From: Streptomyces lomondensis
GTDB lineage: Bacteria > Actinomycetota > Actinomycetes > Streptomycetales > Streptomycetaceae
Assembly (NCBI RefSeq): GCF_014651035.1
Contig: NZ_BMWC01000001.1
Coordinates: 682,001 to 746,000 of the forward strand
DNA: 64,000 nt
Reading direction: 5' to 3'
Within the stretch, counting starts at the first letter, position 1. Every line of letters starts with the position of its first letter. This document shows positions 1-64,000 of the stretch, in pieces. The notes beneath the pieces are model-generated. The model saw only the letters and a program-made list of their open reading frames with translations, searched no databases and was not told the DNA's origin. The translations under genes were made by a program, and so were the position numbers.

Positions 1-108
1 AGGCCCGGAGGCCGGGGGCTGGGCCGCGGACGCGGTCAGCGGGACGGTGAGCCCGAGCAGGACGGCGGAGGCCGCGATCAGTGAGGCGTTGCGCGTGATC
101 TGCTTCAT
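1..108 (-). CDS. Secreted protein, N-terminal fragment cut by window edge
   Basis: The minus strand reads MKQITRNASLIAASAVLLGL and continues with TVPLTASAA, then runs off the window after 36 codons. This is a classic Sec signal peptide: basic n-region (KQITR), hydrophobic core, and an Ala-x-Ala type cleavage site near residue 30. The mature protein is outside the window, so its function cannot be called. The start is the only ATG directly before the hydrophobic stretch. A weak G-rich sequence precedes it. Confidence 0.6.
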   Translation of the reverse strand, partial: MKQITRNASLIAASAVLLGLTVPLTASAAQPPASGP

Positions 109-164
109 GCCCCGAGCCTGACGGCTCCCCGCCCCGTTCCACATCCGGGCAACTGCCCGATGTT

Positions 165-668
165 TCAGGGGGTTTCCCCCCTACTGGAGGAGGCCCCCGG
201 CCGTCTCAGCATGAAGACGTCGACCGGGTCCTGGGTCTCCACCGTGAAGCCGTGGCGGGCGTACAGGCGCTGGGCCGGGCTGCCCTGGAGGACGTTCAGG
301 CGGACGGGTGTGCCGTGGGTGTCCGTCTCGTGCAGCAGGGTGCGCAGGACGGCCGAGCCCAGGCCCCGGCCCTGGAGGCCCGGGTCGAGGTAGAAGTGCT
401 CCAGCCAGTGGCCGTCCTCGGCGGGGCGCAGCGCGACGCTGCCCGCGAAGGCGCCGTCGGCCACGATGACCGACGTGTGCGGCGGGGAGAAGCCGTCCCG
501 CAGGCGCTGCCTGACCCGGTGCTCGTCGAAGCGGCCCAGCCGCTCCAGATCGGGGCGCATCACCACCGCGCGCAACTCCGCTATCGCCTCGACATCGGCC
601 GCTTCCGCCGGGCGCAGGGACCATTCCCTCGCCGCTGTACCCACATCCATGGCCTGATTGTCGTCCAT
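165..668 (-). CDS. GNAT family N-acetyltransferase
   Basis: A 167-residue single-domain protein of the GCN5-related acetyltransferase superfamily, which moves an acetyl group from acetyl-CoA to an amine. The acetyl-CoA pyrophosphate loop is seen as QGRGLGSAVL near residue 100, after the beta-4 strand HWLEHFYLDPGL, and the typical C-terminal ARHGFTVE strand-helix follows. The length is normal for the family. ATG at codon 7 is a possible alternative start. The substrate cannot be inferred. The gene is alone on its strand, and its promoter region (669-847) is shared with the divergent small genes. Confidence 0.85.
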   Translation of the reverse strand: MDDNQAMDVGTAAREWSLRPAEAADVEAIAELRAVVMRPDLERLGRFDEHRVRQRLRDGFSPPHTSVIVADGAFAGSVALRPAEDGHWLEHFYLDPGLQGRGLGSAVLRTLLHETDTHGTPVRLNVLQGSPAQRLYARHGFTVETQDPVDVFMLRRPGASSSRGETP

Positions 669-847
669 CGGCTACCGGCACGACCGCCCGGAAAAAATCC
701 GCCGGCCGAACTTTCATGAACTGTTGGCCATTGCCGAACCCCTTTGTGCTGCGCCGCAGTTGTAGGGCACAGACCCCTCCCGAGTGTAGACGCGGAGCGT
801 CACCACAGGGATGCGAAGAGTGAAATTCCAAAAGGAAGGGGAGCACG

Positions 848-1054
848 GTGGAGGCACGACACTCGGCGCTCTGCGTCGAAGAAGCGGAGGATGCGGTGAA
901 AGAATTGCGGGCAGAACTCGCCAAGGCCGGAATTATCCTGCCGTCACTGGGGCTCGACCCGGTGAGTCTTGCGCGGGAAGCACCCTGCCCGCTCGTGGAA
1001 TTGGGCCGGTGTTCCGTGGAGACCGCCCGGCGGCTCGCGGCGGTGCTGCGATGA
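848..1054 (+). CDS. Small hypothetical protein, 68 aa
   Basis: A GTG-started reading frame preceded by a strong ribosome site (AAGGAAGGGG at about 832-841). The product is 68 residues. Its first third is predicted helical and acidic (EEAEDAVKELRAELAKAG), and the C-terminal half SVETARRLAAVLR looks like an amphipathic helix. No family is recognised. Its stop overlaps the start of the next small gene (ATGA), so the two are translationally coupled. Pairs of small proteins like this are frequent in Streptomyces beside regulatory genes, but no regulator is adjacent here. Confidence 0.7.
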   Translation: MEARHSALCVEEAEDAVKELRAELAKAGIILPSLGLDPVSLAREAPCPLVELGRCSVETARRLAAVLR

Positions 1055-1266
1055 AGCCCCCCGTCGGCGCGTATGTCGTGGACACCCGCAGCGGACGCAT
1101 CGGCATCGTCATGGGGCATGAGGGGCCCTATGTGCAGTTGAGGCCGTACGGGGGCGGCAAGGAGTGGGACGCCGACCCCGGTGCCGTCCGGCACGCCACC
1201 CCGGCCGAGCGGCTGCGCGCGGCGACGGCGTACGCCAACGCACGCAGCAGGGGTGAGGTCCCTTGA
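1051..1266 (+). CDS. Small hypothetical protein, 71 aa, SH3/KOW-like
   Basis: ATG at 1051 overlaps the TGA of the preceding gene by the ATGA arrangement. The 71-residue product begins PVGAYVVDTRSGRIGIVMGH and continues EGPYVQLRPYGGGKEWDA, a run of short beta strands with Gly turns that resembles the small beta-barrel fold (KOW/SH3-like) of Streptomyces orphan proteins. The last 25 residues are Ala/Arg-rich helix. The function is unknown. recO starts 26 bp downstream on the same strand, so read-through into recO is possible. Confidence 0.7.
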   Translation: MKPPVGAYVVDTRSGRIGIVMGHEGPYVQLRPYGGGKEWDADPGAVRHATPAERLRAATAYANARSRGEVP

Positions 1267-1292
1267 AACGGTGACCCTGCGAGAATGGCGCC

Positions 1293-2039
1293 ATGAGTCT
1301 GTTCCGCGACGACGGCATCGTGCTGCGCACCCAGAAGCTGGGTGAGGCGGACCGGATCATCACGCTGCTCACCCGCGGTCACGGTCGGGTACGGGCGGTG
1401 GCCAGGGGCGTGCGCCGGACGAAGTCGAAGTTCGGTGCGCGCCTCGAACCCTTCTCCCACGTCGACGTGCAGTTCTTCGCGAAGGGCAGCGAGCTCGTCG
1501 GGCGCGGGCTGCCGCTGTGCACGCAGAGCGAGACCATCGCGCCGTACGGCGGCGGGATCGTCAGCGACTACGCCCGGTACACCGCCGGGACCGTCATGCT
1601 GGAGACCGCCGAGCGGTTCACCGATCACGAGGGGGAGCCGGCCGTGCAGCAGTATCTGCTGCTCGTCGGCGGACTGCGGACCCTCGCCCGGGGGGAGCAC
1701 GCGCCGCATCTCGTGCTCGACGCGTTCCTGCTCCGGTCCCTGGCCGTCAACGGCTACGCCCCGAGCTTCACCGACTGCGCGAAGTGCGGTATGCCCGGCC
1801 CCAACCGGTTCTTCTCGGTCGCCTCGGGCGGTTCCCTCTGCGTGGACTGCCGGGTGCCCGGCAGCGTCGTACCCTCGCCCCAGGCCCTGGAACTCCTCGG
1901 CGCCCTGCTTACGGGAGACTGGGAGACCGCGGACGCGTGCGAGGCGCGCTACGTCCGGGAGGGCAGCGGGCTGGTGTCCGCGTACCTGCACTGGCACCTG
2001 GAGCGCGGGCTGCGCTCCCTGCGCTACGTCGAGAAGTAA
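1293..2039 (+). CDS. recO: DNA repair protein RecO
   Basis: RecO works in the RecF pathway of recombinational repair, binding SSB-coated single-stranded DNA and helping RecR load RecA. The 248-residue product starts [20 protein letters not shown], the typical N-terminal OB-fold (residues 1-80). The helical C-terminal domain follows, with the zinc-binding cysteines CAKCG near residue 164 and CVDC near 188. Length is normal. There is no good Shine-Dalgarno. A GAGAAT element lies six bases before the ATG, so the message could be leaderless. uppS follows 34 bp downstream, as in many actinobacteria. Confidence 0.96.
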
Positions 2040-2073
2040 GAGAAGCAAGCAAGCACGAGGAGACGAGAAACAC

Positions 2074-2907
2074 ATGGCCGTACGCGGGATCCTGGGGCGC
2101 CAGCGCCGGGAGTACAGGACGCCGGAGCCGCACCCGTCCGGCGCGCGGCCGCCGAAGCTCCCCGGGGAGCTCGTACCGCGGCATGTGGCGATCGTCATGG
2201 ACGGCAACGGCCGCTGGGCCAAGGACCGCGGGCTGCCGCGCACCGAGGGGCACAAGGTCGGCGCCGAGCGCGTGCTGGACGTGCTCCAGGGCGCCATCGA
2301 GATGGGCGTGGGCGCCATCTCCCTGTACGCCTTCTCCACGGAGAACTGGAAGCGGTCGCCGGAAGAGGTGCGCTTCCTGATGAACTTCAACCGGGACTTC
2401 ATCCGCAAGACCCGGGACCAGCTGGACGAGCTGGGTGTGCGGGTGCGCTGGGTGGGGCGGATGCCGAAGCTGTGGCGGTCCGTGGCCAAGGAGCTCCAGA
2501 TCGCCCAGGAGCAGACCAAGGGCAACGACCGGCTGACCCTGTACTTCTGCATGAACTACGGCGGCCGCGCCGAGATCGCGGACGCGGCGCAGGCGCTGGC
2601 GCAGGACGTCAGGTCCGGCAAGCTCGACCCGTCGAAGGTCAACGAGAAGACCTTCGCGAAGTACATGTACTACCCGGACATGCCGGACGTGGACCTGTTC
2701 CTGCGCCCGAGCGGCGAGCAGCGCACCTCCAACTACCTGATCTGGCAGAGCGCCTACGCCGAGATGGTCTTCCAGGACGTGCTCTGGCCGGACTTCGACC
2801 GGCGCGACCTGTGGCGCGCGTGCCTGGAGTTCGCCTCCCGGGACCGGCGCTTCGGCGGGGCCATCCCGAACGAGGAGCTGCTGGCCATGGAGGGCAAGCA
2901 GGAGTAG
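2074..2907 (+). CDS. uppS: Isoprenyl transferase (polyprenyl diphosphate synthase, cis type)
   Basis: A cis-prenyltransferase that extends farnesyl-type diphosphates with isopentenyl diphosphate to make the lipid carrier for peptidoglycan synthesis. The 277-residue product carries the signature [20 protein letters not shown] around residues 36-55, including the catalytic Asp and the Arg/His pair. The C-terminal signature [20 protein letters not shown] holds the diphosphate- and Mg-binding residues. GAGGAG 14 bases before the ATG is the ribosome site. It follows recO at 34 bp, so the two are probably co-transcribed. A dispersed repeat with a hairpin lies just after the stop. Confidence 0.96.
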
Positions 2908-2924
2908 CAGCGCTTCACAGGCGG

Positions 2925-3025
2925 GGGCGGCGCAGTTCCCTCACGGGCGCGGGGCTGCATCGATATGCGGCTCCGCCGCGTGGGCGCGACCAGCCACTAC
3001 GCACCCGCACCCGCCGACGCACCGC
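2925..3025. repeat. Dispersed intergenic repeat, copy A
   Basis: The core GGGCGCGGGGCTG, CGATATGCGGCTCCGCCGCG and GGGCGCGA recurs at 49165-49240, and parts of it recur at 59835-59880. In this copy a GCGCAGTTCCC block at about 2931-2941 is the inverse complement of the GGGAACTGCGC block of the third copy. GCGGCTCCGCCGC (2967-2979) forms a small hairpin. It lies between the converging uppS and zur genes and may act as a terminator or RNA-stability element. Elements of this kind are common in Streptomyces intergenic DNA. Confidence 0.6.
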
Positions 3026-3050
3026 AGCCCCACGGCGGAACCGCCCCGGC

Positions 3051-3461
3051 TCAACCCGCGGAGCACTCCGCGCACGTGCCGAAGATCTCCACCGTGTGGG
3101 CCACGTTCACATAGCCGTGCTCGGCGGCGATGGCCTCGGCCCACTTCTCCACGGCCGGGCCCTCCACCTCGACGGCCTTGCCGCAGTTGCGGCACACCAG
3201 GTGGTGGTGATGGTCGTCGGTGGAGCAGCGGCGGTAGACGGACTCGCCGTCGGCGGTGCGCAGGACGTCGACCTCGCCGGCGTCGGCGAGGGACTGGAGG
3301 GTGCGGTAGACCGTGGTGAGCCCGACCGAGTCGCCCTTGTGCTTGAGCATGTCGTGCAGTTCCTGCGCGCTGCGGAACTCGTCGACCTCCTGCAGGGCCG
3401 CCGCCACTGCGGCACGCTGCTTGGTGGCGCGGCCCTTCACGGACGGTCCAGCGGTCGTCAC
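3051..3461 (-). CDS. zur: Zinc uptake regulator Zur (Fur family)
   Basis: A zinc-sensing repressor of the Fur family that shuts off zinc import when zinc is plentiful. The 136-residue product has an N-terminal winged helix (RATKQRAAVAAALQEVDEF, then VGLTTVYRTLQSLADAGEVD). The metal-binding run DDHHHHLVCRNCGK follows, and CAEC near the C-terminus completes the structural Cys4 zinc site. The start is GTG, with GGAGG five bases upstream. It is the last gene of the znuA-znuC-znuB-zur run, 58 bp after znuB. That context distinguishes Zur from the ferric or peroxide regulators of the family. Confidence 0.93.
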   Translation of the reverse strand: MTTAGPSVKGRATKQRAAVAAALQEVDEFRSAQELHDMLKHKGDSVGLTTVYRTLQSLADAGEVDVLRTADGESVYRRCSTDDHHHHLVCRNCGKAVEVEGPAVEKWAEAIAAEHGYVNVAHTVEIFGTCAECSAG

Positions 3462-3519
3462 CGTTGCCTCCTCACGTCTGCCTTGCCCGGGCCATTGTGC
3501 CAGCCCGGGGCGGGGGCGG

Positions 3520-4422
3520 TCAGACGCCGACCTCGTCGGCTGCCTCCCGGGTGCCCGGAATCGAGCACTCCGCGGGGTCCGCCGTGCCGTGTGCGGCGGC
3601 CCGGTCCCGGGCGCGGCGACGGGCCAGCGGGGCCGCGAGCGCCGTCAGCACGATGAAGGCGCCGATGGTCAGCAGCACGATCGTCGCACCGGGCGGCACG
3701 TCCTGGTAGTACGAGGTGACGGTGCCGCCGATCGTCACGCTCACCCCGATGGCGACGGCGATCGCGAAGGTCGCGGCGAAGCTGCGGCCGATCTGCTGGG
3801 CGGCCGCCACGGGCACCACCATCAGCGCGCTGACCAGCAGCAGGCCGACCACGCGCATCGCCACCGTGACCGTGACGGCCGCGGTGATCGCCGTCAGCAG
3901 GTTCAGGGCGCGCACCGGCAGGCCCGTCACCCGGGCGAACTCCTCGTCCTGGCTGACCGCGAACAGCTGCCGCCGCAGGCCGAGGGTGACCAGCACGACG
4001 AAGGCGGCCAGCACGCAGATGGCCGTGACGTCCGACTCGGACACCGTCGACAGGGAGCCGAACAGGTACGACGTCAGGTTGGCGTTGGAGCCCGTCGGCG
4101 CGAGGTTGATGAACATCACACCGCCGGCCATGCCGCCGTAGAAGAGCATCGCGAGGGCGATGTCGCCGCGGGTCCTGCCGTACCAGCGGATCAGCTCCAT
4201 GAGGACCGCGCCGAGGATGGAGACGAGCGTCGCCATCCACACCGGGGACCAGGTCAGCAGGAAGCCGAGGCCGACGCCGGTCATCGCCACGTGGCCGATG
4301 CCGTCGCCCATCAGGGCCTGGCGGCGCTGCACGAGGTAGATGCCGACGGCCGGGGCCGTGATGCCGACCAGGACGGCGGCGAGCAGGGCCCGCTGCATGA
4401 AGGCGTAGTCGAGGAAGTCCAT
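3520..4422 (-). CDS. znuB: Zinc ABC transporter permease ZnuB
   Basis: An integral membrane permease of the ABC-3 (metal ion) type, moving zinc delivered by ZnuA through the inner membrane. The 300-residue product has about eight or nine hydrophobic segments, starting MDFLDYAFMQRALLAAVLVG and including the conserved QRRQALMGDGIGHVAMTGVG segment that contacts the ATPase. The ATG shares one base with the znuC stop (TGATG), so translation is coupled. Its acidic cytoplasmic tail (residues 275-300) is unremarkable. Confidence 0.94.
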   Translation of the reverse strand: MDFLDYAFMQRALLAAVLVGITAPAVGIYLVQRRQALMGDGIGHVAMTGVGLGFLLTWSPVWMATLVSILGAVLMELIRWYGRTRGDIALAMLFYGGMAGGVMFINLAPTGSNANLTSYLFGSLSTVSESDVTAICVLAAFVVLVTLGLRRQLFAVSQDEEFARVTGLPVRALNLLTAITAAVTVTVAMRVVGLLLVSALMVVPVAAAQQIGRSFAATFAIAVAIGVSVTIGGTVTSYYQDVPPGATIVLLTIGAFIVLTALAAPLARRRARDRAAAHGTADPAECSIPGTREAADEVGV

Positions 4423-5189
4423 CAGCTCAGCAGTCCCGTGCGGATCGGTTCGGTGCCCGCCGGTGCGTGCGGGTGTACGTGGTCGTGGCCGGGCAGGGCG
4501 TGCTGTCCGACGGCCTTCGGGGGCGGGCCGTCGTGGACGACGCAGCCGTCGCGCAGGACGACCGCCCGGTCGATGAGGGGCTCCAGGGGGCCCAGTTCGT
4601 GCAGGACGAGCAGGACCGTCGTGCCCTCGGAGACCTGCTCCCTGAGCGTGTGCGCGAGGACCTCCTGGCTGGCCAGGTCGACCCCGGCCATCGGCTCGTC
4701 CATGATCAGCAGCTCGGGCTCGGAGACGAGCGCGCGGGCGATCAGGACGCGCTGGTGCTGGCCGCCGGAGAGGGCGTCGACCGAGTCCTTGGCCCGGTCG
4801 GCCATGCCGACCAGCTCCAGGGCCTTGCGCACGGCCGCGTGGTCCGCCTTGCGCAGCACGCCGAAGCGGGCCCGGGACAGGCGGCCGGAGAGGACCACCT
4901 CGGTCACCGTGGCGGGCACGCCGGACGCGGCCGTGGTGCGCTGCGGGACGTAGCCCACGCGGTGCCAGTCGCGGAACCGCCTGCGGTCCGTGCCGAACAG
5001 CTCGATCTCGCCGGCGCCGGTCTGCACCTGGCCGATGACGCTGCGCACGGCCGTCGACTTGCCGGAGCCGTTCGCGCCGAGCAGCGCGACGACCTCACCG
5101 CGGTGCACGGTGAGGTCGATGCCGCGCAGGACGGGGCGTGAGCCGAGGTCGGCGCGGACGCCGCGCAGGGATACGACGGGCTCGGTCAT
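4422..5189 (-). CDS. znuC: Zinc ABC transporter ATP-binding protein ZnuC
   Basis: The ATPase that powers ZnuAB zinc import. The 255-residue product shows Walker A LLGANGSGKST near residue 37, signature LSGGQHQRVLIARAL near 145, and Walker B ELLIMDEPMAGVD just after it. The C-terminal tail is rich in His (HALPGHDHVHPHAPAG), which may bind metal. The start is the ATG directly before TEPVVSLRGVRA. It lies 20 bp after znuA and overlaps znuB by one base, so this is one operon. Confidence 0.94.
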   Translation of the reverse strand: MTEPVVSLRGVRADLGSRPVLRGIDLTVHRGEVVALLGANGSGKSTAVRSVIGQVQTGAGEIELFGTDRRRFRDWHRVGYVPQRTTAASGVPATVTEVVLSGRLSRARFGVLRKADHAAVRKALELVGMADRAKDSVDALSGGQHQRVLIARALVSEPELLIMDEPMAGVDLASQEVLAHTLREQVSEGTTVLLVLHELGPLEPLIDRAVVLRDGCVVHDGPPPKAVGQHALPGHDHVHPHAPAGTEPIRTGLLS

Positions 5190-5209
5190 GCCGTCCTCCG
5201 ATGGGTCGG

Positions 5210-6172
5210 TCACTTGGTTCCCAGGGCCGTCTGGAGCGCCTTGAGGTTGGCTCGCATGACCTGGAAGTAGTCGTCGCCGCGGGACTTGTCGGTGATGCCC
5301 TCCAGCGGGTCGAGGACGTCCGTCTTCAGCTTCGCGTCCCGGGCGAGGGTCTTGGCGGTCTTGTCGGAGACCAGTGTCTCGTAGAAGACGGTGGTGACGC
5401 CGTCGGCCCTGGCCTCCTGCTGGAGCTCCTTCATGCGGGCGGCGCTGGGCTCGCTCTCGGGGTCGAGGCCGGAGATGGCCTCCTGGGTGAGGCCGTAGCG
5501 CTCGGCGAGGTAGCCGAAGGCGGCGTGGTTGGTGAAGAAGACCTTGGTCTTCGAGTTCTTCAGGCCGTTCTCGAACTCGCCGTCGAGGCCGTTCAGCTTC
5601 TCGACCAGGGCCTCGGTGTTCTTCTTGTAGTCGGCCGCGTGGTCCGGGTCGGCCTTCTCGAAGGCCTTGCCGACGCCCCGGGCGACCTCGGCGTACTTCA
5701 CCGGGTCGAGCCAGACGTGCGGGTCGCGGGCGTGTTCCTCCTCCTCGGCGTGGCCTTCCTCGGCGTGGCCCTCCTCGCCCTCGTGGCTGTGGCCGCCGGT
5801 GCCGTGGTCCTCCAGGGTGGTGAGCGCGGCCGCGTCGATCTTCGTCTTGATGCCGGTCTGCTGCACGGCCTCGTCGACGGCGGGCTGGAGACCCTTGAGG
5901 AAGAGCGCCGCGTCGGCCTCCTCCAGCTGCGCCCGCTGCTGGGTGCTGATCTCCAGGTCGTGCGGCTCCTGGCCGGGCTCGGTCAGGCTGGTGACGTTCG
6001 CGTGGTCGCCGCCGATCTGCTCGGCGAGGAAGGCCATCGGATAGAACGACGCGACGACGTCGAACTTGTCCGTGTCGCCCGTGGCCGCGCTGTCGCTGGA
6101 GCAGGCGGAGAGGGCACCGAGGCCGAGAGCGGTGGCCACGGCGGCGGGTATGAGGCGTCGTCGTACGTTCAT
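5210..6172 (-). CDS. znuA: Zinc ABC transporter substrate-binding lipoprotein ZnuA
   Basis: The extracellular zinc-capturing lipoprotein of the cluster 9 (TroA/ZnuA) family. MNVRRRLIPAAVATALGLGA followed by LSAC gives a lipoprotein signal with the lipid-bearing Cys at residue 24. The His/Glu-rich loop between the two lobes (GHSHEGEEGHAEEGHAEEEE, around residue 125) is the mark of zinc-specific members. ATG codons 3 and 6 codons further upstream are in frame, but the one chosen gives the tightest signal peptide. No good Shine-Dalgarno is visible. It is the first gene of the znu operon and divergent from glyS, with two candidate Zur sites in between. Confidence 0.94.
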   Translation of the reverse strand: MNVRRRLIPAAVATALGLGALSACSSDSAATGDTDKFDVVASFYPMAFLAEQIGGDHANVTSLTEPGQEPHDLEISTQQRAQLEEADAALFLKGLQPAVDEAVQQTGIKTKIDAAALTTLEDHGTGGHSHEGEEGHAEEGHAEEEEHARDPHVWLDPVKYAEVARGVGKAFEKADPDHAADYKKNTEALVEKLNGLDGEFENGLKNSKTKVFFTNHAAFGYLAERYGLTQEAISGLDPESEPSAARMKELQQEARADGVTTVFYETLVSDKTAKTLARDAKLKTDVLDPLEGITDKSRGDDYFQVMRANLKALQTALGTK

Positions 6173-6186
6173 GACACTCATTTTCA
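6172..6186. promoter_or_regulatory. Candidate Zur box, start-proximal
   Basis: TGACACTCATTTTCA is an imperfect 7-1-7 palindrome with TGA/TCA ends and an A/T-rich right arm, like the Zur boxes of actinobacteria (TGAAAATnATTTTCA type). It abuts the znuA start codon, so bound Zur would block initiation. Confidence 0.55.
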
Positions 6187-6193
6187 ACAAATA

Positions 6194-6208
6194 TGGAAAC
6201 GGTTGTCA
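6194..6208. promoter_or_regulatory. Candidate Zur box, promoter-proximal
   Basis: TGGAAACGGTTGTCA is a second imperfect 15-bp palindrome (most pairs match about its centre), 22 bp centre-to-centre from the first, so the two lie two helical turns apart on one DNA face. It sits in the znuA-glyS divergent gap, the only AT-rich stretch there. Confidence 0.55.
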
Positions 6209-6343
6209 ACAAACGTCCCGACCAGGGACTGGCGGCCCGCGCAGGGGGAGCGATTTGATTGAGGGGGCGCCCCCGCCGGTAACCTGAGGCATTCGCTGGA
6301 AGCATCTCGCTTCGTCGCCCGTCGTCGTAATGAAGAGAGCACC

Positions 6344-7726
6344 GTGGCCGCCGACAAGATCGACACCATCGTCAGCCTGAGCAAGCGCCGTGGCTTCGTA
6401 TTCCCCTGTAGTGAGATCTACGGCGGCCAGCGCGCCGCTTGGGACTACGGCCCGCTGGGTGTCGAGCTCAAGGAGAACCTCAAGCGCCAGTGGTGGCGCT
6501 ACATGGTGACGTCGCGCGAGGACGTCGTCGGTATCGACTCGTCCGTGATCCTGGCCCCCGAGGTCTGGGTCGCCTCCGGCCACGTCGCCACCTTCACGGA
6601 CCCGCTGACCGAGTGCACCTCCTGCCACAAGCGGTTCCGCGCGGACCACCTGGAGGAGGCCTACGAGGCCAAGCACAACCGCCTGCCGGAGAACGGCCTC
6701 GCCGACGTCAACTGCCCCAACTGCGGCAACAAGGGCCAGTTCACCGAGCCCAAGCAGTTCTCGGGCCTGCTGTCCACGCACCTCGGCCCGACGCAGGACT
6801 CCGGCTCCATCGCCTACCTGCGCCCCGAGACCGCCCAGGGCATCTTCACCAACTTCTCCCAGGTGCAGACCACCTCGCGCCGCAAGCCGCCGTTCGGCAT
6901 CGCCCAGATGGGCAAGTCCTTCCGCAACGAGATCACGCCCGGCAACTTCATCTTCCGCACCCGCGAGTTCGAGCAGATGGAGATGGAGTTCTTCGTCAAG
7001 CCGGGCGAGGACGAGAAGTGGCAGGAGTACTGGATGGAGCAGCGCTGGAACTGGTACACCGGTCTCGGCCTGCGTGAAGAGAACATGCGGTGGTACGAGC
7101 ACCCGAAGGAGAAGCTCTCCCACTACTCCAAGCGCACCGCCGACATCGAGTACCGCTTCCAGTTCGGCGGCAGTGAGTGGGGCGAGCTGGAGGGTGTCGC
7201 CAACCGCACCGACTACGACCTCGGCGCCCACTCCAAGGCCTCCGGCCAGGACCTCACCTACTTCGACCAGGAGGCCGGCGAGCGCTGGACGCCGTACGTC
7301 ATCGAGCCCGCGGCCGGTGTCGGCCGCGCGATGCTGGCGTTCCTGCTCGACGCCTACGTCGAGGACGAGGCGCCCAACGCCAAGGGCAAGATGGAGAAGC
7401 GCACCGTGCTGCGCCTGGACCAGCGCCTCGCCCCGGTGAAGGTCGCGGTCCTGCCGCTGTCCCGGAACCCGGAGCTGTCCCCGAAGGCCAAGGGCCTCGC
7501 CCAGGCGCTCCGGCAGAACTGGAACATCGAATTCGACGACGCCGGCGCCATCGGCCGCCGCTACCGCCGCCAGGACGAGATCGGTACGCCGTTCTGCGTG
7601 ACCGTCGACTTCGACACGCTGGAGGACAACGCGGTCACCGTCCGCGAGCGTGACTCGATGAAGCAGGAGCGCGTCTCCCTCGACCAGATCGAGGGCTACC
7701 TGGCGTCCCGCCTGGTCGGCTGCTGA
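6344..7726 (+). CDS. glyS: Glycine--tRNA ligase (alpha2 type)
   Basis: Class II aminoacyl-tRNA synthetase that charges tRNA-Gly. The 460-residue product, begun at GTG as [20 protein letters not shown], has class II motif 1 near [12 protein letters not shown]. Motif 2 is [22 protein letters not shown], broken here as FRNEITP and [10 protein letters not shown] around residues 190-210. Motif 3 lies in [19 protein letters not shown], and an anticodon-binding domain fills the last 110 residues. Two CxxC pairs (CTSCHK, CPNCG) form the insertion zinc knuckle. A strong hairpin follows the stop. Confidence 0.97.
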
Positions 7727-7741
7727 CCGACCCTGCGCGTA

Positions 7742-7783
7742 CGGCGGTGCCGGGTTCCTCTGCGGAGGGGCCCGGCACCGCCG
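7742..7783. terminator. Strong bidirectional hairpin after glyS
   Basis: CGGCGGTGCCGGG at 7742-7754 pairs perfectly with 7771-7783 (13 bp, 16-nt loop). It sits between the converging ends of glyS (7726) and the minus-strand nuclease (7788). There is no U tract on the plus strand, as is usual for Streptomyces. Confidence 0.85.
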
Positions 7784-7787
7784 CGTC

Positions 7788-8891
7788 TCACAGGTCCAGA
7801 TCGGCGTAGACGGCCGCGTGGTCCGAGGCGCGGTTCGCCTTCGAGGTGACGGTCTCGAAGGACTTGAACGTGTCCGGCGCCCAGATGCCGCGCCGTTCCA
7901 CCTCCACGTGCTGCACCTGGTCCCACAGCGGCGGCGGCAGCATCAGGTAGTCGAGCTTCTGGCTCTCGCTCTTCCCCGTCCCGTACGTGCCCGGGGTGCC
8001 CCGGTAGCCCGGGTGGCTCATCACGTCCCGCAGGCCGGTGCCCAGCAGGGCCCGGATCGCCTCGCTGGACGGCTCGTCGTTGAGATCCCCGGCGACCACG
8101 ACGTACGGGGAACGCTCCAGGGCGGCCTGGTAGATCGACGCCACGCGCCGGGCCTGGGCGATGCGCAGCTCCGGGTTGTCGCCGCTCTGGCTCTTGAGGT
8201 GGTTGCCGAGCAGCCACAGCGGGGTGGCGCCGATCTGGATCTCGTACTCGGGGCAGTCCCGGCTGAAGAGGTACTCGCCCGGGCGGTCGGGGTCGGGGTC
8301 GAAGAGGTGGGACCGCATGGACGTGATCGGGTGGCGGCTGAGGACGCCGACGTCGATGCCGCGCGGGTCGTTGCCGTCGATCACCATGTCGTAGGCGTAC
8401 GGCGTCTTCTTCAGGTCGCCGCCCAGGACCTGCTCGTTGAAGCGCCGCAGGGTCGTGCGGTCCTCCACCTCCACCGTGAGCAGGATGTCGGCGTCGACCT
8501 CGGCGATCACCCGGCCGGTGTTGTGCACGGCCTCCCAGTCGAGGTCGTCACGGACCAGCTCGACCCAGCCGGTCCACCCCGAGCGGCCCTTGGCGACGAT
8601 CTCGAACGTGACGTTCTCGCCGCCGCCCCGCGTCCTGAACAGCGTGCCCCGGCCGCGGGTCTCGTTGACGACGAACGGCCTGTCCTCGCGGGAGTCGTGG
8701 ACCCGGTGCTTCTTCAGGAGCGCGGCGATACGGCCCTTGGTGTCGTCGTCGTAGGTCTTCCGCTCCAGGAGGGAGACCAGCTCGGCGTAGTCGCCGAGGA
8801 CCTCGCGGCGCTGCTTGTCGCTCGGCAGGCGGAAGACCTTCGGGCGGCGGAAGAGGTTCTCCGTGTTGAAGGTGGCGATACGGATCGTCAT
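7788..8891 (-). CDS. Endonuclease/exonuclease/phosphatase family protein
   Basis: A 367-residue member of the EEP fold (DNase I, ExoIII, inositol phosphatase), a Mg-dependent phosphodiesterase. The N-terminal strand IRIATFNTENLF carries the metal-site Asn, VVAGDLNDEP near residue 265 holds the Asp-x-Asn pair, and the C-terminal ASDHAAVYADL supplies the catalytic Asp-His. There is no signal peptide, so it is probably cytoplasmic. GAGGGAG six bases before the ATG fixes the start. DNA, RNA and lipid headgroups are all possible substrates. Confidence 0.88.
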   Translation of the reverse strand: MTIRIATFNTENLFRRPKVFRLPSDKQRREVLGDYAELVSLLERKTYDDDTKGRIAALLKKHRVHDSREDRPFVVNETRGRGTLFRTRGGGENVTFEIVAKGRSGWTGWVELVRDDLDWEAVHNTGRVIAEVDADILLTVEVEDRTTLRRFNEQVLGGDLKKTPYAYDMVIDGNDPRGIDVGVLSRHPITSMRSHLFDPDPDRPGEYLFSRDCPEYEIQIGATPLWLLGNHLKSQSGDNPELRIAQARRVASIYQAALERSPYVVVAGDLNDEPSSEAIRALLGTGLRDVMSHPGYRGTPGTYGTGKSESQKLDYLMLPPPLWDQVQHVEVERRGIWAPDTFKSFETVTSKANRASDHAAVYADLDL

Positions 8892-9106
8892 GGCGCGCTC
8901 CCTCGGGCGGCGCAGGAGTTCCGCGCGGCCGGGGGGCAGGCGCCGCCGGGGAGACTGCTCTCCGGCCCTTCCATTCTCGGGGCGGGTGTGAACCCTGTCG
9001 AATGGCGGGGTGGTTGAAAGCTGTTGAGGTCCGGGGGGAATTGGTACATCAGCGCCGCGGCCGATTGGTCCTGTAATTCGGGGCGGGGCGGCGCCAGGGT
9101 GAGGGC

Positions 9107-9727
9107 ATGAGCATCGCGTTCCTGCTGACCACTCTGATCGTCGTCGTCACGCCGGGCACCGGAGTCGTCTACACCCTCGCCGCCGCGCTCTCCCGCGGCC
9201 GGCGCGCGAGTGTCGTCGCGGCCGTCGGCTGCACGCTCGGCATCGTGCCGCATCTGCTCGCCACGGTCACCGGCGTCGCCGCCCTGCTGCACGCCAGCGC
9301 GACCGCCTTCCAGGTGCTGAAGTACGCCGGGGTCGCCTACCTCCTCTACATGGCGTGGGCGACGGTGCGGGACAAGGAGGCGCTCGTCGTGGAGGAGGAG
9401 GGGGCGTCGTCCGCACCGGTGTCCGCGCGGCGGGTGATCGTGCGGGGTGTCCTGATCAACCTCCTCAACCCGAAGCTGACGATCTTCTTCTTCGCGTTCC
9501 TGCCGCAGTTCGTGAGCTCCGGGGAGCCGCACGCGGTGCTGCGGATGCTGGGGCTGGGCGGGGTGTTCATGCTGGCGACCTTCGTCGTGTTCGCCGCGTA
9601 CGGGGTACTGGCCGCGTCGGTGCGCAGCCATGTGATGGGCCGGCCGCGGGTGATGGCGTGGCTGCGGCGGGGCTTCGCGGGGTCGTTCGTGGCGCTGGGG
9701 GCGAAGCTGGCGTTCACGGCGCGGTAG
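9107..9727 (+). CDS. LysE family amino-acid exporter
   Basis: A 206-residue inner-membrane exporter of the LysE/RhtB family with about five or six hydrophobic segments. It begins MSIAFLLTTLIVVVTPGTGV, which carries the family's conserved TPGPG-like motif as VTPGTG near residue 16. The second hallmark, NLLNPKLTIFFFAFLPQFV (residues 118-136), is intact. The exported compound cannot be predicted, since RhtB-type members export threonine, homoserine lactones and others. Its stop codon lies inside the first copy of a short tandem repeat. Confidence 0.9.
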   Translation: MSIAFLLTTLIVVVTPGTGVVYTLAAALSRGRRASVVAAVGCTLGIVPHLLATVTGVAALLHASATAFQVLKYAGVAYLLYMAWATVRDKEALVVEEEGASSAPVSARRVIVRGVLINLLNPKLTIFFFAFLPQFVSSGEPHAVLRMLGLGGVFMLATFVVFAAYGVLAASVRSHVMGRPRVMAWLRRGFAGSFVALGAKLAFTAR

Positions 9728-9782
9728 CCGGATGCGGGCGCGGTAGCCGGATGCGGGCGCGCTCGGTAGCCGGATGCGGGCG
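9722..9782. repeat. Three 19-bp near-tandem repeats after lysE-type gene
   Basis: CGGTAGCCGGATGCGGGCG occurs at 9722-9740, 9741-9759 and 9764-9782. The first two abut, and the third follows four extra bases (CGCT). The first copy supplies the TAG stop of the exporter gene. The copies are identical, pointing to recent slippage or unequal crossing-over. Confidence 0.85.
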
Positions 9783-9803
9783 CGTGCTCCCCGGCAGGGT
9801 CGG

Positions 9804-9846
9804 TGACAGATATCGAATGACAGATATTGAAATCTGTCAGCTGTCA
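9804..9846. promoter_or_regulatory. Compound operator upstream of aldo/keto reductase
   Basis: A 14-bp direct repeat (TGACAGATATCGAA at 9804-9817, TGACAGATATTGAA at 9818-9831) is followed by ATCTGTCA at 9832-9839, so TGACAGAT and ATCTGTCA form a perfect inverted repeat with a 6-bp spacer. CTGTCA recurs at 9841-9846. This AT-rich site lies directly before the reductase and is the natural target of the TetR regulator at 10906. Confidence 0.7.
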
Positions 9847-9868
9847 TGCCAGAGTGGAGGGCATGACG

Positions 9869-10879
9869 ATGCGAACCAGCCCTCTCGGAACCACCGGCCC
9901 CCAGGTCTCCGCCCTCGGCCTCGGCTGCATGGGCATGTCCGCGCTGTACGGCGCGGCGGACCGGGCCGAGTCCATCGCGACCATCCACGCGGCGCTCGAA
10001 GCGGGCGTCACCCTGCTCGACACCGGCGACTTCTACGCCATGGGCCACAACGAACTGCTGATCGGCGAGGCCCTGCGCACGGCCCCCGCCGCCCGGCGCG
10101 AACAGGCCCTGACCAGCGTGAAGTTCGGCGCCCTGCGCGACCCGGACGGCGGCTGGTCCGGCTACGACGGCCGGCCCGCCGCCGTGAGGAACTTCGCCGC
10201 GTACTCCCTCCAGCGGCTCGGCGTCGACCACATCGACATCTACCGCATCGCCCGCCTCGACCCGGACGTGCCGATCGAGGAGACCGTCGGGGCGATCGCG
10301 GAACTGGTCGAGAAGGGGTACGTGCGGCACATCGGCCTGAGCGAGGTCGGCGCCGACACCATCCGCCGGGCCGCCGCCACGGCGCCCGTCTCCGACCTCC
10401 AGATCGAGTACTCCCTCATCTCCCGCGGCATCGAGGACGAGATCCTGCCGACCACGCGGGAACTGGGCATCGGGATCACGGCCTACGGGGTCCTCTCCCG
10501 CGGCCTGATCTCCGGGCACTTCACCGCCGACCGGCAGCTCGGCGCCGACGACTTCCGGGCGATGTCGCCGCGCTTCCAGGGCGACAACCTCCGGCACAAC
10601 CTGAACCTCGTCGAGGCGCTGCGGAAGATTGCCGAGCAGAAGGGCGTCAGCGTCGCGCAGATCGCCATCGCCTGGGTGCTCTCGCGGGGCCCGCGGCACG
10701 GCACGGACATCGTGCCGCTGGTCGGCGCCCGCCGCCGCGACCGGCTCACCGAGGCGCTCGGCGCGCTGGACGTGACGCTCGACGCCGCCGACCTGGCCGC
10801 GATCGAGGAGGCCGTACCCGCCGGAGCCGCCGCCGGCGACCGCTACCCGGCGGCGCAGATGGCGCACCTCGAGAGCTGA
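9869..10879 (+). CDS. Aldo/keto reductase with degenerate catalytic tetrad
   Basis: An NADPH-dependent TIM-barrel oxidoreductase of the AKR superfamily, 336 residues from this start. GTGGAGGG seven bases upstream favours ATG 9869 over ATG 9863. The N-terminal LGTTGPQVSALGLGCMGMS and the catalytic Asp and Tyr in LLDTGDFYAMGHNE (about residue 50) are present, and VKFG supplies Lys. The usual histidine of the Tyr-Gln-His-Arg motif is replaced: the strand reads DIYRIARLDPDVPIEETVGA. The reductase may therefore have altered chemistry. The tetR gene follows after 26 bp, and an operator array precedes the pair. Confidence 0.88.
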   Translation: MRTSPLGTTGPQVSALGLGCMGMSALYGAADRAESIATIHAALEAGVTLLDTGDFYAMGHNELLIGEALRTAPAARREQALTSVKFGALRDPDGGWSGYDGRPAAVRNFAAYSLQRLGVDHIDIYRIARLDPDVPIEETVGAIAELVEKGYVRHIGLSEVGADTIRRAAATAPVSDLQIEYSLISRGIEDEILPTTRELGIGITAYGVLSRGLISGHFTADRQLGADDFRAMSPRFQGDNLRHNLNLVEALRKIAEQKGVSVAQIAIAWVLSRGPRHGTDIVPLVGARRRDRLTEALGALDVTLDAADLAAIEEAVPAGAAAGDRYPAAQMAHLES

Positions 10880-10905
10880 ACCGGGCTCCGGGTACGGTCA
10901 GGGGC

Positions 10906-11493
10906 ATGGCACCGACCAGCGAGACCCTGACCGCCGAGCGCATCCTCGAGGCCACCGAGGAGGTGCTGCGCCGCCACGGCCCGGCCAAGGCCACCGTGGT
11001 GGACGTGGCCCGCGCGCTCGGCGTCAGCCACGGCAGCGTCTACCGCCACTTCCGGACGAAGGCGGCGCTGCGCGAGGCGGTCACCAAGCGCTGGCTGGAC
11101 CGCACGTCCGGCGAGCTGTCCGGGATCGTCGCCGCGGACCGCGACCCGGAGACCCGGCTGCGGGACTGGCTCGCCGCGCTGTTCGCCGCCAAGCGCCGCA
11201 AGGCGGGCGACGATCCGGAGCTGTTCGCCACGTACACGGTCCTCACGGACGAGAACGGCACGGCGGTGGGCGAGCACATCGCCGACCTGACGTCTCAGCT
11301 GACCCGCATCATCGAGGCCGGCGTCGCGACCGGCGATTTCGCCGCCATCGACCCGGAGGCGACGGCCCGCGCGGTCTTCCAGGCGACGGGGCGCTTCCAC
11401 GACCCCTGTTACGCCCGGGAGTGGGAGGAGCCGGGAGCCGAGTCCGACTTCAGAGCAGTCGTCGACCTGCTGGTGCGGGGGCTGCGGCCCTAG
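10906..11493 (+). CDS. TetR family transcriptional regulator
   Basis: A 195-residue repressor. The N-terminal helix-turn-helix reads TVVDVARALGVSHGSVYRHF around residues 28-47, followed by RTKAALREAV. The ligand-binding helices downstream are of the C-terminal TetR type seen with short-chain or aldo/keto reductases. TACGGT seven bases before the ATG could be the -10 of a leaderless promoter, but co-transcription with the reductase 26 bp upstream is equally likely. Its TAG stop is part of the CTAG that flanks the MITE-like insertion. Confidence 0.92.
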   Translation: MAPTSETLTAERILEATEEVLRRHGPAKATVVDVARALGVSHGSVYRHFRTKAALREAVTKRWLDRTSGELSGIVAADRDPETRLRDWLAALFAAKRRKAGDDPELFATYTVLTDENGTAVGEHIADLTSQLTRIIEAGVATGDFAAIDPEATARAVFQATGRFHDPCYAREWEEPGAESDFRAVVDLLVRGLRP

Positions 11494-11679
11494 GGCCTGT
11501 CGTTTGGATCAGGTCGCAGGGAAGTGACGGTACTTTTCAGCGCCGGTGAGCGGGGTCATGGGGGTACCTCCCTGCTCGAGCGAAGCCGAGAGCTTGGGGG
11601 AGTCGGCAACCGACGACAACGCGGCAGATGCGCGTGCCAGACCCCGCGTCTGCGGCGTGATCCAAACGACAGGCCCTAG
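11490..11679. mobile_element. MITE-like element with 18-bp terminal inverted repeats and CTAG duplication
   Basis: CTAG-GGCCTGTCGTTTGGATCA (11490-11511) and its exact reverse complement (11658-11679) bound a 182-bp core with no complete gene. The flanking CTAG copies look like a 4-bp target duplication, as made by IS5-group transposases at YTAR sites. The interior holds a CTCCC/GGGAG hairpin around GCTCGAGCGAAGCCGAGAGC. The first CTAG supplies the tetR stop codon. A remnant coding for MTPLTGAEKYRHFPAT on the minus strand may be a transposase or leader fragment. Confidence 0.8.
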
Positions 11680-11750
11680 AGGGGGCAGGCAGTCCAATCG
11701 TCAGCCATTGGCCGTTCCCAACCGCTCGGAGGAGTGCTTACGGTCCGGTC

Positions 11751-13127
11751 ATGGACGAGCTGACCAAGATCTTCCATCACGCCGCCGAGCACGCCGCCGC
11801 CTACCGCCGCTCGCTGCCCGAGCGGCCGGTGGCGCGGCCCGTCGACCACGCGGCGCTGCGTGCCGCGTTCTCCCGCCCCCTGAACCGCTCGCCCGCCGAC
11901 CCGCTCACGGTGGTCGACGAGCTGGTGGCCGCCGCCGAGACCGGACTCGTCGCCACCGCGGGACCGCGGTTCTTCGGGTTCGTCGTCGGCGGGGCGCTGC
12001 CCGCGGCCACCGCCGCGGAGATCCTCGCCGCCGGATGGGACCAGAACGCCTTCAATGCCGCGCTCTCGCCCGCCGCGCTGGCCGCGGAGGAGGCGGCGGG
12101 CGGCTGGCTGAAGGACCTGCTCGGCATCCCCGCCACGGCATCCACCGGGTTCGTCACCGGCGGCCAGGCGGCCAACACCGCAGGGCTCGCGGCAGCCCGG
12201 CAGCATCTGCTCACCGAGGCCGGCTGGGACGTCGCGCGGAAGGGACTGGGCGGCGCCCCACGTCTGCGGGTGGTCGCGGGCGAGGAACGACACGCCACCA
12301 TCGACCGCTCGCTACGGCTGCTCGGCCTGGGCACCGACTGCCTGGAGACGGTCCGCACTGATGGACGCGGCGCCCTCGACACCGACGACCTGCGCCGCGT
12401 GCTGGCGTCCGGCCCGGGCACGCCGGCGATCGTCTGCGCCCAGGCGGGCAATGTGAACACCGGCGCCTGCGACGACCTCCGTACCGTCTGCGACCTCACC
12501 CACGCCCAGGGCGGCTGGGTGCACGTCGACGGCGCATTCGGCCTGTGGGCTGCCGCGAGCCCGGCGACCCGCCACCTCGTCGACGGCGTCGAGCTGGCCG
12601 ACTCCTGGGCCTGCGACGGCCACAAGTGGCTGAACGTGCCCTACGACTGCGGCTACGCCTTCTGCTCCCGCCCCGCCGTCCACGCCGACGCCCTGTCGTA
12701 CACCGCCTCCTACCTCACCCGCGCCGACGGTGCTCCGGTCGGCGGCGCCGACTACACCGCCGAGTCCTCCCGCCGCGCACGCGGCTTCGCCACCTGGGCG
12801 GCGCTGCGCGAACTCGGCCGGGACGGCGTCGCCGCGCTCGTGGACCGCTGCTGCTCCCTCGCCCGCCGCTTCGCCGACGGCCTGTCCGCGGCGGGCTTCG
12901 AGGTCGTCAACGACGTGGTACTCAACCAGGTCCTCGTCAGCTTCGGCGACGACGCCCGCACCGACCACGTCGTGCGAGCCGTGCAGAACGACGGCACCTG
13001 CTGGATGGGCGCCACCACCTGGCGCGGCCGGCGGCTGATGCGCATCTCGGTCTCCGGACACGCCACGACAGAGGCCGACGTCGACCGGTCGATCGCGGCG
13101 ATCGTGCGGCTGGCGCGGGCGGTGTGA
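11751..13127 (+). CDS. PLP-dependent aspartate aminotransferase/decarboxylase family protein (group II)
   Basis: A fold-type I pyridoxal phosphate enzyme of the group II amino-acid decarboxylase family (DOPA, tyrosine and glutamate decarboxylases), 458 residues. The PLP lysine lies in SWACDGHKWLNVPYDCGYAF near residue 290. HVDGAFG near 265 holds the Asp that contacts the pyridine nitrogen, and GFVTGGQAANTAGLAAAR near 130 binds the phosphate. Members of this actinobacterial branch are often annotated as aspartate aminotransferases, so substrate and even reaction type are uncertain. GGAGGAG lies 17 bases upstream, which is far. A GNAT gene follows 95 bp later. Confidence 0.88.
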   Translation: MDELTKIFHHAAEHAAAYRRSLPERPVARPVDHAALRAAFSRPLNRSPADPLTVVDELVAAAETGLVATAGPRFFGFVVGGALPAATAAEILAAGWDQNAFNAALSPAALAAEEAAGGWLKDLLGIPATASTGFVTGGQAANTAGLAAARQHLLTEAGWDVARKGLGGAPRLRVVAGEERHATIDRSLRLLGLGTDCLETVRTDGRGALDTDDLRRVLASGPGTPAIVCAQAGNVNTGACDDLRTVCDLTHAQGGWVHVDGAFGLWAAASPATRHLVDGVELADSWACDGHKWLNVPYDCGYAFCSRPAVHADALSYTASYLTRADGAPVGGADYTAESSRRARGFATWAALRELGRDGVAALVDRCCSLARRFADGLSAAGFEVVNDVVLNQVLVSFGDDARTDHVVRAVQNDGTCWMGATTWRGRRLMRISVSGHATTEADVDRSIAAIVRLARAV

Positions 13128-13222
13128 GCCGGCCACCGGGTGCGCCCCGGGCGGCAGGGGCACAGGATGGGAAGCGAGGGGCGGATCGCCGCGCGGGATG
13201 CGCGAAGAAGGGAAGAGCGATC

Positions 13223-14080
13223 GTGGATCTCATACTGCGCCCGGGTACCGCCGACGATGCCGCGGAGTGCGGCAGGATCTGCTACGAGGCCTTCGCCGGC
13301 GTCGCCGAGGAGCACGCCTTCCCGCCCGACTTCCCGAGCCCCGAGGTGGGCGTCGCGCTGATCGAGGGAGCCCTGACCCACCCGGGCTTCTACTCGGTCG
13401 TCGCCGAGCTCGACGGGCGGATCGTGGGCAGCAACTTCCTCGACGAGCGCTCGGCCGTCGTCGGGGTCGGGCCCGTCACCGTCGACCCCACCGTGCAGAA
13501 CGCGGGCGTGGGCCGCCGCCTGATGCGGGACGTGATGGACAGGGCCGCCGAGCGCGGGGCACCGGGCATCCGGCTGTTGCAGAGCGGCTACCACAACAGA
13601 TCGTTCGCGCTGTACGTGAGCCTGGGCTTCGCCCACCGGGCCACACTCGCCTGCGTGCAGGGGCCGCCGATCGGGCGTCCGATGCCCGGCTACGCGGTGC
13701 GGGAGGCCACCGACGCGGACCTCGGCGCCTGCAACGACGTGTGCCGCCAGGTCCACGGCGTCGACCGCGGCGGCGAGGTCGCCGACGCCCTCAAACAGGG
13801 CACCGCCCGGGTCGTCGAACGCGCGGGACGCGTCACCGGGTACGCCACCGACCTGGCCTTCTTCGCACACGCCGTGGGCGAGACCACCCCGGACCTCCAG
13901 GCCCTCATCGCCGCGGCCCCGCAGTTCGGCGGCCCGGGCATCCTCGTACCCGTGAGCGACAGCGCGCTGCTCAGGTGGTGCCTGTCCAACGGCCTCAAGG
14001 TCGTACAGCTGATGAGCCTGATGACCATCGGCCTGTACAACCAGCCGGACGGGGCCTACCTGCCCTCGATCCTCTACTAG
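13223..14080 (+). CDS. GNAT acetyltransferase, two-domain
   Basis: A 285-residue protein begun at GTG after GAAGGGAAG. The first 150 residues are a full GNAT domain: acetyl-CoA loop QNAGVGRRLMRDVMDRA near residue 95, then LYVSLGFAHRATLACV. The second half (PGYAVREATDADLGACNDVC onward) starts like another GNAT domain but lacks a clear acetyl-CoA loop, as in tandem GNATs where one half is structural. It lies downstream of the PLP enzyme on the same strand. The substrate is unknown. Confidence 0.87.
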   Translation: MDLILRPGTADDAAECGRICYEAFAGVAEEHAFPPDFPSPEVGVALIEGALTHPGFYSVVAELDGRIVGSNFLDERSAVVGVGPVTVDPTVQNAGVGRRLMRDVMDRAAERGAPGIRLLQSGYHNRSFALYVSLGFAHRATLACVQGPPIGRPMPGYAVREATDADLGACNDVCRQVHGVDRGGEVADALKQGTARVVERAGRVTGYATDLAFFAHAVGETTPDLQALIAAAPQFGGPGILVPVSDSALLRWCLSNGLKVVQLMSLMTIGLYNQPDGAYLPSILY

Positions 14081-14095
14081 GACCCGCCTGGCCGT

Positions 14096-14302
14096 TCACG
14101 CCGCTGTCGGATCCACCGTCGCCTGATGGGCCTCCGCCAGGTGCTCCTCCGCCTTCAGCCAGGGCAGGAACTGGGCGCCTCTGCGCCAGCCGCAGGTGTC
14201 GCACCGGATGGTGCGCTGCACGCCGGTGCGCTGCACCCGCACCACGTGCTCCCGGCCGTGCTGGTCCCAGCGGCTGACCCTGCTCGTGTCCATCTGCGCC
14301 AT
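14096..14302 (-). CDS. Small zinc-ribbon-like protein, 68 aa
   Basis: The start chosen is ATG at 14302, five bases after GGGAGGC. The product MAQMDTSRVSRWDQHGREHV continues to IRCDTCGWRRGAQFLPWLKA and EEHLAEAHQ. Two Cys (CDTC) and two His spaced about 27 residues on suggest a zinc finger of C2H2 or ribbon type. No known family is recognised. The stop is 15 bp from the converging GNAT stop. MFS and DUF-type neighbours give no functional hint. Confidence 0.7.
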   Translation of the reverse strand: MAQMDTSRVSRWDQHGREHVVRVQRTGVQRTIRCDTCGWRRGAQFLPWLKAEEHLAEAHQATVDPTAA

Positions 14303-14442
14303 GACGCCTCCCGCGTCCAGGAATCCGGCCGATCCGGTCTGCTCGCAGCAAGGAGTGTGCAGCAAGACCAACATCAACAGGGCTTTCCCGGGGGCCGGTT
14401 ATCAGGCTGTGAGGGAGACCTCACGCGGGCGCGCGCCCGCGG

Positions 14443-15894
14443 TCAGGAACGGTCCGCGGTCACCACTGCATCCCGCACGTCCGCGGACTCCAGCCGCTCA
14501 GCCGTCCGTTCGGCCGTCCGCCGTGCCCACCGCCCGCTCGTCAACGCACCCAACGCCAGCACCGCGACCCCGCAAGCCACCAGGATCCACCACCCGGGCC
14601 GCGCGGCGGACGTGAACATCTCCCGGTACGACGACGAGCCCACACCCGCGGCCAGCACCGCGCCCACGACCGCGACCCCCAGCGTCTGCCCCAACTGCCG
14701 GCTCGTCGAGGCCACCGCCGCCGCCACCCCCGCCTGGGCCCGCGGCATGCCGGAGACCGCCGTGTTGGTGATGGGCGCGTTGACGAAGCCGAACCCGACG
14801 CCGAAGAGGGCGTAGCCGAGGAAGAGCGTGACGTTCGACGTCTCGGCCTCGAACGCGGCGAAGAGGACGCCGCTCGCGGTCATCGCCAGGCCCGCGATCA
14901 GCAGGGACAGGCGGGGGCCCCGGGTGCCGACCAGACGGCCCGACAGCGGCGCGCACAGGAACGTCGGCACCGCCATCGGCAGCATCCACAGGCCCGCCTC
15001 CAGGGCGGTCAGGCCCCGTACGTTCTGGAGGTACAGCGTGGACAGGAAGAGGAAGCCGCCGAGCGCGGCGAACGCGCTGATCGCGATGACCGTCGCCCCG
15101 CTGAACGGCGCCGAGCGGAAGAAGCGGAGGTCGATCAGGGGTTCCGCGCGGCGCGGCTCGTACCACAGCAGTCCGCCGAGGGCCGCCAGGGCCAGGAACG
15201 CCAGCGGGGCGATCGACGCGAAGGCCGTGCTCGGCGCCTCGATGATCGCGTACGTCAGCGAACCGAACAGCGCGATCACCAGCACCTGCCCGACCGGGTC
15301 GGGGCGGCGGGCCCGGGGCGCGCGGGACTCGGGGACGAAGCGCAGGGTGAGCAGCAGGGCCGCCAGGCCCACCGGCAGGTTGATCCAGAAGATCGAGCGC
15401 CAGCCGACCGACTCCACCAGGAGGCCTCCGACCAGTGGCCCGGCGGCCATGGAGATGCCGACGACCGCGCCCCAGGCGCCGATCGCCCGGGCCCGCTCGC
15501 GCGGGTCGGTGAAGGTGTTGGTGATGATCGACATGGCGACCGGGTTCAGCATCGAGCCCCCCACCGCCTGCACCATCCGGAAGGCGACCAGCGCCTCCAG
15601 GTTCGGCGCGAGGGAGCACAGCACCGAGCCGAGGGTGAAGACGACCAGCCCCGCCATGAAGACCCGCTTGCGGCCGATCCGGTCGGCCGTGGAACCCGCG
15701 AGCATCAGCAGCGAGGCCAGGACCAGCGTGTACGCGTCGATCGTCCACTGCAGACCCGACGTACTCGCGTGCAGGTCCTGCTGCATGGACGGCAGGGCCA
15801 CGTTCAGGACCGTGTTGTCCAGGCTCACGATCAGCAGGCTCATACAGCAGATCGCGAGCACCAGCATGCGGCGGCGATGGCTGAGCTCGGGCAT
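14443..15894 (-). CDS. MFS multidrug exporter, DHA2 (14-TM) type
   Basis: A drug:proton antiporter of the EmrB/QacA branch, 483 residues from this start. Antiporter motif A lies in LLMLAGSTADRIGRKRVFMA near residue 65, motif C in GPLVGGLLVESVGWRSIFWI near 150, and LDNTVLNVALP in TM1. About 14 hydrophobic segments fit DHA2. TACGAT (complement of 15902-15907) is seven bases before this ATG, so a leaderless message from here is likely. An ATG three codons upstream overlaps that -10 box. A TAGT/ACTA palindrome covers the -35 area. Confidence 0.9.
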   Translation of the reverse strand: MPELSHRRRMLVLAICCMSLLIVSLDNTVLNVALPSMQQDLHASTSGLQWTIDAYTLVLASLLMLAGSTADRIGRKRVFMAGLVVFTLGSVLCSLAPNLEALVAFRMVQAVGGSMLNPVAMSIITNTFTDPRERARAIGAWGAVVGISMAAGPLVGGLLVESVGWRSIFWINLPVGLAALLLTLRFVPESRAPRARRPDPVGQVLVIALFGSLTYAIIEAPSTAFASIAPLAFLALAALGGLLWYEPRRAEPLIDLRFFRSAPFSGATVIAISAFAALGGFLFLSTLYLQNVRGLTALEAGLWMLPMAVPTFLCAPLSGRLVGTRGPRLSLLIAGLAMTASGVLFAAFEAETSNVTLFLGYALFGVGFGFVNAPITNTAVSGMPRAQAGVAAAVASTSRQLGQTLGVAVVGAVLAAGVGSSSYREMFTSAARPGWWILVACGVAVLALGALTSGRWARRTAERTAERLESADVRDAVVTADRS

Positions 15895-15901
15895 GCGCTC
15901 C

Positions 15902-15934
15902 ATCGTACGCCGATTTCAATAGTGTGGCTAACTA
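15902..15934 (-). promoter_or_regulatory. Promoter -10 and candidate operator of the MFS exporter
   Basis: On the minus strand TACGAT (15902-15907) is a good -10. TAGTTAGCCACACTA (15920-15934) covers the -35 region and is an imperfect palindrome (TAGT/ACTA arms). A MarR- or TetR-type repressor could act here, but none is encoded next door. The same AT-rich gap serves the divergent dusB. Confidence 0.4.
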
Positions 15935-15972
15935 ATGATTTTTGCCGTTTCATTGCACGGCACAATGGAGGC

Positions 15973-17106
15973 ATGTCCACGCCCCTCCAGATCGGCCCGC
16001 ACACCGTCCAGCCGCCCGTCGTCCTGGCCCCCATGGCCGGGATCACCAACGCGCCCTTCCGCACCCTGTGCCGGGAGTTCAGCGGTGGCAAGGGCCTGTT
16101 CGTCAGCGAGATGATCACCACCCGGGCGCTGGTCGAGCGCAACGAGAAGACCATGCAGCTCGTTCACTTCGACGCGAGTGAGCGCCCCCGGTCCATCCAG
16201 CTGTACGGCGTGGACCCGGTCACCGTCGGCAAGGCCGTCCGCATGATCGCGGAGGAGGACCTCGCCGACCACATCGACCTGAACTTCGGCTGCCCGGTGC
16301 CGAAGGTGACCCGGAGGGGCGGCGGCTCCGCGCTGCCGTACAAGCGGAACCTGCTGCGGGCGATCCTGCGCGAGGCGGTCAGTGGCGCCGGGGATCTCCC
16401 CGTCACGATGAAGATGCGCAAGGGCATCGACGACGACCACATCACCTACCTCGACGCCGGCCGGATCGCCGTCGAGGAGGGCGTCACCGCCATCGCCCTG
16501 CACGGCCGCACCGCCGCCCAGCACTACGGCGGCACCGCCGACTGGGACGCCATCGCCCGGCTGAAGGAGCACGTCCCGGAGATCCCGGTGCTCGGCAACG
16601 GCGACATCTGGTCGGCCGAGGACGCCCTGCGAATGGTGCGCGAGACCGGCTGCGACGGCGTGGTCGTGGGGCGGGGCTGCCTCGGGCGGCCCTGGCTGTT
16701 CGCGGACCTGGTCGCCGCCTTCGAGGGCCGCACCCAGGACATCGCCCGCCCCACCCTGCGCGAGGTCGCCGACGTCATGGTCCGGCACGCCACGCTGCTC
16801 GGGGAGTGGATCGGCGACGAGTCCCGGGGCGTCATCGACTTCCGCAAGCACGTCGCCTGGTATCTGAAGGGCTTCGCGGTCGGCTCCGAGATGCGCAAGC
16901 GCCTCGCGATCACCTCGTCCCTGGAGGAGCTGCGGTCCGGCCTGGACGAGCTGGACCTCGACCAGCCCTGGCCCGCCGGCGCCGACGGGCCCCGGGGCCG
17001 TACGTCCGGCAACAACCGCGTGGTGCTGCCGGACGGCTGGCTGAAGGACCCCTACGACTGCGCCGGGGTCGGCGAGGACGCCGAACTCGACACCTCCGGC
17101 GGCTGA
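15973..17106 (+). CDS. dusB: tRNA-dihydrouridine synthase DusB
   Basis: An FMN-dependent reductase converting uridine to dihydrouridine in tRNA D-loops. The 377-residue product begins MSTPLQIGPHTVQPPVVLAP. FMN-binding MAGITNAPFR is near residue 20, and the catalytic Cys lies in DLNFGCPVPKVTRRGGGSAL near residue 105. The TIM barrel ends around residue 245, and a helical tRNA-binding domain follows. TGGAGG lies just before the ATG. Its last codons and stop fall inside a long palindrome shared with the converging sulfatase gene. Confidence 0.95.
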   Translation: MSTPLQIGPHTVQPPVVLAPMAGITNAPFRTLCREFSGGKGLFVSEMITTRALVERNEKTMQLVHFDASERPRSIQLYGVDPVTVGKAVRMIAEEDLADHIDLNFGCPVPKVTRRGGGSALPYKRNLLRAILREAVSGAGDLPVTMKMRKGIDDDHITYLDAGRIAVEEGVTAIALHGRTAAQHYGGTADWDAIARLKEHVPEIPVLGNGDIWSAEDALRMVRETGCDGVVVGRGCLGRPWLFADLVAAFEGRTQDIARPTLREVADVMVRHATLLGEWIGDESRGVIDFRKHVAWYLKGFAVGSEMRKRLAITSSLEELRSGLDELDLDQPWPAGADGPRGRTSGNNRVVLPDGWLKDPYDCAGVGEDAELDTSGG

Positions 17107-17120
17107 TCAGCCCCCGGAGG
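17093..17120. terminator. 28-bp palindrome spanning two convergent stop codons
   Basis: CCTCCGG-C-GGCT-GATC-AGCC-C-CCGGAGG is symmetrical except for the single C/C pair. The dusB TGA (17104-17106) and the sulfatase stop (17107-17109) are adjacent in its centre, and both proteins end Ser-Gly-Gly as a consequence. It can fold into the same hairpin in both transcripts, a compact bidirectional terminator. Confidence 0.75.
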
Positions 17121-18894
17121 GGTGCGGCGTGGAGCCGTACGCCTTCAGGAAGCGGTCGCGGAAGGAGTCCATCCGCCACACGGGCGCGTCAGGGCCGGGC
17201 TTGAGGCCCTCCGTCCAGTTCCAGTCGCTGATCTTCTCCAGGACCTTCGGGTCCTTGGCGACCAGGGAGACCGGTACGTCGCGGGAGGCGCGGATGCCGC
17301 TGACCCGGGCCATGGGCTGGTGGTCGCCGAGGAAGACCAGGACGGTGTCGTCGGTGCCGTAGCGCTCCATCCACTGGGTGAGGCTGGTGACCGAGTACTG
17401 GATGGACCTGCCGTACTCCGCACGGGACTTGGTGGTGTCGGTGATGACGTCCGCCGCCTTGTTGCCGGCCTTCTGGATCGGGCCGAAGACCTTGCCGTCG
17501 CCGAGTTCGTCCCAGCCGACCATCTTCGGCAGGGGCGCCCAGGGCTGGTGGCTGGAGGTCAGGATGACGAACGACATCAGCGGCTTGTCCCGCTTCTTTC
17601 CGTGCACCTGGCGCTGGAACGCCTCCAGCGCGTACTGGTCGGGCATGGTCGACCAGCTGAACTTCGGGCCCCGGTAGCCCAGGTCGAAGGCGTCGTAGAG
17701 CTTGTCGAGGCCGTACCACTTCTCCTCCGGCCAGCCCTTCTGCACGCCGGGCATGACGCCGACCGTGTCCCACGCGCCGGTCTTCCGGAAGGCCTTGGTG
17801 AGGGTGAGGTGGTCGCCCGCGGTGACCGTGCGGTAGCGCCGCTGGTTGTCGATCCACAGGCCGGACATGGCCGTGGAGTGGCCGAGCCAGCTGCTGCCGC
17901 CGAACGTCGCCGAGGTCAGCCAGCCGCTGCGGGCGTGGAAGCCGGCCTTCGTCAGGACCTCGGTGCTCGTGTCGAGGGTCCGGTCGACGCCGGGGGCGAT
18001 GGCCGGGTCCTCGACGGCGCTGCGGCCGTAGCTCTCGATGAACGTGAAGATCACGTCCTTGCCGCGCAGGTCGGGCAGGAGCTGCTCGGGCGGGGTGTTG
18101 CCGAAGGTGTCCGCCTTCGCCTGCTTCACGAACGCGGCCTCGTCCCGCAGCGAGTCCACCGTCCGCTGCGCGTGCACCCGGAGGGCCCCGGCGCCGCGCT
18201 CGGAGGCGATCGGCCCGCCGAAGAGCGTGAGGCCCAGGGCGGAGCAGGTGATCCAGGCGGTGCCGGCGATCAGGGCGCCCTGGGTCGCCCGGGTCCGGTG
18301 GCGGGCCAGCACCTCGGCGAGGCGGAGCGTCGCCGCGACCATGACGGCCGCCACGAGCAGGACGAGCACCACCGCGCCGACGGCCGCGGCGGTCGCGACG
18401 CCCCCGCCCAGCGTGTCCCCGACGTACGCCTGCGCGTCGGGCAGCAGGTCCCAGTCGAGTGCGGCGTTGAAGCCCCGGCCGAGGTACTCGTTGAACCCCA
18501 TGTCGAGCAGGTTCACGGCGGTCAGCGCGGTGAGGCCGAGCCCGTAGAGCACGGCCGCCACCAGCCGGGGCCGGCGCGGCAGCCCCAGCACGACGACGGC
18601 CCCGATGACCGCCTCCGCGGGGATGCGCGTGAAGCTGACCGGTTCGACGGCGGGGAGCGTGTTGGGGAGGAGCAGGGCGCCGAGGACCAGGGCGGCGGCG
18701 AGGGCGGTGGTGGCGAGGTGGAGGGCGCGGGCGGCTCGGGGGTGGCGGGTGCGCCAGGCCAGGAGGTGGCCGAGGCGGGATCTGGGGGTGGGAGTCTCCG
18801 CCTCCTCCGTACGGACCTCCTCCTGCTCCGTCTCGGACCCGGCCTCCGGGATGTCCGGCTGCGATGACTGGCGGAGGCGTGTGAAGACAGGCAC
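17107..18894 (-). CDS. LtaS-like membrane sulfatase/phosphoglycerol transferase family protein
   Basis: Five N-terminal hydrophobic segments (about residues 55-240) are followed by an extracellular sulfatase-fold domain, the layout of lipoteichoic acid synthases and related envelope enzymes. IFTFIESYGRSAVED near 285 gives the first metal ligand (Glu), and VFLGDHQPMARVSG near 530 the Asp-His metal pair. GGSSWLGHSTAMSG near 345 is where the nucleophile should lie. The start GTG 18894 follows GGGAAGGA at good spacing, and longer readings upstream lack a ribosome site. Length 595 aa. The true substrate in Streptomyces is unproven. Confidence 0.85.
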   Translation of the reverse strand: MPVFTRLRQSSQPDIPEAGSETEQEEVRTEEAETPTPRSRLGHLLAWRTRHPRAARALHLATTALAAALVLGALLLPNTLPAVEPVSFTRIPAEAVIGAVVVLGLPRRPRLVAAVLYGLGLTALTAVNLLDMGFNEYLGRGFNAALDWDLLPDAQAYVGDTLGGGVATAAAVGAVVLVLLVAAVMVAATLRLAEVLARHRTRATQGALIAGTAWITCSALGLTLFGGPIASERGAGALRVHAQRTVDSLRDEAAFVKQAKADTFGNTPPEQLLPDLRGKDVIFTFIESYGRSAVEDPAIAPGVDRTLDTSTEVLTKAGFHARSGWLTSATFGGSSWLGHSTAMSGLWIDNQRRYRTVTAGDHLTLTKAFRKTGAWDTVGVMPGVQKGWPEEKWYGLDKLYDAFDLGYRGPKFSWSTMPDQYALEAFQRQVHGKKRDKPLMSFVILTSSHQPWAPLPKMVGWDELGDGKVFGPIQKAGNKAADVITDTTKSRAEYGRSIQYSVTSLTQWMERYGTDDTVLVFLGDHQPMARVSGIRASRDVPVSLVAKDPKVLEKISDWNWTEGLKPGPDAPVWRMDSFRDRFLKAYGSTPHPSGG

Positions 18895-19047
18895 CCGGAG
18901 GTCCTTCCCGTACGAAACCACGTGGGGTGGCGGACCCGCGTGGGGGAACGGGTCCGCCGCAGTTCCGTACGGCGCGATCACCGGATGTGTTCAGCCCACC
19001 GGGCCGGCGCTCGGCAAACACCCGGCAAACGGCCGGCCAAATGGCTC

Positions 19048-20985
19048 TCAGATACCGCCGACCGCGGTGAGCAGGGCCAGCGGGGCCGACGCCGACCGGG
19101 ATTCGCGCACGCACGCGTGCGGGTACGGCACCGGCTCCGGATGCGTGTCGCGGCCGTAGCCCGCGAGGACCTCCGGCAGCCGGTGGCCGGTCGCGGACGC
19201 CGCGTCGACCAGGCCGCGGGCGATCGCGCGGGCCTCGTCGTGCAGTCCGTAGCGGGCCAGGCCCAGCGCGATCAGCGCGTTGTCGTGCGGCCAGACCGAG
19301 CCGCGGTGGTAGGAGAGCGGGTGGTACGCCGGCTGCCCGGCCGCCAGGGTGCGCACGCCCCAGCCGGAGAAGAAGTCCGGCTCCAGCAGGCGGCGGCCGA
19401 CCAGTTCGCCGTACTCCTTGTCCAGCAGCCCCGACCACAGCAGGTGCCCGGCGTCGGAGGCGAGCGCGTCGACCCGGTCGCCGCGGCCGTCCAGCGCGAG
19501 CGCCGGGAAGGAGTGCTCCGGCATCCAGAAGTCCCGCTGGAAACGGTCGCGCAGGTCACCGGCCGCCTGCTCCAGCAGATCCGCGTACGTCCCGTCCTGC
19601 CACGCCGTGCGCGCGAGCCACGCCGTGCGGCGCAGCGCGTCGTAGGCGTAGCCCTGGGCGCCGGCGGCCGTCACCGGGCCGTGCGGGCGGGTGCCCTCTG
19701 CGGAGCAGATGGCGCCGGGGGAGTCCTTCCAGTTCTGGTTGGCGAGGCCGCCCTGGTCGGCGCGGTAGACGAGGTAGCCGCGCGAGGTCAGGCCGCCGTG
19801 GTCGAGCATCCAGCCGACCGCGGCGCGGGCGTGCGGCTCCAGGCGGCGGGCCAGGGCCGTGTCGCCGGTGTGCTCGGTGTACGCCCCGAGCAGGACGAGG
19901 AAGAGGGGGGTGGCGTCGACCGAGCCGTAGTAGCGGCGGTAGGGGACCTGGCCGAAGTGGGCCAGTTCGCCGTGCCGCACCTCGTGCACGATCTTGCCGG
20001 GCTGGGCGATCTCGTCGGCCACGGCCTGCGTGGCCTGGGTCGCGGCCAGCGCGGGCAGGGTAGCGGCGGCCAGCCGCGGCCGGTAGGGCAGCGCGAACAG
20101 CGAGGTCAGCAGGGCGTCCCGGCCCAGCAGGGTCAGGAACCAGGGGGCGCCGGCGGCCGGGACGCGCAGTTCCTCGCCGTCCGGGCCGGTCGCCGGGACC
20201 TGGAGCGCGGCGAGGTCGGCCAGGCCCCGGGTACAGGCCGCGGCCAGCTCCGGCCAGCCGGACGGAAAGGCCACGCCTTCCGCGAACTCCGCTTCCCGGG
20301 CCTGGAGTTGGCCCCGGACAGCGGCGGGGGAGCGGGGCACGCGCAGGGCCCGCTTGTCGCCGTGCGGGCGGGCCATGACGCGCAGGACCAGCTCGGCGGT
20401 GCCGTGCGGTGCGAGGTCCAGGGTCCACACCAGGCGGCGGGCACCCGTGCCGGTCTCCTCCACGGCGTCCGGCCGGGGCTCGGCCGTCACGGTCGTGACG
20501 GACCGCCACTCGCCGCGCCGGTAGCTGAACTCCACGCCGTGGTCGAGGACCTGGCGGGAGCGGACGGCGCCGGCCTTGGTGTACGTGCGGTGGTCGGAGC
20601 GCAGCTCGAACTGGTCGGTGAAGTCGGCGTCGGCGGTGACCGCGAGGCGGACCGTCGTCGGCACCGGGCGGTTGCTGGTGACGCGCAGCGACTCCACGAA
20701 CGAGGCGTCGCCCACGGCCTGTTCGCGGAAGAGCGTGTAGGCGGGCGGCTCGTCGCGGCCGCCGCGCGGGACGAGGACGCAGGCCGCGGTGTCCCCGTCG
20801 GCCACCGGCGTCAGCGTCTCCGGCACGGCGCCGTCGACGGTGAGCTGCCAGCGGCTCAGATGCCGCGCGTCCCGTACGAACATGCCGTCGGGGGCGCTGC
20901 CGCCCCGGTAGCCGCTGATGTCGCCGCGGTCGCCGACGGCGGCGAACGTCCCGCCGTGCACGAGCAGATGATGCCGGTCCGTCAT
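19048..20985 (-). CDS. Glycogen debranching enzyme-like glycosidase
   Basis: A 645-residue protein with an N-terminal glycogen-debranching-type beta domain (residues 1-210, starting MTDRHHLLVHGGTFAAVGDR) and an (alpha/alpha)6 amylo-alpha-1,6-glucosidase-like domain. In the latter, APWFLTLLGRDALLTSLFAL near 280 and NQNWKDSPGAI near 415 carry conserved acidic residues. There is no signal peptide, so it acts in the cytoplasm. The ATG overlaps the stop of the upstream glycosidase by four bases. The divergent ROK repressor suggests induction by a sugar. The substrate is likely an alpha-glucoside but is not determined. Confidence 0.85.
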   Translation of the reverse strand: MTDRHHLLVHGGTFAAVGDRGDISGYRGGSAPDGMFVRDARHLSRWQLTVDGAVPETLTPVADGDTAACVLVPRGGRDEPPAYTLFREQAVGDASFVESLRVTSNRPVPTTVRLAVTADADFTDQFELRSDHRTYTKAGAVRSRQVLDHGVEFSYRRGEWRSVTTVTAEPRPDAVEETGTGARRLVWTLDLAPHGTAELVLRVMARPHGDKRALRVPRSPAAVRGQLQAREAEFAEGVAFPSGWPELAAACTRGLADLAALQVPATGPDGEELRVPAAGAPWFLTLLGRDALLTSLFALPYRPRLAAATLPALAATQATQAVADEIAQPGKIVHEVRHGELAHFGQVPYRRYYGSVDATPLFLVLLGAYTEHTGDTALARRLEPHARAAVGWMLDHGGLTSRGYLVYRADQGGLANQNWKDSPGAICSAEGTRPHGPVTAAGAQGYAYDALRRTAWLARTAWQDGTYADLLEQAAGDLRDRFQRDFWMPEHSFPALALDGRGDRVDALASDAGHLLWSGLLDKEYGELVGRRLLEPDFFSGWGVRTLAAGQPAYHPLSYHRGSVWPHDNALIALGLARYGLHDEARAIARGLVDAASATGHRLPEVLAGYGRDTHPEPVPYPHACVRESRSASAPLALLTAVGGI

Positions 20986-22424
20986 CCCTGGTCCCCTCCC
21001 TTGATCGCCGTGACGCCGTTCCTGTCCCATGCGGGCCGGTCGTGCAGCAGGTCGAGCGTGAGCGCGGCGGTCCAGCCGAAGCCGGTGGCGCCGCAGGCCT
21101 GTGCCGTGTACGGGTCGACGTACTCCGCGAAGTCGGAGGCGCCGGCGGTGTGCAGGATGCCCTTGCGCAGGGCGTCGGCCCGGCCGCGCTCGCCGTGCAG
21201 CCGCAGCCCGCGCTCCAGCAGCCAGTTCGTGTTGAACCAGGCCGGGCCGCGCCAGTAGCGGTGCGGGTCGAAGGCCTCGCCCAGCAGGTCGTAGCTGGGG
21301 ACCAGGCGGGTGGAGCCGCCGAGGCCGAAGTGCGGGCCGCACACCGTGCGGACCAGGGTGGCCGCGAGGTCGCGCGGCAGGGTCGGCAGCAGCAGCGGGA
21401 TCAGCCCGGAGACCCCGCGCTCGGGGATCAGCTCCCCGGCGCGCACGTCCCGGCACAGGAACATCCCCGCGGCCGGCTCCCACAGCCGCTCCACCAGGAC
21501 CGCCGTGAGGCGCTCGGCCCGGGCCTGCCGGGCCGCGCCCGCCGCGCCCAGCTCCTGGGCGATCCGGGCGAGGGCGTGCTCGGAGGCGATGAGCAGGGCG
21601 TTGAACGCCGGGTCCTCCACGGCGAAGCCGCCCGGACGTCTCCCGGCGGGGGCTTCCCGGTACGGCTCGTCGGCGTAGCCGCCGTCCCGGTAGTCCGCCG
21701 CCAGCCGCACGTACCGCCCGTAGTCCAGGTCCGTCGGCCGGTCCTCGGGCGCGCCGTGCTCGAGGTCGGCGCGGCGGAAGGAGCGGGCCGGGGCGGGAGT
21801 GACCCGGGACAACGGGCGGTCCCAGCAGGGGCTGTTGTCCATCCCCTGCTCCCACGGGTGCACGACGGACACCAGCCCGCCCCCGCCCAGGTCGCGCCGG
21901 CGCAGGAGGTAGCGGTGCCAGGCGGCCAGCCGGGGGTAGGCCCGGGCGAGGAAGCCGCGCGCCCGGGACAGGCCCGGGTCGGCGAGGTGCACCAGCCACG
22001 CGGCCAGGGCGTGCACCGGTGGCTGCACGATCCCGGAGGTCTGTACGGTGCGCGGGGCGCCCGCGGCGCGCCCGGCGGTGGAGGAGCGCCAGAAGTCGGG
22101 GCTCGGGAAGTACGCGTCGAGGGGCACGGAGGGGTTGAAGACGATGTGCGGGATCCGCCCGTCCGCCCACTGGGCGGCCAGCAGCGTCTCCAGCTCCGTC
22201 TGGGCGCGTAACGGCGACAGGTGCCTGAGGCCGATCGCGATGAATGCCGAGTCCCACGACCACTGGTGCGGATACAGGCTGCGCGAGGGCACGGTGGACC
22301 TGCCCGTCCAGTTGCTCTCCAGGACCTGTGCGGCCCTGACCTGTAGGGAAGACGGCGCGGCGGCCGGACCGTATGCAATCTCGCGCCCTGCGGGGGGCGT
22401 GGTGAGCTGGGCGATGCGATCCAC
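20982..22424 (-). CDS. GH63-type (MGH1-like) glycoside hydrolase
   Basis: A 480-residue (alpha/alpha)6-barrel protein resembling bacterial GH63 and mannosyl-/glucosylglycerate hydrolases. SLYPHQWSWDSAFIAIGLRH near residue 50 holds the catalytic-domain Asp, and QPPVHALAAW near 135 and RYWRGPAWFNTNWLLERG near 400 are family motifs. GTG at 22424 is six bases after GGGAGAG and is preferred over TTG at 22439. It is the first gene of a two-gene operon with the debranching-type enzyme, facing the ROK regulator. Compatible-solute or storage-glycan breakdown is an inference. Confidence 0.82.
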   Translation of the reverse strand: MDRIAQLTTPPAGREIAYGPAAAPSSLQVRAAQVLESNWTGRSTVPSRSLYPHQWSWDSAFIAIGLRHLSPLRAQTELETLLAAQWADGRIPHIVFNPSVPLDAYFPSPDFWRSSTAGRAAGAPRTVQTSGIVQPPVHALAAWLVHLADPGLSRARGFLARAYPRLAAWHRYLLRRRDLGGGGLVSVVHPWEQGMDNSPCWDRPLSRVTPAPARSFRRADLEHGAPEDRPTDLDYGRYVRLAADYRDGGYADEPYREAPAGRRPGGFAVEDPAFNALLIASEHALARIAQELGAAGAARQARAERLTAVLVERLWEPAAGMFLCRDVRAGELIPERGVSGLIPLLLPTLPRDLAATLVRTVCGPHFGLGGSTRLVPSYDLLGEAFDPHRYWRGPAWFNTNWLLERGLRLHGERGRADALRKGILHTAGASDFAEYVDPYTAQACGATGFGWTAALTLDLLHDRPAWDRNGVTAIKGGDQG

Positions 22425-22477
22425 TCGGGGCTCTCCCAAAGACGTACTCCTGACCGGGATCGGCAGGGGCTACCGTA

Positions 22478-22527
22478 GGGTTACGTCTATTTAACACGCA
22501 AAACCCAATATGTAATGCAGGGTTGGG
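22478..22527. promoter_or_regulatory. Candidate ROK operator region
   Basis: In the divergent gap, AGGGTTA (22477-22483), AAACCCAA (22501-22508) and AGGGTTGGG (22519-22527) repeat one AACCC/GGGTT half-site in alternating orientation, spaced about two helical turns. The surrounding stretch is AT-rich (TCTATTTAACACGCAAAACC). Autoregulation by the ROK protein is the simple reading. Confidence 0.45.
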
Positions 22528-22545
22528 AAACACAAGGGGGTGCGC

Positions 22546-23748
22546 ATGACGGGACGTGTTCAGGCAAGCGCCGGCGATCTGCTCGAACTGGTGCGCAGTC
22601 GCCGCGCCACGACCCGGGGTGCCCTCCAGCAGGCGACCGGACTGTCCCGGGCGACCGTCGGGCAGCGGCTCGACCGGCTCTTCCGCGCGGGCTGGCTGCG
22701 CGAGGGCGCCGGCGGGCCGGTGGACTCCCCGCTGGGCGGACGCCCCTCCATCACGCTGGAGTTCGACGACGAGCACGCGGTGGTCCTCGCCGCCGACCTC
22801 GACACCCGGCACGCGCGGGCGGCCGTGCTGTCGCTCAGCGGCGAGATCCACGCCGAGCACTCCGGCACCCTCGCCGTCGAGGACGGACCGGACGTCGTGC
22901 TCGGCGAACTCGGCCGCTGGTTCGCCGAGCTGCTGGAGAAGGCCGGCCACGGCGCCGAGAGGGTGTGCGGGGTCGGGCTCGCGGTGCCCGGCCCGGTCGA
23001 CACCGAGACCGGCCGCGTCGTCCAGCCGCCGATCATGCCCGGCTGGGACGGCTACGACATAAGGGGCCGGCTGGCCCGGGCGCTCACCGAGCACACGGGC
23101 GCCGCCGCGCCACCGGTGCTCGTGGACAACGACGCCAACCTCATGGCCTACGGCGAGCAGCGCACCGGCTACCCCGACTGCTCGGCGTTCGTGCTGGTCA
23201 AGGTCTCCACCGGCATCGGCGCCGGAGTCGTGGTCGACGGCTCGCTGTTCCGGGGCATCGACGGCGGCGCCGGGGACATCGGGCACATCCGGGTACCGGA
23301 GGGCGCCCAGGCGCTGTGCCGGTGCGGTTCGTACGGCTGCCTGGCCGCCGTCGCGAGCGGGGGCGCGGTGGCGCGGCGGCTGGCGGAGGCCGGGGTGCCG
23401 GCGGCCTCCGGCTCGGACGTGCGGGACCTGCTGGCGTCCGGGCACCCCGAGGCGGTCGGGCTCGCCCGGGAGGCCGGGCGCCGGGTCGGCGACGTGCTGG
23501 CGACCGTCGTGACCCTTCTGAACCCCGGAGTGCTGATGATCGCCGGAGATCTGGCCGGAACGCCCTTCCTCACGGGCGTGCGCGAGCTGCTCTACCAGCG
23601 GGCGCTGCCCCGCTCCACCGCCCACCTGGACGTGGTCACCTCGCGGCTGGGCGAGCGGGCCGGGCTGGTGGGGGCCGGTGCGATGGTCGTGGAGCACCTC
23701 TACGCGCCCGAGCGGGTCGAGGAGCGGCTGCGCGCGCTCGGGGTGTGA
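22546..23748 (+). CDS. ROK family transcriptional regulator
   Basis: A 400-residue sugar-responsive repressor: N-terminal winged helix (RATTRGALQQATGLSRATVG, residues 20-39) fused to a ROK sugar-binding domain. The ROK signature region has GHIRVPEGAQALCRCGSYGC near 245-265, so the zinc-binding CxCGxxGC is intact. The Glu usual after that motif is replaced by Ala (CLAAVAS), which argues against kinase activity. VDNDANLMAYGE near 190 carries the conserved Asp. AAGGGGG seven bases before the ATG fixes the start. It is divergent from the two glycosidase genes it probably controls. Confidence 0.92.
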   Translation: MTGRVQASAGDLLELVRSRRATTRGALQQATGLSRATVGQRLDRLFRAGWLREGAGGPVDSPLGGRPSITLEFDDEHAVVLAADLDTRHARAAVLSLSGEIHAEHSGTLAVEDGPDVVLGELGRWFAELLEKAGHGAERVCGVGLAVPGPVDTETGRVVQPPIMPGWDGYDIRGRLARALTEHTGAAAPPVLVDNDANLMAYGEQRTGYPDCSAFVLVKVSTGIGAGVVVDGSLFRGIDGGAGDIGHIRVPEGAQALCRCGSYGCLAAVASGGAVARRLAEAGVPAASGSDVRDLLASGHPEAVGLAREAGRRVGDVLATVVTLLNPGVLMIAGDLAGTPFLTGVRELLYQRALPRSTAHLDVVTSRLGERAGLVGAGAMVVEHLYAPERVEERLRALGV

Positions 23749-23843
23749 CGGGCGGGTTTCGGTCCCGAGACGCGTCCGCATGGTGAAATCCGGTCGGCTG
23801 TGGCAGCGTGATTCTCGCCACCCTTGATAAGGGTTGCGCTCAG

Positions 23844-23944
23844 ATGAGCGGATCATGAGCGGCTGCACTTCTCCAAAGTGTGGCACTGAGTGCCACCCTT
23901 TGATCGTTCATCGAGCGAAATCAATCGTGCCGATTGCCGCTCAT
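23844..23944. repeat. Three copies of ATGAGCGG around the ppdK palindrome
   Basis: ATGAGCGG occurs at 23844-23851 and 23855-23862 (11 bp apart, one helical turn) and, inverted as CCGCTCAT, at 23937-23944. They flank the 27-bp palindrome, suggesting binding sites for a second regulator or one that loops DNA. Confidence 0.6.
23875..23901. promoter_or_regulatory. 27-bp near-perfect palindrome upstream of ppdK
   Basis: AAAG-T-GTGGCAC-TGA-GTGCCAC-C-CTTT has 12-base arms with a single mismatched pair (T/C) around a 3-base centre. The GGCAC/GTGCC arms resemble a dimeric repressor site, but it does not match the CIRCE element (9-bp spacer) or other Streptomyces operators I know. It lies about 250 bp before the coding start. 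Confidence 0.65.
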
Positions 23945-24153
23945 GTGAGCGCTCAGTCAGGGCTACGGAGGTTCATGCGTTCAAGAAGTGAAAACATACG
24001 GCTGTGATCGCTTGCCCAGCCTTGACTTTCGATCCGGTGGCGGACGAGTGGTTACAGGCGTATGACGCGCGAGTGGACGTACCCAGACGCCTTCGATCTG
24101 GGTATGTTCCTCGCCGTCAGGGCAGCCACCGCGTCCTCGAGGAGTCGAGACCC

Positions 24154-26901
<2,748 letters not shown>

Positions 26902-26999
26902 ACCCGTGGCCCGTGCAGGGCCACTCGAGAACCCGGAGCCGTCGGCGGTCCCCGACCACCCTCACCGATCGCGGCGGCTCCGGCGCACGGAGGAGGGCG

Positions 27000-27028
27000 G
27001 GGCGGCACCTTGTGCGGAGGTGCCGCCC
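27000..27028. terminator. Bidirectional hairpin between ppdK and epoxide hydrolase
   Basis: GGGCGGCACCT (27000-27010) pairs perfectly with AGGTGCCGCCC (27018-27028) around a 7-nt loop. It lies in the 143-bp gap between two converging genes and can terminate both. Confidence 0.85.
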
Positions 27029-27044
27029 TCCCGCGGCTCCCGGG

Positions 27045-28226
27045 TCATGACCGACCACCGCTCGCGGCCAGCACTGCCGCCAGGCCCTCCTGCAGATCCT
27101 TGACGAAATACTCGGGAACCTCCAGCGACGGGAAATGTCCCCCGGTCTCGGGCGACCTCCATCGGACGATCCGGCGGAACCGCTCCTGTGCCCAGGCGCG
27201 CGGACACTTCTCGATGTCGCGGGGATACACACTGATGGCTGACGGGACATCGACCCGAAGTTCGGGGTCGAGCGAGTCGTGGCTTTCGTAGTAGATGCGG
27301 GCTGACGACGCCCCGGTCCGCGTCAGCCAATACAGGGTGACGTTGTCAAGGACGCTGTCCCTGGATATCGCCTCGAACGGGCTGTCTTCGGTATCTGTCC
27401 ACTCGGCGAACTTGTCGAGGATCCAGGCGAGAAGCCCGACCGGTGAGTCGACGAGCGAGTAGCCGATGGTCTGCGGTCGGGTCGCCTGCTGTTTCGCGTA
27501 CGCCGCGCGGTGCCGCCAGAAATCACGGGTTTCCTCGGTCCATGTGCGCTCGCCTGCCGTCAGCCCGTCCGTTGTCAACCCGGGCGGTGCCTGCGCGGTC
27601 GTTGTGTGGATGCCGAGCACGTGCTCCGGGAACCTGCCGCCGAGGATCGTGGTGATCACACCTCCCCAGTCACCGCCGTGGGCTACGAACTTGCTGTAGC
27701 CCAGCCTTTCCATCAGTTCCACCCAGGCGGCCGCGATCTTTTCGGTTCCCCACCCGGTGGTGGCCGGCTTGTCGCTGTGACCAAAGCCTGGCAGCGACGG
27801 CGCCACGACGTGGAACGCTGGTGCGTCTGCGTTTTCGGGATCTGCCAGTTCGTCCATGACATGGGTGAACTCGGCAATGCTGCCCGGCCATCCGTGCGTC
27901 AAGATCAGAGGGGTGGCGTCCGCGCGGGCGGATCGGCGGTGCAGGAAGTGGATTCCCAGATCGTCAATGGTCGTGCGGAACTGGCCGATCTGGTTGAGGC
28001 GCGTTTCGAACGACCGCCAGTCGTACCCGGTGCGCCAGTAGTCCACGACGTCCACGAGGTCGGCAAGCGGAACGCCCTGGTCCCATCGGCGAGGGTCCGG
28101 CGCGGCGCGGTAGACCGTCTCGGCTTCCGGCAGCCGTGCTGCGGCCAGTCGCGCACGCAGGTCGTCCAGGTCGGTGTCGGTTGCGTGGGCTTCGAATGCC
28201 TGCACGTCGCTGGTTCGACGGTTCAC
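27045..28226 (-). CDS. Epoxide hydrolase family protein (EHN + alpha/beta hydrolase)
   Basis: A 393-residue protein with an N-terminal epoxide-hydrolase domain (residues 1-110, with WRTGYDWRSFETRLNQIGQF) and an alpha/beta-hydrolase core. LILTHGWPGSIAEF near 120 forms the oxyanion hole, and the nucleophile Asp lies in FVAHGGDWGGVITT near 195. SARIYYES near 315 holds a lid Tyr, and the catalytic His is in GGHFPSLEVPE near 368. GTG 28226 follows GGGAG. The gene is less GC-rich than its neighbours, suggesting transfer. It faces the CGNR regulator across an operator array and probably acts on a toxic epoxide. Confidence 0.9.
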   Translation of the reverse strand: MNRRTSDVQAFEAHATDTDLDDLRARLAAARLPEAETVYRAAPDPRRWDQGVPLADLVDVVDYWRTGYDWRSFETRLNQIGQFRTTIDDLGIHFLHRRSARADATPLILTHGWPGSIAEFTHVMDELADPENADAPAFHVVAPSLPGFGHSDKPATTGWGTEKIAAAWVELMERLGYSKFVAHGGDWGGVITTILGGRFPEHVLGIHTTTAQAPPGLTTDGLTAGERTWTEETRDFWRHRAAYAKQQATRPQTIGYSLVDSPVGLLAWILDKFAEWTDTEDSPFEAISRDSVLDNVTLYWLTRTGASSARIYYESHDSLDPELRVDVPSAISVYPRDIEKCPRAWAQERFRRIVRWRSPETGGHFPSLEVPEYFVKDLQEGLAAVLAASGGRS

Positions 28227-28355
28227 GAGGTGCTCCCGCCGGGGTGAGCGGACGTGGGGACGTGAGCTGACGTGGGGGCAACGCCACGATCGATGGCGGC
28301 CGCGGTGTCGGTGACGCACCAGCGTGTGGACATGAGACCTCCTGGCCATCGAGTG

Positions 28356-28436
28356 AACCGGCTGGGGACCTGTAGGAACCGGCTAAGACGGTTCTAACAG
28401 CTCTCGGCGTCGGCATGCAACCGGCTAAGGTGGTTC
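28356..28436. promoter_or_regulatory. Operator array for the CGNR regulator
   Basis: AACCGGCTAAGACGGTTC (28377-28394) and AACCGGCTAAGGTGGTTC (28419-28436) match at 16 of 18 bases, and each has AACCG/CGGTT arms. A degenerate copy beginning AACCGGCTGGGG starts at 28356. Starts are 21 and 42 bp apart, so all face one side of the helix. The last copy ends one base before the regulator's ATG. Confidence 0.75.
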
Positions 28437-28437
28437 C

Positions 28438-29013
28438 ATGTGTGCTCAGTTCCCTGACTTCCGTCTCGGCAAGGTGCTGGCGACCAGCTTCACGGCGACC
28501 CTGACGGAGCGTTGTGGCAACGCTGTGGAACGGATTCCCACACCGAACCGACTCGTCGACTGGCTGGCGGTGAGTGGCCTCGCCGTGGAGTCCTGCACCA
28601 CCGCCCAGCTCGAACGCGCTCGGGAGCTGAGGGAATCGATTCACGCCGCCGCGACAGCGGCCGCGCGCCGAGAGCCTCTCCCCGCGTCTGCTGTCCAGGT
28701 CATCAATGACTGCAGCATTCAGGGTCGGGCTGCGGCTGTCTTGACGCCCGAGGGAAATCGGCAATGGCGACTCAGCTCGGCTTCCTCCGTGGAGGATGCC
28801 CTGGGCATTATCGCCGCCGACGCGATCAGCATCATCGCAGGCGAACGAGACGGAAGATTGGCCTTGTGCGCGTCGCCAACATGCCGAGCGGCCTTCTTCG
28901 ACACCAGTCAGAGTCGCACCCGCAGATGGTGTGACATGAACACGTGCGGAAATCGTCAGAAGAAGGCGCGCTTCAATGCCCACAAGCGCGAAAACCCCGG
29001 ATCAGCAAAGTAG
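28438..29013 (+). CDS. CGNR zinc-finger transcriptional regulator
   Basis: A 191-residue protein with an N-terminal ABATE-type ligand domain (residues 1-130) and a C-terminal CGNR zinc finger. CASPTCRAAFFDTSQSRTRR followed by WCDMNTCGNRQKKARFNAHK supplies four cysteines and the name-giving CGNR. Proteins of this kind are thought to bind DNA and a small ligand. The operator copy abutting the ATG leaves no room for a ribosome site, so the mRNA is probably leaderless and autorepressed. It is divergent from the epoxide hydrolase, its likely target. Confidence 0.9.
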   Translation: MCAQFPDFRLGKVLATSFTATLTERCGNAVERIPTPNRLVDWLAVSGLAVESCTTAQLERARELRESIHAAATAAARREPLPASAVQVINDCSIQGRAAAVLTPEGNRQWRLSSASSVEDALGIIAADAISIIAGERDGRLALCASPTCRAAFFDTSQSRTRRWCDMNTCGNRQKKARFNAHKRENPGSAK

Positions 29014-29139
29014 TCGTAGCTCTCGGTGCACCCAGGTTTGCCCCACGTCTCGGCACGACGGTGACCATCGGCGGATCCGGCCGTTCCACCGGTTGGGCAG
29101 TTCGTAGCGGGCTGCCCGGCCGAGGGAAGGAACACCACC

Positions 29140-29658
29140 GTGGAGACGACCGTGCCCGCCCCGAACGCGCCGCGGGTGCTGCCGCGTGCCGAGTGGGTCA
29201 AGACGCTGCCGCAGACCATCGTCGCGTCGTGCGTCCTGCTGCTCGACGCCGAGGACCGGATCCTGCTGCTGCGCTACGCCGAGGGCCAGCCCGGTGCCGG
29301 GATCTGGGGACTGCCGGGCGGCATGCTCGACCAGGGGGAGGACCCCGTCACCGCCGCGCACCGGGAGGTGTGCGAGGAGACCGGCATCGTGCTCGACCGC
29401 CCGCCCCGGTTCATCGGGTACGACCACCGGGCCGACGTGATGGACGCGGGCCCGGTGATCGACTTCTACTTCCACGGCGGCCGTCTCCCGGCCGACCTGT
29501 CCGTCCGGCGCAGCACGGAGCACGACGACCACGGCCTGTTCGCCCTCGACGACCTCGCGTCCACCGCGCTGATGCCCCCGCTGCCCGCCCTCACCGCCCT
29601 GCACACCGCCGCCCTGGCCGGGACGGTCGTATGCCTGCGGGAAGGGCGGCCCGCATGA
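29140..29658 (+). CDS. Nudix hydrolase
   Basis: A 172-residue pyrophosphohydrolase of nucleoside diphosphate-linked substrates. The Nudix box runs from GGMLDQGEDPVTAAHREV into CEETGI around residues 66-90, with all the catalytic Glu residues and the Gly present. The start GTG follows GAGGGAAGG. It overlaps the following serine hydrolase by ATGA, so they are co-translated. No clear specificity motif is visible, and the pairing with a penicillin-binding-type hydrolase is not a known functional module. Confidence 0.92.
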   Translation: METTVPAPNAPRVLPRAEWVKTLPQTIVASCVLLLDAEDRILLLRYAEGQPGAGIWGLPGGMLDQGEDPVTAAHREVCEETGIVLDRPPRFIGYDHRADVMDAGPVIDFYFHGGRLPADLSVRRSTEHDDHGLFALDDLASTALMPPLPALTALHTAALAGTVVCLREGRPA

Positions 29659-30851
29659 ACCCGTCCCGTCGCCTGGCGGCAGTCGCCTTCGCATCCCTCG
29701 CGGTCTCCCTCGCCCTGAACACCCCGTCGGCCGGCACCACGCCGGCCCCCCTCACACCGGAGCGGCTACGGCACGAGGCCGCCACCGCCCGGGACACCGC
29801 CCAGGCCGTCAGCCTGCACATCCGCGTGCGCGACGGGCGGCACGTCGTCGAAGCCGGGGCCGGGGAGGCCGTCCTCGGCACCGGCCGGCCCGTGCCGCAC
29901 AGCCCGCACTTCCGGGCCGCCAGCGTCACCAAGTCGTTCGTGGCGGCGACCGTCCTCCAACTGGCCGCCGAGCGACGCCTGTCCCTGCACGACACGGTGG
30001 AGTACTGGCTCCCCGGCCGCGTCCGGGGCCACGGCAACGACGGCAGCCGCATCACCGTCCGGCACCTGCTCCAGCACACCAGCGGCCTGTACGACCCCGA
30101 CTCCACCGAGCTGACCGGCAAGACGGCCCCGGACTTCGAGCGCAGACGCTTCGACCGCATCTACCCCGAGCACCTGATCGACGCCGCCCTGCGGCACCCC
30201 CCGGACTTCCCCCCTGCCGACCCGGACGACCCCGAGCCCCGCTGGAGCTACTCCAACACTGGCTACCACCTCCTGGGCGCCGTCATCGAGAAGGTCACGG
30301 GACGCCCCTGGGCCGAGGAGGTGCACGAGCGCGTCGTCCGCCGGCTGGGCCTGCACGGCACACGCGTCCCGGGGGACGACGACCCTGACCTGCCGGAGCC
30401 CCACGCGCACACCTACCACCGGTTCGCGGGGTCCGACGGCTACACCGACACCACCATCCGGAACATGGCGTGGGCCGGCCCGGCCGGATCGCTGGTCTCC
30501 ACGCCCCGCGACCTGGACCGGTTCTTCACCACCCTGCTCACCGGCGGGCTCCTGCCGCCCCGCGAACTGGCCGCGATGCGCACCACCGTCCCCGGCAACG
30601 AGGAACACCAGCGGTTCACGCCGGGGATCCGGTACGGCCTCGGCCTGCAGGAACAGCCGCTGCCGTGCGGCGGCAGCCGCTGGGGCCATCACGGCGACCT
30701 CGAAGGCACCTTTGTCAGAACGGGCTTCACCGCCGACGGCACGCGCTCCGTCGTCATCACGGTCAACGGACGGACCACCGACGAGACGCAACTCCTGCGC
30801 ATCGAGAAGGCCCTGCAAGGCCTCATCGACCGGATGCTCTGCCGGCGGTGA
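29655..30851 (+). CDS. Serine hydrolase, beta-lactamase class C / DD-peptidase family
   Basis: A 398-residue exported hydrolase. The signal peptide is MNPSRRLAAVAFASLAVSLA followed by LNTPSAG. The catalytic Ser90-Val-Thr-Lys93 motif, the Tyr199-Ser-Asn motif (SYSNTGYH) and a His-x-Gly-like WGHHGDLEG near residue 355 are in the right order for the class C/esterase family. The substrate could be peptidoglycan stem peptides, D-amino-acid amides or esters. The start overlaps the Nudix stop. Its stop is seven bases from the converging esterase gene. Confidence 0.9.
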   Translation: MNPSRRLAAVAFASLAVSLALNTPSAGTTPAPLTPERLRHEAATARDTAQAVSLHIRVRDGRHVVEAGAGEAVLGTGRPVPHSPHFRAASVTKSFVAATVLQLAAERRLSLHDTVEYWLPGRVRGHGNDGSRITVRHLLQHTSGLYDPDSTELTGKTAPDFERRRFDRIYPEHLIDAALRHPPDFPPADPDDPEPRWSYSNTGYHLLGAVIEKVTGRPWAEEVHERVVRRLGLHGTRVPGDDDPDLPEPHAHTYHRFAGSDGYTDTTIRNMAWAGPAGSLVSTPRDLDRFFTTLLTGGLLPPRELAAMRTTVPGNEEHQRFTPGIRYGLGLQEQPLPCGGSRWGHHGDLEGTFVRTGFTADGTRSVVITVNGRTTDETQLLRIEKALQGLIDRMLCRR

Positions 30852-30858
30852 CGGCCGC

Positions 30859-32220
30859 TCAGGACAGCAGGTCCACCTCCCGCACCCTGTCCTGGTGGAT
30901 CAGCACGTCGAAGCAGCGGCCCAGCGCGATGTCGAACCAGTTCCGCTCTTCCGGATAGGCCGTGCCGACACTGCGCGTGGGCCGGGCCTCGGCCAGCCAG
31001 GGGCGGGCCGGGCCCGGGGCGGTGCGCAGGTCCAGGACGTAGCGGTCGTACCGCACCTGGTCGAGGGTGTGCTCGTTGCTGCCGGGCCGGGCGGGGCCGA
31101 CCGTGTGGGTGAGCATGTGCACCTCCTCCGGGTCGGTGGCCTTGAACGAGCCGCGTCCGAAGGTGAGCCCGACGCTCACATAGCCGCTGCCGAGCCGGTC
31201 CCGCAGGAACGCCCCCTGCGTCTTGGGCAGCACCTGCGGGTTCTCGGGTTCGTAGCCGATGTGGTTGTTGTGGGCCGCCAGCAGGATCCGGTGCCCGGTG
31301 TGCCGGTGCCACCAGACGACGTTGTCCGCCATGACGTCGTCCCGCCAGCGCATGGCCTCGGCGAGCTGCCGCGGATCCTCGAAGTCGAAGCCGTACCCGG
31401 TCGCCGTCTGGTCGATCACCGTGGCGTGGCGCAGCACTTCGGCGAACTCCCGCCGTCCGTCCTCGTCGCGCGGCGGCTCCAGGGACTCCAGCAGCTCCCG
31501 GGCGCGTCCGGTCCGGGAGGCCATCTCCCGCCGCTCGGCGAGCGGGCGGGTGAGGTAGGCCTTCTGGTACTCGCCGGAGGGGACGGCCGGCCGCAGCCCC
31601 CGGTACAGCTCGTCGAAGCGCGGCGAGAGGTCCGGGCGGACCCGGGCGACGTAGTCCGTCACCCGGTCGTACAGCTCCGGCCCCGTGTAGCCCCAGTCGT
31701 CGCCCATGAAGCGGACCGGGTCCTGCGGATGGCGGCGGTTGTACTCCCGCATCCACTCCACCAGTTCCAGGTTCTCGACGGTGGGGTTGAGCACGTACGT
31801 GTACTGGAAGTCCTCCCGCATGATGCGCTCCGGGTCGCCCTTGCCGTGCACGACGTAGTCGTCGAGGCGTACTCCGGTGCTCCAGGCGGTCTCCAGGGCG
31901 AAGGTGCGGAAGCCCCGGCGCTCCACCAGGTACCGGAAGACCCGGTCCTTCATGGCGAGGAACTCGTGCGAGCCGTGCGTCGCCTCGCCCATCCCCACCA
32001 CGACGGCCTCCCCGACCGCTCTGCCGACCGGGCGCAGGTCGCTGACGTCCCCACCGGGCTTGGCGGTCCGCAGCGGGCTCGCGGCCCGTTCCAGCACCGG
32101 CACGACCGGGTCCCCCGGGGTGCCGGGCGCGGCGGCGGCAGGGGCCGGGGCGAGAAGAATCAACACGAGGACGACGAAGGTCCATGGACGCAGGCAGGAC
32201 ATGTCCGCATACGTGCCCAT
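30859..32220 (-). CDS. Erythromycin esterase family protein, secreted
   Basis: A 453-residue member of the EreA/EreB-like family, hydrolases with a conserved Glu-His centre. VGMGEATHGSHEFLAMKDRV near residue 70 and LLAAHNNHIGYEPENP near 310 are the family motifs. A hydrophobic stretch PWTFVVLVLILLAPAPAAAA near residues 10-30 is a Sec signal, so it acts outside the cytoplasm. ATG 32220 was chosen, and ATG 32202 is an alternative. Most chromosomal relatives are not proven macrolide esterases, so resistance should not be assumed. Confidence 0.86.
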   Translation of the reverse strand: MGTYADMSCLRPWTFVVLVLILLAPAPAAAAPGTPGDPVVPVLERAASPLRTAKPGGDVSDLRPVGRAVGEAVVVGMGEATHGSHEFLAMKDRVFRYLVERRGFRTFALETAWSTGVRLDDYVVHGKGDPERIMREDFQYTYVLNPTVENLELVEWMREYNRRHPQDPVRFMGDDWGYTGPELYDRVTDYVARVRPDLSPRFDELYRGLRPAVPSGEYQKAYLTRPLAERREMASRTGRARELLESLEPPRDEDGRREFAEVLRHATVIDQTATGYGFDFEDPRQLAEAMRWRDDVMADNVVWWHRHTGHRILLAAHNNHIGYEPENPQVLPKTQGAFLRDRLGSGYVSVGLTFGRGSFKATDPEEVHMLTHTVGPARPGSNEHTLDQVRYDRYVLDLRTAPGPARPWLAEARPTRSVGTAYPEERNWFDIALGRCFDVLIHQDRVREVDLLS

Positions 32221-32523
32221 GGCCTGACGTTCCCGAACCCACCCATACCTGAACGGATTGCGAGATCCGAGGGTGTGGCCGAGACGTCGGGCTACGTCAC
32301 CATGGTCAGGCCGGCGGGGATCTGCCGTGCGCACGGTTGAGAGCGAAGAGCGCGATCGGCCGACTGGAGTGGTCCGCCTGGAAGGTCGGCGCCCGCAGCC
32401 CCCACCGACGACGACGTGAAGCGTGTCGCTGACGCCGTGGTGGCAAAGCTCAGCGCGGGTGGCGGCCGTTCGCCTACTAACTGGGCGACAGGCGTCATCT
32501 ACTCGGTGCCTGCGCTCGACGGG
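32221..32523. other. 303-bp gap, repeat copy 1 and a degenerate coding remnant
   Basis: It holds copy 1 of a 32-bp repeat (32261-32292). It also holds a plus-strand frame reading PPTDDDVKRVADAVVAKLSA and then SPTNWATGVIYSVPALDGLG near 32401-32528, which looks protein-like but has no ribosome site and runs into the opposite-strand acetyltransferase. I read it as a gene remnant. Confidence 0.4.
32261..32292. repeat. 32-bp direct repeat, copy 1
   Basis: CGAGATCCGAGGGTGTGGCC followed by GAGACGTCGGGC. It matches 33141-33172 at 29 of 32 positions in the same orientation, and the GNAT gene lies between the copies. Confidence 0.7.
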
Positions 32524-33078
32524 CTAGGTGTTCCGGTCTGCCCACTCGCGGTCGAGGATTGCGTGAACGATGGAATCACGCCAGGTGCCGGCCTTGTGGA
32601 TGTGTTCGCGGATCCGGCCTTCTTCTACCATCCCGGCCCGGGCCATCGTCTTGGCGGAGGCCTCGTTGGCCGGGGACCGGGCGCCCCAGATGCGGTGCAA
32701 TGCGAGTTCTTCAAAGCCGAAGCCGAGCAGTAGCCGCACGGTTTCGACGCCGTAGCCGGAGCCCCAGGAGGAGGGCCGCAGCGCGAAGCCCATGGTGGCT
32801 CCGCGGGGCTGGTGGGGGTCCAGGGCCAGGCGGCCGAAGCCGATGAGTTCCCCGCTGCCGCGTTCGGCGACGGCCAGCGCGTACTCCGTTCGCGGGTCAG
32901 CCTTCGCGGACTCGATGGACCGGGCCACGATCTGCTGGACCTGGTCGAGGGAGCGCGGCTCGAACGACAGGTGCTCGGTTGCCTGCTCGCTGCCGTAGAT
33001 GGCGAACACGGAATCAGCGTCGTCATCCCGCAACTCGCGCAGCTCCAGGCGTTGGCTGAGGCGGTGGACCGGATACAT
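32524..33078 (-). CDS. GNAT family acetyltransferase (RimJ/RimL-like)
   Basis: A 184-residue acetyltransferase of the RimJ/RimL type (acetyl-CoA dependent, acting on protein N-termini or small amines). It begins MYPVHRLSQRLELRELRDDD. GFALRPSSWGSGYGVETVRL near 95 is the acetyl-CoA loop region, and RIWGARSPANEASAKTMARA near 130 is the family-typical helix. The C-terminal RDSIVHAILDREWADR also fits. GAGGC just before the ATG is a weak ribosome site. It lies between two copies of a 32-bp repeat and has less biased codon use than the core genes. Confidence 0.9.
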   Translation of the reverse strand: MYPVHRLSQRLELRELRDDDADSVFAIYGSEQATEHLSFEPRSLDQVQQIVARSIESAKADPRTEYALAVAERGSGELIGFGRLALDPHQPRGATMGFALRPSSWGSGYGVETVRLLLGFGFEELALHRIWGARSPANEASAKTMARAGMVEEGRIREHIHKAGTWRDSIVHAILDREWADRNT

Positions 33079-33406
33079 GCCTCGGACTCTACTGGGGACC
33101 ACTCAGCACGGCAGGGCCGGCCTGTTCGGCGGATAGAGCGCGAGATCCGACGGTGTGGCCCGGACGTCGGGCAGCGAGAAGGCGGTCATCGCGCCGTTCA
33201 GCCGCCTACGACACTTGTTTCGGCTTCACGCCCCCGCCGCGGACTGGAAAAGGGAGCCAGCGCAGGGAGCCGGGTGGGACCGGACACGCGGCATCCGGCT
33301 CGCCCGAAGACCCACGAGCAGGACCGCAGGCCCACCCGGACGCTCACACGAGACTGGCCCTGCCCCCTACTCTGGCAGTGACGAAGCTGCTAGGAGGGGC
33401 AAGGCC
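33079..33406. other. 328-bp gap before the XRE regulator
   Basis: It contains repeat copy 2 (33141-33172) and AT-richer spacer, with no supported gene. AGGAGGGG at 33392-33399 is the ribosome site of the next gene. Confidence 0.6.
33141..33172. repeat. 32-bp direct repeat, copy 2
   Basis: CGAGATCCGACGGTGTGGCC followed by CGGACGTCGGGC, matching copy 1 at 32261 except at three positions. The copies lie 880 bp apart and may mark duplication or past insertion. Confidence 0.7.
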
Positions 33407-34660
33407 GTGATGTCTGAAGATGCTACCCCTGACCCGTACGCCGACCCGTTGCGGTTCGGCCAGCGAGTGCAGATCCTGCGCGAACGTCGCGGTATGACGC
33501 AGGCTCAACTCGCCGATTTCATCGATATCTCACCGCACACTCTGCGCAAGATCGAGAACGGGCAGCAGAAGGCGCCAGGACTCGACATGGTTCTGCGGAT
33601 CGCCGAGGCGTTGCGGGTCCGCGACCTCGCTGACCTCACGGGCCGGGCGGACGCTCACGTCGACCTGTTCATCGGTCCCGGCCATCCGCGCTTGGCGGCG
33701 GTGAAAGCAGCCATCGACGACTTCTCCCTCACTCGTAGCGCGGAGCCCCCGCGGGTGGCGCATCTGGAGGCCCGGCTGCACGCGGCTTGGAGGGAGCGGC
33801 ATGCCTCGAAGAACCACCGCGAGGCGATCGGCAAGCTGTTGCCCGATCTGATTCGGGACGCTCAATCCCTCGTCAGGCATGCCGACAGTGCGGCGGAGCG
33901 ACGTACGGCGCAAGCCCTCCTCGCCCAGGCCTACTCACTGTCCCAGTTCTTCATCGCCTACCAGCCAGACAGTTCCCTGCTGTGGCGGGTGGCCGAGCGG
34001 GGCATGATCGCTGCGCAGGAGAGCGAGGACCCCCACACCATCGGTGTCGCTTCGTGGCTGCTCGCTCAGGCCCACCGCGACAGCGGGCACCGCCACTTCG
34101 ACGCCGCCGACGCCGTGAACCGCGAAGCCCTCGCCTACCTCAAGCCCTTGCTGCCGGACGCGAGCGACGACGTCCTCGCCATCGCCGGCGCGTTGGAGTT
34201 CGAGCTCGGCTACACCGCGGCCCGACGACGCGAGACGGGCACCGCGTGGCGGCACTGGGACAAGGCGAAGGACATGGCCGCGCGGCTGCCCGCGGACTAC
34301 TTCCACCCGGTCACGTCGTTCTCCCGAGCCATCATGGGCGCACACGCGGTGACGGTGGCGGTGGAACTGCACCAGGGAGGCGAGTCCGTACGGCAGGCCG
34401 CCAGGGCGGACCAGAACGTCATCAAGTCCCGCCCACGCCGGGCCCGGCACCGCATTGAGGAAGCCCGCGGCTACCACCTGGACAACCAGCCGGACACTGC
34501 GCTGGCGTCGCTGGAGAAGGCGTTCGAGGCCGCGCCGGAAACGATCCGGTACAACGGCTATGCGCGGGCGATCCTTCTTGAGGAGGTCGATTCGACGCGA
34601 GCACCTCGTCGCCGTCGTGCCGCTGACCTGGCGGCAAGAATCGGCATCCTCGCTGCCTGA
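33407..34660 (+). CDS. XRE family regulator with TPR-like C-terminus
   Basis: A 417-residue protein. The N-terminal Cro/CI helix-turn-helix reads RGMTQAQLADFIDISPHTLR (residues 28-47) followed by KIENGQQKAPGLDMVLRIAE. The remaining 330 residues are all helical, with repeats such as LLAQAYSLSQFFIAYQPDSS and LDNQPDTALASLEKAFEAAP, like the TPR ligand domains of Streptomyces XRE regulators. AGGAGG is nine bases before GTG 33407, and ATG 33410 is the alternative. Two small genes follow on the same strand, a common Streptomyces grouping. Confidence 0.88.
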   Translation: MMSEDATPDPYADPLRFGQRVQILRERRGMTQAQLADFIDISPHTLRKIENGQQKAPGLDMVLRIAEALRVRDLADLTGRADAHVDLFIGPGHPRLAAVKAAIDDFSLTRSAEPPRVAHLEARLHAAWRERHASKNHREAIGKLLPDLIRDAQSLVRHADSAAERRTAQALLAQAYSLSQFFIAYQPDSSLLWRVAERGMIAAQESEDPHTIGVASWLLAQAHRDSGHRHFDAADAVNREALAYLKPLLPDASDDVLAIAGALEFELGYTAARRRETGTAWRHWDKAKDMAARLPADYFHPVTSFSRAIMGAHAVTVAVELHQGGESVRQAARADQNVIKSRPRRARHRIEEARGYHLDNQPDTALASLEKAFEAAPETIRYNGYARAILLEEVDSTRAPRRRRAADLAARIGILAA

Positions 34661-34782
34661 GAGTAGCGACCGGATTACGGTCGGCGGTCGGGTGCAGGCG
34701 CTTCTACGGTCTTGGCACAAGGACCCCGGCGACCGCGCGAACGGTCCCGGGGCGTGGCCAACGCTGCGAAGGAGCGTCGACA

Positions 34783-35076
34783 GTGGAATTCCTATCACGG
34801 GCACTCGAATGGGTGAGAGCGGTGCTGTTCGGACCGCGCACCCCCGGTCGGCACCGCCGTACACCCGCCCCGCGCGCGGTGTTCCCCATGCCCTCCCGCC
34901 AGCCGTCGCCTGAGGTATGGGGCGCGCGACTCACGTCCGCCCGCAGCCACCACCGGGTACGGCAGGCGCCTCCTCCCTGTGAGGACATGGGCGTTCTGGT
35001 CCGGCCTTATGTGACGCGCCTGGGCGAAGGCGTGTACGCGGGTGCCCAGGCAGGCCCCTGGGAGGACACCCGGTGA
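34783..35076 (+). CDS. Small hypothetical protein, 97 aa
   Basis: GTG 34783 lies nine bases after AAGGAG. The product begins MEFLSRALEWVRAVLFGPRT. It has an amphipathic N-terminal helix and then a basic, Pro-rich, low-complexity middle (PGRHRRTPAPRAVFPMPSRQ) without recognisable domains. It overlaps the next gene by GTGA. Comparable short basic proteins sit between XRE regulators and DUF6415 proteins in Streptomyces, and their role is unknown. Confidence 0.65.
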   Translation: MEFLSRALEWVRAVLFGPRTPGRHRRTPAPRAVFPMPSRQPSPEVWGARLTSARSHHRVRQAPPPCEDMGVLVRPYVTRLGEGVYAGAQAGPWEDTR

Positions 35077-35567
35077 ACGCCACCCACTCCGAGACCGAAG
35101 TGACCATTCCCGGCGTGACCGCGATGCGCGCCCAGGCGAGTTGGTTCCTGGACCAGCGCACGCTGCCGCGCTACCAGGCCACGCAGCTCATGGCCCACGA
35201 CCTCCGCGGGTACCTGGAGCACCTGATCCCGCAGATCGAGCGACTCGCCGCCGAGCGCTCCAAGGACGACGTGCCGACGAACGTGGCGCTGGCCGGTATC
35301 ACAGAGGCCCAGCGGCGTATGGGCGAGCCGGAGGCCGAGGGCCTGGTCGGAGAGGTGGAACGGGTGAGGCTGCTGGCCCGGTCGGTCCTCTCCCTGTGCG
35401 ACCACCACGACGCGCTCACCGGCATCACCGTCTGCCTGCTCTGCGACCACGTCATCGGCGACGAAGCGTGGGTCCCGTTCCAGCGGGCGCGCCCCTCGGG
35501 AGACGGTCTTGAGTCTGGCCGCGTCCATCAGCGCTGCGCACCCACGGTAAGGCGCTCCGGCGGCTGA
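35073..35567 (+). CDS. DUF6415-type protein
   Basis: A 164-residue helical protein. AMRAQASWFLDQRTLPRYQA near residue 17, HLIPQIERLAAERSKDD near 50 and RVRLLARSVLSLCDHHDALT near 97 match the pattern of DUF6415 family proteins, named after links to natural-product clusters but of unknown function. Cys residues in LCDHHD and VCLLCDH could bind metal. The start GTG overlaps the previous stop, and GGGAGG precedes it. Together with the XRE regulator and the 97-aa protein it forms one transcription unit. Confidence 0.7.
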   Translation: MNATHSETEVTIPGVTAMRAQASWFLDQRTLPRYQATQLMAHDLRGYLEHLIPQIERLAAERSKDDVPTNVALAGITEAQRRMGEPEAEGLVGEVERVRLLARSVLSLCDHHDALTGITVCLLCDHVIGDEAWVPFQRARPSGDGLESGRVHQRCAPTVRRSGG

Positions 35568-35595
35568 CCGCCCGTCCCGGCCGAGGACCGCAAGC

Positions 35596-36057
35596 TCACG
35601 TGTCGCAGGCGACTCCGTCGTTGTCGCGGTCCAGGTGGGAGGCGTAGCCGGGTTCCCCGCGGTGGATGGGGGCGGCGCCGGCGGCACGGACGGCTGAGCA
35701 GTTGGCGTAGTAGACGTCCGAACCGCCCGAGTCACTGTCGTCCGAGACACCGCCGGCTTCCGGCGGGGCGGTGACCGTGGTGGTGACCCGGACGGTCTTC
35801 GTGGCGGTGACGGTGGGAGCGGGTTCCGGCTCCTTCGCGAGCGGTGTCGCGGTGACGGTGACAGTCGCCTGCGGCCGGGCGGCCGCGGGCTTCGCGTCCG
35901 TGGTGGTCTCACCGCCCCCGCCACCGATACCGACGCCGAGGAACAGGCCCAGGGCGAGCGCGGGCAGCACGTAACGCTTGCGCGCCCAGCGGGGCGCCGG
36001 GCGCGAGGGCTGCGGCACGGGTGGCCCGGGATACGGGTTGGTGTACGGATTGGCCAT
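35596..36057 (-). CDS. Membrane-anchored Excalibur domain protein
   Basis: A 153-residue envelope protein with a cytoplasmic Pro-rich head (MANPYTNPYPGPPVPQPSRP), one membrane segment (YVLPALALGLFLGVGIGGGG, residues 29-48) and a Thr/Val-rich spacer. The C-terminal Excalibur calcium-binding motif ends YASHLDRDNDGVACDT. The domain is typical of surface proteins and nucleases, but no catalytic domain is present. ATG 36057 has GGGGGG six bases upstream, which rules against the earlier in-frame ATG at 36063. Confidence 0.85.
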   Translation of the reverse strand: MANPYTNPYPGPPVPQPSRPAPRWARKRYVLPALALGLFLGVGIGGGGGETTTDAKPAAARPQATVTVTATPLAKEPEPAPTVTATKTVRVTTTVTAPPEAGGVSDDSDSGGSDVYYANCSAVRAAGAAPIHRGEPGYASHLDRDNDGVACDT

Positions 36058-36166
36058 GGTCATCCCCCCAGAGGCGGTACGTGAGGGGATGACCGTAGGG
36101 CCGAGCAGCCCGGCTTGGGGGATGAGTGACCATTTTGTGATGGTCATGTGAAGCCGGGCTGAAGGG

Positions 36167-37324
36167 TCACGCGCGGAACGGCCCCCTCACCTCATACGTG
36201 ATGCCCCCCGAGGAACTGCCGCTCGTGCCTCGCTGGCTGGAGAAGTACAGGCGGGTGCCGTCCGGGGAGAAGGCGGGGCCGGTGATCTCCGAGCCGGACT
36301 GGCCGTCGATGCGGAGGAAGGGGGCGACCACGTCGGCGGGGGTGATGACGCAGATCTCCATGTTGCCGCCGTCCTCGGCGACGAAGAGGTCGCCGGAGGT
36401 GGAGCCGGTGACGTTGTCGACGCCCGTCAGGGGGGCCGTGCCGCTGGTCACCAGGGAGTCGTCGTAGGCGAGTTCGATGGTCTGGGCGGCGGCGTTGTAC
36501 TGCCAGACGCGGTTGTCGCCCTTGGTGGTGAACCAGCAGGTGTCGTTGGCGTAGTAGCAGCCCTCGCCGCCGTTGAAGCGCTTGGCGCCGGAGACCTGGC
36601 TGCGGGTGGCGGTCGCGCCGGAGGGGTCGGGGACCCGGGCCCAGGTGACCGAGCCGGACGTGCCCGAGCCGCCCACCATGACCTCCAGCGTGCCGGAGGA
36701 GAGGTCGCCCCAGGTGGTCGGCCGGAAGCGGTAGAAGCAGCCGTCCGTGACGTCCTCGGTCATGTAGATGACCTGGCGGACCGGGTCGGCGGCGGACGCC
36801 TCGTGCTTGAAGCGGCCCATCGCGTCGCGGCGGACGGACGCCTTCACGCCCCAGGGGTCGGTCTCGAAGACGTAGCCGCGGTCGACCTCCTCGCAGGACA
36901 GCCAGGTGTTCCACGGGGTCTTGCCGCCCGCGCAGTTCTGGCGGGTGTTGGACAGGATGCGGTAGGCGCCGGTGATCGCGCCCGTCGAGGAGAACTTCAC
37001 CGCGCTCGCGCCGCCGCCCGGGTTGATCTCCGAGTTCGAGACGTAGATCCAGCCCGTGCCGTCGGTGTAACAGGCGCCGCCGTCCGGGGCGTTGTGCCAG
37101 GTGTACGACGTGGTCCCGACCCGCTGGCCCGACCGGGCGATCACCCGGCTGGTGAAGCCGCTGGGGAGCCTGATGCCGTTGGCGTCCGGGGAGCCCAGCG
37201 GCCCGTAGGGGCCGGTGCCGGGCTGGGCCGGGGCCGCGTACGCGGCGCCGCGCCACAGGGTTCCGCCCAGTGCGGCCGAGGTGCCGCCGAGGACGGCCGC
37301 ACGCAGGAGGCTACGACGTTCCAC
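36167..37324 (-). CDS. PhoX family (DUF839) alkaline phosphatase-like protein, Tat-exported
   Basis: A 385-residue secreted protein of the PhoX family (Ca/Fe-dependent phosphatases with a six-bladed propeller). A Tat signal MERRSLLRAAVLGGTSAALG opens it. The PhoX-typical CAGGKTPWNTWLSCEEVDRG near residue 130, GGEGCYYANDTCWFTTKGDN near 255 and NMEICVITP near 325 support the call. GTG 37324 has GGAG five bases upstream and is preferred over GTG 37330. It could help scavenge phosphate, but no PHO box was recognised in the 281-bp upstream gap. Confidence 0.85.
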   Translation of the reverse strand: MERRSLLRAAVLGGTSAALGGTLWRGAAYAAPAQPGTGPYGPLGSPDANGIRLPSGFTSRVIARSGQRVGTTSYTWHNAPDGGACYTDGTGWIYVSNSEINPGGGASAVKFSSTGAITGAYRILSNTRQNCAGGKTPWNTWLSCEEVDRGYVFETDPWGVKASVRRDAMGRFKHEASAADPVRQVIYMTEDVTDGCFYRFRPTTWGDLSSGTLEVMVGGSGTSGSVTWARVPDPSGATATRSQVSGAKRFNGGEGCYYANDTCWFTTKGDNRVWQYNAAAQTIELAYDDSLVTSGTAPLTGVDNVTGSTSGDLFVAEDGGNMEICVITPADVVAPFLRIDGQSGSEITGPAFSPDGTRLYFSSQRGTSGSSSGGITYEVRGPFRA

Positions 37325-37605
37325 TCTCACTCCAAGAGGTGCCGTACCGCCCTGCCGCCGGTCGACGGCAGGGTTGTGCGTGGGGGGAGGCGGAAAGGGA
37401 CGCTAGGGGCCCAGGATTGACGGGGCATGGCCAACTCATGACCGCGGGGCGGCATGCTGTGTGCCGCCTGTGGGAGGTGGGCGCTGCCGTCTGTGGGAGC
37501 TGAGCGGTGCCGGCTCTGGGTGCTGCGCGGCGACCGCGCGCACCGTCGCCCGCACCCGGCCGTCCTCGTAGGCTGGAGCGCGGTGACCAGTGAAGGGAGC
37601 CTGCC

Positions 37606-38532
37606 ATGCCCGGCTGGAGCACGCACGACATCCCCGACCAGAGCGGCCGGGTCGCCGTCGTCACCGGCGCCAACAGCGGGCTCGGACTCGTCACGGCCCG
37701 GGAGCTGGCCCGCAAGGGTGCGCGGGTGGTGCTCGCCTGCCGGAGCGAGGCGCGGGGGAACGCGGCCGTGGACCGGATCCGGGCCGAGCTGCCGGAGGCG
37801 CGCGTCGAGCTGGGGCGGCTCGACCTCGGCGACCTCGCCTCCGTCCGGGCGTTCGCGACCGGATTCCCGTACGAGCGGCTGGACGTGCTCGTCGACAACG
37901 CCGGGGTGATGGCGCTGCCGTACGGGACGACGGCGGACGGCTTCGAGACGCAGTTCGGGGTCAACCACCTGGGGCACTTCGCCCTCACCGGCCTGCTGCT
38001 GCCCGTGCTGCTCGCGGCACCGGTGGCCCGGGTCGTGACCGTCTCCAGCCCGATGCACGCGCTCGCCAACATCGACATGAACGACCTCAACAGCGAGCGG
38101 CGCTACCGGCGCTGGATCGCCTACGCCCGTTCCAAGACGGCCAACCTGCTGTTCACGCACGAGCTGGCGCGCCGGGCCGCGGCGCACGGCACGGCCCTGG
38201 TGGCGGCCGCGGCCCACCCCGGGTACGCGGCCACCAACCTCCAGACAGCGGGGCCGCGGGCGGAGGGGCGCCGGGCCGCCGAGCGGTTCATGGGGATCGG
38301 CAACCGGTTCTTCGCCCAGTCGGCCGAGGCGGGCGCCCTGCCGGTCCTCTACGCCGCGACAGCACCCGGCGTACGGCCCGACTCCTTCACCGGCCCGCGC
38401 ATCGCCATGTGGCGCGGGGCGCCCGCACCGTCCTGGCGGGCGCCCTGGACCCTCGACGACACGGCGGGGGAGCTGCTGTGGGCCGCGTCGGAGGAGCTGA
38501 CCGGAGTGACGTACGGCGCCCTGGAGGCGTGA
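37606..38532 (+). CDS. Short-chain dehydrogenase/reductase
   Basis: A 308-residue Rossmann oxidoreductase of the retinol-dehydrogenase-like SDR branch. The cofactor motif VTGANSGLGLVTARELARKG is at residues 19-38, DNAGVMALPYG near 96 stabilises the fold, and the catalytic Ser and Tyr-x3-Lys lie in VTVSSPMHA and YARSKTANL. ACRSEA after beta-2 suggests NADP. GAAGGGAG precedes the ATG. The 281-bp region upstream (37325-37605) shows no gene or clear site. Its stop overlaps a palindrome shared with the next gene. Confidence 0.9.
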   Translation: MPGWSTHDIPDQSGRVAVVTGANSGLGLVTARELARKGARVVLACRSEARGNAAVDRIRAELPEARVELGRLDLGDLASVRAFATGFPYERLDVLVDNAGVMALPYGTTADGFETQFGVNHLGHFALTGLLLPVLLAAPVARVVTVSSPMHALANIDMNDLNSERRYRRWIAYARSKTANLLFTHELARRAAAHGTALVAAAAHPGYAATNLQTAGPRAEGRRAAERFMGIGNRFFAQSAEAGALPVLYAATAPGVRPDSFTGPRIAMWRGAPAPSWRAPWTLDDTAGELLWAASEELTGVTYGALEA

Positions 38533-38535
38533 GGC

Positions 38536-39474
38536 TCACAGGGACACGGCCACCGCGTTGAACGTCGTCTCCGGCGTCTGCGGGCTGGTGAAGCGGGCGT
38601 TGACCAGGTAGAGGCGGTCGCCGAAGCGGGCGGCGGTGGCGGGGACGTCGAAGCGGGGGTCGGTGATCGTCCTGCTCAGGGTGGCCGTGGTGGCCTTCTT
38701 GTCGAGGTCCCAGACGGTGACCTTGTTCAGGCGGTTCTGCACCACGTAGAGGGTGCGGCCGAGACGGACCAGGCCGTCGCCGTTGGTCACGTCGGCCGCG
38801 CCCGCCAGCGCGATCCTGGTGGCGTGGCCGGTCCTGAGGCTGACGTTGTACAGCTGCCCGGCGTTGACGACGATCAGTCCGCGGCCGTCGGGGGTGGCGA
38901 CCAGGCCGTTGGCGCTGATGGTCCCGGCCGGCGCCTGCACCCACTCGCCGGTGAGCGCCAGGGTGCGGACCTTGCCCTCGCGGCCGCGCGGAACGCCGTG
39001 GAGGACCGCGGCGCGGGAGTCGGTGAACCAGGCGCGGTCCTCGTGCAGGACGACGTCGTTGATGAAGGGGGCGGCGTCCTCGGTGAGCCGGTACGTGGTG
39101 AGCAGCTCGCCGGTGCGCGAGTCGACGATCCGCGCGGTTCCTCCGGCGCCGCCGGCCACGTACAGCAGGCCGTCGCCGTCCAGCTTCAGCCCGATGGACG
39201 CCAGGCCGGTGGTGCCCCGGTGCAGGACCCCGCCCTTGCCGGTGCGCAGGTCGGTGCGGTAGATCGCGCCGTCGGCGCGGGAGCCCATGTAGGCGTACGG
39301 CCTGCTGCCTATGGTGATGCCCTCGGGGAGCCAGCCGTCGGGCAGCGGGAACTCGGTGGGCCAGGCGGCCTTGGGGGCGGCCTGTGCGGTGCCGGTGCCG
39401 GCGGCCACCGCGAGCGCGGCGACGGCCCCGCCGAGCACGGTGCGCCGGGACGGCCGGGGGTGGTTCCGGGTCAT
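38536..39474 (-). CDS. Secreted beta-propeller protein, SMP-30/gluconolactonase-like
   Basis: A 312-residue protein with a Tat-type signal (RPSRRTVLGGAVAALAVAAG, cut after AQAA near residue 30) and six repeating blade segments, for example TGLASIGLKLDGDGLLYVAG, ISANGLVATPDGRGLIVVNA and TNGDGLVRLGRTLYVVQNRL. Relatives are labelled SMP-30/gluconolactonase or, misleadingly, superoxide dismutase. No SOD motif is present. Its true role is unknown. The stop lies three bases from the converging SDR stop inside GTGAGGCTCAC (38529-38539). Confidence 0.82.
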   Translation of the reverse strand: MTRNHPRPSRRTVLGGAVAALAVAAGTGTAQAAPKAAWPTEFPLPDGWLPEGITIGSRPYAYMGSRADGAIYRTDLRTGKGGVLHRGTTGLASIGLKLDGDGLLYVAGGAGGTARIVDSRTGELLTTYRLTEDAAPFINDVVLHEDRAWFTDSRAAVLHGVPRGREGKVRTLALTGEWVQAPAGTISANGLVATPDGRGLIVVNAGQLYNVSLRTGHATRIALAGAADVTNGDGLVRLGRTLYVVQNRLNKVTVWDLDKKATTATLSRTITDPRFDVPATAARFGDRLYLVNARFTSPQTPETTFNAVAVSL

Positions 39475-39599
39475 GGTCGGGCCTTTCGTGAAGGTGGGGG
39501 TGTGACTCGACGCACCCGATGAAACGCCAACTGCCCCGGATATCGTGCCGAGTTGGCGAACTCGACAGGAACTCGACAGCGCGCGGCGGCCCGCCCCGG

Positions 39600-40442
39600 T
39601 CAGTACACGACGGACACGATCCGGCACGCGGCCTCGGCGAGCCGCCGATCGCCCCGGACGCGGGCCCGGGCGAGGGCGGTGTCCGGCTGGATGCCGCGCG
39701 TGCACAGCCGCCAGGCGGTCTCGGAGTCCAGCCGTACGGTGGCCGCCGGCCGGTCGCCGGGCGCCTCGCCCAGGGACCAGCCGCCCGGCACGGCGGTCAC
39801 GGTCCAGGTGCCCTGGACGGGGCCGTCGACCGCCAGCTCCAGCCGCGTGCCGGGCGGCGCCTCGATGTCGCGCAGGGTGTGCGGCAGGGCCCGCATGAAG
39901 GTGTCCAGGACGAGGGACAGGGCCCGCGGCTCGGGGTCGGTGTCCAGGCCCACCGCGTGCCGGATCTGCTGCCGGTGCGTCCAGTACTCGGTGAACTCCC
40001 GGGCGCAGTCCAGCCACATGGGCGCCGGGTCGGCCCCGGCCCAGGACACGCCGAGCGAGGGCGCGTCCGGGTCCGCGCGCTCGAAGCGGCCGGCGAGTTC
40101 GGTGCCGGCGCGCTCCAGGGCGTCGACGAGGGAGGCGGGGTCGGTGTCCCGGTGGCGGTCGACCCACTCCTGGTTGGCGCGGTGGATGAACGCCTCCAGG
40201 GTCTCTCCCGGCGCGGGGGCACCCGGATCGCGGCGGCCGAGGCGGGCGGCGCAGTCGCCGAGGATGTGCGCGGCGACGTCGTGGACGCTCCAGCCCGGCA
40301 CGGCGATCTCGTTCCACTGACCGTCCCCCAGCCCGCGCAACAGGCCCAGCAGCGCCTTGAACTCCGGGCGGAACAGCGCGCGGGCGTCGATCGGGGCGCC
40401 GAGCCGGGAGAGACCGGCCCTGTCGTACGGCTGCGTGACCAT
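39600..40442 (-). CDS. Maleylpyruvate isomerase family mycothiol-dependent enzyme
   Basis: A 280-residue DinB-fold protein of the mycothiol-dependent transferase/isomerase family of actinobacteria. The N-terminal motif WNEIAVPGWSVHDVAAHILG (residues 43-62) and EFTEYWTHRQQIRHAVG near 150 supply the metal-binding His/Glu set. The C-terminal 80 residues form the second, sterol-carrier-like domain. Substrate and partner genes are not indicated by the context. It is on its own strand, just before the terminator of the nirBD operon. Confidence 0.85.
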   Translation of the reverse strand: MVTQPYDRAGLSRLGAPIDARALFRPEFKALLGLLRGLGDGQWNEIAVPGWSVHDVAAHILGDCAARLGRRDPGAPAPGETLEAFIHRANQEWVDRHRDTDPASLVDALERAGTELAGRFERADPDAPSLGVSWAGADPAPMWLDCAREFTEYWTHRQQIRHAVGLDTDPEPRALSLVLDTFMRALPHTLRDIEAPPGTRLELAVDGPVQGTWTVTAVPGGWSLGEAPGDRPAATVRLDSETAWRLCTRGIQPDTALARARVRGDRRLAEAACRIVSVVY

Positions 40443-40481
40443 GGACTCAGCCTGCCAGCCACCGCACCGGAAGGCTTCCGG

Positions 40482-40520
40482 AAAAACGAGAACACCCCTC
40501 CGGGGAGAGGGGCGTTCTCG
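40482..40520 (-). terminator. Intrinsic terminator of the nirBD operon
   Basis: On the minus strand CGAGAAC-G-CCCCTC, loop TCCCCG, GAGGGG-T-GTTCTCG makes a 13-bp stem with one mismatch and is followed by five T residues (plus-strand A5 at 40482-40486). A full U tract is rare in this genome. It lies 13 bp after the nirD stop. Confidence 0.92.
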
Positions 40521-40532
40521 AACCGGGCGCTC

Positions 40533-40883
40533 CTACGCGGTGCGGACCTTGTACACCGTCACCTGTACCGCCTCGTCGTCCAGGCACTGCCCGGAGGCCA
40601 GGTCGAAGCGCTGCTTCAGCAGCGGGGAGGCCACGAACGGGCGGCCCTGGTGGCTGCCGGTCAGGCCGCGGGAGAGGACCGCCGCGCCGGTGAAGGGGTC
40701 GCGGTTGTCGATGGCGAACAGCTCGCCGGAACGGTCGCGGAAGATCGCCGCCTGGCGGCCGTCCGGCAGCAGCGCCGCCACCCCGCGGCCCGGGAGCAGC
40801 ATGCTCAGGTCGCAGACCGTGAACCAGTCGTCGTCCAGGGCGAGCTGGACCTTCAGATCGGTGGTCTCGGGTGCCAGGGTCAT
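40533..40883 (-). CDS. nirD: Nitrite reductase (NADH) small subunit NirD
   Basis: A 116-residue Rieske-like subunit of assimilatory nitrite reductase. VQLALDDDWFTVCDLSMLLP opens the fold, and AIDNRDPFTGAAVLSRGL and QRFDLASGQCLDD match NirD proteins. As in other NirD proteins, the Cys/His ligands for a Rieske cluster are missing. It is coupled to nirB by a 4-bp overlap and is the last gene of the operon. Confidence 0.93.
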   Translation of the reverse strand: MTLAPETTDLKVQLALDDDWFTVCDLSMLLPGRGVAALLPDGRQAAIFRDRSGELFAIDNRDPFTGAAVLSRGLTGSHQGRPFVASPLLKQRFDLASGQCLDDEAVQVTVYKVRTA

Positions 40884-43486
40884 CGCTGGGCGCTTCCTTC
40901 CAGTACGTCTTCGGCGGGTCGCATGCCGATGGACAGCAGCGGCAGGTCGGGCTTCATCTGGTCGCGCTCGGGCACGAAGGCGACGACCGGGTCCGGAGTG
41001 TCCGGCGCGTTCACGAAGGACACGAACCGGGCGAGCTTCTCGGGGTCGTTGATGGTCTCGGACCACTCGTCGCGGTAGTGCGCGACATGGTCGGCCATCA
41101 GCTTCTCCAGCTCGTCGCAGATGCCGAGCGAGTCGTGGACGACGACGTCCCGTACGTGGTCCAGGCCGCCCGGGATCCGCTCCAGCCAGGTCGAGGTGCG
41201 CTCCAGGCGGTCGGCCGTGCGGATGTAGAACATCAGGAACCGGTCGATCAGCCGGACCAGTTCGGCGTCCGACAGGTCCTGCGCGAGCAGGTCCGCGTGG
41301 CGCGGGGTGGCGCCGCCGTTGCCGCCGACGTACAGGTTCCAGCCGTTGGCGGTGGCGATCACGCCGAAGTCCTTCGACTGGGCCTCGGCGCACTCGCGCT
41401 GGCAGCCGGAGACCGCCGACTTCAGCTTGTGCGGGGAGCGCAGGCCCCGGTAGCGCAGCTCCAGGTCGATCGCCATGCGGACGGAGTCCTGGACGCCGTA
41501 GCGGCACCAGGTCTGCCCGACGCAGGACTTCACCGTGCGCAGGGCCTTGCCGTAGGCGTGTCCGGACTCGAAGCCGGCGTCCACCAGCCGCGCCCAGATC
41601 AGCGGCAGCTGCTCGACGCGCGCGCCGAACATGTCGATCCGCTGACCGCCGGTGATCTTCGTGTAGAGGCCGAAGTCGCGGGCGATCTCGCCGATCACGA
41701 TCAGCTTCTCCGGGGCGATCTCGCCGCCGGGGATGCGCGGCACGACCGAGTACGAGCCGTTCTTCTGGAGGTTGGCCAGGAAGTGGTCGTTGGTGTCCTG
41801 GAGCGCGGCCTGCTCGCCGTCCAGGACGTAGCCGCTCGCGCCGATCGTCGGGGCGAGGGAGGCGATGATCGAGCCGACGGTCGGCTTGCAGATCTCGCAG
41901 CCGTCACCGCCCCGGGCCTCCTCGCGGCCGTAGCGGTCCAGCAGGTCCTGGTAGGTGTTGATGCGCAGGGCGAGGACGATCTCGTACAGCTCCTCGCGGG
42001 TCTGCGAGAAGCAGCCGCACAGGCCCTTGTCGACCTCGACGCCGCTGGCCTCCAGCTCGGCGTTGACGAGCTGGCCGAGGACCTTGACGCAGGAGCCGCA
42101 GGTCGTACCGGCCTTGGTGCACTTCTTCACCTCGGGCACGGTGGTGCACTGGTGGTCCGTGACCGCGCCGCGGATCGTGCCCTTGGTGACGTTGTTGCAG
42201 GAGCAGATGATCGCCTCGTCCGGCAGCGCGGTCGGGCCGAGCTGGGCCGGGGCGCCGGCGCCGGCGGGCAGCACGAGCGACTCGGGCGAGACGGGCGGGA
42301 CCGAGCCGGTGAACGCCTTCAGCGTGCCGTAGGCCTCCGCGTCGCCGACCAGGATGCCGCCGAGCAGCGTCCCGTCGCGGCCGATGACCAGCTTCTTGTA
42401 CAGGCCCGCGCGGGAGTCGGAGTACACGACGTCCAGGCAGTCCTCGGCGGTGCCGTGCGCGTCACCGAAGGACGCCACGTCCACGCCGAGCAGCTTCAGC
42501 TTGGTGGATAGGTCGGCGCCGGTGAAGGCCGCCTCGTCGGCAGCGATCGTCGCCGCCACGGTCTCCGCCTGCTCGTACCCCGGGGCCACCAGGCCGTACA
42601 CCCGGCCGTCCGCGGCCAGCGCGCACTCGCCGATGGCGAACACGTGCGGGTCGGAGACCGTACGGCACTGCTCGTCGACGGTGATGCCGCCGCGCTCGCC
42701 GACCGTCAGGCCACAGTCCCGGGCCAGCTGGTCGCGGGGCCGGACACCGGCGCTGAACACCACCATGTCGGTGGCGAGTTCGGAGCCGTCGGACAGCTTC
42801 ATGCCCGTCACGGCGCCGTCCTCGCCGACGACGATCTCCTGCGTGCCCACGCCGGTGTGGACGCTCAGGCCCATGTCCTCGATGGTGCGCAGCAGCGCGG
42901 CGCCACCGCCCTCGTCGACCTGCACCGGCATCAGCCGGGGCGCGAACTCCACGATGTGGGCGTCCAGGCCGAGCCCCTTGAGCGCGCCCGCCGCCTCCAG
43001 ACCGAGCAGACCGCCGCCGACGACGGCTCCCGTCGACGCCCTGGTCTTCGCGTACTCCTCGATGGCGAGGAGGTCCTCGATCGTGCGGTAGACGAAACAG
43101 CCCTCGGCGTCCTTGTTCGGCACCGGCGGCACGAACGGGTACGAGCCGGTGGCCAGCACCAGGACGTCGTAGTCGAAGACCTCGCCGGACCTGGCGGTGA
43201 CCCTGCGGGCCTCGCGGTCGACCGCGACCGCCGGGTCGCCGACGTACAGCTCGATGCCGTGGTCCTCGATGAACTCCATGTCCGTCATGGACAGGTCCTC
43301 GGGCGTCTTGCCCGAGAAGTACGAGGTCAGCTGGACCCGGTCGTACGCCGGGCGCGGCTCCTCACAGAGCACGACCACGCGGTGCGTGGCGGTCAGGCCG
43401 CGCTCGGCGAGCGCTTCGAGGAAGCGCTGGCCGACCATGCCATGGCCGACGAGCACGATCGTGGGGTTCGCCCCGGTGGCGGTCAT
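40880..43486 (-). CDS. nirB: Nitrite reductase (NADH) large subunit NirB
   Basis: Reduces nitrite to ammonium with NAD(P)H. The 868-residue product has an FAD/NAD domain (IVLVGHGMVGQRFLEALAER at the N-terminus). A BFD-like [2Fe-2S] region follows (ICSCNNVTKG near 430, TTCGSCVK near 465), with GDGCEICKPTVGS near 525. The sulfite/nitrite reductase domain has CVGQTWCRYG near 653 and SGCQRECAEA near 695, the four Cys for siroheme-[4Fe-4S]. ATG shares a base with the stop of the FAD oxidoreductase upstream. CbiX at 59.1 kb could supply siroheme. Confidence 0.95.
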   Translation of the reverse strand: MTATGANPTIVLVGHGMVGQRFLEALAERGLTATHRVVVLCEEPRPAYDRVQLTSYFSGKTPEDLSMTDMEFIEDHGIELYVGDPAVAVDREARRVTARSGEVFDYDVLVLATGSYPFVPPVPNKDAEGCFVYRTIEDLLAIEEYAKTRASTGAVVGGGLLGLEAAGALKGLGLDAHIVEFAPRLMPVQVDEGGGAALLRTIEDMGLSVHTGVGTQEIVVGEDGAVTGMKLSDGSELATDMVVFSAGVRPRDQLARDCGLTVGERGGITVDEQCRTVSDPHVFAIGECALAADGRVYGLVAPGYEQAETVAATIAADEAAFTGADLSTKLKLLGVDVASFGDAHGTAEDCLDVVYSDSRAGLYKKLVIGRDGTLLGGILVGDAEAYGTLKAFTGSVPPVSPESLVLPAGAGAPAQLGPTALPDEAIICSCNNVTKGTIRGAVTDHQCTTVPEVKKCTKAGTTCGSCVKVLGQLVNAELEASGVEVDKGLCGCFSQTREELYEIVLALRINTYQDLLDRYGREEARGGDGCEICKPTVGSIIASLAPTIGASGYVLDGEQAALQDTNDHFLANLQKNGSYSVVPRIPGGEIAPEKLIVIGEIARDFGLYTKITGGQRIDMFGARVEQLPLIWARLVDAGFESGHAYGKALRTVKSCVGQTWCRYGVQDSVRMAIDLELRYRGLRSPHKLKSAVSGCQRECAEAQSKDFGVIATANGWNLYVGGNGGATPRHADLLAQDLSDAELVRLIDRFLMFYIRTADRLERTSTWLERIPGGLDHVRDVVVHDSLGICDELEKLMADHVAHYRDEWSETINDPEKLARFVSFVNAPDTPDPVVAFVPERDQMKPDLPLLSIGMRPAEDVLEGSAQR

Positions 43487-44703
43487 CAGGAGCCTCCATC
43501 ATTGGTGAGCAGGTGGAGCAGCGGGCCGCCGTCGGAGGGGAGCGGCTCTGCTCCCTCCCAGGCGCGGGCGAGCGCGCCGACGGTGCCGAGTTCGCCGACG
43601 AGGACCCCGCCGACCAGGCGGTCGTCGCGGACGACGACCTTGCGGTAGGTGCCGCGGGTGGCGTCGGCGAGCTGGACGACGTCGTCGCCCGGGAGCGCCT
43701 CGGTCTCGCCGAACGCGGCGAGGTCGAAGGGGCTGTCCTGCCCCGTGAGCGTGAGCCGGGTCAGGGACCGCGTGCCCGTGTACCGGGCGGTCGGGTCACC
43801 GGCCAGCAGCTCCGCGAGCGCGTCGGCCTGTTCCAGCGCGGGGGTGGCGAGGCCGTAGAGGACGCCGTCGTGCTGGGCGCAGTCGCCGATCGCGTGGATG
43901 TACGGGTCGGAGGTGCGCAGCTCGTCGTCGACGACGATGCCCTTGCGGACGTCGAGTCCGGCGGTCTGCGCGAGTCCCACCCGGGGGTGGACACCGCAGG
44001 CGACCACGACGAGATCGGCGTCGAGCGCGTAGCCGTCGGCCATCTCCACGGAGCGCACGGCACCGCCGACGCAGCGCACGTCCCGTACGCGGCACTCGGT
44101 GTGCACCTCGACGCCCAGGTCGGTCAGATGCCGGCGGACGAGCCCGGAGGCGGCCGGGTCGAGCTGGCGCTCCATCAGCCGCTCGGACTGCTGGGCGAGC
44201 ACGACCTGGGCGCCGCGCAGGGCGAGCGCGCGGGCCGCGGAGACCCCGAGGAGCCCGCCCCCGACGACGACCGCCTTCACGCCCGGCCGGACGGCCTTGG
44301 ACAGGCCAAGGCAGTCGTCCATGGTCCGGAACGCGTGGACGCCGGCGGGCAGTTCGTGGTCCTCGGTGAACAGCCCGCGCAGCGGCGGCAGAACGGGGTT
44401 GGAGCCGGTCGCGAGGACGAGCCGGTCGTATGCGATCACGGAACCGTCCGCGCACGCGACGGTCCGCTCGTCACGGTCGATGCCGGTGACCCGCCCGCGC
44501 CGCAGCTCAGCGGGTGCCGGCAGGGCGATCACCTCGGGGCTGTAGCGTCCGGCCAGCACCTCGGCGAGCAGCACCCGGTTGTAGGGCCGGTGCTCCTCCT
44601 CGCCGATCAGCAACGCGGGCGTGCCGAGCTCACCGAGCCGCCGGGCGAGCCGTACGCCCGCGAGGCCGGTGCCGATCACCACCACGCGCTCATTCGAGGT
44701 CAT
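43486..44703 (-). CDS. FAD-dependent oxidoreductase, NasC/NirB N-domain-like
   Basis: A 405-residue pyridine nucleotide-disulfide type flavoprotein. FAD motif VVVIGTGLAGVRLARRLGEL is at the N-terminus, NAD motif KAVVVGGGLLGVSAARALAL near 140, and the FAD ribityl motif YIHAIGDCAQH near 265. It resembles the N-terminal third of NirB and the electron-transfer flavoproteins of assimilatory nitrate reductases. As first gene of the nirBD operon behind a GlnR box, it is a good candidate for the NADH-dependent electron donor to NasA, which is encoded 7 kb away. Confidence 0.88.
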   Translation of the reverse strand: MTSNERVVVIGTGLAGVRLARRLGELGTPALLIGEEEHRPYNRVLLAEVLAGRYSPEVIALPAPAELRRGRVTGIDRDERTVACADGSVIAYDRLVLATGSNPVLPPLRGLFTEDHELPAGVHAFRTMDDCLGLSKAVRPGVKAVVVGGGLLGVSAARALALRGAQVVLAQQSERLMERQLDPAASGLVRRHLTDLGVEVHTECRVRDVRCVGGAVRSVEMADGYALDADLVVVACGVHPRVGLAQTAGLDVRKGIVVDDELRTSDPYIHAIGDCAQHDGVLYGLATPALEQADALAELLAGDPTARYTGTRSLTRLTLTGQDSPFDLAAFGETEALPGDDVVQLADATRGTYRKVVVRDDRLVGGVLVGELGTVGALARAWEGAEPLPSDGGPLLHLLTNDGGS

Positions 44704-44726
44704 GTCATCGAGCGTGCGGTGCCGGT

Positions 44727-44764
44727 GTTACCCGGCAGCATCACATCTGTTTCCCACGGGGAAC
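44727..44764 (-). promoter_or_regulatory. GlnR box of the nirBD operon
   Basis: Minus strand: GTTCC-n6-GAAAC-n6-GATGC-n6-GTAAC. This is the gTnAc-n6-GaAAc-n6 repeat layout of Streptomyces GlnR sites, with exact 11-bp steps and one perfect GAAAC. It lies 24-61 bp before the start codon of the operon's first gene. Confidence 0.75.
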
Positions 44765-44855
44765 GCTGCCCTCAGCGGGGGCGGGGGGTGGGTGTGAGGG
44801 TTCCTGGCGGGCGGCACCGGCGGGCTGTGAGGAGGTGCCGCATAAGGTTCTGATC

Positions 44856-45638
44856 ATGCCCGACATATCGCTGACCATGATCGCCCTGCTCTGCCTCGCG
44901 GCTCTCGCCGCCGGATGGATCGACGCCGTGGTCGGCGGGGGCGGGCTCCTGCTGCTGCCGGTGCTGCTGCTCGGGCTGCCGTCGAACACGCCCGCCGCGC
45001 ACGCACTGGGCACCAACAAGGCAGTCGCCATCGTGGGCACGACGGGCGCGGCGGTGACGTACGCCCGCAAGGCACCGGTGGATGTACGGACGGCCGTACG
45101 CATCGGGCTGGCCGCGCTCGCCGGATCGTCCGCCGGGGCCTTCCTCGCGGCCGGGATGAGCACCGACGTCCTCAAGCCGGTGATCATGGTGGTGCTGCTC
45201 GGGGTCGCCGCGTTCGTGATCCTGCGGCCCGCCTTCGGCACGGCCCCCGCGACCGGCCCGGCGACCCGACGGCAGATCCTCGCGGCGATCGGCCTCGCGG
45301 GCCTCGGCATCGGCTTCTACGACGGTCTCATCGGCCCCGGCACCGGCACCTTCCTGGTCCTCGCCCTCACCGCCGTCCTCCACCTCGACCTCGTCACCGC
45401 ATCCGCCACCGCCAAGATCGTCAACTGCTGTACCAACGCGGGCGCCCTCGCGACCTTCGCCTGGCAGGGCGCCGTCCTGTGGCAGCTGGCCGCGGTGATG
45501 GCCGTGTTCAACCTGGCGGGCGGCACCCTGGGCGCCCGCACCGCCCTGAAGAAGGGCAGCGGCTTCGTACGGGTCGTGCTGCTGACGGTGGTGTTCGCGC
45601 TGGTGGGGAACATGGCGTACGAGCAGTGGATCGCCTAG
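44856..45638 (+). CDS. TauE/SafE family permease
   Basis: A 260-residue membrane protein with about eight hydrophobic segments. TMIALLCLAALAAGWIDAVV then GGGGLLLLPVLLL is the family's N-terminal signature, and GLAGLGIGFYDGLIGPGTGT near 155 is the second inverted copy. Members export sulfite, sulfoacetate or other small anions. The gene is divergent from the nirBD operon across 152 bp, so the GlnR site could also affect it. AAGG eight bases before the ATG supports the start. Its TAG is embedded in a CTAG shared with the next gene. Confidence 0.88.
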   Translation: MPDISLTMIALLCLAALAAGWIDAVVGGGGLLLLPVLLLGLPSNTPAAHALGTNKAVAIVGTTGAAVTYARKAPVDVRTAVRIGLAALAGSSAGAFLAAGMSTDVLKPVIMVVLLGVAAFVILRPAFGTAPATGPATRRQILAAIGLAGLGIGFYDGLIGPGTGTFLVLALTAVLHLDLVTASATAKIVNCCTNAGALATFAWQGAVLWQLAAVMAVFNLAGGTLGARTALKKGSGFVRVVLLTVVFALVGNMAYEQWIA

Positions 45639-46531
45639 GCGCCGCGCCGCGTATCGAGCAGCTCGATGATCCCCGTTCCGTCCTCGTCGCCGTGGCCCTG
45701 GGCCACGCGCCTCTTCATCAGCTCCAGGTACGGCGCCAGCAGCTCGGGGCTGACGTGCTGCTCCTCGGCCGTGCGCAGGAACGTGGGGATGCCCGCCGCC
45801 TGCATCGCGAGGTTGGAGACGACGTTCCGGGTGTAGTCGCGGCTCTCCAACTGGTCGGCCGTCTGGTGCACGGCCGGGGCCATCGCGGTCAGCCAGCCGA
45901 AGAGCAGCGGCGCGAAGTCCTTCGGGGCGATGTCCTCCGGGCGGATCAGGGCGAAGGCGTGGGCGACACCCGCGAACATGCCGTTCATCGCGCTCAGCAG
46001 GGCCACGTCGTGCAGCGCGGCGAAGCCCGGGTCGGCCCCGACGTAGCGGGTGCCGGCCGGGACGGCGAGGGTGTCGCGGTGCTCCTCGAACGCCTCGGGG
46101 GAGCCGCTGTAGAAGACATAGCCGCCGGAGTCCGGGTCCCCGACCATCGGCGGTACGGCCATGATCCCGCCGTCCAGGAACCGGGCACCGCGCGCCTCGG
46201 CCCAGGCGGCGCGCGCCCGGCCCTCGCCCGGGGTGCCGGTGGTCAGGTTCACCAGATCCCGCCCGGCGAGGTCGGCCCCGTCGAGGGCCTCGCCCACGGA
46301 GGCGTCGTCGAGCAGGCAGGCGATCACCAGGCGGTTCGCCGCCACGGCCGCGGCGGCGCTCGCGGCGACCACGGCGCCCTCGGCGGCGAGGGCCTGCGCG
46401 CGGGCGGGCGTGCGGTTCCAGACGGTCACCTCGTGACCGGCGGCGAGCCAGGCGCGGGCGAGGGCGGTGCCCATGGCGCCGGTGCCGAGAAGGGTGAGAG
46501 GGGTGCGGGAGGCAACTGCGTTGTCGGTCAT
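45635..46531 (-). CDS. NAD(P)-dependent oxidoreductase, imine-reductase-like
   Basis: A 298-residue beta-hydroxyacid dehydrogenase-fold enzyme. The Rossmann motif TLLGTGAMGTALARAWLAAG and VWNRTPARAQALA (NADPH-type Asn-Arg-Thr) open it. The interdomain helix AALHDVALLSAMNGMFAGVA near 185-205 carries Asp in place of the Lys of true hydroxyisobutyrate dehydrogenases, which is the pattern of imine reductases. It probably acts as a dimer on a cyclic imine or iminium. It is divergent from an HxlR regulator with a palindromic operator between. Confidence 0.85.
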   Translation of the reverse strand: MTDNAVASRTPLTLLGTGAMGTALARAWLAAGHEVTVWNRTPARAQALAAEGAVVAASAAAAVAANRLVIACLLDDASVGEALDGADLAGRDLVNLTTGTPGEGRARAAWAEARGARFLDGGIMAVPPMVGDPDSGGYVFYSGSPEAFEEHRDTLAVPAGTRYVGADPGFAALHDVALLSAMNGMFAGVAHAFALIRPEDIAPKDFAPLLFGWLTAMAPAVHQTADQLESRDYTRNVVSNLAMQAAGIPTFLRTAEEQHVSPELLAPYLELMKRRVAQGHGDEDGTGIIELLDTRRGA

Positions 46532-46568
46532 GGCGTTTAGGCTCGTCGCAGGGGAAGCGCCTGCTCAA

Positions 46569-46590
46569 GTACGCACTTCGAAGTGGGTGG
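46569..46590. promoter_or_regulatory. Candidate HxlR operator
   Basis: CACTTCGAAGTG (46574-46585) is a perfect 12-bp palindrome, extended as GTAC-G-CACTTCGAAGTG-G-GT. It lies in the 107-bp gap between the divergent imine-reductase-like gene and hxlR-type gene, as expected for an HxlR dimer site. Confidence 0.6.
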
Positions 46591-46638
46591 TTACCTCGCG
46601 GGAAGGGTCCAGGCAGCGGCAGGGGGAGGAGCTCGGGC

Positions 46639-47031
46639 ATGGGGACGACGGGACGGCGGCCGGGGGCGTACGTCTGCGGGATCGACGCGGCGATGGACGT
46701 GATCGGCGGCAAGTGGAAGGTGCTCATCCTCTGGGCGCTGAACGAACGGCCCTGCCGCTTCGGCGAACTGCGCCGGGAACTGCCGGGCATCACCGAGAAG
46801 GTGCTCGCCTCGCACCTCAGGGAGATGGAGGCCGACGGCCTGGTGCACCGCGAGGCGTACGACGAGGTGCCGCCCCGCGTGGAGTACTCGCTCACGCCCC
46901 GGGGCGTCTCGCTGAACGCGGCACTGGAACCGCTGGGCGCCTGGGGCAGGGCCAACGTCCTGGGCGGATCACCGGCTGCCGGTCAGATGCGCGAAGACGA
47001 CGACGTTCCCCTGGTACCCGGTGCCGCGTGA
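46639..47031 (+). CDS. HxlR family transcriptional regulator
   Basis: A 130-residue winged-helix protein. The HxlR core runs from CGIDAAMDVIGGKWKVLILW (Cys near residue 13, a redox- or aldehyde-sensing position in the family) through RFGELRRELPGITEKVLASH to PPRVEYSLTPRGVSL. It is divergent from the imine-reductase-like gene. Its last 63 bp overlap the end of the converging sortase gene, and the tail REDDDVPLVPGAA after the conserved core is encoded there. Confidence 0.92.
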   Translation: MGTTGRRPGAYVCGIDAAMDVIGGKWKVLILWALNERPCRFGELRRELPGITEKVLASHLREMEADGLVHREAYDEVPPRVEYSLTPRGVSLNAALEPLGAWGRANVLGGSPAAGQMREDDDVPLVPGAA

Positions 47032-47628
47032 GTAGCCGCCGCCGCAGGTGATGACCCGCAGCTCCGGGCGGCGGGCGGCGCCGTAGACCTTCTCGTCGGG
47101 GAAGTCCTTCGCGGCGTACACCTCCACGGAGTCCACGGTGAACACCGCGACGCTGCCGTCCCGCCGGTCCACCTCGATCGTGCTGCCCTTGGTCAGGGCG
47201 CCGAGGTCGTAGAAGACGGCGGGGCCGTCGGCGTTGTCGACGTGGCCGGCGACGATCGCGGTGCCCTGCTCGCCGGGGGTGGTGCCGGCCTCGTACCAGC
47301 CGGCGAGGTTCCTCCGCGCGGCCGGCGGTACGCCGAGGCTGCCGGTCCTCGTCAGGCCGAGCCCGGTCAGGGGCGCGTCCACCCGGATCGCCGGGATGCG
47401 GATGCGGTCGGGCGGCGAGGGCGGCAGCGCGGGCACGGCGGCCCGCTCACCCGCGCGGCCGTCCAGCCCGGCGCGGGCCTGCGCGGCGGACGGCTGCGGC
47501 GGGGCGTGCGTCTCGGCGCCGTTGCGCAGCAGCCACGCCCCCGAGCACAGGGCGAACACCGTGACGGCCGCCATGGCCGCGTTCGCGGGGCTGCGGACGC
47601 CGCTGCCGACCCTGGGGAACCTGCGCAT
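46969..47628 (-). CDS. Class F sortase
   Basis: A 219-residue membrane-anchored transpeptidase that links surface proteins to the cell wall or to pilins. One N-terminal membrane segment (AAMAAVTVFALCSGAWLL, residues 18-35) and a Pro/Ala spacer precede the catalytic barrel. The catalytic His is in AIVAGHVDNADGPAVFYDLG, the Cys in LRVITCGGGYSRGTGYQGN and the Arg just after it. AGGAAAGGG five bases before ATG 47628 sets the start. The likely partner gene lies upstream on the same strand. The gene ends inside the HxlR coding region. Confidence 0.92.
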   Translation of the reverse strand: MRRFPRVGSGVRSPANAAMAAVTVFALCSGAWLLRNGAETHAPPQPSAAQARAGLDGRAGERAAVPALPPSPPDRIRIPAIRVDAPLTGLGLTRTGSLGVPPAARRNLAGWYEAGTTPGEQGTAIVAGHVDNADGPAVFYDLGALTKGSTIEVDRRDGSVAVFTVDSVEVYAAKDFPDEKVYGAARRPELRVITCGGGYSRGTGYQGNVVVFAHLTGSR

Positions 47629-47659
47629 ACCCACCCTTTCCTGATCTCCGGCCCCGTAC

Positions 47660-47698
47660 CCCCCTCCGGGCCGCGAGGGGCATCGGACCCGGAGGGGG
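47660..47698. terminator. Hairpin between surface protein gene and sortase gene
   Basis: CCCCCTCCGGG (47660-47670) pairs perfectly with CCCGGAGGGGG (47688-47698) around a 17-nt loop. It could attenuate transcription from the 47741-48262 gene into the sortase gene. Confidence 0.5.
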
Positions 47699-47740
47699 AG
47701 GGGACTTGCGGTACCGGCGACGGACAGCGGAGGGTGTCCG

Positions 47741-48262
47741 TCAGATCCCGTCGCCTCTCGCCCGGCGATGCAGGAGCCAGGTACCGCCCGCGGCGGCGAC
47801 GGCCAGGGTCGCCACACCGGCCGCGGTCTGCACGGGATCGGGGCCCAGAGCGCCGCCGACCCCCGTCTTCACACTCCCCCGGGGATGCACCTGCTCGCGC
47901 CCGGACGTCAGCGTCACGACCAGGTCACCGGTGACCCGCCGGCCGTTCCCGGTGCACGTCGCGGTGATCTCGTACGTCCCAGGCTGCGCGCTCGGCGGCA
48001 CCCGGAACCGGCCGGTCGCCTCCCGCTCCTGCGGGCCCGGCGCCAGGCCGAGGGAACCGGCCCCGACCGCGCTGGCGTCACCCGTCGCCGTACCGCCGTC
48101 GCCGCAGGCCGCCGTGCGCACCGCGACCTGCCCGCCCGGCGCGACCGGAGACGGGGACACCTCCAGGTCACCGGCGGGCGCGCCGTACGCGGGGGCGGCG
48201 GCGAGAGCCGCGGCGGCGACGGCGAGTGCGGTACCGGTCAGCGGCCGTGCGGTACGTCGCAT
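47741..48262 (-). CDS. Secreted membrane-anchored protein beside sortase
   Basis: A 173-residue protein. The signal peptide is RPLTGTALAVAAAALAAAPA. A short beta-rich Ig-like body contains LEVSPSPVAPGGQVAVRTAA and GTYEITATCTGNGRRVTGDL. The C-terminal membrane span is VQTAAGVATLAVAAAGGTWL, ending in the basic tail LHRRARGDGI. This is the layout of a sortase substrate, yet no LPxTG-type motif is seen, and GALGPDP precedes the span. It is upstream of the class F sortase and may be a partner with an atypical signal, or simply a membrane protein. Confidence 0.75.
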   Translation of the reverse strand: MRRTARPLTGTALAVAAAALAAAPAYGAPAGDLEVSPSPVAPGGQVAVRTAACGDGGTATGDASAVGAGSLGLAPGPQEREATGRFRVPPSAQPGTYEITATCTGNGRRVTGDLVVTLTSGREQVHPRGSVKTGVGGALGPDPVQTAAGVATLAVAAAGGTWLLHRRARGDGI

Positions 48263-48496
48263 CGGTGCTCCTTCGAGCGGGTCGGTCGTGCACCTGCCCT
48301 TCCGAGGTAAAGGGCAGCGGGGCGACCGCGCCTTCTGAGAGGGCGTCAGAATTGGGGTGAAAGGGTGTCGGGGACGGCGGGCCCGACGGTCCGTCAGGGG
48401 CGTTTCAGCAGGTCACGGGTGTGCGGCGGGCGGGTCGCGGAAAAGTGCGGGCGGCGGGTGTGAACGGGTGACCTCGCCGCGCGGGGCAGGGCTTGA

Positions 48497-48514
48497 CCTC
48501 AAGCACGGTTGAGG
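48497..48514 (+). promoter_or_regulatory. SoxR box
   Basis: CCTCAAGCACGGTTGAGG has the CCTCAA/TTGAGG arms and 6-bp centre of the SoxR site known from enterobacteria and Streptomyces. It starts inside the -35-like TTGACC (48493-48498) and ends just before TACGAG, as for MerR-family activators. It lies 17 bp before the reductase ATG. Confidence 0.88.
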
Positions 48515-48530
48515 TACGAGTCTGTGCGGC

Positions 48531-49151
48531 ATGGACACAGCCGCAACCACCGCAGCCGCGCGTCAGCAGCCCTCGGCCGACCGCCCCCTCCACGTCACCC
48601 TCGTCGTCGGCAGCAACCGCCACGGCCGCTTCGGCCCCGTCGTCGCCGACTGGCTCCTCGGCCGTCTCCGAGACCGGGACGACCTGGTCACCGAGGTCGT
48701 GGACGTCGCCGAGGCCGAACTGCCGACCTCCTTCGAACCGACCCCCGAGGCGACCGCCGCGCTGGCCGGCATCACCCCCAAGCTCGCCCGCGCGGACGCC
48801 TTCGTGGTCCTCACCCCCGAGTACAACCACTCCTTCCCGGCGGGCCTGAAGAACCTCGTCGACTGGCACTACTCCGAGTGGCGGGCCAAGCCCGTCGCCC
48901 TCGTCTCCTACGGCGGACTGGCCGGCGGCCTGCGCGCCGTGGAGCACCTCCGCCAGGTCTTCGCCGAACTGCACGCCGTGACGGTCCGCGACACCGTCTC
49001 CTTCCACAACGCCGGCGCGTCCTTCGACGACCAGGGCACCCTGCGCGACCCGTCGGGCCCGGACGCGGCGGCGAAGACCATGCTGGACCAACTGGTGTGG
49101 TGGGGCCGGGCGCTGCGGGAGGCCAGGGGGAGGTGGCCGTACGGGGACTGA
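48531..49151 (+). CDS. NADPH-dependent FMN reductase, SoxR target
   Basis: A 206-residue flavodoxin-like reductase (NAD(P)H:quinone or azo reductase family). LHVTLVVGSNRHGRFGPVVA near residue 20 binds FMN phosphate, and VLTPEYNHSFPAGLKNLVDW near 93 is the family signature. VSYGGLAGGLRAVEHLR near 125 completes the flavin pocket. The SoxR box in the promoter indicates induction by redox-active compounds such as the organism's own pigments. S. coelicolor has a SoxR-controlled reductase gene (SCO2478) in the same neighbourhood. Confidence 0.93.
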   Translation: MDTAATTAAARQQPSADRPLHVTLVVGSNRHGRFGPVVADWLLGRLRDRDDLVTEVVDVAEAELPTSFEPTPEATAALAGITPKLARADAFVVLTPEYNHSFPAGLKNLVDWHYSEWRAKPVALVSYGGLAGGLRAVEHLRQVFAELHAVTVRDTVSFHNAGASFDDQGTLRDPSGPDAAAKTMLDQLVWWGRALREARGRWPYGD

Positions 49152-49164
49152 ACCGGGCGCCCCC

Positions 49165-49240
49165 TCAGGGGCGCGGGGCTGTTTCGATATGCGGCTCCGC
49201 CGCGGGGGCGCGAGCAACCACGTACGGCCCGCAGCCGGCA
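49165..49240. repeat. Dispersed intergenic repeat, copy B
   Basis: GGGGCGCGGGGCTG, CGATATGCGGCTCCGCCGCG and GGGCGCGA, then a less conserved CAACCAC block, repeat copy A at 2944-3000 closely. It begins just after the stop of the flavin reductase gene, between converging genes. The GCGGCTCCGCCGC hairpin is retained. Confidence 0.65.
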
Positions 49241-49295
49241 TACGGCCGCCAGTCGCACGGCCCGCGCCGAACCCTCCGCGTCCCCGCCCCGGCCC

Positions 49296-49712
49296 TCATC
49301 CCCGCCCCCGCCATTCCCCACCCTCGATCCGCCGCCCGGCACTCCGCAGGCGCGCAGCGACAACGGGCCCGGCGACATACACCCAGGCCCGCACACCCAC
49401 CCCGTCCACCCCCCGCACGACCTTCCGCTCCACCCGCACATACAAGCTGCGAGGATCACCCGGCACGTACTCCTCCAGCCGGTCCAACTCCGCGAGCAGC
49501 GCCCCGTACGCCTCCGGCAGCGCGGTCACCAGCTCCCCGCTCACCACGCCACCGCCCGGCTCCTCGACCAGGTACGGATAGCCCGGCCCCTCGTACAGCA
49601 CCGCGTCCGCGAGCCGCCCCGGTTCCTCGGAGCGCGTGCGGCCACGCAGGAAGAGGTCGTGGTTGACCTCGCCGGGGCGAAGCGTGCCGTAGACGAAGAA
49701 AGGCAGGGTCAC
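49296..49712 (-). CDS. Gamma-glutamylcyclotransferase family protein
   Basis: A 138-residue protein of the AIG2/GGCT fold. It begins VTLPFFVYGTLRPGEVNHDL, and YGTLRPGE is the family's substrate-binding loop. LYEGPGYPYLVEEPGGGVVS and LLAELDRLEEYVPGD follow, and the Glu of DRLEEY is the catalytic acid position. GTG 49712 was chosen because homologues start at that strand. Members cleave gamma-glutamyl amines or act as repair enzymes, so the exact substrate is open. Copy B of the dispersed repeat lies after its stop. Confidence 0.85.
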   Translation of the reverse strand: MTLPFFVYGTLRPGEVNHDLFLRGRTRSEEPGRLADAVLYEGPGYPYLVEEPGGGVVSGELVTALPEAYGALLAELDRLEEYVPGDPRSLYVRVERKVVRGVDGVGVRAWVYVAGPVVAARLRSAGRRIEGGEWRGRG

Positions 49713-49850
49713 AGGAACGATTCTCCACCCACACACACCTCCACACAGGGGCTATGGACATGCCAGGTCCAGGCCGACTTGACTCGCGGTCAACATCAAC
49801 GCGCCCCCGGTCGACCCCACGCGGCCGGGTGCGCCCGTATGAGGAGACCG

Positions 49851-51497
49851 ATGAGTCGGATACGTCATGTCCGCGGTTCCCGTCTCGCCACCGCCGGTGC
49901 GGCCGTCACCGGCACCGCCGCCCTGCTGGCCGCCGCGCTCGCCCCGACCGCCGGCGCGGCCGACAGGCCGACCAGGGCCGGTGCGATCGAGGACGCCGAG
50001 ACGGTACTCGCCGACCGGGCCGCGGAACTGGGCCTCACCCCGGCCCAGGAGACGAAGGTCCGGGACGTCATCGTCGACCAGGACGGCGCCCGCCACATCC
50101 GCTACGACCGCACCTACCGCCGACTCCCCGTACTGGGCGGCGACTTCGTACTCCACCAGAACCCGGACGGCACCTACCGCGGCACCGACCGCGCGACGAA
50201 GTCCGCGCTCTCCCTCACCGGCGTCACCCCGAAGGTGTCCGCCCCCAAGGCCGCCGACCTCGCGGCGAGCCTGCTGCGCGCCGCGCACGTCGGCGAGACC
50301 CTGAAGAAGCTGACCGCCAAGCCGCGCCTGGTCGTCGACGCCCTGCACGGCGCCCCGAAACTGGCCTGGCAGACCGACGCGGTGGCGCACGACGACCTCG
50401 GCAACCCGGTCGGGCGCACGGTGCTGACCGACGCGACGACCGGTGCCCGCATCGACGCCTGGGACACCCTGGAGTCGGCGTCGGGCGACGGCGAGTCCCT
50501 CTACGGCGGCACGGTTCCGCTGGAGACGACGAAGTCCGGGTCGTCGTACCAGCTCAAGGACGCGACCCGGGGCGGCACGTACACCGGTGACGCGGCGAAC
50601 AAGACCGACCAGTGCCTGCTGACGATCTGCCTGAGCCGCGCGCCCGCGACGCTCTTCACCGACGCCGACAACCACTGGGCCACCGGCGAGGCCACCGACC
50701 GGGCCACGGCGGCGGTGGACGCCCAGTACGGCACGGACGTCACCTGGGACTACTACGAGAAGGTCCACGGCCGCAGCGGCATCGCCGGCGACGGCAAGGG
50801 CTCGTACAACCGCGTCCACTACGGCAAGGACTACAACAACGCCTTCTGGGACGACACGTGCTTCTGCATGACCTACGGCGACGGCGACGGCAAGCTGCTC
50901 GGCCCGCTGGTCTCGCTGGACGTGGCCGCGCACGAGATGTCCCACGGCGTGACGTCCAAGACGGCGGCGCTGACGTACTCGGGCGAGTCCGGCGGCCTGA
51001 ACGAGGCCACGTCGGACATCTTCGGCACGCTGGTGGAGTTCTACGCGGGCAACGCCGAGGACCCCGGTGACTGGCTCATCGGCGAGAAGGTCGTCCGCTC
51101 CGGCCTCGGCCGGGAGGCCCTGCGGTTCATGGACAAGCCGTCCCGCGACGGCGAGTCGGCCGACTGCTGGAGCGAGGGGCTGGCCGACCTCGACGTGCAC
51201 TACTCCTCGGGCGTCGGCAACCACTTCGCGTACCTGCTCGCGGAGGGCAGCGGCGAGAAGACCGTCAACGGCGTCGGCCACACCTCCCCGACCTGCGACG
51301 GCTCCGCGGTGCGGGGCATCGGCCGGGCCAAGCTGGGCAAGATCTGGTACCGCGCCCTGACGGTGTACATGACGTCCTCGACGGACTACGCGGGCGCGCG
51401 CACGGCGACCCTGAACGCGGCGAAGGACCTCTACGGCAGCGGCAGCACGGAGCAGAAGGCGGTGGCCGCCGCCTGGAGCGCGGTCGGCGTGCGCTGA
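49851..51497 (+). CDS. M4 family neutral metalloprotease (thermolysin type), secreted
   Basis: A 548-residue secreted zinc protease made as a preproenzyme: signal peptide (RLATAGAAVTGTAALLAAAL), an FTP/PepSY propeptide to about residue 215, then the M4 catalytic domain. SLDVAAHEMSHGVTSKTAAL near 360 has the zinc HExxH, and GESGGLNEATSDIFGTLVEF near 382 the third ligand Glu. HYSSGVGNHFAYLL near 455 holds the transition-state His. GAGGAG five bases before ATG 49851 sets the start. It likely serves extracellular protein breakdown. Confidence 0.94.
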   Translation: MSRIRHVRGSRLATAGAAVTGTAALLAAALAPTAGAADRPTRAGAIEDAETVLADRAAELGLTPAQETKVRDVIVDQDGARHIRYDRTYRRLPVLGGDFVLHQNPDGTYRGTDRATKSALSLTGVTPKVSAPKAADLAASLLRAAHVGETLKKLTAKPRLVVDALHGAPKLAWQTDAVAHDDLGNPVGRTVLTDATTGARIDAWDTLESASGDGESLYGGTVPLETTKSGSSYQLKDATRGGTYTGDAANKTDQCLLTICLSRAPATLFTDADNHWATGEATDRATAAVDAQYGTDVTWDYYEKVHGRSGIAGDGKGSYNRVHYGKDYNNAFWDDTCFCMTYGDGDGKLLGPLVSLDVAAHEMSHGVTSKTAALTYSGESGGLNEATSDIFGTLVEFYAGNAEDPGDWLIGEKVVRSGLGREALRFMDKPSRDGESADCWSEGLADLDVHYSSGVGNHFAYLLAEGSGEKTVNGVGHTSPTCDGSAVRGIGRAKLGKIWYRALTVYMTSSTDYAGARTATLNAAKDLYGSGSTEQKAVAAAWSAVGVR

Positions 51498-51504
51498 CCG
51501 GCTC

Positions 51505-53658
51505 CTACCGCTCGACGGCCTCCAGCCGCACCGCGCACGCCTTGAACTCCGGCATCCGGGAGGTCGGGTCGAGCGCGGGGTTGGTGAGGGAGTTGGCGCG
51601 GCCCTCGCCCGGCCAGTGGAACGGCATGAAGACCGTGTCGGGCCGGATGGCGTTCGTGATCCTCGCGGGCGCCACGGCCCGGCCCCGCCGGGACACCACG
51701 GCGACCGGGTCGCCCTCGGCCGCCCCGAGCCGGGCGGCGAGCCGCGGGTGGATCTCCACGAACGGCCCCGGCGCGGCGGCGTTCAGCTCCGCCACGCGCC
51801 GGGTCTGCGCCCCGGACTGGTACTGCGCGACGACCCGCCCGGTGGTGAGCAGGACGGGGTACTCGTCGTCCGGTTCCTCGGCGGTCGCACGGTGCGAGAC
51901 GGGGACGAAGCGGGCCCGCCCGTCGGGGGTGGCGAAACGGTCGAGGAACAGGCGTGGGGTGCCCGGGTGCGCGGTCGGCGTCTCCCGGGCGGGGTCGTCG
52001 GGCAGTGGCGCGTCCGGCAGGGTGTCCTCACCCCCGTCCATCGCCTCCGCCGGGGCCGGGCAGGGCCAGAACACCCCGTTCTCCTCCGCAAGCCTGCGGT
52101 AGGTGATCCCCGAGTAGTCCGCGGGTCCGCCCGCGCTCGCCCGGCGGAGTTCCTCGAAGACCTCCTCGGGGTCCGTCGGGAAGCCCTTCTCCACGCCCAG
52201 GCGGGCGGCCAGTTCGTGCATGACCTCCAGGTCGCTGCGCACGCCCTCGGGCGGGGTGATCGCCCGGCGGCGGAGCAGGACCCTGCCCTCCAGGTTGGTC
52301 GTCGTACCGGTCTCCTCGGCCCACTGCGTGACCGGCAGGACCACGTCCGCGAGCGCCGCCGTCTCCGACAGCACCACGTCGCAGACCGCCAGGAACTCCA
52401 GTGACCTGATGCGCTCCTCGATGTGCGCGGCCCGCGGCGCCGACACGACCGGGTTGGACGCCATCAGCAGCAGCGACCTGATGTCCGTGCCCAGCGCGTC
52501 CAGCAACTCGTACGCACTGCGCCCGGGGCCCGGCAGGCTGTCCGGGTCGACGCCCCACACCTCGGCGACGTGCCGCCGCGCCGCCGGGTCGTCGAGCTTG
52601 CGGTAGCCCGGCAACTGGTCGGCCTTCTGCCCGTGTTCGCGCCCGCCCTGCCCGTTGCCCTGCCCGGTCAGGCAGCCGTACCCGGACAGCGGCCGGCCCG
52701 CCCGGCCGGTCGCCAGGCACAGGTTGATCCACGCGCCCACCGTGTCCGTGCCCTTGGACTGCTGCTCGGGCCCGCGCGCGGTCAGCACCATCGCCGACTC
52801 CGGCTCGCAGAACAGCCGTACGGTCTCGCGCAGTTGGGGCACGGAGACGCCCGTGATCCGCTCGACGTACTCCGGCCAGTGGGCCATCGCGGCGGCCCGC
52901 GCGTCCTCCCAGCCGACCGTGCGCTCGCGGATGTACTCCTCGTCCACCCGCCCCTCGGCGATCACCAGGTGCAGCAGGCCCAGGGCGAGCGCCAGGTCCG
53001 TGCCCGGCCGCGGCGCCAGGTGCAGATCCGCCTGCTCGGCCGTCTTCGTGCGGCGCGGGTCGATGACGATCAGCGTGCCGCCGTTCTCCTTCAGCTCGGT
53101 GAAGTAACGCAGCGACGGCGGCATGGTCTCCGCGAGGTTCGACCCGACGAGGATCACGCAGCCGCTCTTCGGGATGTCCTCCAGCGGGAAGGGCAGCCCC
53201 CGGTCCAGACCGAACGCCTTGATGCCGGCCGCCGCGGCCGACGACATGCAGAAACGGCCGTTGTAGTCGATCTGGGACGTGCCGAGCACGACCCGCGCGA
53301 ACTTGCCGAGGGTGTAGGCCTTCTCGTTGGTCAGTCCGCCCCCGCCGAACACCCCGACCGCGTCCGGCCCGTGCTCGGCGCGTGTGCGGCGCAGTTCGGC
53401 GGCGATCCGGTCGAGTGCCTCGTCCCAGGAGGCGGGCACCAGGGAGCCGCCCGCGTCGCGCACCAGCGGCGAGGTCAGCCGGACGTTCGTCGCGAGCACC
53501 GCCGGCGCCGTACGGCCCTTGCCGCACAGCGCGCCCCGGTTCACCGGGAAGTCCGCACGCTCGCTGACCTCGACGGTCCCGTCCGGCGCGGGCGTCAGGT
53601 TCATCCCGCACTGAAGGGCGCAGTACGGGCAGTGCGTGGGCGTGACGGTGGTCTGCAT
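51505..53658 (-). CDS. nasA: Assimilatory nitrate reductase catalytic subunit
   Basis: A 717-residue molybdopterin-guanine-dinucleotide enzyme reducing nitrate to nitrite. N-terminal CPYCALQCGM (residues 10-19) with CGKG near 45 binds [4Fe-4S]. The Mo-bis-MGD domains include GRFCMSSAAAAGIKAFG near 135, LVGSNLAETMPP near 170 and GQGNGQGGREHGQKADQLPG near 340. The C-terminal domain ends with FMPFHWPGEGRANSLTNPAL. There is no twin-Arg signal, so it is cytoplasmic and assimilatory, not NarG or NapA. The GlnR box at its start and NirBD nearby support the call. Formate dehydrogenase is the main alternative by homology. Confidence 0.9.
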   Translation of the reverse strand: MQTTVTPTHCPYCALQCGMNLTPAPDGTVEVSERADFPVNRGALCGKGRTAPAVLATNVRLTSPLVRDAGGSLVPASWDEALDRIAAELRRTRAEHGPDAVGVFGGGGLTNEKAYTLGKFARVVLGTSQIDYNGRFCMSSAAAAGIKAFGLDRGLPFPLEDIPKSGCVILVGSNLAETMPPSLRYFTELKENGGTLIVIDPRRTKTAEQADLHLAPRPGTDLALALGLLHLVIAEGRVDEEYIRERTVGWEDARAAAMAHWPEYVERITGVSVPQLRETVRLFCEPESAMVLTARGPEQQSKGTDTVGAWINLCLATGRAGRPLSGYGCLTGQGNGQGGREHGQKADQLPGYRKLDDPAARRHVAEVWGVDPDSLPGPGRSAYELLDALGTDIRSLLLMASNPVVSAPRAAHIEERIRSLEFLAVCDVVLSETAALADVVLPVTQWAEETGTTTNLEGRVLLRRRAITPPEGVRSDLEVMHELAARLGVEKGFPTDPEEVFEELRRASAGGPADYSGITYRRLAEENGVFWPCPAPAEAMDGGEDTLPDAPLPDDPARETPTAHPGTPRLFLDRFATPDGRARFVPVSHRATAEEPDDEYPVLLTTGRVVAQYQSGAQTRRVAELNAAAPGPFVEIHPRLAARLGAAEGDPVAVVSRRGRAVAPARITNAIRPDTVFMPFHWPGEGRANSLTNPALDPTSRMPEFKACAVRLEAVER

Positions 53659-53670
53659 ACCGTTCAGCGT

Positions 53671-53708
53671 GCTTCGGCCGTGTTACGCCCGGGACGGTTC
53701 CCTGTTAC
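53671..53708 (-). promoter_or_regulatory. GlnR box of nasA
   Basis: On the minus strand GTAAC-n6-CCGTC-n6-GTAAC-n6-GAAGC, which is two perfect gTnAc half-sites exactly 22 bp apart and one fair GaAAc site. The layout is that of GlnR sites in Streptomyces nitrogen genes. It lies 13 bp before the start codon. Confidence 0.7.
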
Positions 53709-53864
53709 GCGGCCGGGACGGGGACCTCCCCGCCGCCGCCCCGCCCTCGTGAGGCACAGGCCTGGCCACCTTCAGGTCGTCGCCGACCGGCACGGACGTT
53801 GCCTGTGTGACGGAAAACGCCACACGTGGCTCATTGCGTTCTTTTCTTGGCCGATCCGACCTCG

Positions 53865-53892
53865 TTGAGTGTTGAAGCAACGGGACTACGCT
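53865..53892 (+). promoter_or_regulatory. Possible promoter of the adenylation operon
   Basis: TTGAGT (53865-53870) and TACGCT (53887-53892) are separated by 16 bp, a fair match to the vegetative sigma factor pattern. It lies 138 bp before the first coding start. Confidence 0.35.
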
Positions 53893-54030
53893 CTCGCTAC
53901 GCGCAGCGCTCGCACGACTCCGCACGGCGTTCGACCCCCGGGCATGCCCGCCGCTCATCCGGCTGCATCCACACGCGGCTCACCGCCTGTGGCAAACCGA
54001 CACTCGAAACAGCCAGGAGGCCACCCGACC

Positions 54031-55551
54031 ATGCCTCTGCGCCACTTGACCCCCAAGGACCGGCACCTCTTCCGCCAGTACGGCCGGGGCCCCACCGTCC
54101 CCGTCCCCGACCCGCTCCTGCACCACGCCATCGCCCGGCAGGCCCTGGCAGCCCCGCACGCCGTGGCCGCCGAACACCAGGGCGCCCGCCTCACCTACGG
54201 CGAACTCGACCGGTACGCCGGCGCTCTCGCCGCCCGCCTGGTCCGCGAGGGCGTACGCCCCGGCGACCACGTCGGCCTGTTCGTCCGCCGCTCGCTCCCG
54301 ATGCTCGTCGGCCTGCTCGGCATCCTGAAGGCCGGCGCCGCCTACGTCCCGCAGGACATCGGCCTCGCGCCCCCGGCCCAGCTCACCCACGTCATCCGCA
54401 CCGCCCGCACCCGCGTCGTCCTCACCACCGCCGAGCACGCCCACCGGGTGCCCCTGCCGGACGGCCACCTGCTGATCCCGCTCGACGAGCCGCTGCCCCA
54501 CGCCCCGGCCCCACGCCCGCGCGTCACCGGCGACGACGGCTGCTACGTCCTGTTCACCTCCGGCACCACCGGCCGTCCCAACGGGGTGAAGGTCACCCAC
54601 CGCAACGTCGCCAACATCCTGCTCACCGAGCCGGGCGGCCTCGGCATCCGTCCCGGCGACCGGGTCGCCCAGCTCCTCAACATCGCCTTCGACATGGCGG
54701 CCTGGGAGATCCTCGGCTGCCTCGCCCACGGCGGCACCCTCGTCATCCGCGGCAAGGACATCGCCGCGGCGGCCCGCACGGCGGACGTGCTCGTCGCGAC
54801 CCCGACCGTGCTGTCCGGCCTCGACCCCGCCGCCTGCCCGCGGGTGCGCACGGTCGCCGTCGCCGGGGAGCCCTGCCCGCGCCCGCTGGCCGACCGGTGG
54901 GCCCGGCAGGCCGCCTTCTACAACTGCTGCGGCCCGACGGAGACGACCATCGTCAACACGATGGGCCGCCACGACCCGTCCGCCCCGCTGCTCACCATCG
55001 GCCGCCCCACCCCCAACAACACGGTCTACGTCCTCGACGCCGACCGCCGCCCCCTGCCCGTCGGCGAGACCGGCGAGATGTGGGCGGGCGGCGACTGCGT
55101 CTCCGCGGGCTACCTCGGCGACGACGCCCTCAACGCCGAGCGCTACGCCCCCGACCCGTTCCTCGGCGGCGGCCGCCGCATGTTCCGCACCAGGGACCTC
55201 GGCCGCTGGACCCCCGACGGGCAGCTCGAACACCTCGGCCGCACCGACGACCAGGTCAAGGTGCGCGGCTTCCGGGTCGAGCTGGACTCCGTCTCCGCGG
55301 TGCTGGAGTCGGCCGCCGGCTGCGCCCGGGCCGTCACCCTGCGGCGCGACGCCCGCACCCTGGTGTCCTTCGTCTGCCCGGCGGACGTCGACCCGGACAC
55401 GGCCCGCCGCGCGGTGGCGGACGCCCTGCCGTACTACTGCGTGCCGGAACAGGTCCTGCCGCTGCCGTTCCTGCCGGAGACCGACCGCGGCAAGGTCGAC
55501 AAACAGGCCCTGCTGCGGATGCTCGACGAGCGCGTGGCGGTGGCCCGATGA
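54031..55551 (+). CDS. Free-standing NRPS-type adenylation domain (AMP-forming ligase)
   Basis: A 506-residue enzyme that activates a carboxylic acid as acyl-AMP. All core motifs are seen: A3 LFTSGTTGRPNGVKVTH (175-190), A4 FDMAAWEI (220-227), A5 NCCGPTETT (298-306), A7 RTRDLGRW, A8 GRTDDQVKVRGFRVEL (403-418) and A10 GKVDKQ with the catalytic Lys about 488. Asp221 in A4 is the position that holds the alpha-amino group in NRPS domains, so an alpha-amino acid is the likely substrate. There is no carrier or condensation domain. It overlaps the membrane flavoprotein gene by ATGA, the key clue to its role. Confidence 0.9.
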   Translation: MPLRHLTPKDRHLFRQYGRGPTVPVPDPLLHHAIARQALAAPHAVAAEHQGARLTYGELDRYAGALAARLVREGVRPGDHVGLFVRRSLPMLVGLLGILKAGAAYVPQDIGLAPPAQLTHVIRTARTRVVLTTAEHAHRVPLPDGHLLIPLDEPLPHAPAPRPRVTGDDGCYVLFTSGTTGRPNGVKVTHRNVANILLTEPGGLGIRPGDRVAQLLNIAFDMAAWEILGCLAHGGTLVIRGKDIAAAARTADVLVATPTVLSGLDPAACPRVRTVAVAGEPCPRPLADRWARQAAFYNCCGPTETTIVNTMGRHDPSAPLLTIGRPTPNNTVYVLDADRRPLPVGETGEMWAGGDCVSAGYLGDDALNAERYAPDPFLGGGRRMFRTRDLGRWTPDGQLEHLGRTDDQVKVRGFRVELDSVSAVLESAAGCARAVTLRRDARTLVSFVCPADVDPDTARRAVADALPYYCVPEQVLPLPFLPETDRGKVDKQALLRMLDERVAVAR

Positions 55552-56804
55552 CCACCTCACCGCCCCGGGCCCGCCAGGACGCCGGCGCACTCCCGCCGCC
55601 GCTCCCGGCCGCACGCCGCCTGCTCAAGCACCCCGCCCTGATGCACTACAACCGCCTCGCCGCCCTCGTCCTGCTGGCCAACGCGGCCTTCACCTGGGCG
55701 TACTGGCCCCTGGCCACCCCCACCCTCGGGCACGCCGCCCTCGCCAACCTCGCCCTCGCCGTCCTGGTCCGCCAGCAGTACGTCATCAACCTCTTGTTCC
55801 GGCTGGCGACCGCGGCCCCGACGACCTGGCCGCTGAAGGTCCGCTGGACGCTCGGCAAGGTCTACCACTTCGGCGGACTGCACGTGGGCGGGGCGCTGGC
55901 GGGAACGGCCTGGTTCCTGGCCCTGACGATCAGCACACCGGACGCCGCCCTCAGGGCCGTCGGCTGGACCCTGCTGGCCCTCCTCGCGATCGTCATCGCC
56001 ACCGCCCTGCCGCCCTTCCGCGCCCGCCACCACGACCACTTCGAGCGGATCCACCGCTTCGGCGGCTGGACGGCCCTGGCCCTGTTCTGGACACACACGC
56101 TGCTGTCGTCGCCGGGCCCCTGGGAGGTCGGCGTGCTCGCGGTGGTCACCTTCAGCGTCGCCCTGCCCTGGCTGCGGCTGCGCAAGGTCGACGTCCACCT
56201 CGAACGCCCCTCCTCCCACGTCGTGCTGGCCCGTTTCGACCACGGCGAGACCCCTTTCGCCGGCTCGTCCACCGCGATCAGCCGCAGCCCGCTGAAGGAG
56301 TGGCACTCGTTCGCCAACGTCCCCACACCCGGCCGGCCCGGCTTCCGGCTCACCGTCTCCCGCGCCGGCGACTGGACGGGCTCGTTCATCGACGACCTGC
56401 CCCAGCAGGTCTGGGTCAAGGGCATCACCACGGCCGGCGTCGCCAACATCGAGGTCCTCTTCCGCAAGGTCGTCTACGTCGCGACCGGCAGCGGCATCGG
56501 CCCCTGCCTGCCCCACCTGCTCGCCGCAAAGGTCCCCTCCCGCCTGGTCTGGGCGACCCGCGACCCGCGCGCCACCTACGGCGACGCGCTCGTGGACGAG
56601 ATCCTCGCCGTCCAGCCGCACGCCCTGGTCTGGGACACCTCCCGGCACGGCAAGCCCGACATGGTGCGCCTCGCCCACGAGGCCTACCGGGACTTCGGCG
56701 CCGAGGCGGTCATCTGCATCTCCAACAAGAGACTGACCTGGCAGGTGGTCCACGGCCTGGAGCGGCGGGGGATTCCGGCGTACGGCGCGATCTGGGACTC
56801 GTAG
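55548..56804 (+). CDS. Ferric-reductase-like membrane flavoprotein
   Basis: A 418-residue protein. About six membrane segments fill residues 25-215, with His residues suited to haem or quinone sites (KVYHFGGLHVGG near 105, HDHFERIHRFGGWTALALFW near 165, TH after it). The cytoplasmic half is ferredoxin-NADP-reductase-like: KEWHSFANVPTPG near 250 for flavin, RLTVSRAGDWTGSF, then VVYVATGSGIGPCLPHLL near 310 for the nucleotide. It resembles no well-studied ferric reductase closely. Translational coupling to the adenylation gene and a gap of 31 bp to the hydratase gene make it the centre of a three-gene operon. Confidence 0.8.
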   Translation: MTTSPPRARQDAGALPPPLPAARRLLKHPALMHYNRLAALVLLANAAFTWAYWPLATPTLGHAALANLALAVLVRQQYVINLLFRLATAAPTTWPLKVRWTLGKVYHFGGLHVGGALAGTAWFLALTISTPDAALRAVGWTLLALLAIVIATALPPFRARHHDHFERIHRFGGWTALALFWTHTLLSSPGPWEVGVLAVVTFSVALPWLRLRKVDVHLERPSSHVVLARFDHGETPFAGSSTAISRSPLKEWHSFANVPTPGRPGFRLTVSRAGDWTGSFIDDLPQQVWVKGITTAGVANIEVLFRKVVYVATGSGIGPCLPHLLAAKVPSRLVWATRDPRATYGDALVDEILAVQPHALVWDTSRHGKPDMVRLAHEAYRDFGAEAVICISNKRLTWQVVHGLERRGIPAYGAIWDS

Positions 56805-56835
56805 CCCCTCGTAACCCCTCGTGAGGAGAAGCCAG

Positions 56836-57603
56836 ATGAACCACCTGAAGGTCGAGCGCCACGGCCGAGTCGTGACCGTACACCTGCACCGCCCGCACGT
56901 CCGCAACGCGCTCAGCGGCGAGCTCCTCGCCGAACTCCTGGACCTGCTCCGCCCGTTGGACGCGGACCCGGAGACCGGCTGCTTCGTCGTCACCGGCTCG
57001 GAGCGGGTCTTCGCGGCGGGCGCCGACATCAAGGAGATGGCCGGGAAGTCGGCCGTCGACATGGCGGCCGAGGACTACTTCGCCGCCTGGGAGGAGTTCG
57101 CGGACCTCCGCACCCCGAAGATCGCCGCCGTCAACGGCCATGCCCTGGGCGGCGGTTGCGAACTGGCGATGATGTGCGATCTGGTCGTCGCGGGGGAGTC
57201 GGCCGTCTTCGGCCAGCCGGAGATCAAGCTGGGCGTCATCCCCGGCATCGGCGGCACCCAGCGGCTGACCCGGCTGGTCGGCCGGGCCAAGGCGATGGAC
57301 CTGATCCTCACCGGCCGCACCATGGACGCGCGGGAGGCTGGACGCTGCGGTCTCGTCTCCCGAGTGGTCCCGGACGACCGGGTCCTGCCCGAGGCCCTCG
57401 AAGCGGCGGCGGCGATCGCCTCGTACGGCCGCATGGCGGTCCGGGCCGCCCGCGAGTGCGTCGACCAGGCCCTCGAAACCGGCCTGCGCGACGGCATCCG
57501 CCACGAACGCCGCGTCTTCCACGCCCTGTTCGCCACCGAGGACCAGAAGGAGGGGATGACGGCGTTCCTGGAGAAGCGCCCACCGGTCTTCCGAGGGCGC
57601 TGA
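56836..57603 (+). CDS. Enoyl-CoA hydratase/isomerase family protein
   Basis: A 255-residue crotonase-fold protein. FAAGADIKEMAGKSAVDMAA near residue 60 and VNGHALGGGCELAMMCDLVV near 100 form the oxyanion hole. EIKLGVIPGIGGTQRLTRLV near 130 keeps one of the two catalytic acids (Glu of QPEIKLG). The second acidic position (GCEL) is also Glu, so hydratase activity is plausible. ATG 56836 follows GAGGAG. It is the last gene of the adenylation/flavoprotein operon and is followed by a very strong terminator, so its substrate may be the acyl product of that pathway. Confidence 0.92.
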   Translation: MNHLKVERHGRVVTVHLHRPHVRNALSGELLAELLDLLRPLDADPETGCFVVTGSERVFAAGADIKEMAGKSAVDMAAEDYFAAWEEFADLRTPKIAAVNGHALGGGCELAMMCDLVVAGESAVFGQPEIKLGVIPGIGGTQRLTRLVGRAKAMDLILTGRTMDAREAGRCGLVSRVVPDDRVLPEALEAAAAIASYGRMAVRAARECVDQALETGLRDGIRHERRVFHALFATEDQKEGMTAFLEKRPPVFRGR

Positions 57604-57606
57604 CAG

Positions 57607-57643
57607 CCGGGGCGGGGGCGTGCTCCGCGTGCCCCCGCCCCGG
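57607..57643. terminator. Strong bidirectional terminator
   Basis: CCGGGGCGGGGGC (57607-57619) pairs perfectly with GCCCCCGCCCCGG (57631-57643) around an 11-nt loop. It starts three bases after the hydratase stop and also lies after the stop of the converging small secreted gene. Confidence 0.9.
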
Positions 57644-57683
57644 CCGCGTTCAGGGGCCGTGCCTGGTCAGGGCACGCCCCGGA

Positions 57684-57992
57684 TCAGCACTCGTACGCGT
57701 AGTACGGCTCGTCGTCCGCGTCCAGACCGATGCGTCCGATGCCGTAGGGGCCGATCTGGATGCACGACGGGTCCCAGCCGTTGACTTCCACGCTGGCGGA
57801 GATGGTGTGCCCGCACGCGTTGTGGATGTCCGCCCACCCGCGGCCGTAGGCGCCGAGCTTGGCGCACCCCGGCTCCGGAGCCTGGACCGCCTCGGCGGCC
57901 ACGGGTGCCGCCGAGGCGGTCCCCATGGCCGCCGGCACGGCCAGCAGCGCGCCCGCGGCGGCCCTCACCAGCGCGGAGCGAAGTCGAGTCAT
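57684..57992 (-). CDS. Small secreted four-cysteine protein, tendamistat-like
   Basis: A 102-residue protein. A Sec signal (MTRLRSALVRAAAGALLAVP, cleavage after ASA near 28) leaves a mature part of about 72 residues with four Cys. The Cys-to-Cys spacings are 17, 17 and 25, close to those of the alpha-amylase inhibitor tendamistat (16, 18, 28 from memory). Segments HTISASVEVNGWDPSC and ADDEPYYAYEC fit its beta-sandwich. The Trp-Arg-Tyr inhibitory triad is absent (AYGRGW instead). It may be a divergent inhibitor, a toxin-like protein or a surface-binding protein. Confidence 0.8.
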   Translation of the reverse strand: MTRLRSALVRAAAGALLAVPAAMGTASAAPVAAEAVQAPEPGCAKLGAYGRGWADIHNACGHTISASVEVNGWDPSCIQIGPYGIGRIGLDADDEPYYAYEC

Positions 57993-58161
57993 CAGGTGTC
58001 CTTTCCCCCAGTTCGCGACGGCGGCCCGATCCGCCGCCGCACGAAAAGGACACTAAGCGTGAGCGAGCGGTCACGGAGAGCGCCGAGCTGTTTTTCACAC
58101 CTCGGGGTGAAATGTGCCCGTCAAACCCATCCCTGCAGAACGGCCGGATTCGTCCGAGCGG

Positions 58162-58848
58162 CTATTCGGCCGTGGCCAACGCCCTCTCCACACCCGTCTC
58201 CCGGGGCCCGAGGAACCGCGGATCCGGCCGGACCACCGCGTCCCAGGCCGCCTTCCCGGCGGCGAGGATCTCCCGGGCGCCCCCGTAGTACCAGGTCGCG
58301 TCGTGCACGGCGTCCACCCCGACCCCGTACGACTCGACCCCCGCCGCCTGACACAGCGCCACCGCCCGCCGGATGTGGAAGCCCTGGCTGATCAGCACGG
58401 CCTCGTCCACACCGAAGATCTTCTTCGCGCGCACGCACGAGTCCCAGGTGTCGAACCCGGCGTAGTCGCTGACGATCCGCCCGTCGGGCACCCCGTGCCG
58501 CGTCAGGTAGACGCGCATCGCGTCCGGCTCGTCGTAGTCCTCACGGCTGTTGTCCCCGGTCACGAGCACCACCTCGACCCGCCCCTCCCGGTACAGCTCC
58601 GCCGCCGCGTCCAGCCGGTGCGCGAGATACGGCGAGGGCTCCCCCTCCCACAGCCCGGCACCGAACACCACGGCCACATCGGTGCGCGGCACATCACCCG
58701 CCGACCGCAGCCGGTCACCCGCCGCCAGGTACATCCAGGTCGCCGGAAGCAGCGCGAGCACGCACCCGGCCATCACGGCCTGCACCAGCCGCCGCCGCCC
58801 CCGTCGGGTACGCGGCAGCCGCGGTCTGCGAAACGCCGGAAGACGCAT
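58162..58848 (-). CDS. SanA/YdcF-like membrane protein (DUF218)
   Basis: A 228-residue protein with one N-terminal membrane segment (LVQAVMAGCVLALLPATWMY, residues 21-40) and an ElyC/SanA/YdcF domain. DVAVVFGAGLWEGEPSPYLA near 57, VVLVTGDNSREDYDEPDAMR near 93 and DTWDSCVRAKKIFGVDEAVL near 130 are its conserved blocks. SanA relatives affect vancomycin sensitivity and envelope integrity. GGGAGGGA eight bases before the ATG fixes the start. It is divergent from the chelatase gene. Confidence 0.9.
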   Translation of the reverse strand: MRLPAFRRPRLPRTRRGRRRLVQAVMAGCVLALLPATWMYLAAGDRLRSAGDVPRTDVAVVFGAGLWEGEPSPYLAHRLDAAAELYREGRVEVVLVTGDNSREDYDEPDAMRVYLTRHGVPDGRIVSDYAGFDTWDSCVRAKKIFGVDEAVLISQGFHIRRAVALCQAAGVESYGVGVDAVHDATWYYGGAREILAAGKAAWDAVVRPDPRFLGPRETGVERALATAE

Positions 58849-58912
58849 CGGACGGTCCCTCCCCAGGTCGGCTCTCGACAGTCAGGGACGCCCGACCGGG
58901 CCGCCCGGTTCA

Positions 58913-58928
58913 GTCACGACCACGTGAC
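58913..58928. promoter_or_regulatory. GTCAC/GTGAC palindrome
   Basis: GTCAC-GACCAC-GTGAC is a 16-bp inverted repeat between the divergent sanA-type and cbiX-type genes. The half-site order is opposite to the usual BldD consensus, so the binder is unknown. Confidence 0.35.
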
Positions 58929-59061
58929 CAGCTTCACCCCGCATACGGAAACTCCAGGTCAGATGGCCTCACACACCCCCTGCCCCGCACCGTGAACCGC
59001 CGGAAAACACCCGTGACCCCCACGCAACGGGGCGGCAACGTCCCGCCGCGACCATCGGTGC

Positions 59062-59835
59062 ATGCCCAGCAAGCTCAGCCTCGTCCCGCCGCCCGCCACG
59101 CGCCGCCCGGCCCCGCCCGCCCTCGTCGTCGTGGCCCACGGCAGCCGCGACCCGCGCGCGCTGAGCACCGTACGCGCGCTCCTGGACCGCGTCCGCGCGC
59201 TGCGCCCCGACGTGCCGGTGCACCTCGGGCACATCGAACTGAACGCCCCCCTGCTCCCCGACACCCTCGCCGCCCTGGGCGACACGGAGGCGGTCCTCGT
59301 CCCCCTCCTCCTCAGCCGCGGCTACCACGTCAAGCAGGACATCCCCGAGATGGCGGCGGGCGCCCCGGCCCGCACCCACCTCGCGGCCCCCCTGGGCCCG
59401 CACCCCCTCCTGGTGGACGCCCTCCAGGCCCGCCTCCTGGAGGCCGGCTGGGGCGCGACACCCCGCCGCACCAGCGCGGTGGTACTCGCCGCGGCCGGTT
59501 CCCGCGACCCGGACGCGAAGACGGACACCGGCCGCACGGCCCACCTCCTGGCCACGCGCCTGGGCGTCCCCGTCATCCCGGCCTACGCCTCCGCGGCGAC
59601 CCCCACGGTCGACACGGCCGTCCGCGCCCTCCGCGCCAGGGGCCGCCACCACATAGCCCTCGCCTCCTACTTCACGGCCCCCGGCCGCTTCGCCACGGAA
59701 TGCACCCAGAAGGCCCCGTGGATCGCCGCGGCCCCCCTGGGCACGCACCCGTCGATGGCCCACCTCCTCCTGCACCGCTACGACGAGGCGCTGGCAACCC
59801 GGGCTCTCAAAGCACCCGTACTGGCATCGGCCTAA
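59062..59835 (+). CDS. Sirohydrochlorin chelatase (CbiX/SirB family)
   Basis: A 257-residue class II chelatase that inserts iron (siroheme) or cobalt (B12) into sirohydrochlorin. It has two half-domains: [20 protein letters not shown] near residue 17 carries the metal-binding His and [11 protein letters not shown] near 92 the second His. The second repeat starts [18 protein letters not shown] near 140. With NirB, which needs siroheme, encoded in the same window, iron chelation for nitrite reductase is the likely role. Cobalt remains an alternative. A dispersed repeat fragment follows its stop. Confidence 0.9.
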
Positions 59836-59880
59836 AGGGGCGCGGGGAACTGCGCGACAAGCCACGACCCACCCGCACCC
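59835..59880. repeat. Dispersed intergenic repeat, copy C (partial)
   Basis: AGGGGCGCGGGGAACTGCGC then GACAAGCCACGACCCACCCG shares the GGGCGCGGGG core and the CCAC-ACC-CACCCGCACCC end of copy A. The central CGATATGCGGCTCC block is missing. Like the other two copies it starts at a plus-strand stop codon. Confidence 0.55.
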
Positions 59881-59932
59881 GCCACACAACCGAACCCGGC
59901 AAACGCTCAGGCGCACAGCACACCCATACCCG

Positions 59933-59938
59933 TACTGT
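59933..59938 (+). promoter_or_regulatory. -10 box of dgt (leaderless)
   Basis: TACTGT ends six bases before the dgt ATG (59945) and no Shine-Dalgarno is present, so transcription probably starts at or next to the start codon. Confidence 0.5.
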
Positions 59939-59944
59939 CGACAC

Positions 59945-61222
59945 ATGGCAGGCACCCCGACAAACCCCCCGGCCTACGACCCGACGTCAGTCGACCGCTG
60001 GGCCCCGGAACCAGACAAACGCCCCGGCCGCACAGCCTTCCAACGCGACCGAGCCCGAGTCCTGCACAGCGCCGCCCTGAGAAGACTCGCCGGCAAGACC
60101 CAAGTGGTAACGCCCGGCACCCTGGGCCCGGCCTGGGACGCCAGCCCCCGCACCCGCCTCACCCACTCCCTGGAGTGCGCCCAGGTCGGCCGCGAGCTGG
60201 GCGCGGCCCTCGGCTGCGACCCGGACCTCGTCGAGGCCGCCTGCCTCTCCCACGACCTCGGCCACCCACCCTTCGGCCACAACGGCGAACAGGCCCTCAA
60301 CGAGTTCGCGGCCGACTGCGGCGGCTTCGAGGGCAACGCCCAGTCCCTCAGACTCCTCACCCGCATCGAGCCCAAACGGTTCACTCCCGAGGGCTCCGTC
60401 GGCCTCAACCTCACCCGCGCCGCCCTCGACGCCGCCACCAAGTACCCGTGGCCCCGCGGCGCCCACCCCACCGACCCGGCCTCCCGCAAGTTCGGTGTCT
60501 ACGAGGACGACCGCCCCGTCTTCGACTGGGTCCGCAAGGACGCCCCCGGCACCCGCACCTGCTTCGAGGCGCAGGTCATGGACTGGTCCGACGACGTCGC
60601 CTACTCGGTGCACGACGTGGAGGACGGCCTGCACGCCGGCCACATCGACCCGAACTGCCTGCACGCCGAACCCGAACGCCAGGACGTCTTCCAGGTGGCC
60701 CTGGGCCGGTACGTACCGGCGGACACCGACCCCGCCGAACTCGCCGAGGCCCTCGACCGCCTCCTCGCCCAGGAGTGGTGGCCGCACGGCTACGACGGCA
60801 CCGCCGTCGCCCAGGCCCGGCTGAAGGACGCCACCAGTCAGCTCATCGGCCGCTTCTGCCTGGCCGCCGAGACCACGACCCGCGCCGCGTACGGCGGCGG
60901 ACGGCTCACCCGGTACGCCGCCGAACTGGTCGTCCCGCGCGGCACCCGCCTGGAGTGCGCCGTCCTCAAGGCCGTCGCCGACCTGTACGTCATGCAGCGC
61001 GCCGAGCAGGAGCGCCTGCGCGCCGACCAGCGGATCGTCGTCGCCGAACTGGCCGAGGCACTCACCGCCCGCGCCCCGGACGGCCTGGACCCGCAGTTCC
61101 GCGCCCTGTTCGACCGGGCGCCGGACGACCGCGCCCGCAAGCGCGTGATCGTCGACCAGATCGCCTCCCTCACCGACACCTCGGCCCGTTCGCTTCACGC
61201 CCGTCTGACGGGGCACGCGTGA
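59945..61222 (+). CDS. dgt: Deoxyguanosinetriphosphate triphosphohydrolase family protein
   Basis: An HD-domain enzyme that cuts dNTPs to nucleoside and triphosphate, setting dNTP pools. The 425-residue product has [10 protein letters not shown] near 46 and [20 protein letters not shown] near 70, which gives the first His. [20 protein letters not shown] near 98 is the HD motif with its second His, and [20 protein letters not shown] near 215 holds the last Asp. The length is typical of the Gram-positive Dgt type. It lies upstream of an FAD oxidoreductase gene and dnaG, the usual actinobacterial order. Confidence 0.94.
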
Positions 61223-61377
61223 AACTGACGGGAAACAGGGGACGGCATCCGGGAAACAGAGGGCCGCGGCACGCCCGGTGGTGACCCTCCGTGGCCTGAT
61301 CGGGTCACTCCCTCTTCCCGCATCACGCTCCGTGCGGGACGCTCGCAGGTGGCGACACCCTTACGAGGAGGCATCAA

Positions 61378-62643
61378 GTGGTCGACGCGGATCAGACATT
61401 CGTCATCGTCGGAGGCGGACTGGCCGGGGCCAAGGCGGCCGAGACGCTCCGCGCGGAGGGCTTCACCGGCCGCGTGATACTGATCTGCGACGAACGCGAC
61501 CACCCCTACGAGCGCCCGCCGCTGTCCAAGGGCTACCTCCTCGGCAAGGAGGAACGCGACAGCGTCTTCGTGCACGAGCCCGCCTGGTACGCGGCGAACG
61601 ACATCGAGCTGCACCTCGGCCAGACCGTCGACGCCATCGACCGCACGGCGAAGACGGTCCGCTTCGGCGACGACGGCACGGTCGTCCGCTACGACAAACT
61701 GCTCCTGGCGACCGGCGCCGAGCCCCGGCGCCTCGACATCCCGGGCACGGACCTGGCCGGCGTCCACCACCTGCGCCGCCTCGCCCACGCCGAGCGCCTC
61801 AAACACGTCCTGACCAACCTCGGCCGGGACAACGGCCACCTCGTCATCGCCGGCGCCGGCTGGATCGGCCTGGAGGTGGCGGCGGCGGCCCGCGAGTACG
61901 GCGCGGAGGTCACCGTGATCCACCGCGGGCCGACCCCGCTGCACTCGGTCCTCGGCCCCGAGCTGGGCCAGCTCTTCGCCGAGCTGCACCGCGAGCGCGG
62001 CGTCCGCTTCCACTTCGGCGCCCGGCTCACCGAGATCGTCGGCCAGGACGGCATGGTCCTCGCGGCCCGCACGGACGACGGCGAGGAGCACCCGGCGCAC
62101 GACGTCCTGGCCGCGATCGGCGCCGCCCCGCGCACCCACCTCGCCGAGGCGGCCGGCCTGGAGATCGCCGACCGCGCCCACGGCGGCGGCATCGTCGTCG
62201 ACGAGCGGCTGCGCACCTCCGACCCGGACGTCTACGCCGCCGGCGACGTCGTCTCCTTCCCGCACGCCCTCTTCGACACCCGGCTGCGCGTCGAGCACTG
62301 GGCCAACGCCCTCAACGGCGGCCCGGCCGCGGCGCGCTCCATGCTGGGCCACGACGTCACGTACGACCGCGTGCCCTACTTCTTCTCCGACCAGTACGAC
62401 CTGGGCATGGAGTACTCCGGCTGGGCGCCCCCGGGCAGCTACGACCAGGTGGTGATCCGGGGTGACGCGGGGAAGCGCGAGTTCATCGCGTTCTGGGTGA
62501 AGGACGGCCGGGTGCTGGCGGGCATGAACGTCAACGTGTGGGACGTCACAGACAAGATCCAGCGACTGGTCCGCGGCAAGGCCCGGGTGAACACGGAGAA
62601 CCTCGCGGATCCCCGCATTCCACTCGAAAACCTCGCACCGTGA
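61378..62643 (+). CDS. FAD-dependent ferredoxin/rubredoxin reductase
   Basis: A 421-residue flavoprotein of the ferredoxin reductase family that passes electrons from NAD(P)H to ferredoxin partners, for example of P450s. FAD motif FVIVGGGLAGAKAAETLRAE is near residue 8, NAD motif HLVIAGAGWIGLEVAAAARE near 157 and VYAAGDVVSF near 285. The C-terminal reductase domain begins RVEHWANALNGGPAAARSML near 305. GTG 61378 follows GAGGAGG. No ferredoxin or P450 gene is nearby, so its partner is elsewhere. dnaG starts 29 bp after the stop. Confidence 0.92.
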   Translation: MVDADQTFVIVGGGLAGAKAAETLRAEGFTGRVILICDERDHPYERPPLSKGYLLGKEERDSVFVHEPAWYAANDIELHLGQTVDAIDRTAKTVRFGDDGTVVRYDKLLLATGAEPRRLDIPGTDLAGVHHLRRLAHAERLKHVLTNLGRDNGHLVIAGAGWIGLEVAAAAREYGAEVTVIHRGPTPLHSVLGPELGQLFAELHRERGVRFHFGARLTEIVGQDGMVLAARTDDGEEHPAHDVLAAIGAAPRTHLAEAAGLEIADRAHGGGIVVDERLRTSDPDVYAAGDVVSFPHALFDTRLRVEHWANALNGGPAAARSMLGHDVTYDRVPYFFSDQYDLGMEYSGWAPPGSYDQVVIRGDAGKREFIAFWVKDGRVLAGMNVNVWDVTDKIQRLVRGKARVNTENLADPRIPLENLAP

Positions 62644-62660
62644 GTGTCAGTCCGCCCCCG

Positions 62661-62666
62661 TAGAAT
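62661..62666 (+). promoter_or_regulatory. -10 box of dnaG (leaderless)
   Basis: TAGAAT is a near-consensus -10 hexamer ending six bases before the dnaG GTG at 62673, with no ribosome site between. This spacing predicts a leaderless message beginning at the start codon. Confidence 0.65.
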
Positions 62667-62672
62667 TCACGC

Positions 62673-64000
62673 GTGGCAGGACGGATCAACGACGAGGACG
62701 TGAAGGCGGTACGGGACGCGGTCCCGATCGACGCCGTCGTGTCCGAGTACCTCCAGCTGCGCAACGCGGGCGGCGGCAACCTCAAGGGGCTGTGCCCGTT
62801 CCACGACGAGAAGTCGCCCTCCTTCCAGGTCAGCCCCAGCAAGGGCCTGTTCCACTGCTTCGGCTGCCAGGAGGGCGGCGACACCATCACGTTCGTGATG
62901 AAGATCGACCACCTCTCCTTCTCGGAGGCGGTCGAGCGCCTGGCCGGCCAGGCGGGCATCACCCTGCGCTACGAGGAGGGCGGGTACAACCCGTCCCACC
63001 AGCGCGGCGAGCGGATCCGCCTGGTCGAGGCCCACAAGATCGCCGCCGAGTGGTACGCGGAACAGCTCGCCACCAGCCCCGAGGCCGACACCGGCCGGGT
63101 CTTCCTCGCCGAGCGCGGCTTCGACCAGGCCGCCGCCGTCCACTTCGGCGTCGGCTACAGCCCCCAGGGCTGGGACCACCTGACGCGCTACCTGCGCGGC
63201 AAGGGCTTCACCGACAAGGAGCTGCTCCTCTCCGGCCTCTCCCAGGAGGGCCGCCGCGGCCCCATCGACCGCTTCCGCGGCCGTCTGATGTGGCCCATCC
63301 GCGACATCGGCGGCGAGGTCGTCGGCTTCGGCGCCCGCAAGCTCTACGAGGCGGACAACGGCCCCAAGTACCTCAACACGCCCGACACGGCGATCTACCG
63401 GAAGTCCCAGGTCCTCTACGGCATCGACCTGGCGAAGAAGGAGATCGCGAAGACGTCCCGCGCGGTCGTCGTCGAGGGCTACACGGATGTCATGGCCTGC
63501 CACCTCGCCGGCGTGACGACCGCCATCGCCACCTGCGGCACCGCCTTCGGCGGCGACCACATCAAGATCCTGCGCCGGCTGCTCATGGACAACGGCTCGG
63601 CCCGCGTCATCTTCACCTTCGACGGCGACGCCGCCGGCCAGAAGGCGGCCCTGCGCGCCTTCGAGGACGACCAGAAATTCGCCGCCGAGACGTACATCGC
63701 CATCGCCCCGGACGGCATGGACCCCTGCGACCTGCGCCTCGCCAAGGGCGACGAGGCGGTCGCCGACCTGGTCGAACCCCGCACCCCCCTCTTCGAGTTC
63801 GCGCTGCGCCAGATCGTGAGCCGCTACGACCTCGACACGCCGGCGGGCCGCGCCGCCGCCCTGGACGAGGCCGCCCCGATCGTCGCCCGCATCAAGAACA
63901 GCGGCGCCCAGCACGAGGTCGCCGTCCAGCTCGCCGGCATGCTCGGCATCCTCGACACGCAGTTCGTGGTCAAGCGCGTGGCCCAGCTGGCCCGCTGGGC
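62673..64000 (+). CDS. dnaG: DNA primase DnaG, N-terminal part
   Basis: Synthesises RNA primers for replication. The frame opens at GTG as MAGRINDEDVKAVRDAVPID and stays open to the window end (442 codons), so the C-terminal DnaB-binding domain is missing here. The CHC2 zinc-binding domain is complete: LCPFHDEKSPSFQVSPSKGL near 40, then FHCFGCQEGGD. In the TOPRIM domain, VVVEGYTDVMACHLAGV near 266 and FTFDGDAAGQKAALRAF near 312 give the catalytic Glu and Asp residues. A -10 box right before the GTG suggests leaderless translation. Confidence 0.97.
   Translation, partial: MAGRINDEDVKAVRDAVPIDAVVSEYLQLRNAGGGNLKGLCPFHDEKSPSFQVSPSKGLFHCFGCQEGGDTITFVMKIDHLSFSEAVERLAGQAGITLRYEEGGYNPSHQRGERIRLVEAHKIAAEWYAEQLATSPEADTGRVFLAERGFDQAAAVHFGVGYSPQGWDHLTRYLRGKGFTDKELLLSGLSQEGRRGPIDRFRGRLMWPIRDIGGEVVGFGARKLYEADNGPKYLNTPDTAIYRKSQVLYGIDLAKKEIAKTSRAVVVEGYTDVMACHLAGVTTAIATCGTAFGGDHIKILRRLLMDNGSARVIFTFDGDAAGQKAALRAFEDDQKFAAETYIAIAPDGMDPCDLRLAKGDEAVADLVEPRTPLFEFALRQIVSRYDLDTPAGRAAALDEAAPIVARIKNSGAQHEVAVQLAGMLGILDTQFVVKRVAQLARW

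Follow-up and report, generated by a model that had tools for sequence, protein, structure and literature searches.

An adenylation, membrane oxidoreductase and hydratase operon in Streptomyces as a probable split-gene counterpart of fungal TmpL/TmpB

What does a nonribosomal peptide synthetase (NRPS)-type adenylation protein do when it is encoded with a membrane redox protein and a hydratase and no carrier protein lies nearby? This question was raised by a three-gene locus in a 64,000-nucleotide stretch of Streptomyces lomondensis DNA (contig NZ_BMWC01000001.1; hereafter, the window). An earlier note on this DNA had proposed a carrier-free pathway of a kind not known to its author. The kind is not without precedent, as the fungal proteins TmpL, TmpB and ChNPS12 have the same layout, uniting an adenylation domain, six helices and an FAD/NAD(P) domain in a single polypeptide (PMC2766074, PMC4804170, PMC2823734), and an enoyl-CoA hydratase gene adjoining tmpB has already been published (PMC4804170). 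TmpL is from Alternaria brassicicola and Aspergillus fumigatus and TmpB (AN9129) from A. nidulans, with chain lengths of 989–1025 aa for TmpB and TmpL. Work published in 2009 and 2016 tied these proteins to redox balance, virulence and sporulation in fungi and left substrate and product open. Bushley and Turgeon additionally reported that the ChNPS12 clade takes in bacterial stand-alone adenylation domains, two of them from Salinispora (PMC2823734). We consider the operon described here to be, with high probability, a split-gene bacterial counterpart of TmpL/TmpB (ChNPS12), a kinship set by architecture, motifs and published descriptions rather than by comparison of fungal sequences. No paper linking the bacterial operon to TmpL was found in a literature search that left most subscription papers outside its reach.

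Operon organization

The genes for the adenylation protein (A), the membrane protein (T) and the hydratase (E) constitute a compact operon closed by a hairpin (Table 1). The A stop and T start overlap in an ATGA, and 31 bp separate T from E. An AGGAG sequence is located ~11 bases 5′ of the A start, while no sigma-70 consensus was found in the divergent intergenic stretch upstream. The hairpin 3′ of E has a predicted folding energy of −48.6 kcal/mol (z −3.6), equalled by one of 200 shuffles. The earlier note had read the locus in much the same way, and the gene overlap and spacing, the likely terminator, the intact stand-alone adenylation domain with its A10 Lys, the crotonase-family assignment of the third gene and the absence of a carrier were all borne out by coordinates, folding and domain searches.

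Table 1 Features of the operon and its borders in the window
Feature	Position	Strand	Basis
A, stand-alone NRPS-type adenylation protein, 506 aa	54031..55551	+	ORF, domain searches
T, six-helix membrane protein with NOX/ferric-reductase fold, 418 aa	55548..56804	+	model, fold match, motifs
E, enoyl-CoA hydratase of EchA8 type, 255 aa	56836..57603	+	PF00378, active site
Strong G+C hairpin, 18 predicted pairs, likely terminator, without a T run	57606..57644	+	folding
Likely promoter region, divergent intergenic stretch between nasC-type gene and A	53659..54030	.	

Conservation, linkage and fusion

Relatives of the trio were compared at 80 loci. In 77 of these A precedes T, with the remaining three ending at a contig edge, and E is encoded downstream of T in 79, once as a generic hydratase; a single locus (L069) has no E. 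The window's nasC and sanA neighbours are missing from 17 of 68 long loci. For 295 congeneric genomes, we then scored the best five (A), six (T) and nine (E) candidates per genome, finding A in 36, T in 36 and a close E in 31. A and T occurred together in 34 genomes, and T was present wherever a close E was found (31 of 31). This co-occurrence exceeds chance. Divergent same-genus copies retained all three genes in four of four cases, and a contig from human faeces (L129) encodes the complete trio at 56, 57 and 61% identity. Moreover, the distance matrices of A, T and E correlate with r values of 0.90–0.93 over 76 rows (best of 500 shuffles, 0.46), and inheritance of the trio as one unit is supported. 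Natural fusion also occurs; a Saprospiraceae metagenome-assembled genome (L079) encodes A and T as one protein of 1018 aa, with a generic hydratase (37%) 415 bp off. The earlier note had staked its proposal on conservation beyond close relatives and had suggested a search for fusions of the first two genes. The trio proved to be conserved well outside the circle of close relatives, and one such fusion was found, so the proposal stands on this point. A model of A and T as a fused chain was poor (pLDDT 68, pTM 0.47), and we, therefore, claim no contact between them.

In a comparison of 20 divergent loci covering ORFs of at least 80 aa, only A, T, E and ORFs overlapping them were widely recurrent among the matches listed; a carrier below this size could have escaped notice. 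New in this work are the self-contained character of the trio in actinobacteria, seen in the gene order at the 80 loci, its recurrence on L129 and the fungal-like A–T fusion in L079. Other ORF matches in this set were scattered and of low identity or were confined to three cyanobacterial loci. Ten flanking genes from eight other loci belonged to unrelated families, one encoding a further adenylating enzyme, and two relatives lie next to amino-acid transporters. Nothing firm about the substrate emerged from the gene surroundings. A phage origin was rejected, as the single match in a phage collection (MT838715.1) is an unverified scaffold from faeces whose genes are of ordinary bacterial kinds. 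Two scans of viral_contigs yielded no relative, and a viral fold library no match at an E value of 0.001 or better.

Whether A might load a carrier encoded elsewhere, with T and E tailoring the carrier-bound residue, was assessed from the genome as a whole. It contains 64 PP-binding domains along with many adenylation domains, and single adenylation domains are able to act in trans (PMC2823734). However, none of the 64 lies in the window, the nearest on the same contig being ~109 kb away, and the ten flanking genes of the eight other loci likewise include no carrier. The L079 protein, like the fungal ones, joins A to the redox part rather than to a carrier domain. On all these grounds, we regard a remote carrier as quite unlikely.

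Adenylation protein

A matched the amino-acid adenylation model TIGR01733 with 350.7 bits (cut-off, 317.4) as well as PF00501, and AMP-binding was the sole domain found with Pfam and NCBIfam. The core motifs searched for, A2–A8 and the A10 Lys (K488), are all present; the names of motifs A2–A10 and of the HPF motif are used in their customary sense. Pocket residues, with PheA numbering in brackets, are D221 (235), W225 (239), C299 (322), G301 (324), I307 (330) and K488 (517), which include all six residues (D, W, C, G, I and K) named for the TmpB pocket. The ten-residue code, for which we assumed PheA positions 278, 299 and 301 among others, is presumably about D-M-W-V-A-A-C-I-V-K; the positions checked are D, M, W, C, I, V and K. 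D235 and residue 322 are 78 apart in A, against 69 by the TmpB numbers and 87 in PheA. An α-amino-acid-type pocket is supported, in line with the substrate type that the earlier note had deduced from the Asp in motif A4. The likely substrate would be a bulky hydrophobic or aromatic α-amino acid. Over 76 rows including the window copy, residue 322 was mostly C (55 rows), with S in 11, G in seven and A in three (three further rows were left out of the count), and this variability means that a single fixed substrate is not certain.

Membrane protein

T has no match in Pfam or NCBIfam. Its AlphaFold2 model (pLDDT 86.8) comprises six long helices followed by a mixed half, and the best fold matches were DUOX1, NOX2, NOX5 and SpNOX. 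Superposition on SpNOX (8qt6) gave a Z score of 22.5 and an r.m.s.d. of 4.4 Å over 356 aligned positions, covering T residues 29–418. A profile comparison also matched T with SpNOX (E value 4.6e-5), through single stretches that are weak alone (i-Evalues 1.5 and 0.24). EWHxF, in T as EWHSF, and GDWT are common to T and NOX2, GSGIGP occupies residues 314–319, and the C-terminal aromatic residue is W416. By sequence and model, T belongs to the NOX/ferric-reductase superfamily, with a six-helix domain and an FNR fold. The six helices and ferredoxin-reductase-like cytoplasmic half described in the earlier note, and its view of T as a redox enzyme, were supported, while the protein as a whole corresponds to an NADPH-oxidase/ferric-reductase fold.

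We examined haem ligand positions in 54 T relatives. H112 and H169, at the inner-haem positions, are invariant (54/54); H169 aligns with the TM5 inner-haem His of SpNOX, and the helix position of H112 suggests that it is the TM3 counterpart. Position 126 (outer TM3) is His in only one relative, whereas position 183 (outer TM5) is His in 45, Gln in seven and Leu in two. No second invariant His was found in helix 109–129 in the sequences or the predicted model. T, therefore, seems to retain only the inner-haem histidines and to have lost the outer-haem pair, in which case it should not export electrons in NOX fashion. This bears on the idea that T is a true NADPH oxidase for extracellular superoxide formation or metal reduction, merely tuned by A and E, for example with A as an amino-acid sensor. 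The fold matches, the frequent His at outer TM5 and the disturbed redox balance of fungal TmpL mutants would agree with such a role. The lack of His at outer TM3 in 53 of 54 relatives, by which the normal cross-membrane path seems missing, and the enhanced rather than weaker oxidative burst of TmpL mutants argue against it, and we consider it very unlikely.

Hydratase

E is a PF00378 crotonase with catalytic Glu109 and Glu129. Both residues are kept in 76 of 76 E rows, and the AAGAD motif in 75, with a gap in the other. The best NCBIfam model, NF004517, scored 370.9 bits, under its curated cut-off of 396, and identity to the EchA8-type enoyl-CoA hydratase PDB 3pzk is 57%. In a hydratase tree, E rows of the trio separated from EchA8 at a weakly supported (89/78), open fork; we, therefore, do not claim a proven trio-only clade, and long branches make other placements unsure.

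Proposed chemistry

While the architecture is well supported, the chemistry is put forward conditionally. A would adenylate a bulky hydrophobic or aromatic α-amino acid, as its pocket suggests. T would then draw electrons from NAD(P)H through its FAD/NAD(P)H domains, with cofactors, substrate and direction all presumed, and use them at the inner leaflet or close to it rather than send them to the other side of the membrane. Its target may be the amino acid in its activated form, a thioester made from it or another acyl derivative. E, whose active site is present and whose place in the pathway is presumed, would hydrate or isomerize an α,β-unsaturated acyl-CoA product. The pathway would involve no peptidyl carrier and would yield a small metabolite derived from an amino acid, which, by analogy with fungal mutants only, may serve development or redox balance.

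An alternative scheme would have T carry out a two- or four-electron reduction of the aminoacyl-adenylate, giving an amino aldehyde or amino alcohol and leaving E as a bystander or catabolic enzyme. The L079 protein, which fuses A and T alone, the NAD(P)H-dependent reductase fold of T and the amino-acid transporters next to two relatives are all compatible with this. Yet the constant presence of T wherever a close E occurs (31/31 genomes) and the retained position of E on L129 speak for a working part of E, and bis-His haems carry one electron, an odd tool for acyl-adenylate reduction. Direct reduction to an aldehyde or alcohol is, therefore, unlikely. As a whole, a TmpL/TmpB-like operon with A, T and E acting in succession is our best explanation and a reasonably probable one, while the individual steps in exactly this order are proposed with considerable reserve. 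Weighing against it are the differing spacing from D235 to residue 322, the variable residue 322, the generic hydratase next to the L079 fusion, the missing E at L069, the E score under the NF004517 cut-off, the weakness of the single SpNOX profile stretches and the poor fused-chain model. Equally tentative is the broader idea of a carrier-free route common to bacteria and fungi, in which an aminoacyl-adenylate would pass straight to a one-haem NADPH-oxidase-like membrane enzyme for novel redox chemistry and a dedicated hydratase would complete a small signalling molecule.

With a soluble A, a membrane-bound T and E as separate proteins in a tractable Streptomyces, the fungal substrate and product question turns into three ordinary assays. 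In addition, the missing outer-haem pair points to a probable role of this NOX-superfamily branch in chemistry inside the cell rather than in electron export.

Comparison with known systems

Stand-alone adenylation proteins of the VibE/YbtE type (PMC2823734) are, like A, free domains of ~500 aa with the core motifs. A differs in having no carrier partner nearby and in its gene overlap, or fusion, with a membrane redox protein. EchA8-type hydratases (PRK05862, PDB 3pzk) resemble E in both catalytic Glu residues and the AAGADI stretch, whereas close E proteins (E value 1e-120 or better) occurred only in T-bearing genomes of the 295-genome sample. SpNOX and the eukaryotic NADPH oxidases share the six-helix and FNR domains with T, which deviates by lacking the outer-haem pair, by its C-terminal Trp in place of Phe and by its partners A and E. 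In A. nidulans, TmpA and the neighbouring ligase AfeA likewise pair a TmpA-type oxidoreductase with an adjoining adenylate-forming enzyme; AfeA is coumarate-ligase-like, not an amino-acid adenylation domain, and no hydratase is named with it in the description consulted.

The closest likeness is to TmpL, TmpB and ChNPS12, which share with the window an NRPS-type adenylation unit without carrier or condensation domain. Common to TmpL are the six helices followed by an FAD/NAD(P) domain with GSGIGP, a motif also named for the fungal protein, and common to TmpB are the named pocket residues and the adjoining hydratase gene. The fungal proteins are single polypeptides, whereas A and T are two overlapping genes in the window and a fused one in Saprospiraceae. 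The fungal role is known from mutants only, while the NOX-type fold and the one inner-haem site come from the bacterial protein.

Operon structure and gene order

The earlier note had described a three-gene adenylation, membrane flavoprotein and crotonase operon with an intact adenylation domain, and both descriptions hold: the operon exists as described, is conserved and forms a unit of its own. In the source genome (8.8 Mb), a stand-alone NRPS-type adenylation gene (A) overlaps by ATGA a gene for a six-helix membrane flavoprotein (T), and an enoyl-CoA hydratase gene (E) follows after a 31-bp gap. A nasC-like gene lies divergently 5' of A, and a strong hairpin lies 3' of E. T was assigned to no family in Pfam and NCBIfam searches. 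Both catalytic Glu residues of enoyl-CoA hydratases are present in E and were kept in 76 of 76 aligned rows. The small protein beyond E, with a signal-peptide-like start, had no match in Pfam or NCBIfam and is found beside E in only some related loci.

Coordinates of the trio and of individual features at related loci
Locus	Positions	Strand	Feature
Window	54031-55551	+	A, complete amino-acid adenylation protein
Window	55548-56804	+	T, six-helix membrane flavoprotein
Window	56836-57603	+	E, enoyl-CoA hydratase
Window	57684-57992	-	102-aa protein
L041, Streptomyces scabiei	10238-11773	opposite to E	GABA-permease-like amino-acid transporter directly after E
L072, Catenulispora MAG	10187-12007	same as E	Fourth gene after E, further adenylating enzyme (PF00501)
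L084, Pantoea piersonii plasmid pGABEKP28_2	11734-15042		T relative, no A nearby
L085, cyanobacterial plasmid	11848-14563		Distant T relative (about 31%), then HlyD-type membrane-fusion protein
L086, cyanobacterial plasmid	11848-14599		As L085
L087, cyanobacterial plasmid	6475-9078		As L085

A single scan of the genome contig collection with T found 134 relatives, the best 80 of which were kept. Among these 80 loci, A lies upstream of T in 77, while the three other contigs begin at T. An E gene follows T in 79, with L069 the only locus of the 80 lacking it; one of the 79, L079 from a Saprospiraceae MAG, carries a hydratase of generic type, 415 bp away and 37% identical to E. With start codons chosen by script, the 4-base A/T overlap recurs in 62 of 76 unfused pairs, and A, T and E distances agree (r 0.90-0.93). 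Loci longer than 13 kb (n = 68) included 51 with nasC or sanA, neighbour genes of the trio in the window, and 17 with neither. The extra adenylating enzyme of the Catenulispora locus scores below the cut-off of TIGR01733, and the transporter after E in S. scabiei may be there by chance.

Distribution within and outside the genus

The same-genus sample comprised 295 genomes including the window's own, with the best few candidates per genome scored. T was present in 36 genomes, A in 36 (E 1e-150 or better) and E in 31 (E 1e-120 or better); A and T occurred together in 34, and T in all 31 genomes with a close E. Five T genomes lacked a close E: G384, G394, G467 and G559 keep the A-T-E order with a more divergent E, and G320 has a broken T only. 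In G529, T and E were found, with no A at E 1e-150 or better. A is present only as remnants in G376 and G562, and a second copy is decaying in G540. Seven T-less genomes were inspected beside sanA: in three, nasC adjoins sanA with no trio (match spacing of 152 bp in L124, 97 bp in L126 and 969 bp in L127), L122 has an E remnant, and three had no nasC match in that stretch. Gain and loss of the trio as a unit fits best. In all, decaying single pieces of A, T or E from other genomes of the genus lie in L117, L118, L119, L120 and L122, whether at the nasC/sanA site or elsewhere.

Outside the genus, T is rare, with 3 of 296 genomes in a phylum sample (two of the same genus, including the window's own) and 9 of 394 in a class sample (seven of the same genus). 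The same trio and a fusion of its first two genes, for which the earlier note had advised a search, were both found beyond actinobacteria. In L079, A and T are joined in one 1018-aa protein, and MT838715.1 (4949 bases) keeps the A-T-E gene order, with identities of 56, 57 and 61%, respectively. The latter is an unverified human-faeces scaffold filed as phage ('Bacteriophage sp.'); its G+C content of 59% and the ECF sigma factor adjoining the trio suggest an ordinary bacterium as the source, and it resembles a bacterial chromosome fragment.

T-like proteins also occur on two Pantoea plasmids (50% identity) and three cyanobacterial plasmids (31-32%), and a search of the plasmid collection gave no A relative at E 1e-100. 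On the cyanobacterial plasmids this redox protein has another partner, an HlyD-type protein. On the P. piersonii plasmid, the gene after the T relative is annotated as an AAA family ATPase, yet matches Pfam Aa_trans, an amino-acid transporter family.

Fold and putative haem site of T

A structure model of T, built on an alignment of 54 sequences (pLDDT 86.8), matched the Streptococcus pneumoniae NADPH oxidase SpNOX (8qt6) over nearly its full length (Z 22.5, rmsd 4.4 A, 356 residues), and the top Foldseek ranks were DUOX1, NOX2, NOX5 and SpNOX. By sequence, a profile from 16 diverse T relatives picked up SpNOX (E 4.6e-5, each stretch weak alone) and NOX2 (E 6e-4), the latter having EWHxF and GDWT in common with T.

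In SpNOX, H69 and H129 are reported as inner and H83 and H142 as outer haem ligands (PMC11564096), one ligand being printed as H82 elsewhere (PMC11031084). H112 in the third and H169 in the fifth long helix of T are invariant (54 of 54 rows each). Of the outer positions, 126 in TM3 holds His in 1 of the 54 rows; 183 in TM5 holds His in 45 rows, Gln in 7 and Leu in 2. H169 and position 183 line up with both SpNOX TM5 His residues in the profile alignment; the TM3 correspondence is a putative one, read from helix position and spacing. Because H112 and H169 are invariant and the outer positions are not, T seems to keep a single bis-His haem site, adjoining the flavin. T also has an invariant Trp as the third residue from its C-terminal end in the 54-row alignment, and a Trp in place of the C-terminal aromatic residue of SpNOX is described as leaving that enzyme little or no activity (PMC11031084); hydride transfer in T may therefore be gated.

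Relation to fungal TmpL and TmpB

TmpL, described from two pathogenic fungi (1025 or 994 aa), combines an AMP-binding domain, six helices and an FAD/NAD(P) domain; flavin binding was reported for a recombinant FAD/NAD(P) part, mutants showed an enhanced oxidative burst and defective sporulation, and that account presents TmpL as restricted to filamentous fungi (PMC2766074). TmpB of A. nidulans (989 aa), an A domain with a TmpA-like redox domain, is reported at the plasma membrane and as required for colony-centre sporulation (PMC4804170). Bushley and Turgeon placed the related ChNPS12 in one group with single A domains of bacteria, namely Hahella and two Salinispora (PMC2823734).

The earlier note knew of no such carrier-free pathway, but the architecture has been described: TmpL and TmpB unite an A domain and a redox part. 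On the chemistry, the substrate, the direction of electron transfer between it and T, any role for CoA and the product are all inferred. TmpL and TmpB are one chain, as is the 1018-aa protein of L079, whereas A and T in the window are two genes; filing the operon as TmpL proper was set aside because the one-chain layout is not found in the window. By architecture, motifs and published descriptions, it is best regarded as a bacterial variant of the TmpL/TmpB kind with split genes, working like those proteins. What the analysis adds to these systems is the bacterial trio and its spread, a natural A-T fusion in bacteria, and the reading of the redox part as a one-haem NOX.
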